Source of the DNA: a virus
Reading direction: 5' to 3' (one strand)
Length of the DNA: 22,733 nucleotides
Virus record (IMG/VR): IMGVR_UViG_3300040801_001153
Coordinates: 1 to 22,733 of that record
Of this stretch, positions 1-22,733 are shown one piece after another. Position 1 is the first letter of the stretch; every line of letters begins with the position of its first letter. The notes under the pieces were generated by a model. The model was not told the origin of the DNA. It did no database searches and saw only the letters and a program-made list of their open reading frames with translations. The position numbers were made by a program, and so were the translations under genes.

Positions 1-2
1 AA

Positions 3-980
3 GATGCCTTACGTGCTATGGCAACACATACAGGTGCTCGTGACACTGATTATCATCCACCTATGGAAGAATCAACCATCAACTTTCCAAAACCTGACTT
101 GTCTGAATTGGTATGGAATAAAGACGGTGATACATACTCACTCAAGTCAGAGGTCGAGAAGAAGATTTGGGACACATTAAAGAAATATCCGAAGGCTGAT
201 TTGCCATCGAAGATTACAGAATTGCACGTCGTTGGTTCAATAGGCACCAACCAATATGACGATAGTGCTGACATTGATGTGCATTTTCTAATGCCTGCAG
301 GTTCACTGGGCGACGAAATGACCGATGAAGAGTGGCAACAAGATATAAAGAAATTCTTCAAGGAAAATCAGGAAGAATTTGACTTGTATATCGGTGAGCA
401 TCCGCTCGAATTCTATTGGCAGTTGAACCCTGACCAAGAGTTATTGGCTGATGCGTTTTACAATGTAACAGAAAAAGAGTGGGTTAAGGGACCAAAACTA
501 GTTGATCCGTCTTTCAATCCGTATGAGAAGTATAAAGATGCTCTTGATGATTTACGTGACATTCTTGGTGATTCTGATAAGTTGATTGGAGAACTCAAAC
601 GTGACGTTATTGACTATGATGTTATCAAGAACGCTCTGCATGACGCACCAAAAGAAGTACAAATGAACATCAAGAATATGTTGCAAAGTAAGGCTGATGA
701 AATTCAACATGATATTGATACGTTGTTCAAGAATCGTAAGGAATGGGTCGAAATGCGTAAACGTTCATCTACGCCAGACAGCCCCGACCAAGCAATGCAG
801 GATGCTGAATTGGCTAAAAAATGGGACCACGCAAATGCTATGTTCAAATTCTTGGACAGATATCAATATATGACGTTGATTGGTGATTTGGAGAAGTTTA
901 TCGAAGACGAAGAGTTGACAGACGACGAAATTAAACAGGTTCAAGGACTGTTAACATCAACTGATGGAGCGATTAGATGA
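3..980 (+). CDS. Nucleotidyltransferase-fold phage protein, 5' end outside window
   Basis: The reading frame is open to the left edge (codons for DALRA precede the first ATG at 18) and no ribosome binding site is visible before that ATG, so the gene probably starts upstream. Counting from the ATG at 18, residues 73-88 carry the pattern G-S followed, ten residues on, by D-x-D (G73, S74, D85, D87), preceded by a hydrophobic strand. This is the signature of the DNA polymerase beta-like nucleotidyltransferase fold, in which the two acidic residues bind metal. The N-terminal part (PKPDLSELVW, then a charged helix) resembles a region seen before this domain in other phage proteins. The C-terminal half is acidic, helical and coiled-coil-like. 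Substrate and role are unknown; it could modify a nucleotide, RNA or protein. The fold call is fairly safe, catalysis is inference. Its stop overlaps the next ORF (ATGA). Confidence 0.72.
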   Translation, partial: DALRAMATHTGARDTDYHPPMEESTINFPKPDLSELVWNKDGDTYSLKSEVEKKIWDTLKKYPKADLPSKITELHVVGSIGTNQYDDSADIDVHFLMPAGSLGDEMTDEEWQQDIKKFFKENQEEFDLYIGEHPLEFYWQLNPDQELLADAFYNVTEKEWVKGPKLVDPSFNPYEKYKDALDDLRDILGDSDKLIGELKRDVIDYDVIKNALHDAPKEVQMNIKNMLQSKADEIQHDIDTLFKNRKEWVEMRKRSSTPDSPDQAMQDAELAKKWDHANAMFKFLDRYQYMTLIGDLEKFIEDEELTDDEIKQVQGLLTSTDGAIR

Positions 981-1108
981 TAACGTGTTTGGACAGTGCA
1001 ATTATAAGAGAAGTGAATGAAGATACACCAATGACACAAAGTGTTAATCTGGACAGTGCTGACAATTACGAGTTTAATGTTATATCACAGTTTCATGAGG
1101 AGTGTTAA
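977..1108 (+). CDS. Small hypothetical protein, 43 residues
   Basis: This short ORF starts at an ATG that overlaps the TGA stop of the nucleotidyltransferase gene (ATGA) and ends with TAA directly before the ATG at 1109. It therefore fills the gap exactly, as expected for a translationally coupled phage gene. The product is small and acidic, and contains the tetrapeptide LDSA twice, exactly 20 residues apart, encoded by identical 10-base stretches (tggacagtgc). Its 3' end carries the GAGG ribosome binding site of the next gene. I do not recognise the family. It could instead be a leftover of a longer gene. The perfect fit between neighbours is the main support. Confidence 0.5.
   Translation: MITCLDSAIIREVNEDTPMTQSVNLDSADNYEFNVISQFHEEC
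990..1059 (+). repeat. Short direct repeat, 10 bases, in frame
   Basis: The 10-base word tggacagtgc occurs at 990-999 and again at 1050-1059, 60 bases apart. Both copies are in the same reading frame of the 43-codon ORF and each encodes LDSA. It could be a remnant of internal duplication or chance; there is no sign that it is a protein binding site. Confidence 0.4.
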
Positions 1109-1639
1109 ATGTCGTTAGATAACAAAATTTACAAAGGTGATGTTGGCACAATTTTCAATCTTGATGCCAAAGTGAACATTGCTGACGCTACTGTTCATAA
1201 GATTTCTATGTTGAAGCCAAACAATACGAAGATTGATTTAAATGCTTGGCTTACTGGTTCGATTGGTAATATTGAAATAGCGAATGCAGGTTCTGGTTAT
1301 CAGGTTGATGATGAATTGACAGTTGTTTATAATGGTGGATCCGTAGGTAAACTAACAGTAACAGCAGTCGATGGAAGTGGAGCCATTACAGCAGTTGAAG
1401 TATATAATGGTGGAAGTGGGTATCAGATAGCAAACAACATTACAGTTACTGGTGGTAACGGAAACGGATTCGTCTTCAACATAACGTCGTTGGCAGCAGC
1501 GACTATACTAAAGTATGTCATACAGCCCGGAGAATTTGACCAAGCAGGTGTCTATAAAATGCAGGCTTACGTTGAGACACCTTCTTGGAAAGGAAGAGGC
1601 GAGACAGTTTCTTTCGAGGTTTTTGACATATTTCAGTGA
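1109..1639 (+). CDS. Ig-like virion protein with inserted GSGY-repeat module
   Basis: The 176-residue product has two kinds of sequence. The outer parts (residues about 1-48 and 133-176: IYKGDVGTIFNLDAKVNI..., then VIQPGEFDQAGVYKMQAYVE and PSWKGRGETVSFEVF) read as one continuous beta-sandwich, like small phage Ig-like/BppU-N-type structural proteins that are normally about 100 residues. Between them, residues about 52-127 form a Gly/Thr/Val-rich beta segment with two GSGYQ motifs (61-65 and 102-106), each following a short I/V-rich strand and N-A-G or N-G-G. This module type recurs in phage tail and fibre proteins. I infer an insertion into a surface loop of the sandwich. GAGG precedes the start at a good distance. 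The exact position on the particle (neck, head decoration or tail) cannot be told. Confidence 0.65.
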   Translation: MSLDNKIYKGDVGTIFNLDAKVNIADATVHKISMLKPNNTKIDLNAWLTGSIGNIEIANAGSGYQVDDELTVVYNGGSVGKLTVTAVDGSGAITAVEVYNGGSGYQIANNITVTGGNGNGFVFNITSLAAATILKYVIQPGEFDQAGVYKMQAYVETPSWKGRGETVSFEVFDIFQ

Positions 1640-1647
1640 GGTGAGAA

Positions 1648-2088
1648 ATGACAGAAAATATGAATAAGATTAACAGTATAAAGAGTGTTCAGAAGTCGAT
1701 AGACGACATGCTTGTGAGAGGTGCAATAGGATTGAAGGGAATACACTCTACAAATCAATGGCTTTTGGAACCGTTACATCAAGGAAAATCATGTTCAGTT
1801 GGATTTGTTCATATTGCAGATACAGAGGCTGGTCCCTGTCAGGAACATGTTCATTTGGAATCAAGAGAATATCTGATTGTTATTTCTGGAAGTGTAATGT
1901 TGAACGTTAATGGTGATGATGTCAGAGTATTAAAACCGGGTGATTGTGGAGTTGTTCAACCCGGTGAGGCTCATTTTAGTCGACCACTTGAAAATAATAC
2001 CAAACTTGTGTATGTGTGCGTACCATCTGATGCTGGTATGAATTCACTAATAGAATCTTTGGAGAAAAAGGTATGTCAGAAGAAATAA
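1648..2088 (+). CDS. Cupin-fold metal-binding protein
   Basis: The 146-residue protein contains a single cupin barrel. Motif 1 is seen as H67-x-H69-x4-E74-x6-G81, and motif 2 as G98 ... Q-P-G-E-A-H109. The three histidines and the glutamate would bind one metal ion, as in small Cupin_2 proteins. The N-terminal 50 residues are helical, then beta. Known cupins range from dioxygenases and sugar isomerases to non-catalytic sugar- or metal-binding proteins, so no reaction can be assigned. It has a GAGGTGAG ribosome binding site nine bases after the previous stop, and its 3' end overlaps the next gene by 16 bases. A cupin inside a virion gene run is uncommon. It may be a small virion protein, an assembly factor or a metabolic gene carried along. 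Confidence 0.75.
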   Translation: MTENMNKINSIKSVQKSIDDMLVRGAIGLKGIHSTNQWLLEPLHQGKSCSVGFVHIADTEAGPCQEHVHLESREYLIVISGSVMLNVNGDDVRVLKPGDCGVVQPGEAHFSRPLENNTKLVYVCVPSDAGMNSLIESLEKKVCQKK

Positions 2089-2510
2089 CCAAGGATGAAA
2101 TCAAGGCTATAATCGAAACTCAATCTAAAGCAACTGAACAGATGGTTATTGTTGCTGGTCATTTGAAGACTATTGCAGATGAACAGAAGAAAATATCTGC
2201 TATGATGACCAATGGATTGAAGAAAGAGATTATTGACGGAATAATTACTAAAGTTGACGAACATTTCAAAGAGGCTGGAAAAGTTTTTCATAGTTGTAAT
2301 ATTAAAATGGATAAGGTCGGAACTGATGTTACACATGCAAAATGGTTCATTGGAGTCGTTGGTACTGTCGTTATCGTTGTTACTGTTATTCTTAGGATTA
2401 TTGGACTCTCTTCGATAGATAACAAAATGACAACAAAAGAATTATTAAAGCACTGGGAGACACTACACAAACATGCAGAGAAGTATCATTCAGTAGGAGT
2501 TGATAAATGA
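2073..2510 (+). CDS. Single-pass membrane protein with helical flanks
   Basis: This 145-residue protein has a long charged helical N-terminal region (residues 5-70, partly coiled-coil-like), one strongly hydrophobic segment at residues 91-112 (W-F-I-G-V-V then V/I-rich to L-R-I-I-G) and a short charged, histidine-containing C-terminus. No signal peptide is seen. It overlaps the cupin gene by 16 bases in another frame and its stop overlaps the next start (ATGA), so it is part of the same transcript. A similar design (one membrane segment plus coiled coil) recurs at 13805-14065. Function is unknown; possible roles are a membrane-contact virion protein or a lysis or superinfection factor, none proven by the sequence. 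Confidence 0.6.
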   Translation: MSEEITKDEIKAIIETQSKATEQMVIVAGHLKTIADEQKKISAMMTNGLKKEIIDGIITKVDEHFKEAGKVFHSCNIKMDKVGTDVTHAKWFIGVVGTVVIVVTVILRIIGLSSIDNKMTTKELLKHWETLHKHAEKYHSVGVDK

Positions 2511-2965
2511 GCCGAATGATACCTAGAGAAACGATTGACGTGTTGAGAAGTTTCAATGATGTGTCTGTTGGTCTTTTTGGTATTAACTGTGAATTGAGAA
2601 TACCAATTAACCTTGATGCAGTTGAAAAGAAGGACGTGTATTCTGTTCCACAAGATTTGACTTATGACGTACATCAGACGGAGGTTTTCATAGAGTGGCA
2701 ACCTGACATGAAGAGATTGCGTAAAATTGGTGTTTATACAGAAGACCACATTCCCATCGTTGCGTGGTTCAAGAATGAGTTGCCAGTAATCGTTCAAAGT
2801 TATATAAAGGTTCCTATTGAATACATACCAAGTCAATTCGTTGATGTCGATGAATTTGAAATCGTTGACGTTCTTGTGAGAGGTTCGCATGACGCTATTA
2901 TACTTAAATCGTTTGAAATAGCACCAAGAAGGGTAAAGAAAAAACAACATGGCTACAAGAGTTAA
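2507..2965 (+). CDS. Hypothetical structural protein of the neck region
   Basis: The 152-residue protein is beta-rich with alternating hydrophobic residues, for example VHQTEVFIEWQ, PIVAWFKNELPVIVQSYIKV and FEIVDVLVRG, and ends in a basic tail rich in R and K. I do not recognise a named family. The start overlaps the previous stop (ATGA) and the 3' end overlaps the next gene by 17 bases. The position between the capsid side of the cluster and the gp15-like gene suggests a head-tail connector, head-closure or neck component, but this is inferred from gene order alone. Confidence 0.6.
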   Translation: MSRMIPRETIDVLRSFNDVSVGLFGINCELRIPINLDAVEKKDVYSVPQDLTYDVHQTEVFIEWQPDMKRLRKIGVYTEDHIPIVAWFKNELPVIVQSYIKVPIEYIPSQFVDVDEFEIVDVLVRGSHDAIILKSFEIAPRRVKKKQHGYKS

Positions 2966-3164
2966 ATCGTTATACAACAAGTCAAATGTTATGATTCCAG
3001 TCGTTATGGCTGGTGACAATCTGACTGTGCATTTACCTCCGGGTGAAAGTATTACAGACGTTAACGTTGAAAACTGGCACTCAATTGAGAAGTATTGTAA
3101 GACTGTCCTTGACTTGGGCGAAGTTAACCCAGCACCACAAGGTACGGTACCTCTCAATGACTAA
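2949..3164 (+). CDS. Small hypothetical protein, 71 residues
   Basis: A compact 71-residue product with a beta-rich middle (NKSNVMIPVVMAGDNLTVHL followed by PPGES). The pattern looks like a small beta-barrel or decoration-type protein. The ATG lies inside the end of the preceding gene. The ribosome binding site is weak and distant (AAGGG about 15 bases upstream), so translation is probably coupled. No family is recognised. Its place in a run of small neck-region genes suggests a structural or assembly role, which is inference. Confidence 0.55.
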   Translation: MATRVKSLYNKSNVMIPVVMAGDNLTVHLPPGESITDVNVENWHSIEKYCKTVLDLGEVNPAPQGTVPLND

Positions 3165-3375
3165 AGATGAATACAAGAACATAGCGGTTGGTTTGGCGTC
3201 GGCACAGTTGATTTACTTGTATAGAATTACAGTTGCGTCAGGTCTGATATGTGAGCCAGAAAGGGCATTCGAACACTGGGTAAGTATGTGCAGTTTTCAT
3301 ATGGATGAAGAATTTAAAGATGATGTTTGGAGAATCTTCATAAGGGATATAGTTAATGTCAGAAACCGCAACTAG
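3157..3375 (+). CDS. Small hypothetical protein, 72 residues
   Basis: I chose the ATG at 3157 (MTKDEYKN...) although the frame is open further upstream to an ATG at 3043. The upstream extension would lie wholly inside the preceding gene and reads as low-quality sequence (S, T, L, Q, R rich), while the chosen start overlaps the preceding stop by only 8 bases. The product is helical with aromatic residues (AQLIYLYRITVASGL, HWVSMCSFHMDEEFKDDVW). It looks like a small helical assembly or adaptor protein. No family recognised. Its 3' end overlaps the next gene by 20 bases. Confidence 0.55.
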   Translation: MTKDEYKNIAVGLASAQLIYLYRITVASGLICEPERAFEHWVSMCSFHMDEEFKDDVWRIFIRDIVNVRNRN

Positions 3376-4036
3376 TTTTATACAGGTAATCGATTTAGCG
3401 TTGCGTTCAGCAATATTTAACAAGTATAAAGATATACTTGGTTTCGATGATGTACATAAAGATGTTCTTTTATATCCGAAGGGTGTTGCGTTAAGAGTAC
3501 GTTCAGAGCGTGTGGGCGAAGATGTTCTTGAATTTGCAAACTTGTGGAGAATATCAACCGAGTTTGATTGGAACAGGCAACGCTCATCAGTTGCACGCAA
3601 CGGTATTTTGATGAAGTACACAGATTCGAATTCCAAAGACGCAATATCAACTGTAAAGGCGATACCATTAAACTTCGAATACAATGTTTGGTATTGGAGT
3701 AAAGACCTTGATAAACTGAACCAGATTGCAGAGCGTTATTCATTCTGGTGGCATCAAAATCCACAATTGACACTTTTGGTGAATGACGAATATCCACTAG
3801 AACTCAATTTGCATTTTGGTGCAGTTTACGACGAATCAACCGTCGAACAGATGTATGATGAAGGATCGTATTACGTTTACAGGACGCCTATAAGAGTTGA
3901 AGGTTGGGTGTTCAATACGGTTGACCAGAAGACAATCAAATACATCCACGTCGAGTTGTGGGACGGAACTCTGGGCATGGATAAGGAACGTGGTACGTTC
4001 TTGGCTGATTGGTGGATTCCAGAACCACCACCGTAA
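3356..4036 (+). CDS. Putative tail terminator / sheath stabiliser (T4 gp15-like)
   Basis: The 226-residue product shows a layout that I associate with T4 gp15 and related tail-terminator proteins. There is an N-terminal helix, strands of the type VALRVRSERV, then a central P-L-N-F-E-Y-N-V-W-Y-W-S segment followed by a helix that ends in QIAERYSFWWHQNP. After it come strands ending in R-T-P-I-R-V-E-G-W-V-F. T4 gp15 has the same order of a beta strand, a helix with Q-I-V-E-Q and F-x-P, and a late strand ending in GW. In T4 this protein forms the hexameric ring that caps tube and sheath and joins the head. The gene sits shortly before the sheath gene, which agrees. AAGGG at 3342-3346 serves as the ribosome binding site. 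Similarity is by eye only; a generic neck protein is the alternative. Confidence 0.55.
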   Translation: MSETATSFIQVIDLALRSAIFNKYKDILGFDDVHKDVLLYPKGVALRVRSERVGEDVLEFANLWRISTEFDWNRQRSSVARNGILMKYTDSNSKDAISTVKAIPLNFEYNVWYWSKDLDKLNQIAERYSFWWHQNPQLTLLVNDEYPLELNLHFGAVYDESTVEQMYDEGSYYVYRTPIRVEGWVFNTVDQKTIKYIHVELWDGTLGMDKERGTFLADWWIPEPPP

Positions 4037-4046
4037 GGAGAAGGTA

Positions 4047-4484
4047 ATGAATGATAACTTAGATAAAATCTATGATTTGATGAATGAAGGAATGAATGGT
4101 CATTCATTGAATGAGGCGTTGGATCCAGAGAAACTTGCAAAAATGAAGTCTGAATTTGCGACGCCTGATATGAGACCAAACAATTTTGATATGACATTTG
4201 AAGCATGGCTAACTCGAATTGGTACATGGGGAAAAACTACTATTACTCATAATGACCCTGAATTCAAAACAAAAAATAGAAAGGTTACACCAAGAGAAAT
4301 GATTAGGAAGGCAAGTGATCCTACCTTAATCAAGGCATTTGGACAATTTAACATTGAACAGCCAGATTTCAACAAAGTTATTCTTGTTAGAAAGTACAAA
4401 GGCATGGATGGTCGTATTTATCGTGAAGAATTCATCGTCACAAATGACTTAAGTAGAATCAAAAGTAGAATGAATCAGAGATAG
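4047..4484 (+). CDS. Hypothetical protein before the sheath gene
   Basis: The start at 4047 is fixed by a strong TAAGGAGAAGG site ending three bases upstream; a longer in-frame ORF from 3897 would overlap the gp15-like gene by 140 bases and is rejected. The 145-residue product has a Met/Asn-rich helical N-terminus (DKIYDLMNEGMNGHSLNEAL), a central part rich in W, T and N (FEAWLTRIGTWGKTTITHND) and a basic C-terminal half. No family is recognised. Its position between neck and sheath genes suggests an assembly or connector role, which is inference only. Codons 15-21 include a perfect inverted repeat. Confidence 0.6.
   Translation: MNDNLDKIYDLMNEGMNGHSLNEALDPEKLAKMKSEFATPDMRPNNFDMTFEAWLTRIGTWGKTTITHNDPEFKTKNRKVTPREMIRKASDPTLIKAFGQFNIEQPDFNKVILVRKYKGMDGRIYREEFIVTNDLSRIKSRMNQR
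4091..4108 (+). repeat. Perfect inverted repeat in early coding sequence
   Basis: aatgaatg at 4091-4098 and cattcatt at 4101-4108 are exact reverse complements around a 2-base centre. In RNA they could form a hairpin of about 7 pairs with a 4-base loop, roughly 45 bases after the start codon at 4047. The stem is AT-rich and weak. It may simply reflect repeated Met-Asn-Glu codons. Confidence 0.35.
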
Positions 4485-4498
4485 GTTGCAATTAAAAT

Positions 4499-4505
4499 AG
4501 GAGGT
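4499..4505 (+). promoter_or_regulatory. Strong ribosome binding site of the sheath gene
   Basis: AGGAGGT lies five bases before the ATG at 4511, in a 26-base AT-rich gap. It is a near-perfect match to the anti-Shine-Dalgarno sequence and fits the high copy number expected for sheath protein. Comparable sites stand before the tube (AAGGAGGT, 6119-6126), baseplate J (GGGAGG, 14445-14450) and fibre genes (AAGGAGGT, 18037-18044). Confidence 0.8.
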
Positions 4506-4510
4506 GTAAA

Positions 4511-6097
4511 ATGGGTTTTTACGTATCGCCTGGTGTATACACTAAAGAAAAAGACCTTAGTGAGATTATCCCGAACATTCAGACAACATCTGGTGCCCTT
4601 GTAGGATATTCTGAAAAAGGAAACACGCAGGAAATTGTGCTAATCACCAATTCTCAACAGTTTATTAACGAGTATGGTAAACCGAAACCGGGTCAGTATT
4701 TTCATTATACTGCCCTTGCTTATCTTGAAAATGGTAACAAGTTGTACTGCATGAGAGCAGTTAATAACGCATTGTATGGTGGCGTTAAAATCATGAAGTC
4801 AGGTTCCGGTCCCAATGGAACACTTGTTACTGGTGTTTCTGTACCAAATTTCCAGTCTGTTTCTGGTGAAGATATTTTGTTTTATATCTTTGCAAAGGAT
4901 CCGGGAAGTTGGAATAACAATTTGGGCGTTCAAATTGCCAATGTTGACGCAGTTAATTACACGTTTGATGTTATCATCTATGAGAAGGATGCAGATGGTA
5001 ATTATCAAATTGTTGAATCGTGGACTGTTTCACGTAAGACGCAGGTCGATGGTTATGGAAAACAACAGTATATAGAAGATGCCATCAATGGTTTCAGTGA
5101 TTACATCACCGTTGCCGATGATACGACGCAGGCTGATACTGTTCTTCCAGAGGTACAACCGACGACGTTGGCTATTGGGGGTGGTTCTAATGGAGCTGCT
5201 GTTTCTGATTCTCATATTAATACGGCTTGGGACAAGTTTGCTAATCCTGATGATGTTGACATTCGTATTCTCATCAATGGTGGGTATTCTTCAGTTCCTG
5301 TGCAACAGAAGATGAAGACAATCGCAGAATCGAGAAAAGATTGTATTGCAATCTTCGACATGCCGTACTCAGCATTGGCGTCAATTAACGATATGTTGAC
5401 GTTCAGGGATACAACGCAGAATTTCAATTCGAGTTATACTGCACTTTACACGCCTTGGGTCAAGATTTATGACCAGTATAATGACAAAATTCTGGATATT
5501 CCTCCGTCTGGATATGTTGCGTCACAAATGGCATACAATGATTATGTATCTGAACCATGGTATGCACCTGCCGGTCTCAATCGTGGCTTATTGAACGTTC
5601 TTGGCGTGACGCAGGTATTCACGCAAGGAGAACGTGACGTTATTTATGCCAAACAGTTGAATCCGTTGCAAACATTCCGTGGTGAAGGTAACGTTATTTG
5701 GGGACAAAAAACACAGCAAGTTAAAGCGTCTGCACTCGACAGGATTAACGTCCGTCGTTTGTTGATTGTATTAGAGAAGGCAATATCTGCTTCTCTTAAA
5801 TACTTCGTGTTTGAGCCTAACAGTGATATCACACGATATCGCATCACAGCCATGATTGACAGTTACTTAGACCTTTTGGGTGCTCGTGGAGCATTCCAGA
5901 CGGAATTGGGTGACAAAGGATACAAGGTTGTGTGTGACGCATCAAATAACACGCCTGCGATTATCGACAGGAACGAGTTGCACGTTGATGTATTCATCAA
6001 ACCGTCACGTGCTGCTGAATTCATTCAGTTGCAAGTCATTATCACTCAGACTGGCGCCTCGTTTGAAGAGTTAATTGCTCGTGGCGTTAATTTCTAA
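4511..6097 (+). CDS. Contractile tail sheath protein (T4 gp18 family)
   Basis: The product forms the outer contractile helix that shortens to drive the tube into the host envelope. The N-terminus (YVSPGVYTKEKDLSEIIP followed by an A-L-V-G-Y strand) is the classic sheath start, and residues about 45-75 continue the conserved N-terminal domain. The C-terminal region (DVFIKPSRAAEFIQLQVIIT, then a T-G-A-S-F-E-E-L end) is the conserved linker domain that joins neighbouring subunits. At 528 residues it is shorter than T4 gp18 (659), so the variable surface domains in the middle (about residues 95-340) are reduced, as in many non-T4 myoviruses. The strong AGGAGGT site upstream and the tube gene directly after it support the assignment. 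Confidence 0.95.
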   Translation: MGFYVSPGVYTKEKDLSEIIPNIQTTSGALVGYSEKGNTQEIVLITNSQQFINEYGKPKPGQYFHYTALAYLENGNKLYCMRAVNNALYGGVKIMKSGSGPNGTLVTGVSVPNFQSVSGEDILFYIFAKDPGSWNNNLGVQIANVDAVNYTFDVIIYEKDADGNYQIVESWTVSRKTQVDGYGKQQYIEDAINGFSDYITVADDTTQADTVLPEVQPTTLAIGGGSNGAAVSDSHINTAWDKFANPDDVDIRILINGGYSSVPVQQKMKTIAESRKDCIAIFDMPYSALASINDMLTFRDTTQNFNSSYTALYTPWVKIYDQYNDKILDIPPSGYVASQMAYNDYVSEPWYAPAGLNRGLLNVLGVTQVFTQGERDVIYAKQLNPLQTFRGEGNVIWGQKTQQVKASALDRINVRRLLIVLEKAISASLKYFVFEPNSDITRYRITAMIDSYLDLLGARGAFQTELGDKGYKVVCDASNNTPAIIDRNELHVDVFIKPSRAAEFIQLQVIITQTGASFEELIARGVNF

Positions 6098-6131
6098 TCA
6101 GTCTAGACGATAAACAATAAGGAGGTTTAAC

Positions 6132-6647
6132 ATGGTGCAAATGGGCATAGAGAGTTTGAAAGCGAATCTAAGCAATCCGGCACGTGTATACTTGTGGGAT
6201 GTTGTGATTCCTGCACCAGTTGGTGGAGGCAATCCAGATACGTTTTCATTAAGGTGTCAAACCACCAGCATTCCGGGTAAGAATTTTGACCCGATTCCGA
6301 CTGTGAATTACAAACAGACGGCTGGTGCTAAGTATCACGGAAGATTGCGTTATGACCAGACATGGGACATGACGTTTATTGAAGGTGAAGATGCTGCAAT
6401 TTTCCAATCGTTTCATGATTGGTGTCAACAGCAGATTAATGACCGTGATGGTGTTGGTATTGATGATATCAGTCTCAAATCCGACATTATTATGCGTATG
6501 TTGACATCTGGTGGAGAAGAGTGGCTGGCAATTAAGTTGGTCGGATGCTACGTGCAATCGATGGCTGACGTTGCTATGTCGTATGACACAAATGATGTTG
6601 TGAAATTTACAGTCACAATGTCGTTTGACAGATGGGAGCAACTATAA
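6132..6647 (+). CDS. Tail tube protein (T4 gp19 family)
   Basis: This 171-residue protein is the main tube subunit that stacks in hexameric rings inside the sheath. Typical features are an N-terminal NPARVYLWDVVIP strand, a short R-C-Q-T-T-S-I-P-G-K stretch and the middle strand LRYDQTWDMTFIEGED followed by a W-containing helix. The C-terminal strand pair (VAMSYDTNDVVKFTVTMSFD) gives the usual S-Y-x-x-N-D-V-V ending of gp19-like proteins. Its length is close to T4 gp19 (163). An AAGGAGGT site at 6119-6126 sits five bases before the start. The next gene is a divergent paralogue only three bases downstream. Confidence 0.9.
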   Translation: MVQMGIESLKANLSNPARVYLWDVVIPAPVGGGNPDTFSLRCQTTSIPGKNFDPIPTVNYKQTAGAKYHGRLRYDQTWDMTFIEGEDAAIFQSFHDWCQQQINDRDGVGIDDISLKSDIIMRMLTSGGEEWLAIKLVGCYVQSMADVAMSYDTNDVVKFTVTMSFDRWEQL

Positions 6648-6650
6648 TAA

Positions 6651-7145
6651 ATGCCTATTGGTATCGTCAACGCTGATATTACTAAGGAATGGCGACTTCA
6701 AAGAAGTTATCTCTGGGAGTTGAGATTGCCCTTTGAAAATGGACTTGAAGTCGCCAAGTATTGTCAGAATGTTAAATTTGGTGATTATAGTATGACAGAG
6801 CCATCAACCATTCGTTATGGTGCTTTTCAGGCTCATTATGCAGGTTACTTGACAGTTGAGAAGATTCAAATATCGTTCTTGCGTCCAATACCTGACATTA
6901 TAACACCTTATCTACACAATTGGCGTGCTAAGATAGTTGACGATGCTGGTTTCTTTCATCCGAAACAGGATTATGTTGGTGACATTCATGTGTACATGTT
7001 TGATAGCGATGGTTCGGAAACTGGACATGTAAGATTTCATAAAGCATTTCCTACTGAATTTCCGGGCTACGATTTATCTTATAATTCGAATGATATAGTC
7101 AAACTGACCACAGTTTTTCAGGTTGACAGGATTTATTTCGAATAG
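6651..7145 (+). CDS. Second tube-fold protein, paralogue of the tail tube
   Basis: The 164-residue product aligns by eye with the tube protein just upstream: RSYLWELRLP matches RVYLWDVVIP, a T-E-P-S-T-I stretch matches the T-S-I-P-G region, and the C-terminal DLSYNSNDIVKLTTVFQVDR matches AMSYDTNDVVKFTVTMSFD. It therefore shares the gp19/gp54 tube fold. It lacks a strong ribosome binding site and starts three bases after the tube stop, which suggests lower, coupled expression. It may be a specialised ring at one tube end (initiator, terminator or baseplate adaptor) or a minor tube subunit. Tube fold is well supported; the location in the tail is inference. Confidence 0.78.
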   Translation: MPIGIVNADITKEWRLQRSYLWELRLPFENGLEVAKYCQNVKFGDYSMTEPSTIRYGAFQAHYAGYLTVEKIQISFLRPIPDIITPYLHNWRAKIVDDAGFFHPKQDYVGDIHVYMFDSDGSETGHVRFHKAFPTEFPGYDLSYNSNDIVKLTTVFQVDRIYFE

Positions 7146-7189
7146 TGAAAAATGAAATCATTACCAAAAAACAATGGAGGATGTGAAAA

Positions 7190-7966
7190 ATGGAAGACAA
7201 CTACAGACCAATCAGTCTACCATCGAAATGTCTCGTCTATAAAGGCGTTGACAAAGATGGTATCCAAATTCGTACCTTAAAGGGTAAGGATGAAAAGTTG
7301 ATTGCAGAGGTCAACTATGATAACTTTGAGAAGAAATTCTTATTGTTGTTAAAGAACGTCCTGAAAGGTATCGATCCTGAAATTCTCACAGTAGGAGACA
7401 GACTGTTCATACTGTTGTGGGAAGCAATCAATTCTTACAGTAAAGACTTTGATATCGAACATAACTGCATGAGTTGTTTTGAGAAAATCACGTCAACAGT
7501 TGATTTGTCTCAACTCGACGTCGTTGAGTTACCTGACGATTTCAAAGAGCCATACTCGAAAGAATTGTCTGATGGGTCGTCTGTGAAATTGAGATTGTTT
7601 AGAGTGCAAGATGAAATCAACATTGCTAATTATGAGAAGTCAGGAGATTCATCGTGGCTTTACAGATTTGCAACATCTGTTGTACAGAAGAAATCTAACA
7701 AGGAAGTTGGTATATGGGACAGAGTATCATATCTTGAGAATCTAAGTGCAGGTGACGTTGCAAAGATTCGAGCATTTCATCAAGAATTTGCACATGGTCC
7801 CAAGATGGAGGCTCCGTACATATGTAATAAATGCGGAGGTGAGGGCGTAGTGCCCGTACCCTTTCGAACTGAAATGCTTTTTCCGTATGGGGAGAACCTT
7901 AGTAAATATTATGGAAATCCAGTTCGACCTGATGTATCATCTGGGAATGAACCTGACGGAGATTGA
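7190..7966 (+). CDS. Baseplate hub / tail assembly chaperone with zinc-binding Cys pairs (T4 gp26/gp51-like)
   Basis: The 258-residue product fits the phage family that contains T4 gp26 (208) and gp51 (249), catalysts of hub assembly that are not part of the finished tail. Visible features are a helical core with FLLLLKNVLKGIDPEILTVG and then LFILLWEAI, a first Cys pair C93-x2-C96 (HNCMSC), and a second pair C212-x2-C215 (YICNKCGGEG) followed by FRTEMLFPYG. The four cysteines probably bind one zinc ion. The gene sits between tube and tape measure, where lambda-type phages carry their tail assembly chaperones. Its 3' end overlaps a short ORF in another frame. The ribosome binding site is GGAGG before the ATG at 7190. 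Confidence 0.75.
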   Translation: MEDNYRPISLPSKCLVYKGVDKDGIQIRTLKGKDEKLIAEVNYDNFEKKFLLLLKNVLKGIDPEILTVGDRLFILLWEAINSYSKDFDIEHNCMSCFEKITSTVDLSQLDVVELPDDFKEPYSKELSDGSSVKLRLFRVQDEINIANYEKSGDSSWLYRFATSVVQKKSNKEVGIWDRVSYLENLSAGDVAKIRAFHQEFAHGPKMEAPYICNKCGGEGVVPVPFRTEMLFPYGENLSKYYGNPVRPDVSSGNEPDGD

Positions 7967-8060
7967 GAATTGCGATTTAAAAGAGTTAGATTGGTTTCAT
8001 TCTAGATTAGTTAAACAAAAGAAAGACGAGAAACCGAAAAAAGATGGTGGAAGAGATTAA
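7947..8060 (+). CDS. Short ORF overlapping the assembly chaperone; possible frameshift extension
   Basis: This 37-residue ORF (MNLTEIENCDLKELDWFHSR, then a very basic and acidic tail) starts inside the end of the chaperone gene and overlaps the tape-measure start by 17 bases. Its sequence E-I-E-x-x-x-L-K-E-L-x-W-F-x-x-R-L resembles the short C-terminal peptides found next to such chaperones in other phages, so I consider it real. The frame is already open from 7851, so 7851-7966 is readable in both frames. The ATG at 7947 has no proper ribosome binding site. Expression could thus be by coupled re-initiation, or as a fusion by a +1 or -2 shift, as in the lambda G/GT and Mu systems. Which one cannot be decided by reading. 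Confidence 0.6.
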   Translation: MNLTEIENCDLKELDWFHSRLVKQKKDEKPKKDGGRD

Positions 8061-10044
8061 AAGACCGGACGAGGCTGAGAATTTAAAACAGGCAGCCGAT
8101 AAATTGCAGGGATATGAAAATTACTATCCTCGTTGGATATCTGAATATGTCGAAGGTGGAAACACTATATTCAGTGAGTACGAGTTGGGTGTTTTCAGAC
8201 AGACTGCAATCAAATATGACGATGAGTATATTCCTGCTCTTGAATTGTTCGTTGGTGAGTTAGAAAAGTCTGATTCAAAAAATGCAGGAAATATCATAAA
8301 AGGCATCAATAGCGTAATCGCTATGATGAAGAACGTAGTTGATTATATTGAGGTTATCGTCGCTGACAACACTTCGAATGTCGTATCGCAAGAGGATATT
8401 GGTCGTTTGTTTATGTCAATGAGCATGATTGAACAACAAACCATTGAATATCATAATCTTGCTATGCGTGACAAACAGACCAGAGAGGCTGCTGAGGCGG
8501 TAAAGGATTCTACCAAAGTAGAATTGCAGAAAATTAGTCGTACAAGCAAACTTGCAAGTCAGATGTTTAAGAAGGCTGTACCAAAGAAGGGTTTGTTGGC
8601 TAGGGCTAAAGAAATAACGCCTGGTGGGTATGACTTAGGTAAATCTTTATTGGGTGGAGTTGCTGCCGCTACGTTGGGTCCGTTTGGTGAGTTAGGAAGA
8701 CTTGCAGTAGAGGCTGGTACTGGTGCAATAGGAAGATACCGTCAGGCAAAAGTGTCTGCAGGTAGACGTACATTTGCTAAAGAAATAACTGGTGGTGTTC
8801 CATATATACCTGAAGAAACATTTGAGGAAACAGAAGTACAAAGACAAGGCGGTACTGGATTATCGTTATATGGACTTTCCGGTGGTAAGCCAACATATAG
8901 ACGTGAAGGAAATAGATTCGTAAAAGACATTGGTGGTGGAGAGAATATATATGAACGTGGTCGAGGCATGGCTATACGAAGAGCCCAACCACAGGCGATA
9001 CAACCTGTAATGCAGAGAAGTGACGTTTCTGTTGGCTCTGCAAAAATGACTGGAAAATCTTTATTCAACTTCTTTGATAAAGAGGCATACAATGCAAAGT
9101 GGACAAAAGAAATGTTGTCTCTGTTTAGGAGAATGAATAAGGGAATAGGAGAAGTTGATGGAGGAGGAGGTTTAGTTGAGACTGCTATAGGTTCTGCACT
9201 TGGAATTGGTGCAGGTGCAGGGTTATTGGGTCGTATGAAGGGTTTGTTGGGTAAGGGAGTTTCTAAAGCAGGAATGGCTGTTAAAGGTGCTGGAGGTGCA
9301 GTTGCAAGAGGTGGTGCAGGATTAGTTGCAAAGGGGGGTACTGCATTAAAAGGTGTTGCCGCAGTTGCCAGTAAAGCAGCATTACCAGCAGCAGCGATTA
9401 CTGCCGCAGCCGCAGGTGGATGGATGGCAGGTAGAGCCATTGGTGGTATGAAAGTTGGCGGTAAGACAATCGATAAACGTGTCGAAGAGTTTGCAGTAAA
9501 GAACATATTTGGTGACGAGAAGAAAAAATTAAAGAAGGCTGCTAAGAAAGACACTGGTAATTCTGTCGTTTCAAGAGCGTTGGAATTGCAGGCATTGAAT
9601 CCTGAACTGACTACAAAAGAGGCAGTTACTATGGTAACCCAACAAGATAAGTCAAAAGGATTAAGTAAACCTGCCGTTGAAGAGAAAAAGACAACAGATG
9701 CTATCGATATTAAATCTAAAGAATTAAATTTAAGTGAAGTTCAGGCTTCAATAATGCAAGATAAAGATGTTAAGAATGCTATTGGAGGTCTTAAAGAAAT
9801 ACAAAAAATTAAAGAAGAAAGAATTGAACCAGTTATTCAAAACGATATACTTCCTGCTATGAACAACATGACTGCTAAGTTAGAGGCTACTATGAAAGAG
9901 GTTGCAAAATCCGTTAGTAGTATGGCTAAAGAGGCTGGTTCAACAATAGTAAAGAAACAACGTGCAGGTTCAGGAAATGCTCACAGTACTGGTGACGATT
10001 CAATTGAATTTTTAAATCTTGGAATTATAGGACTTGGTACATGA
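8044..10044 (+). CDS. Tail tape-measure protein
   Basis: The 666-residue product lies in the standard tape-measure slot between chaperone and baseplate hub genes. The N-terminal third (residues 1-170) is helical and charged. Residues about 374-466 form a Gly/Ala-rich hydrophobic stretch (for example GAGAGLLGRMKGLLGKGV and ALPAAAITAAAAGGWMAG), typical of tape measures that enter the host membrane. The C-terminal part returns to helical, coiled-coil-like sequence and ends in the motif FLNLGIIGLGT. At about 1.5 angstrom per residue the length predicts a tail near 100 nm, similar to T4, where gp29 has 590 residues. The start at 8044 is the first ATG after an in-frame stop at 8008 and has no strong ribosome binding site, so coupling with the upstream ORF is likely. 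No lytic domain is visible. Confidence 0.8.
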   Translation: MVEEIKRPDEAENLKQAADKLQGYENYYPRWISEYVEGGNTIFSEYELGVFRQTAIKYDDEYIPALELFVGELEKSDSKNAGNIIKGINSVIAMMKNVVDYIEVIVADNTSNVVSQEDIGRLFMSMSMIEQQTIEYHNLAMRDKQTREAAEAVKDSTKVELQKISRTSKLASQMFKKAVPKKGLLARAKEITPGGYDLGKSLLGGVAAATLGPFGELGRLAVEAGTGAIGRYRQAKVSAGRRTFAKEITGGVPYIPEETFEETEVQRQGGTGLSLYGLSGGKPTYRREGNRFVKDIGGGENIYERGRGMAIRRAQPQAIQPVMQRSDVSVGSAKMTGKSLFNFFDKEAYNAKWTKEMLSLFRRMNKGIGEVDGGGGLVETAIGSALGIGAGAGLLGRMKGLLGKGVSKAGMAVKGAGGAVARGGAGLVAKGGTALKGVAAVASKAALPAAAITAAAAGGWMAGRAIGGMKVGGKTIDKRVEEFAVKNIFGDEKKKLKKAAKKDTGNSVVSRALELQALNPELTTKEAVTMVTQQDKSKGLSKPAVEEKKTTDAIDIKSKELNLSEVQASIMQDKDVKNAIGGLKEIQKIKEERIEPVIQNDILPAMNNMTAKLEATMKEVAKSVSSMAKEAGSTIVKKQRAGSGNAHSTGDDSIEFLNLGIIGLGT

Positions 10045-10985
10045 ACCTATCACAATATGGCATAGACATAGATACTAATGAAATCTTCAAAAGCAAAGAA
10101 TTGCGTGATGCTGAGAAGATGTATGGTACTGTCAGAGGTAAAGTTGATAGGGTTAAAGGTATTGTCACGTCTAAGGCTGACCCACTAACCAAAGTCAGAA
10201 ACGTATTAAAAACTATCAACTTTGGTGCTAAACCAAATAGTGCTGCAGGTGTAATTGTTGGTCCCAGAAGTAATGTACCTGCACGTCGTGTCGTTGGTAC
10301 CAAACATGCATTTATTAGTGAAGTTCCTGAACAATTTAGAGTTTGGATTTCAAATGAAACATTTGGAACCTCAAATCAACTTGACGTTTTTGCAGTACTG
10401 CAGGAGAATGTTACATTAAGCACTCGTTCACATTGGGAAACTTACAATCCTTTGGGTGACGTTATTACAGATGCCTCTCAAGCAGTTGCACAGTTGTTTA
10501 GAAAATCTCTTGTATCGAGAATTTCCTCACGAAGAATTTGGAAAGGTACTGAACCAGTAAGAATCAGTTTGTTGTTGAAGTTTGAAGCATATGAACGTGC
10601 ATACACTGATGTTGTTGTTCCAAATATAAAACTTCAACAGACTGCACTTCCATCTGGTGACGAGAAACATGGTCAATTTGCGTTGTTGACACCTCCGGGA
10701 CCGTATCCATACAATTTGACTGGCGATGATAAGAATCCGAAGACTGAAGAGAGAGGTGAAAATATAACTGTTCAAGTTGGTAATTTGTTTACATTTAATC
10801 GTGTTGTTGTTGCAGAGATTAACACAGTATATTCTAATAAATTCGATAATGAGGGTTATCCTGTTAGTGCCCAAACGCAGATTACATTTGATACCTATGA
10901 AATTCTTACTAAGAACATGCTTGGTACTGCATATACAGGTGGTAGCGGTGATGGATTACCAACATCTAAGGCAGTGAGGATATAA
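10041..10985 (+). CDS. Baseplate tube cap / tube initiator (T4 gp48/gp54-like)
   Basis: The 314-residue protein follows the tape measure with an ATGA overlap and precedes the gp53- and hub-like genes. The N-terminal 110 residues are basic and partly disordered. The C-terminal two thirds are beta-rich, with ISLLLKFEAYERAYTDVVVP, a PPGPYPYNL loop and a late strand pair (FNRVVVAEINTVYSNKFDNE, then Q-T-Q-I-T-F-D-T-Y-E-I-L). This matches the layout of phage proteins that link the hub to the tail tube. T4 gp54 (320) and gp48 (364) have similar lengths and tube-like folds. The role would be to nucleate tube polymerisation on the hub. Assignment is by context and layout; an XkdP-like protein is less likely because no LysM motif is seen here. 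Confidence 0.6.
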   Translation: MNLSQYGIDIDTNEIFKSKELRDAEKMYGTVRGKVDRVKGIVTSKADPLTKVRNVLKTINFGAKPNSAAGVIVGPRSNVPARRVVGTKHAFISEVPEQFRVWISNETFGTSNQLDVFAVLQENVTLSTRSHWETYNPLGDVITDASQAVAQLFRKSLVSRISSRRIWKGTEPVRISLLLKFEAYERAYTDVVVPNIKLQQTALPSGDEKHGQFALLTPPGPYPYNLTGDDKNPKTEERGENITVQVGNLFTFNRVVVAEINTVYSNKFDNEGYPVSAQTQITFDTYEILTKNMLGTAYTGGSGDGLPTSKAVRI

Positions 10986-11291
10986 ATGGATCGAACTAAG
11001 TTTTATGAAATAGCATCAGTTGACAATCAAAACGAACTTGATTACCTGCGTACTAACATCGCAAACTTTGAAATGAAGTACAAACCACTGTATTATCGTG
11101 TTGGTGAAGAAGATTTAATGAGACCAGACATGATAAGTTATAGAAACTATAACACAGTTAATTATTGGTGGTTGATTATGTCAGTAAATGGAATTTTCGA
11201 TCCATTTAATGATTTGTATGTTGGATTGAGATTAATGATACCAAACATTCTCGACGTTTATGACTTTTATAAGAAATATGGAAAACGATAA
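10986..11291 (+). CDS. Baseplate wedge protein, gp53-like (LysM-type)
   Basis: The 101-residue product contains the region MISYRNYNTVNYWWLIMSVN followed by G-I-F-D-P-F-N-D-L-Y-V-G-L-R-L-M-I-P, a LysM-like fold used by T4 gp53 and related small wedge proteins. The Y-W-W-L-I motif, the N-G-I-x-D-P turn and the final G-x-x-L-x-I-P strand are all present. T4 gp53 is longer (196), so this is a compact version. In T4 it joins gp6 rings to the hub and sheath. The start follows the previous stop directly, with a GTGAGGA ribosome binding site, and its stop overlaps the hub start (TAATG). Confidence 0.78.
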   Translation: MDRTKFYEIASVDNQNELDYLRTNIANFEMKYKPLYYRVGEEDLMRPDMISYRNYNTVNYWWLIMSVNGIFDPFNDLYVGLRLMIPNILDVYDFYKKYGKR

Positions 11292-12487
11292 TGGCATTAG
11301 GTGTAAAAGGCAGTTATTTTCTAAAGGTTAAGTTTGGAGAAGAGTTGATTCCTCTTAATCCTAGTTTGATTGAGGAATTTACAATTGTCCAAGACATGAA
11401 CAAATTTTTGCCATCATTTCACATTGCTCTTTCTGATTCATCTGGTGATATAACACACTTGGCACCGTCTGATTCATCTGTTACTAGAATTTCAGTTGAA
11501 ATTGGTCGTAATGTTGAGGCTGAACCAGAGAATTCATTCGATTTCGTTGTTTTTAGAAAGAAACCAAAATCAGAATTTTCAGCGGCCGCAATTTATGACG
11601 TTGCAGGGCTGTTAGATATTGCTGACCCGTTGTTTGGACCCAATTATACAAGAAGTTTCACTAATCAGACGGTTAAAGACGTTCTTGAATACGTTGCTAA
11701 GGAAGAATTGCTAGTTGACAGTGTTGATATAAGTTCTGCTCTAGATTTCGAGAAGTTAATCGTGCAACCAATTTGGTCGAATGCTCAGTTGATTAATGAC
11801 TTGAAGAAAAGACTTATGGGAAGTAATAACGAATCAGCATATAAATGTATAATACGTCGTAAGAATAGAAAAACAGAATTCGTATTTAGAAGCATTGACG
11901 AATTGTGCAAGTATCAACAGCCAATTGCTAAGTTTATAGTTAATGATGAGCCTTACAAAGATTATAATCCAGTTGTTGACTACTCGATTTATGACAACTA
12001 CAAGATGATTGGAATATTTGGCTCAAAGAAACAAGAGTACGGTTATTACGATTATTATACTTCTAAATTTGTAATTAATAATGAGACATACAGCGATTTC
12101 TTCTCATTATCTAAGTACTTAATGATTGATGGAAACGATTCAGAAGAATCAAACGGTTTGTTTGATTTAGGTAGAAATAATGAGTTCACAAACAATTTTA
12201 AAGAAAATGTCAGGTCGTCGTACCACAACAGACTAGTTGATTTGGTCAAGATGTGGATTGTTACAACTGGAAATCCAAACATAGTGCCTGGTCATTTGAT
12301 TCAATTGTTATTTGGTAGTGGTTTACACGCAGGAAATCCTGCATCATATCAGTATTCTGGCTATTGGCTTGTTGAAAAAGTTGTACATACGTTTGATGAT
12401 GCTTTCAGAACGAAATTGTTATTAACAAGAGGTGGAGTCGATACAGACATCAATACGACTTTGTTGCCTGCAACGAAAAAGAAATAA
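11291..12487 (+). CDS. Baseplate hub protein (T4 gp27 / P2 gpD / XkdQ-like)
   Basis: The 398-residue protein has the features of the trimeric hub that adapts the six-fold tube to the three-fold spike, and it is near T4 gp27 (391) in length. An N-terminal beta domain (GVKGSYFLKVKFGEELIPLN) is followed by a segment with the hub-like pattern L-D-I-A-D-P-L-F and then N-Q-T-V-K-D-V-L-E-Y-V-A. A later part (residues about 160-200) has W-S-N-A-Q-L-I-N-D-L-K-K-R-L, typical of the gpD/VgrG-like hubs. The C-terminal domain carries N-I-V-P-G-H-L-I-Q-L and Y-S-G-Y-W-L-V-E-K-V-V-H-T-F, the usual ending of this fold. TAATG overlaps at both ends and the spike gene immediately downstream support the call. 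Confidence 0.82.
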   Translation: MALGVKGSYFLKVKFGEELIPLNPSLIEEFTIVQDMNKFLPSFHIALSDSSGDITHLAPSDSSVTRISVEIGRNVEAEPENSFDFVVFRKKPKSEFSAAAIYDVAGLLDIADPLFGPNYTRSFTNQTVKDVLEYVAKEELLVDSVDISSALDFEKLIVQPIWSNAQLINDLKKRLMGSNNESAYKCIIRRKNRKTEFVFRSIDELCKYQQPIAKFIVNDEPYKDYNPVVDYSIYDNYKMIGIFGSKKQEYGYYDYYTSKFVINNETYSDFFSLSKYLMIDGNDSEESNGLFDLGRNNEFTNNFKENVRSSYHNRLVDLVKMWIVTTGNPNIVPGHLIQLLFGSGLHAGNPASYQYSGYWLVEKVVHTFDDAFRTKLLLTRGGVDTDINTTLLPATKKK

Positions 12488-13098
12488 TGACGACATTTTT
12501 AGAAGGAAAAGACAATAAAGTAACAGGAATTTATCGAGGTTTGGTTCTTGATAATAACGATCCACAGAAACTTGGTCGTATCAAGATAAAAGCATTTCCT
12601 ATGTTCAATGCCATGACTGCAGAAGAGGTTCCTTGGGCTGTGCCTGCATTTGGCTTGTTTGAAGGTGCAGGAGTTGTGACACCAAATGACAGAACATCAG
12701 GTGGTATTGGAATGTTCTCGATACCAAAAGTTGATACGTATGTGTTCTTGTTCTTCGAGGCAGGAGATATTTATCAACCTGTATATTTCGCAGAGGCACA
12801 GGATTCAGCACAAGGTCTGCCGACGCAGAGATTGACAAATTATCCGAATCGAAAGGTATTGCGTACTCGTTCTGGTATTGAAGTTTACATTGATACGCAG
12901 ATTAATGAAATTAAGTTGTATCATCCAACAGGAACACAATTTATAATTGATGAAAACGGAAAAGTGACTATCAACGTCGTTGATGCCGTTGATGAAACGG
13001 TTGATAAGACAGTTGACGTCTATGTAAAAGGAAACATAACTGTGACATCTGATAGCAATATTGTGATTCAAGGCGCTGATGTTCATATAAACCCGTAA
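12487..13098 (+). CDS. Central spike protein with OB-fold (gp5/gpV-like), no lysozyme domain
   Basis: The 203-residue product has an N-terminal OB-fold of the phage baseplate V type: IYRGLVLDNNDPQKLGRIKI, then P-W-A-V-P-A-F-G, then G-M-F-S-I-P-K-V-D-T-Y-V-F-L-F-F-E and a D-I-Y-Q-P-V-Y strand. The C-terminal part (from about residue 120) is a run of short strands, such as IEVYIDTQINEIKLYHPTG and VDVYVKGNITVTSDSN, ending in VIQGADVHINP, which suggests an intertwined trimeric beta-helix. It would pierce the outer membrane and carry the PAAR tip. T4 gp5 (575) has a lysozyme between these parts; here there is none. TAATG overlap with the hub gene supports the pair. Confidence 0.87.
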   Translation: MTTFLEGKDNKVTGIYRGLVLDNNDPQKLGRIKIKAFPMFNAMTAEEVPWAVPAFGLFEGAGVVTPNDRTSGGIGMFSIPKVDTYVFLFFEAGDIYQPVYFAEAQDSAQGLPTQRLTNYPNRKVLRTRSGIEVYIDTQINEIKLYHPTGTQFIIDENGKVTINVVDAVDETVDKTVDVYVKGNITVTSDSNIVIQGADVHINP

Positions 13099-13107
13099 GG
13101 ACAACTA

Positions 13108-13404
13108 ATGAACGGACAAATCGCTAAGGAAGTTTTTCTTGGAAACTTAGGCGTAATGAAAGACGTTTTAAGTTTGGCTGAATTCAAATTAGGTCGTGAT
13201 ACAGACGACTACAAATATTTTAAAAGAAAGACTATGGACTTCTTTTATAACAATATGTTGACAATGTTTCAAAAGATGGAGAGTTCAAAACTCATAGTAA
13301 AATGTGAGTGCAAGTCTCGACTAAGACATGGTTTTTCTCCATGTGAAAATTGTGGTGGTTCAGGTTACAGAAACAATGGTGGGGTGACAGTACCAAATGA
13401 GTAA
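13108..13404 (+). CDS. Small zinc-ribbon protein between spike and PAAR genes
   Basis: The 98-residue protein has a helical N-terminal two thirds (FKLGRDTDDYKYFKRKTMDF, then N-N-M-L-T-M-F) and a C-terminal Cys cluster C66-x-C68-x10-C79-x2-C82 followed by G-G-S-G-Y. The CxxCGGSGY end recalls one half of the DnaJ zinc-finger repeat. One zinc ion is likely bound. Its place between spike and PAAR tip suggests an assembly factor or chaperone for the spike, but I know of no proven family. TAAGGA, formed by the spike stop, serves as its ribosome binding site, and its end overlaps the PAAR gene by 8 bases. Confidence 0.65.
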   Translation: MNGQIAKEVFLGNLGVMKDVLSLAEFKLGRDTDDYKYFKRKTMDFFYNNMLTMFQKMESSKLIVKCECKSRLRHGFSPCENCGGSGYRNNGGVTVPNE

Positions 13405-13669
13405 AATAACAGCTGTTCTAGGAGACCCAAGTGACCACGGTGGAACGCTTATTACCACGAACCAAGACGGTCGATACAGACTTAAGGGAATCGTTGTGTG
13501 TGCTAATGGCTGTTTGCATAGTTGCCCTATTCCCGGTCATGGTGTTACTCCTGTGTCTGCGGTTACTACTCATTCCTATGTCAACGGAAAACTTATCATC
13601 ACAACAGGTGCAGTTGCAGGGTGTGGTGCTAAGATGATACCGCCTTATAGAGGACATCGGGTTGAGTGA
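13397..13669 (+). CDS. PAAR-domain spike tip protein
   Basis: The 90-residue product matches the PAAR-repeat family that sharpens the tip of phage and type VI secretion spikes (T4 gp5.4 has 97 residues). The start VLGDPSDHGGTLITTNQDGR, the strand K-G-I-V-V-C, the segment CANGCLHSCPIPGHG with the following T-P-V-S-A-V-T-T-H-S, and the last repeat Y-V-N-G-K-L-I-I-T-T-G-A-V-A-G-C-G-A are typical. Candidate metal ligands are H14, C35, C39, H41, C43, H48, H59 and C76, more than the usual set, so exact binding residues need a structure. It overlaps the zinc-ribbon gene by 8 bases and a 49-codon ORF by 4. Confidence 0.88.
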   Translation: MSKITAVLGDPSDHGGTLITTNQDGRYRLKGIVVCANGCLHSCPIPGHGVTPVSAVTTHSYVNGKLIITTGAVAGCGAKMIPPYRGHRVE

Positions 13670-13815
13670 AAGGTGCTAGATACAGAGCGTTGAAACATTT
13701 ATCGTATCGTTACTGGACGAAAGATAAAACCCGTAGTGAGCAAAAAAATTGGAAACTAGCAGAGGAATTTTTGAAAAAACTAGAGAAGAGGTACAAGGTG
13801 CAAAATGACGATTAA
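13666..13815 (+). CDS. Small basic protein, 49 residues, GTG start
   Basis: This ORF starts at a GTG overlapping the PAAR stop (GTGA) and ends 11 bases into the next gene, bridging the gap exactly. The product is strongly basic and helical (KGARYRALKHLSYRYWTKDK, then K-L-A-E-E-F-L-K-K-L-E-K-R-Y-K). It has no membrane segment. No family is named; the aromatic and Arg/Lys content could suit nucleic acid or membrane-surface contact. Support comes from perfect coupling geometry and protein-like composition. The GTG start and small size keep confidence moderate. No strong ribosome binding site is visible. Confidence 0.55.
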   Translation: MKGARYRALKHLSYRYWTKDKTRSEQKNWKLAEEFLKKLEKRYKVQNDD

Positions 13816-14065
13816 AGAATTTTTCACTGATATTAAAGTTTGGATTGGCATCATTGTCGTTATTGCAGGTATCGTTGTTGGTATGTTAACATACAGTGAC
13901 ATTCCAGAACGAGTTGAACAGGTTGAGGAAAAGGCAGTTGTAGTAGAAAAGAGTGTGGAAAAGATGGCTACCAGTGTTGATATGTTCATGATGGAACAAC
14001 GCACAATTCAGACTGAACAAAATAAAAGAGAAGAATTGATGCTCGAATTAATAAGGAGCAAGTAA
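13805..14065 (+). CDS. Small membrane protein with C-terminal coiled coil
   Basis: The 86-residue product has one hydrophobic segment at residues 11-29 (KVWIGIIVVIAGIVVGML) after a short charged N-terminus, followed by a long charged helix (residues 35-82: RVEQVEEKAVVVEKSVEKMA and onward) with heptad-like spacing of V, M and L. There is no lipobox. The topology resembles inner-membrane spanins and some small holin-like or membrane-anchored phage proteins, but a lysis role is unproven and no endolysin is nearby. It overlaps the small basic ORF by 11 bases, and its stop overlaps the gp25 start (TAATG). AAGGTG lies at a suitable distance before the ATG. Confidence 0.62.
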   Translation: MTIKEFFTDIKVWIGIIVVIAGIVVGMLTYSDIPERVEQVEEKAVVVEKSVEKMATSVDMFMMEQRTIQTEQNKREELMLELIRSK

Positions 14066-14445
14066 TGCCTACGGAAGTATGGAGTGATTTAGACCACAGA
14101 TTTATTACTGATGCTCAGGGAGCAGTTAAGAAAGTAACCGATATTGATTCGGTACGCACTTCAATTGACAACATATTGCGTACGTTTCAGGGCGAACGTG
14201 TCATGCTTCCACCGTTTGCGTCTAGATTGAAGGACATTGTGTTTGACCCAATAAATGAAGGATTGTCTAGAAAGATGGCTAACGAAGTCAAACGTGTTAT
14301 TGAGTATTGGGACGACCGTGTTACAGTGTCTGCAGTTGACTATAACGCAAACCCTGACAGAAACCAAGTTTCAATGACCATACATTTCGTATTGCGTGGA
14401 TATTCAGAAGAGTTTACTCAGACGGTCAGTACTACTGTTGAATAG
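14065..14445 (+). CDS. Baseplate wedge protein, T4 gp25-like
   Basis: The 126-residue protein belongs to the gp25/GPW family (T4 gp25 has 132). The diagnostic stretch is SIDNILRTFQGERVMLPPFA followed by S-R-L-K-D-I-V-F-D-P-I-N-E, where G-E-R and the later F-x-P-x-N are conserved. Further on, the I-E-Y-W-D-D-R-V helix and the ending strands IHFVLRGYSEEFTQTVST complete the fold. It sits at the wedge-sheath interface and serves as the template for the first sheath ring. Older annotations call it lysozyme-like, but no catalytic function is needed. Its start overlaps the membrane protein stop; the baseplate J gene follows after 11 bases. Confidence 0.88.
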   Translation: MPTEVWSDLDHRFITDAQGAVKKVTDIDSVRTSIDNILRTFQGERVMLPPFASRLKDIVFDPINEGLSRKMANEVKRVIEYWDDRVTVSAVDYNANPDRNQVSMTIHFVLRGYSEEFTQTVSTTVE

Positions 14446-14456
14446 GGAGGTTTTAA

Positions 14457-16139
14457 ATGGCTAATGAGTTAAATTACGTTAATTATGATTTTGACCAACT
14501 GGTACAGCAGTTAATAGACCGTGTTAAATTGAGTGACACTTGGAAGGACACTTACAGGTCTGGTACTGGACAAATGCTAATCGAGTTGTATGCCTACGTT
14601 GCTAACTTGGCGTTGTTCTACGTCGAACGTCGTGCAACAGAAGGCTATATCGAAACTGCACAGTTGCGTTCCAGTATTATCAATTTGGTTCGTCTGTTGA
14701 ATTATACACCAAAGAGAAACGTATCAGCAACTGGTAAGTTAAAATTCACACTTGCGTCTCCGTTGACAAAGAAAGTCTTCATTCCGAAATATACAGAGTG
14801 CCAAACGAATTCGGGTGTCAAATATTTAACAAATGAGGATGCAGTTATATTGCCTGGTGAGACTGAAATCGTAATGTCTGGTATTCAGGGTTCAATAGTT
14901 GAAATCAGTCAGGTTGCCAACGGAAACTTAAATTACGAGATTAAGATTGAAGATACACAAGTTGCTAATTTCAATTTATTTGTTTACGTTGATGGTACAG
15001 AGTGGACGGCTGTTGATTCATTCATCAATTCAGTGAACACATCTGAACATTACAGATTGATTGCAGATATCGATGATACTATAATAATTCGTTTCGGAAA
15101 TAATGTGTTTGGTTTGTCTCCTACGTCAGGTCAGACGATTTTGATTAGATATATCAAGTCAAGTGGTTTGGCTGGAAATGTGTACGAGTTGGACAAGGTT
15201 GTTACAGTCAATTCTGTTATTTACGACGAAGACAGCACAGCAGTTGACAACATTACAGTTACAAACTCTGATGTATTTCTTGGTGGTGATGATCCTGAAT
15301 CAGACGAAGAAATTAGATATGAGGCACCACGTGTGTTTAAGACAGGTGACCGAGCAGTAACTAAAGAAGATTACGTGTCGATTCTTGAAAATTATCCTGG
15401 AATAGCAACTGCAAATGCATGGGGCGAGAATGAAGAGAATCCTCCAAATTACAATATGTTTAATCGTGTGAAACTTGTAATTCTGTTGAACGAGTGGCAA
15501 TTTGCGTCTGTCACGTTCAAACAGGAGTTGTCTGATTACTTATATACCAAATCAATGCTCACTGTCAAATATGAGTATATAAACCCGACTGTTATTTATG
15601 TTGTTCCAGTTGACACAATCAAGGCTGAACGTTCTGCAACGTTGTCTGCTGTGCAGTCTGCAGTCGAGACAGTATTTGACAATGAATTTGTTCTTGGAGA
15701 TACCACTAAGTTGGGTACTCATAAGAGATTGTCTGATTTGGTGAAACAGGTCGAGTTGGTGACGGGTGTTGCACACCACTATCTTCATCTTGAAATAAGA
15801 AAACTGTTGGGGACTCCGTTCGATTCGACATATGATTATGGTTCATATCTTGACTTGTTGAACGTCAAGAAGAATACCGTTAACATATACGTTGGTAGTG
15901 ATATTGTTGCATATGATGATGGCGCTGGTAACTTCACGGATGTGTCTTCTGTTTACACCGTTACAGGTGCCGTTAATTACACGACTGGCTACTTGGGTGT
16001 GAATATTTCCCCCACACCACCGTCAGGCGACGAAATATATGTTAGATATCAACAGGACAGGGACGGAGATTTAATTGTATCCGCAAATCAAATCTTACGA
16101 TTATATGATACCGAAATACCAAGTATTACATATGTATAA
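14457..16139 (+). CDS. Baseplate J-like wedge protein (T4 gp6 family)
   Basis: The 560-residue product forms the inner ring of the baseplate that opens during contraction. The N-terminus shows the family pattern G-T-G-Q-M-L-I-E-L-Y-A-Y-V-A-N followed by LALFYVERRATEGYIETAQL and the helix R-S-S-I-I-N-L-V-R-L-L-N-Y-T-P. The middle contains ESDEEIRYEAPRVFKTGDRA and then V-T-K-E-D-Y, the highly conserved core of Baseplate_J proteins. The C-terminal 110 residues (VNIYVGSDIVAYDDGAGNFT and beyond) look like an added beta domain. It is shorter than T4 gp6 (660). GGGAGG at 14445-14450 gives a strong start. The gp25-J-tail protein I gene order is typical, although here one extra gene stands between J and tail protein I. 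Confidence 0.9.
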   Translation: MANELNYVNYDFDQLVQQLIDRVKLSDTWKDTYRSGTGQMLIELYAYVANLALFYVERRATEGYIETAQLRSSIINLVRLLNYTPKRNVSATGKLKFTLASPLTKKVFIPKYTECQTNSGVKYLTNEDAVILPGETEIVMSGIQGSIVEISQVANGNLNYEIKIEDTQVANFNLFVYVDGTEWTAVDSFINSVNTSEHYRLIADIDDTIIIRFGNNVFGLSPTSGQTILIRYIKSSGLAGNVYELDKVVTVNSVIYDEDSTAVDNITVTNSDVFLGGDDPESDEEIRYEAPRVFKTGDRAVTKEDYVSILENYPGIATANAWGENEENPPNYNMFNRVKLVILLNEWQFASVTFKQELSDYLYTKSMLTVKYEYINPTVIYVVPVDTIKAERSATLSAVQSAVETVFDNEFVLGDTTKLGTHKRLSDLVKQVELVTGVAHHYLHLEIRKLLGTPFDSTYDYGSYLDLLNVKKNTVNIYVGSDIVAYDDGAGNFTDVSSVYTVTGAVNYTTGYLGVNISPTPPSGDEIYVRYQQDRDGDLIVSANQILRLYDTEIPSITYV

Positions 16140-16149
16140 GGAGGATTAA

Positions 16150-16641
16150 ATGAGTAAACACAAGTTTTGGGAAGGCATTTGGGAAATAACACACATCAGA
16201 AATGGAAAGGCATTATATAAAGAAGAATTGCGTAATGCTCTGGTTGATGAGGGCGAGGAAAATCTTCTCGATACTTATTTCAGAGACCAAAATTCTCCTT
16301 CTGCCTTTTATTTCAGGCTTTGTAATGACGCACTTGCAGAAACAGATACACTTGCAGAGATTCAAAATGAGCCATCTGGTAATGGGTATGCTGCTCAGCA
16401 AGTTGAACGTTCTACTGTTGGGTTTCCAACGTTAGAGTTTCACGATGGAGATTATCGTGTCGTTTCTAAAGAGATTACGTTCACAGCAGGTGGTGGTGCA
16501 ATAGGACCCGTCAACACGTGTTTCGTTGCTACGACTCCAGATAACACAGGCAAATTGATTGCATATGTACCACTATCATTAACCAGAACGATTCTTGATG
16601 GCGATTCGATGATTCTTCGCATGAGAATCAAGATGAAATAA
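16150..16641 (+). CDS. Beta-rich phage virion protein of unknown role
   Basis: The 163-residue product starts with a short helical part (FWEGIWEITHIRNGKALYKE) and continues as a beta-sandwich-like region. I recognise its general pattern from other phage tail clusters: F-Y-F-R-L-C-N-D, then ETDTLAEIQNEPSGNGYAAQ, then S-K-E-I-T-F-T-A-G-G-G, then G-K-L-I-A-Y-V-P-L-S. No function is known to me for this family; it may be a decoration or fibre-attachment protein. The gene is inserted between baseplate J and tail protein I and has a strong AAGGAGG site (16138-16144), suggesting many copies. Its stop is two bases before the next start. Confidence 0.65.
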   Translation: MSKHKFWEGIWEITHIRNGKALYKEELRNALVDEGEENLLDTYFRDQNSPSAFYFRLCNDALAETDTLAEIQNEPSGNGYAAQQVERSTVGFPTLEFHDGDYRVVSKEITFTAGGGAIGPVNTCFVATTPDNTGKLIAYVPLSLTRTILDGDSMILRMRIKMK

Positions 16642-16643
16642 AT

Positions 16644-18038
16644 ATGAGTGGACTTCAATACAACAAGATTCAACAGTGGAATGACTTCGAATACAATCGT
16701 TGGGGAATTGATGAAACCCTGACGCTTGAGTTTGGCATAGACGCTGAATTTTTGATACCTCTTGGTGAACAGTACGTTGCCAATGAAGGTGCTCTTGAAT
16801 TCATTATTACATCTGATGAAACAGAAACTGATAGAAATGAAGCCAACGAGAGAAATACAGAATTCATCATCGAAGTCGAATTCGACTTGTTGACTTTGTA
16901 CGCAGATTTTGTCGATTTGTTACCGTTGATTCCGACGAAGTTTCACGATTCGCAGACTTTGAAAGATTACATTTATGACGTTGGACTTTACGTTGGTACT
17001 TGGCTAAGTAAAACCCAAGAGTTGTCTATTCTTCACGATCCATACAGAGTTGAAGAAGACTACATTCAACATCTTGCAAATCTCATTGGATATGAGATTA
17101 TCAGAAGTGAACCTACAATAGACGAAATGAGGAATCAGGTCTCACAGGCGATTCCTTGGTACAAGATAAAAGGTTCATATTACTCTTTGAAGTACATCAT
17201 GCAGTTGTTGAATATGACGGTGAACATTTATGATTTCTACACCAATGATTATTCGACATTTGTTAAACAGGCTTGGTTTGTAGGAGAAGAAAATGAGAAT
17301 CCACCGGGTTTAGATTCTTCTTATTATAAGTCACCTCATTTCGGATTGGAAGTTCTTTTAAATATTGTTTACGGTTCAGGGTCGAGTGAATACTTATTCA
17401 GTCAAGTGCAGAAAGAAGACATTTATACTGCTACTGAACGTGTTAGACCAGTAAACACAGTACCACATTACTCGATTTTGTTGAATCCAGTAACGAACGA
17501 GACACGAAATACAATAACGGTTGATGGAAACATTAAGACTGCTACTCTCATAGAAAACTGGATTACAACGTTCTTGTATTTCGACCAAGGTTTCTTCGGA
17601 GGTACGCCTGATTCACTTGCAGCATATAACCTGCATGAATACAATAACGAAGATAATTACTCTATTTACAACAATGCAGGCGATTATCAGGGTTGGAATT
17701 TCGATGATGGTCACAATTTTGACCAAGTAAATGACGCATTTTTAAATCAGATTATTAAGTTTAAACTTGGTAATGGCAACAAAGGCATTGATCCAAGCAC
17801 TCCCGGATTCGCACTACAGAATCCGGTGATAGAAGGTATTGTTGCTGAAAAACGTATATTGACAGACGTAGTTGAATTTGAATTCACGATTCCTGAAAAT
17901 GTGGTTCAGTTGGGTTTGTCTGAATTGGGATTGTTTTTCGCAGATGGAACGACGATGGTGTTAGCGTCAACATTTCCCGATGTGGACAAGTTAATTGATA
18001 TTGAATTAAGAATACTTGTACAAGTGTATAAAGCCTAA
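16644..18038 (+). CDS. Tail protein I-like baseplate wedge protein with fibre-linking C-terminus
   Basis: In this 464-residue product, residues about 91-200 resemble the P2 gpI / tail protein I family: DLLPLIPTKF, then D-V-G-L-Y-V-G-T-W-L-S-K-T-Q-E-L-S-I-L-H-D-P-Y-R-V, then YIQHLANLIGYEIIRSEPT and the helix ending in W-Y-K-I-K-G-S-Y-Y-S-L-K-Y-I. That domain joins wedges to tail fibres. The first 90 residues are an acidic extension. The C-terminus, with GLSELGLFFADGTTMVLAST, resembles the small beta domain seen at the end of phage baseplate and fibre-attachment proteins. A role equivalent to T4 gp7 or P2 gpI is inferred. There is no strong ribosome binding site; the start is two bases after the previous stop. 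Confidence 0.75.
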   Translation: MSGLQYNKIQQWNDFEYNRWGIDETLTLEFGIDAEFLIPLGEQYVANEGALEFIITSDETETDRNEANERNTEFIIEVEFDLLTLYADFVDLLPLIPTKFHDSQTLKDYIYDVGLYVGTWLSKTQELSILHDPYRVEEDYIQHLANLIGYEIIRSEPTIDEMRNQVSQAIPWYKIKGSYYSLKYIMQLLNMTVNIYDFYTNDYSTFVKQAWFVGEENENPPGLDSSYYKSPHFGLEVLLNIVYGSGSSEYLFSQVQKEDIYTATERVRPVNTVPHYSILLNPVTNETRNTITVDGNIKTATLIENWITTFLYFDQGFFGGTPDSLAAYNLHEYNNEDNYSIYNNAGDYQGWNFDDGHNFDQVNDAFLNQIIKFKLGNGNKGIDPSTPGFALQNPVIEGIVAEKRILTDVVEFEFTIPENVVQLGLSELGLFFADGTTMVLASTFPDVDKLIDIELRILVQVYKA

Positions 18039-18050
18039 GGAGGTAATAAA

Positions 18051-19580
18051 ATGACAATTCCTGCTATTAATTTTCCAACTTCGCAAGACGACAATTCCAC
18101 GTTGTTTGAAGTTGTAAACAATCTGGTGACGACTCTTGCTGCCAATATAGACAATGTTGTTGCGTCGATTGATTTGTCTGATGCTTCGGCATTTCCATCG
18201 ACAGGTGGTTTCTTCTCTATTGGAACAGAAGTTATTCACTATGAATCTAAGACCGGAAATACGATGAATAACTGCACACGTGGAGCCGATGGTTCTACTG
18301 CGACGTCACATAACATTGGTGACGCTGTAAGTATGCGTGTTATTGCTATTCATCACAATCGATTGAAGGATGCTATCATCGCTCTCGAAACTTGGGCATT
18401 GGGCGGTGGTGGAGGTTCTGGTGCCGGCATGATTAAAGAATTCAATCAGAACGGTCACGGTTTCGCAGTAAACGACGTTGTTCGATTTAACGGTACAATC
18501 TTCGTCAAGGCACAGGCAGATTCAGTTGTAAATGCTGAAGCGTTGGGTATCGTCGTTGAAGTCGTTGATGTTAACAATTTCAAATTGCAGTCAGGTGGTT
18601 TCTGTGAAAATCTGTCTGGTTTCACAGCAGGCACTGTGTATTTCTTGTCAGACGTTACTGCAGGGTTATTGCAGAGTGCAGAACCGACTGATGATGGTAC
18701 GATTTCGAAACCGTTGTTTATTGCGTTGTCTGCCACGACGGGTTATTTCTTCAACTTCCGTGGATTACAGGTCGGGCCCTCAAATTCAGTATATTCGTCG
18801 TTCACGAATGCTGATTTGACAGACAATGTACTTACAATTACGCACAATCTTGGTCGTAAGTATGTTGCAGTCACGATTATTGATGATAATGACAACCCAG
18901 TTGATGCTGACCTGATTACATATGTCAATGATAACTCTTTGACGGTTGATTTGACAGAGTACGCACCAATTTCTGGTACTTGGCGTTACATTGTTCTGAG
19001 TTCAGGTTCTCCGACAACAAATACGCCTGCGTTGATTCAGAACGACGTTGCTGATACACGTGTTGAGGCAAAAGCAGATAAGACAATTGTTGAGACTGCA
19101 AATAGCATTCAGGCACGTAAAGTAAATGCTGATGGTTCGCAGAATCTACCTGCTCAGCCAGCGTTTAGTGTTAGAGCAGATGTTGTTCAGTCTAATATTC
19201 CTAATACTGGCTACACAAAAATGACTCTTAATAATGAGATATTCGATGTAGGAAATAACTTCGATACAGTTAATTCAGAGTTTGTTGCTCCAGTGGCAGG
19301 TTATTATTTTGTCTGTGGTAGTGTTCGTTACAGAAACATGGATCAAGGTGCTAATGAATATCGAGTGAGATTCAAAAAAGGTTCTGGGTATGGTTATTCA
19401 CAGAATTCTTTTGATCCTAGACAGTTTGCAGGCGATGTTGTTGGTGATATCACACTAAACATTAGTGAATTGCTTTATTTATCAGCAGGAGAATCGTTAC
19501 AGTTGCACGGATATCAGATTGGTGGGACAGCACAAACTGATATTGATAACGCATTCATGTCAGGAGTTTTGGTAAAGTAA
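18051..19580 (+). CDS. Tail fibre protein with C1q-like C-terminal domain
   Basis: The 509-residue protein is modular. Residues 38-95 (SDASAFPSTGGFFSIGTEVI, then N-C-T-R-G-A-D-G) form a beta module often found near fibre N-termini. Residues 118-126 are a glycine hinge (GGGGGSGAG). Residues about 128-240 are beta-rich, and about 245-318 form another sandwich with ITHNLGRKYVAVTIIDD. After a helical spacer (NDVADTRVEAKADKTIVETA), residues 371-509 match a C1q/TNF-like jelly roll: AFSVRADV, Y-T-K-M-T-L-N-N-E-I-F-D-V-G-N-N-F-D, F-V-A-P-V-A-G-Y-Y-F, L-S-A-G-E-S-L-Q-L, and a final F-M-S-G-V-L-V-K. C1q-type ends are trimeric binding heads. Receptor binding is inferred. A strong AAGGAGGT site precedes the start. 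Confidence 0.78.
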   Translation: MTIPAINFPTSQDDNSTLFEVVNNLVTTLAANIDNVVASIDLSDASAFPSTGGFFSIGTEVIHYESKTGNTMNNCTRGADGSTATSHNIGDAVSMRVIAIHHNRLKDAIIALETWALGGGGGSGAGMIKEFNQNGHGFAVNDVVRFNGTIFVKAQADSVVNAEALGIVVEVVDVNNFKLQSGGFCENLSGFTAGTVYFLSDVTAGLLQSAEPTDDGTISKPLFIALSATTGYFFNFRGLQVGPSNSVYSSFTNADLTDNVLTITHNLGRKYVAVTIIDDNDNPVDADLITYVNDNSLTVDLTEYAPISGTWRYIVLSSGSPTTNTPALIQNDVADTRVEAKADKTIVETANSIQARKVNADGSQNLPAQPAFSVRADVVQSNIPNTGYTKMTLNNEIFDVGNNFDTVNSEFVAPVAGYYFVCGSVRYRNMDQGANEYRVRFKKGSGYGYSQNSFDPRQFAGDVVGDITLNISELLYLSAGESLQLHGYQIGGTAQTDIDNAFMSGVLVK

Positions 19581-19592
19581 ACAACTCAACGT

Positions 19593-19620
19593 AGGACTGG
19601 GTAACTCGATTACCGTTCCT
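19593..19620 (+). other. Hairpin in the leader of the LamG gene
   Basis: In the 54-base gap, AGGA (19593-19596) and GGTAA (19600-19604) can pair with TTACC (19610-19614) and TCCT (19617-19620) around a 5-base loop, leaving a small 3x2 internal loop. It ends directly before the AAGGAGG ribosome binding site and is not followed by a T run, so it is not an intrinsic terminator. TCCT could alternatively pair with the GGA of the ribosome binding site region. It might modulate initiation or mark an RNA processing point; this is inference. Confidence 0.45.
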
Positions 19621-19627
19621 AAGGAGG
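19621..19627 (+). promoter_or_regulatory. Ribosome binding site deciding the start of the LamG gene
   Basis: AAGGAGG lies seven bases before the ATG at 19635 and fixes this codon as the start of the long open frame. It is as strong as the sites before sheath and tube. Confidence 0.8.
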
Positions 19628-19634
19628 AAATATA

Positions 19635-22600
19635 ATGAAAACAGGCGTAAAGACAAATTATTTAGACAGACTTTACAATAAAGAAATGGCTGCTGCTGGT
19701 TTGGCTGTTCTTGATAGAGTGAACAACGGTGGCTACTGTATCAAAGGAAATGGTGTCGATTCATACCTTTCTGCACCAAATCACTCTGCATTTGACTTGG
19801 GTACGGGTCCGTGGACATGTGAATTCTGGGCAAAAGGTCAGTGGAAGTGGCATGAAGTATTACAGTTTTATCAGGATGCAAACAACTGGTGGGCTTTTCA
19901 ATTGAACAGTGCTGGTACATCACTTGGTGTTAGATGTGAAACAAAAGTTGGTGGTGTGACGTATTCAGCATCATCTGCAACGTTCAATTCTTATGAAGAT
20001 ACTTGGCATCATTATTGTTTTGTAAAAGAAACGTCAGGTATTGAAAAGTTAAAGATTTATGTTGATGGTATTTTAGTTAATAACTCACATCTAGATAATG
20101 ACTTTGGTACTGTTTCTTTGAATTTCACAGGTACGTTGAGAATTGGTGGTAGTCTTATATCTGCACAATACTCAATGGGTTATATGTATGGTATCAGATT
20201 GTCAAAAGGTATTGCACGATATTCAGAAGATTTCAAACCTTCGAGACAGAATCACGTACCTGACGAGTATGATTCGTTGTTGTTGGATACAAATCAATTC
20301 GGTTTTCCACGTGATTTAAGTCAATATAATCATCAGTTAACAAATTATAAAATGCAACAACTGGTTGATACTCCGTTTGGTGCTGCATCCAAGAATGTTG
20401 TTATTGAATCTAACAATTTGATTGTAACATCAATGAGACAACACTATGACGAAGATTTTCCTCAATTTCCGACAATATATTTGCCAATGGATGAAGATGA
20501 GGCTCTTACTGATGTAAACAATTACGGTTCTAAAAGAGATATCTATTTGGCATATAAGGTTGATGCGTCTGTTAACACTTCATTATTAAATATTTATGGT
20601 GTTGTTGGTTCTGCATTCGAATTCAACGGTACAAGTGAGTATATTAATGCTGATAATTTATTATCTGGTATAATTAATGACAGAGTTGGTGCAATATCGG
20701 TGTGGATATTTCCATATGATGTGTCTTCTTCAAGAGAAATATTTTATTTGGGAGATACAAACGGACCCGCTAAGGCTGGGTTGGAGTTGAATGCCAAGAG
20801 AATAAAATTCGAAGTCATGATAGCAGGATCGAATGTTCTTGAAGTAAGAACAGCAAATGAAGTTATAAGAAATGGAGAATGGAATCACGTTGTTTTTGTT
20901 CAACGAGGAAATGGCAAAGGTGTTACAATGTTTGTCAACGGTGTTGAACAGACAATGCAGTATACTGTATCTACAAATATAGATGCGTTTTGGTACACAG
21001 GTAGTGCAGTATATGACAATTTAAGAATTGGTTGTACAAACCTGAACAACGGTGGAAATACTGGATTCTTTCCTGGTCGTATTGATGAATTCAAATATTT
21101 TAATTATGCACTTGAATTACGACATGCTCGTGCGTTGTATCATCATGGAATTGATAGACTGACTGAAAATATACTATACAATGATTTTCCGGGAGACAAA
21201 TTAACAGTTGGTGTAAACAATTCATTATACGTTGACAATTCTCATGATGTTGTTAGATCAAATTATAAAGATGTTCTTTTATTGCACTTCGACGGAACAG
21301 ACGGTTCAACGACATTCGTTGATGAGGCTGGTCACGTCATTACAGCACATGGAAATGCTCAACATGATACTGCTCAAAAGAAATTTGGAGTCAGTTCAGC
21401 ATTGTTTGATGGAACAGGAGATTACCTTACAATTCCACATTCAAACGACTTTGAGTTTGGAAATATGGATTTTACAATTGATTTCTGGTTGAAGTTTAAT
21501 ACACCAGTAACTGCTGATATTCTTAGTATGATTGACGTTGGTACGAATTCGCCACTTTTAATAAGGGTTCATAATGATGGAAGACTTGCTTGGTATAGTC
21601 AACAAGGAGTACCAGGTGAACCTTATGTATATTGTTGGTGGACTGAATCACTTCCACATGTTGCTGATGGTAATTGGCATCATCTTGCATTCGTTAGAGA
21701 AAGAATGTATGGAAGATGGTATGTTGATGGAAAATATGTGAAGACTGTAGTTCCAACTCAAGGTTTCTGGTCTGGTATGGAACCTGTTCCTCTTGCAACT
21801 TCTGTGTTGTATATTGGATCTATTGATGGAACTCAGAGTTTCATGAATGGTTGGCTTGATGAATTGCGAATCACAAAAGGATTGGCACGATTTACAGATA
21901 ATTTCACACCAATGAAAGGTCAGTATTATCAGTCTAACGATGAAATGACAACATCAGTTGAACAGACAACTGCAATTCCTGAAAAGGCAGGGTGTTCTCT
22001 TATTTTACAGGAATCGGAGAACGTTGTGTTGGCTCTTCAAGCATCAGTTAGTGAAAATGATTTGACAGGTAAAGTTGCCACCTATGTCGACCAAGCGTCA
22101 ATTGATACAGAAGTTTATCGTTTCAATGGTAAGAGTTTCAAATTTAACTCACAGACTGATTGCGTAGCATTTCCTTACTCTGCAGATTTTGAATTAGAGA
22201 AAGGAGACTTTACTGTTGAAGGTTGGTATAACTTTAATGCTCAACCATCAACTGGTACAAGTCTCGGTATGTTTGGTACTTGGAAATCAGTTGCAGGACA
22301 GAAATCATGGCGTTTAGTGTATAATAATGATGCTGGAACTCTGAAATTCTGGTGGAATTATTCAACAGATGGAAGTGCAGAAACAAATTGGAAAATTGCT
22401 TGGACTGCTGAATTGAATCGTTGGTATCATATTGCTCTCGTTCGTCGTGTTGATGCTAATAAAATTGAAATATTCGTTGACGGTATTAGTGTTGGTTCTA
22501 CTGTTGCTACTTTTACTCCATTCAAAAATAGTGGTGACTTCGCAGTTGGAGCTGATGGCAATACTGGTGATTATTCAATGAGTGGTCACATTGACGACTT

Positions 22601-22733
22601 CATCATTACTAAAGGCGTTGCCAAGTATCGTAATGAATTCGTTCCTCCGTCAAGATTGCATGGTCATGAAAGTGTGAAAGTGCAGTTTAAACGTGACGAA
22701 CGATACTTAACTGTTCGATTCGATGGTCAACCT
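19635..22733 (+). CDS. Giant tail-fibre/adhesin with four LamG-like modules, 3' end outside window
   Basis: The frame is open from the ATG at 19635 to the right edge (1033 codons, no stop). Four concanavalin A/laminin G-like modules can be read at residues about 34-205, 281-505, 548-762 and 797-1011. Each has an early beta pattern of the type S-x-x-F-x-L/F-G-x-x-x-x-T-x-x-F/G-W, a W-H/Y/N-H motif (TWHHYCFVKE, EWNHVVFVQR, NWHHLAFVRE, RWYHIALVRR) and about ten residues later Y/F-V-D/N-G. Modules 1, 3 and 4 end in K-G-I/L/V-A-R/K-Y/F; module 2 is more divergent and ends in GRIDEFKYFNYALE. Such modules bind sugars or proteins. The start of the protein (MKTGVKTNYLDRLYNKEMAA) is short and helical. 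Host-surface binding at the end of the tail cluster is inferred. The C-terminus, with any trimerisation or chaperone domain, lies outside. Confidence 0.85.
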   Translation, partial: MKTGVKTNYLDRLYNKEMAAAGLAVLDRVNNGGYCIKGNGVDSYLSAPNHSAFDLGTGPWTCEFWAKGQWKWHEVLQFYQDANNWWAFQLNSAGTSLGVRCETKVGGVTYSASSATFNSYEDTWHHYCFVKETSGIEKLKIYVDGILVNNSHLDNDFGTVSLNFTGTLRIGGSLISAQYSMGYMYGIRLSKGIARYSEDFKPSRQNHVPDEYDSLLLDTNQFGFPRDLSQYNHQLTNYKMQQLVDTPFGAASKNVVIESNNLIVTSMRQHYDEDFPQFPTIYLPMDEDEALTDVNNYGSKRDIYLAYKVDASVNTSLLNIYGVVGSAFEFNGTSEYINADNLLSGIINDRVGAISVWIFPYDVSSSREIFYLGDTNGPAKAGLELNAKRIKFEVMIAGSNVLEVRTANEVIRNGEWNHVVFVQRGNGKGVTMFVNGVEQTMQYTVSTNIDAFWYTGSAVYDNLRIGCTNLNNGGNTGFFPGRIDEFKYFNYALELRHARALYHHGIDRLTENILYNDFPGDKLTVGVNNSLYVDNSHDVVRSNYKDVLLLHFDGTDGSTTFVDEAGHVITAHGNAQHDTAQKKFGVSSALFDGTGDYLTIPHSNDFEFGNMDFTIDFWLKFNTPVTADILSMIDVGTNSPLLIRVHNDGRLAWYSQQGVPGEPYVYCWWTESLPHVADGNWHHLAFVRERMYGRWYVDGKYVKTVVPTQGFWSGMEPVPLATSVLYIGSIDGTQSFMNGWLDELRITKGLARFTDNFTPMKGQYYQSNDEMTTSVEQTTAIPEKAGCSLILQESENVVLALQASVSENDLTGKVATYVDQASIDTEVYRFNGKSFKFNSQTDCVAFPYSADFELEKGDFTVEGWYNFNAQPSTGTSLGMFGTWKSVAGQKSWRLVYNNDAGTLKFWWNYSTDGSAETNWKIAWTAELNRWYHIALVRRVDANKIEIFVDGISVGSTVATFTPFKNSGDFAVGADGNTGDYSMSGHIDDFIITKGVAKYRNEFVPPSRLHGHESVKVQFKRDERYLTVRFDGQP

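Follow-up and report, generated by a model that had tools for sequence, protein, structure and literature searches.

The window, by which we mean the whole stretch of DNA analysed, is an entire IMG/VR virus record of 22,733 bases and probably represents a fragment of a virus genome. It carries a contractile-tail module made up of a tail sheath gene (4511-6097), two adjacent genes for tail tube-like proteins of phrog_45 (6132-6647 and 6651-7145), a tail assembly chaperone gene (7190-7966, plus strand) and an ORF in the tape measure position (8044-10044, plus strand). The phrog_45 pair, spanning 6132-7145, is probably a tandem duplication. The chaperone gene sits between the tail tube genes and the 666-residue ORF, as in G/GT-type pairs. 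The preliminary description had located the overlap discussed below just before the tape measure gene, and a long ORF does begin at 8044. That ORF has neither an above-cut-off Pfam match nor a PHROG hit, so the name presumed tape measure protein reflects position and size. Opposite its alanine/glycine rich part lies an antisense ORF of 270 residues (8742-9554, minus strand), which is probably spurious.

The chaperone ORF encodes a protein of 258 residues and ends at a TGA at 7964-7966. It belongs to the T4_baseplate family PF12322 (E 3.2e-11; 43.8 bits, the curated cut-off being 24.5), with the only match to this family in the 22.7 kb fragment, and it also matches phrog_150, annotated as baseplate hub (E 1.5e-13). 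We refer to it as the short form (G-like, or TAC-N). Its structure was modelled with a pLDDT of 87. Foldseek returned no match to this model at E 0.001 or better, with the HK97 tail assembly chaperone at rank 29. When the Foldseek matches were re-aligned, the HK97 chaperone (2ob9_B) came first with a Z of 5.2 (rmsd 4.3, 97 aligned) and the next match had a Z of 3.3, values below 8 being weak.

The end of the chaperone gene is overlapped by a second frame, +1 relative to the first, that is open from 7851 to 8060. It is bounded by a TAG at 7848-7850 and a TAA at 8058-8060, and its last 17 nt overlap the start of the presumed tape measure gene. The preliminary description was thus correct that this frame is open back to 7851 while the chaperone reads through the same bases to 7966, and that a move out of the chaperone frame would have to be +1 or -2. 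We interpret 7866-8057 as the putative C-terminal extension (T-like, or TAC-C) of a long form, with the 0-frame tail of the short form (7865-7966) being dual-coding with it. By translation the fusion product has 289 residues. The extension was modelled as helices (pLDDT 82), and Foldseek found nothing for that model with an E of 0.001 or below; some phage proteins reached a probability above 0.9 but with E above 0.2. The candidate site for the shift is CCC_TTT_CGA at 7859-7867, read as Pro-Phe-Arg in the 0 frame. The TAG at 7848-7850, which ends 8 nt before CCC, sets the upstream limit for a shift, and among the 18 window ORFs scanned the only in-frame TTT CG is at this site.

Viral contigs were scanned once by protein and once by profile, which gave relatives of 48-75% identity. 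The profile scan gave 36 loci, five of which were dropped: four end before the overlap (L047-L050) and L015 repeats the contig of L001. With L001 and the window added, the remaining 31 loci amount to 33 sequences, which fall into 28 clusters at 95% nucleotide identity. L002-L005 are the contigs of L030, L032, L040 and L042, and L006 and L007 are partial. Among GenBank phages there are eight records with relatives, all below 60% identity and none of them close. A search of bacterial and archaeal genomes for relatives of the chaperone gave 267 pattern matches, none of which was confirmed.

All 28 clusters carry a related extension in the +1 frame overlapping the chaperone end, and 25 of the 28 entered the extension alignment. 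For a synonymous-shuffle test we used the 26 clusters with an overlap of at least 66 nt, leaving out L036 and L045, which have 0-frame tails of other lengths. The +1 frame is open in all 26, whereas 1000 synonymous shuffles of the 0 frame gave a mean of 8.73 open clusters and a maximum of 18. An open +1 frame is unremarkable by itself, as about a third of the shuffled sequences stay open. The mean pairwise similarity of the +1 translations was 2.95, as opposed to 0.39 (sd 0.08) in the shuffled sequences, a z of 31.3 that is an upper view since the shuffles treat related sequences as independent. At the level of sequence, then, what goes beyond chance is the conservation (26 of 26 frames open, the +1 residues, the invariant CCC_TTT_CGN) and not the openness itself. 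Counted from the motif, codons -12 to -9, -2 and -1 show about as much synonymous conservation as expected; the value is 1.00 at CCC and TTT and remains elevated over most of the overlap that follows. The +1 residues, too, are conserved from the motif onward, which is ahead of any start that the relatives share. Beyond the usual 0-frame stop the extension has a median dN/dS of 0.41 (69 pairs), in a run that took in the window and L001, where part of the tested region is still dual-coding.

The preliminary description had proposed looking for a conserved slippery string in the overlap of related phages, and one is present: the 0-frame codons CCC TTT CGN occupy the same place in 28 of 28 clusters, with CGA in 17, CGG in 7, CGC in 3 and CGT in 1. 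Elsewhere in the same genes CCC accounts for 31 of 280 proline codons (11%), TTT for 162 of 235 phenylalanine codons and CGN for 85 of 224 arginine codons (38%). As the clusters are related, these codon counts are not independent, and the shuffle null treats clusters as if they were. The relatives also narrow the place of the shift. In L032 and L034 a +1 stop ends 5 nt before CCC, and in L045 the first base of the 0-frame stop is 12 nt downstream of the first base of CCC, two codons past the motif. Between these limits the only invariant codons are those of the slip motif, and since the +1 stops lie just upstream and the 0-frame stop of L045 comes so early, the slip would be confined to the motif. 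The chaperone stop itself varies, falling 66 or 72 nt past the start of CCC in 25 of the 28 clusters and, with the exceptions (the window, L001 and L045), anywhere from 12 to 195 nt. Re-pairing after a +1 move would be good for both tRNAs (CCC to CCU and UUU to UUC), and a slip led by the Pro-tRNA or by the Phe-tRNA would yield an identical protein. A search for a downstream RNA stimulator found no conserved structure, with a z of 0.08 in the window and, in an alignment of 18 of the 28 clusters, 5 pairs and no double change.

Together, the overlap, the invariant motif, the dual coding and the conservation, along with the lack of a conserved independent start described below, make it very probable in our judgment that one gene gives rise to two chaperone forms through a +1 programmed frameshift at CCC_UUU_CGA. 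We hypothesize that most ribosomes would read 7190-7966 and produce the short form, while a minority would move one base forward at 7859-7867. With the CGN arginine codon still awaiting its tRNA, the peptidyl-tRNA(Phe) would exchange UUU for UUC, and the tRNA(Pro) could then do likewise, leaving CCC for CCU. Shifted ribosomes would then read 7866-8057 and complete the 289-residue long form, which would end in the helical extension where the short form has its own tail. If the parallel with lambda G/GT holds, the tape measure protein may be coated by numerous short copies and a few long ones, and the extension may recruit tail tube subunits. Slippage, its rate, the tRNA that slips first and the role in assembly are what we infer from the comparisons.

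The preliminary description had left the choice between a frameshift and a coupled micro-gene. Comparison of relatives favors the frameshift, in the +1 direction, and the micro-gene lacks a conserved start and ribosome binding site. If the extension were an independent gene, translated from its own +1-frame start by ribosomes that either initiate internally or re-initiate past the chaperone stop, one could point to the record of Bacillus phage SP-15, which annotates such a gene (SP15_046), and to the ATG at +88 (window 7947), which recurs in many relatives. That ATG had been noted as lacking a ribosome binding site, and indeed none of the +1-frame ATGs in the window (7887, 7911, 7932 and 7947) has a Shine-Dalgarno match of at least 4 nt located 3-12 nt upstream. 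The extension of L045 has no ATG at all, and an audit of +1-frame starts found none with a ribosome binding site conserved across the relatives. We conclude that 7947, earlier taken as the start of the short ORF, is not the functional start and that coding in the new frame begins at about 7866. A micro-gene would also leave the invariant CCC_TTT_CGN unexplained, and it fits poorly with +1 residues that are conserved upstream of any common start and with a chaperone stop as variable as the one described above. We therefore regard an independent gene as very unlikely. Chance openness, a pseudogene or a sequencing error would agree with the share of shuffled sequences that stay open, yet the shift is common to 28 clusters from separate contigs and the residue conservation has a z of 31, leaving these explanations with an almost negligible probability.

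Two other routes into the same frame start from the chaperone itself. The -2 shift suggested earlier by reference to phage Mu would arrive in the same frame, and Mu is the published natural case according to the excerpted text of that source (PMC3498833). At the invariant CCC_TTT_CG, however, a -2 move would place tRNA(Phe) over CCU and tRNA(Pro) over NNC, so that neither tRNA can re-pair two bases upstream, whereas after a +1 move both can. A -2-capable string does exist at 7877-7882 (CTT TTT), but it varies among relatives (CTT CTT, TTA CTT, CTT ATT) and lies past the place of the 0-frame stop of L045, and we consider a Mu-type shift extremely improbable. A +1 slip elsewhere in the window is highly improbable as well. 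In prfB a Shine-Dalgarno sequence stands 3 nt from CUU, with a stop codon in the A site. The window by itself resembles this layout at 7889-7903, where CTT AGT follows GGGGAG with a 3-nt spacer, but the relatives have ACG CTT GAA (L016), AGA CTT AAC (L020) or GAA TTA CAA (L039) there, and this site too falls past the place of the L045 stop. We accordingly set aside the RF2-like GGGGAG-AAC-CTT-A, which is convincing in the window only, along with a slip at CTT TTT CC, which is not conserved among relatives. A prfB-type frameshift at the invariant site was also rejected, the A-site codon being CGN, the Shine-Dalgarno sequence lying 18 nt from CCC and the look-alike being variable.

That Shine-Dalgarno sequence, GGAGGTGA at 7835-7842 within the chaperone gene, is itself conserved. 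Codons -8 and -7 are GGA GGT far above glycine usage, with synonymous identities of 0.82 and 0.89 compared to 0.29. Of the 28 clusters, 24 have a Shine-Dalgarno match of at least 6 nt no more than 36 nt upstream of CCC, as opposed to a mean of 4.7 and a maximum of 11 over 500 shuffles, and the same criterion finds 26 matches in 416 other segments of the same genes. In the window a candidate GTG start in the chaperone frame (7850-7852) lies 9 nt downstream of GGAGGT, with the slip site three codons further on. In 17 of 28 clusters the Shine-Dalgarno match is followed, at 3-11 nt, by an in-frame NTG (shuffles: mean 1.4, maximum 6). Codon -3 is NTG in 19 of 28 clusters, against 6.5% of codons overall, and where it encodes valine in the 26-cluster set it is GTG in 10 of 12, compared to 18% of valines elsewhere. 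As both elements are conserved in most clusters, ribosomes may plausibly initiate there, in the chaperone frame and three codons short of the slip.

These observations raise a further alternative, in which an extension-only product is made too. Ribosomes would start at GTG 7850, read in the chaperone frame and slip +1 three codons later, giving MPVPF-ELKCFF..., a free extension that would supplement and not replace the fusion. In its favor are the shuffle comparisons given above, the preference for GTG among the valines at codon -3, two loci (L037 and L038) in which the Shine-Dalgarno sequence and the NTG are both shifted downstream, and the annotated internal product 26' of T4 gene 26 (L051 4803-5429). 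On the other side, the pair is absent from 11 of 28 clusters, L033-L035 have a Shine-Dalgarno sequence with no start after it, and in the clade of Alishewanella phage Slickus01 GGAGGT-like sequences recur while an in-frame ATG, GTG or TTG follows only in L059 (1 of 5, at codon -2). The Shine-Dalgarno sequence could instead act on elongating ribosomes. Its spacing of 18 nt from CCC is, to our knowledge, beyond that of known stimulators. On balance we hold this extra product to be possible but doubtful. We speculate, just as tentatively, that the locus is a three-product switch yielding a full-length short chaperone, a +1 fusion and a free extension (ribosome binding site at 7835-7852, same UUU_CGN slip), that T4-type chaperones then moved between a +1 slip, a -1 slip and gene duplication while keeping both forms, and that UUU_CGN is common to bacterial, archaeal and eukaryotic viruses.

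Our preferred reading, a +1 slip that yields a short and a long form from one gene, has counterparts in other lineages, which were placed in PF12322 through the reference members L009, L012 and L013. A second clade, at about 24% protein identity, consists of Slickus01 and four viral contigs and has CCC_TTT_C in 5 of 5; in its member L059 a +1 stop ends 2 nt before CCC. An L012-related clade has TTY_TTT_TGG with a +1 extension in 9 of 9 clusters, and an L013 clade has T_TTT_TTC with a -1 shift in 3 of 3. With CCC_TTT_C, TTY_TTT_TGG and the -1 T_TTT_TTC in separate lineages, a similar extension would therefore be reached through different slips. The frame of the next ORF after the chaperone was inspected at 25 loci. 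Of the 20 loci in a further set 16 were counted, L085 and L086 being incomplete and L077 and L082 having no +1 overlap and the next ORF in the +2 frame; L063 was incomplete too.

Several observations were made alongside. In the lineage of L067-L084 TTY_TTT_TGG is invariant near the stop and followed by a +1 extension, with L077 and L082 lacking the overlap. L013, L064 and L066 are chaperone relatives in contigs of up to 595 kb, with T_TTT_TTC and a similar extension in the -1 frame. In SP-15 (L010 4446-4769) the chaperone overlaps an open +1 frame and the extension is annotated as a separate small gene, and in Slickus01 (L009 4374-4691) and LIS04 (L011 4638-4946) the conserved +1 extension is unannotated in GenBank. 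For SP-15, LIS04, GXN1 and L012 the slip codons were guessed, in each case from one sequence.

The case that emerges from the alignments, which we consider well supported, is a +1 frameshift of an established type, within a family whose published account is two-gene expression, at a motif known mainly from eukaryotic viruses. The group concerned is uncultured tailed phages. According to the excerpted text of the PRFect paper, no general motif for forward shifts had been identified (PMC10885494). A clear +1 motif would aid annotation of extensions that now go unannotated, as in Slickus01 and LIS04, or are split off as a gene, as in SP-15. T4 is the exception to the chaperone frameshift, and a T4-type clade that apparently keeps a frameshift, +1, shows how such an exception can arise. 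Slippage at UUU_CGN on bacterial ribosomes also becomes testable. Our searches of open-access papers turned up no report of a +1 shift or of UUU_CGN in a T4-type (PF12322) chaperone.

One comparable system is the lambda G/GT-type tail assembly chaperone frameshift, reportedly described by Xu et al. in 2004. As there, one gene before the tape measure ORF would yield a short form and a minor, C-terminally extended form by frameshift. The window differs in direction, +1 as opposed to -1 in most phages and -2 in Mu, in belonging to another chaperone family, and in having CCC_UUU_CGN in place of X_XXY_YYZ. The tail assembly chaperones of T4-like phages are said to have been treated by Vladimirov et al. 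in 2022. The window chaperone shares PF12322 membership with T4 gp26 (8.8e-64) and gp51 (3.9e-52), whose profiles match one another with an hhalign probability of 99.2. T4 uses two genes, whereas in the window phage a single gene with a +1 shift apparently supplies both forms, and the comparison suggests that gp51 is the long form of the T4 chaperone. The similarity of the window extension to the gp51 C-terminus was not significant (phrog_634, E 0.02; hhalign, E 0.17 at positions 222-247 of the gp51 profile), and against gp26 it gave E 0.4. With hhalign, the fusion aligned to T4 gp51 alone in the zinc ribbon region only, and in the comparison with five gp51s the C-terminal ends were not aligned to each other. 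The fused Slickus01 protein aligned to phrog_150 through the last position, with a gain of 10 bits over the 0-frame protein. As excerpted, a 2010 source calls T4 gp51 essential, with its function then unknown (PMC3004832). The PRFect excerpt, which cites Vladimirov 2022 and does not name gp26 or gp51, has some T4-like phages encode the two forms in a short gene and in a longer one that is a fusion (PMC10885494). The review by Atkins et al. (2016), in the part that we cite, describes the G-T frameshift as widespread, with T4 as the exception, and considers +1 very likely for HSTV-2 (PMC5009743).

Another comparison is with the HF1-like haloviruses, for whose tail chaperone a +1 shift with TTT-CGC is proposed in the excerpted text of PMC7230728. 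These haloarchaeal myoviruses share with the window a chaperone pair before the tape measure gene, the +1 direction and TTT-CGC, but their host is archaeal and the HF1 chaperone matches phrog_14268 and phrog_12163, not PF12322, so the shared motif looks convergent. Pseudomonas phage Adele and its relatives are credited, in the excerpt of PMC12846349, with a -1 shift at GTTTTT, which recalls T_TTT_TTC of the L013 clade; these two share the gene position and two-form logic proposed here and run in the opposite direction. Finally, UUU_CGN is the +1 site of influenza A PA-X (UCC_UUU_CGU) and is proposed for plant amalgaviruses, as stated in the excerpts of PMC3498833 and PMC5052127. The site in the window resembles these in having UUU in the P site, CGN in the A site, a +1 direction and all four CGN codons among its members, and differs in that they belong to eukaryotic RNA viruses and that the E-site codon here is CCC.

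Follow-up and report, generated by a model that had tools for sequence, protein, structure and literature searches.

A tandem array of LamG modules behind the baseplate genes of an uncultured contractile-tailed phage, a probable tail-associated adhesin

The window, the whole stretch of DNA analyzed here, is an entire IMG/VR record, a linear fragment of 22,733 bases that carries tail genes in the order sheath, two tube-like proteins, a hub-like protein, a gp5-like hub protein, PAAR, gp25, gp6, Tail_P2_I, a fibre-like gene and a LamG array (Table 1). The tail sheath identifies a contractile-tailed phage, and with the sheath, tube, gp25, gp6 and Tail_P2_I genes all recognized, the myovirus tail cluster described in an earlier note on this DNA is well founded. 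The array gene occupies the distal end of this tail and baseplate cluster, a position considered characteristic of receptor-binding proteins. Two further genes of the left end deserve mention: a small protein (1109-1639) contains a repeat-like region (GSGYQVDDELTV..GGSGYQIANNITV) and has weak matches to many families of phage virion and baseplate proteins, and a Cupin-domain gene (1648-2088; Pfam Cupin_2, E 3.7e-7) lies within the structural cluster and lacks a counterpart in the searched stretch of the closest relative, G003, described below.

Table 1. Tail-cluster genes and LamG-array features in the window, with the array genes of the closest relative, G003.
Feature	Coordinates	Strand	Description
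Tail sheath	4511..6097	+	PHROG 23, E 9e-94; Pfam Phage_sheath_1
Baseplate wedge gp6 / Baseplate_J	14457..16139	+	PHROG 219, E 9e-64; Pfam
Tail_P2_I (gpI-like) baseplate protein	16644..18038	+	Pfam, E 2.8e-6
Fibre-like gene directly upstream of the array	18051..19580	+	N-terminal 323 aa 60% identical to G003
Ribosome-binding site AAGGAGG	19621..19627	+	7 bases upstream of the array-gene ATG; sequence read
LamG-array gene	19635..22733	+	1033 codons; 3' end beyond the contig
N-terminal anchor motif (MKTGVKTNYLDRLYNKEMAAAGLAVLDRV)	19635..19721	+	Residues 1-29; common to G003 arrays A, B and C
LamG module M1	19731..20249	+	Residues ~33-205; KGIAR type; without the usual N-terminal strand segment ahead of FDG
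Candidate orphan N-terminal LamG strand segment	20268..20390	+	Residues 212-252, between M1 and M2
LamG module M2	20586..21149	+	Residues ~318-505; other LamG_3 subtype; C-terminal helix (NYALELRHARALY); no KGxAR
LamG module M3	21267..21938	+	Residues ~545-768; KGLAR type; complete canonical module
LamG module M4	21981..22670	+	Residues ~783-1012; KGVAK type
Probable lead-in to a fifth module (SVKVQFKRDERYLTVRFDGQP)	22671..22733	+	Alignment with G003 array A and a low-confidence modelled hairpin
G003 arrays A, B, C and D	L138 379-13552		852, 1532, 592 and 908 aa; 3, 6, 2 and 4 modules

The array gene is open at its 3' end after 1033 codons without a stop, an event with a chance of ~2e-34 at the base composition of the window, and together with the strong ribosome-binding site this confirms the uninterrupted reading reported earlier. 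Its description as the terminal gene of the tail cluster does not hold: since the window is the entire record, the gene is last only because the contig ends, and G003 has four consecutive array genes in the equivalent slot, so that further genes of the cluster probably follow it.

The tandem LamG array proposed from direct reading is borne out by Pfam Laminin_G_3 (PF13385), which matches the array protein (P0001) in four stretches (nucleotides 19752-20198, 20628-21116, 21408-21875 and 22158-22607) with an E of 8.6e-59 for the whole protein; each domain scores 47.5-67.1 bits, above the curated cut-off of 27.6 bits, and the gene thus carries more than the three tandem modules per ORF taken as the mark of an array. 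The module boundaries in Table 1 agree roughly with the cuts given earlier, and the shared signatures were located as claimed: W-x-H (residues 124, 416, 681 and 930) and [YF]V[DN]G (residues 142, 433, 696 and 947) occur in all four modules, and KG[IVL]A[RK] is confined to modules 1, 3 and 4 (residues 191, 748 and 993). The C-terminus of M2 is unlike those of M1, M3 and M4, lacking KGxAR and closing with a helix ending (NYALELRHARALYHHG) similar to that of modules in Synechococcus phage S-SKS1 and Pseudomonas phage pPa_SNUABM_DT01 that end in ..NKALTSSEV or ..DKALSLEEV, and arrays combining KGxAR and non-KGxAR endings occur in other phages. The segment at residues 212-252 scores 7.4 bits against an HMM of N-terminal LamG segments, a value reached by 8 of 3000 shuffles (p ~0.003), and a strand is modelled at residues 213-217, within this segment after M1. 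Its resemblance to the missing N-terminal strand is suggestive only, and may reflect either a truncated extra module or a circular permutation of M1.

Structural models were built with AlphaFold2 from alignments of viral relatives and compared by Foldseek with the PDB and with viral models. Both the M1-M2 and the M3-M4 models consist of beta-sandwiches of the concanavalin A-like fold, as the earlier note had anticipated, with lower confidence for M2 and the linkers. The M3-M4 model has a mean pLDDT of 79 with module cores mostly above 90, and the M1-M2 model a mean of 67, with M1 good, M2 moderate and the linkers poor. The best PDB match of M3-M4 is laminin alpha-2 LG4-5 (E 1.9e-10), those of M1-M2 are laminin-511 and neurexin (E 1e-12), and CBM40 carbohydrate modules also match M1-M2 with a target-normalised TM of up to 0.75. 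The laminin alpha-2 LG4-5 and neurexin LNS domains are, like the modelled modules, tandem concanavalin-like beta-sandwiches, but they belong to animal extracellular proteins and are only 8-15% identical to the window modules, and the common fold does not establish common ligands. Clostridial neurotoxin binding domains, also matched by the M3-M4 model (7-17% identity), likewise share only the fold, and a toxin reading was rejected. Against viral models, PhiJL001 gp88 and the LamG proteins of S-SKS1 score best, and the matches include a 'putative adhesin' from Pseudomonas phage PaBG.

Phage proteins with tandem LamG modules are already known and common, and the window gene is an ordinary further example. 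When one LamG module of a cyanophage served as query, 421 IMG/VR matches were confirmed, viral ORFs in the sampled loci carry 1-12 LamG modules each, and the isolate matches to P0001 comprise 331 phage records, mostly cyanophages and all below 60% identity. An NCBIfam search returned nothing, a PDB sequence search gave marginal laminin matches only, and single-protein pattern searches of viral contigs with P0001 or M3 found no relative. The multi-LamG proteins of S-SKS1 (AGH31518 and neighbours) resemble the window protein in having tandem LamG_3 modules of mixed KGxAR and non-KGxAR subtypes (5 matches in 960 aa) and are its second-best BFVD structural match (E 5e-29), but they lack its N-terminal anchor, are ~27% identical and have unrelated neighbouring genes. 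Similarly, the adjacent genes gp001 and gp002 of the jumbo phage pPa_SNUABM_DT01 encode three LamG_3 modules each, but its LamG proteins (gp001-gp003) differ from the window protein in N-terminus and genome position and are 23% identical to it; these multi-LamG genes are published, with an interaction with surfaces proposed by the authors (PMC8541153). Laminin G3 lectin domains on the tail fibres and virions of jumbo phages have been given a proposed role in carbohydrate adhesion (PMC7824862), and in marine phages the commonest identifiable genes of variable islands are host-recognition genes, including carbohydrate-binding, lectin-like, C1q and tail fibre genes (PMC3909814).

A gene-alignment search of viral contigs with gp6 yielded 33 viral loci, the closest being those of G003 (IMGVR_UViG_3300032797_000032; loci L014 and L138), a 107 kb uncultured phage. 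G003 encodes 16 LamG modules in total, 15 of them in four consecutive ORFs of the equivalent slot and one elsewhere. These arrays follow gp6, Tail_P2_I and a fibre-like gene and consist of tandem LamG_3 modules, as in the window, so that a counterpart in a phage tail cluster, as the earlier note had sought, does exist. They differ in that array A has only three modules and lacks counterparts of M1-M2, in the presence of four array genes in a row, which is a lineage-specific expansion, and in module identities of 28-40%. Elsewhere in the cluster, the fibre-like gene is 60% identical over its first 323 aa only, its distal part being replaced and weakly C1q-like (PDB C1q-related factor, E 0.01; Pfam C1q below cut-off), and the PAAR-motif protein (13397-13669) is the most conserved gene at 90% identity. 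Methyltransferase and glycosyltransferase genes follow the tail genes of G003 (L138 14454-16595), and in another relative (L006 13652-21235) the tail genes are followed by glycosyltransferases, a GDP-mannose 4,6-dehydratase-like gene and E1/transketolase-like genes; gene content at these two loci suggests phage-coded sugar modification.

Other baseplate relatives differ in the genes that follow Tail_P2_I, and none of those reaching that far, apart from G003, has an array there, which is a weak statement as many loci are short. In L022, L023 (3447-5513) and L032 a LamG module lies within the Tail_P2_I ORF itself, adjoined in L023 by a weak CBM_5_12 match. A scan of genome contigs with the baseplate gene gave no prophage clue and no host clue.

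The window array and G003 arrays A, B and C share their N-terminal motif. An HMM from these three G003 arrays finds the window anchor with an iE of 1.5e-9, the next unrelated match having an iE of 7 (leave-one-out), and the anchor is identical to that of array A at 61% of 28 positions (residues 1-28); among cultured phages there was no match, although this is a weak test. At the other end, arrays A, B and C carry a C-terminal cap (...QGxGxYWR) of ~50-60 aa. The comparison of module order with a related phage, suggested in the earlier note, proved informative: window residues 547-1031 are collinear with m1, m2 and the start of m3 of array A (33% identity, E 1.5e-66), M3-M4 being collinear with array A and the window tail up to residue 1031 aligning with the linker and first strand of m3. 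As this match runs into the start of m3, a fifth module is likely to lie past the contig end, and the full window array has at least four and, judging from this alignment, probably five or more modules. Nothing in array A is collinear with window residues ~30-545, which comprise M1, the following segment and M2, and the gap between anchor and m1 is only ~56 aa there, compared with ~515 aa for M1-M2 in the window; thus two modules have been gained in the window or lost in G003, directly behind the anchor.

We consider it likely that the array gene encodes a tail-associated, bead-on-string multivalent adhesin of this contractile-tailed phage. In the mechanism that we infer, the protein would be carried on the virion and would influence host range: the short conserved N-terminal motif would probably dock it on the baseplate or a neighbouring fibre; the concanavalin-like LamG_3 beta-sandwiches would follow one another along the chain, facing outwards and binding carbohydrates or other surfaces; the combination of several weak binding sites of different kinds would bring avidity and breadth; and the surfaces recognised would shift as modules are gained, are lost or diverge. 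Identity to G003 is 63-75% in the sheath (75%), gp6 (69%) and Tail_P2_I (63%) but only 28-33% across the array, where the anchor retains 61% against ~33% for the modules in this one relative, and this drop behind a retained anchor is the conserved-base, variable-tip pattern of phage receptor-binding proteins. We know of no experiment showing a LamG_3 module of this kind binding a phage receptor, and the LamG fold also serves in protein binding, as a spacer and as an enzyme appendage. The earlier note's suggestion that this gene could be the main host-range determinant has to be weighed against the four array genes of G003, the likewise variable distal domain of the gene directly upstream, and the lack of a LamG array in this slot in most baseplate relatives.

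It is also conceivable, though we think it unlikely, that the modules serve only to lengthen or stabilise a fibre or the baseplate, or adhere without specificity to mucus, capsule or particles, with host range set by another protein such as the product of the gene at 18051. Some PHROGs with LamG_3 are indeed classed as 'head and packaging: virion structural protein', the replaced, weakly C1q-like distal domain of the fibre-like gene would suit such a division of labour, and the authors describing pPa_SNUABM_DT01 predict an accessory role only for their LamG proteins (PMC8541153). However, the array gene lies in the tail cluster right behind Tail_P2_I and the fibre-like gene, and its modules diverge far more than the neighbouring structural genes, which is unexpected of a pure spacer.

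A separate question is how the four modules arose. The earlier note took their strong divergence, together with the KGxAR ending common to M1, M3 and M4, as a sign of old duplication or recombinational swapping; the divergence stands, but the ending is a hallmark of the family and not of internal copies. Among 305 phage LamG modules collected, W-x-H is present in 280, [YF]x[DN]G in 300 and KG[ILVYF]A[RK] in 131, and signatures distributed so widely provide no evidence of duplication within the window gene. That M1, M3 and M4 are nevertheless tandem duplicates formed inside this gene and since diverged gains something from pairwise alignment scores above those of shuffles (z 11-24) and from the AU test, by which a single M1+M3+M4 clade is not rejected (p 0.196), yet it appears improbable to us: the best matches of all three are modules from other phages, and M3 groups with m3 of G003 array A (support 96/88) in a 64-module tree that places M1 and M4 elsewhere. 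M2 pairs there with a cyanophage module (95/80) on long branches. The pairing of M3 with m3 indicates common lineage only, and module order was read from the collinear alignment and not from the tree because the modules are so divergent. The collinearity of M3-M4 with array A suggests that this pair was probably already present before the two phages diverged, which also speaks against duplication within the window gene, as does its lack of recent DNA repeats. Recent tandem copying was rejected, there being no DNA repeats above ~75% identity in the array gene, as was a diversity-generating retroelement, since neither G003 nor the Pfam scan of the window proteins revealed a reverse transcriptase.

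We regard as very improbable a catalytic role, in which one or more modules would themselves be enzyme domains or would be appended to a depolymerase with its catalytic part past the contig end: the concanavalin-like fold is also found in glucanases, M2 weakly matches a sialidase N-terminal domain (E 0.001, below cut-off) and the window C-terminus is outside the contig, but no catalytic family scored above its cut-off, the complete G003 arrays all end in further LamG modules (three with the cap) and no enzyme domain, and the N-terminal domain of sialidases (CBM40) is a binding module in its own right.

Returning to the adhesin, we raise as a speculation a broader arrangement in which the single docking motif of this lineage serves interchangeable LamG-array adhesins, encoded by one to four genes in a row with two to six modules each. 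Such a combinatorial, multi-armed lectin set could change its specificity through the shuffling of whole modules behind the anchor.

The window sequence alone leaves the general picture of LamG proteins in phages unchanged; what it usefully adds is the anchor, the family of four array genes in G003, and a gain or loss of modules that can be seen directly. If the window protein is an adhesin, this group of uncultured myoviruses would have a clear anatomy, in which a conserved docking motif precedes an array whose rate of change far exceeds that of the other tail parts. LamG arrays are common in environmental viruses and have hardly been tested, and a ligand for even one module would be useful for host prediction.
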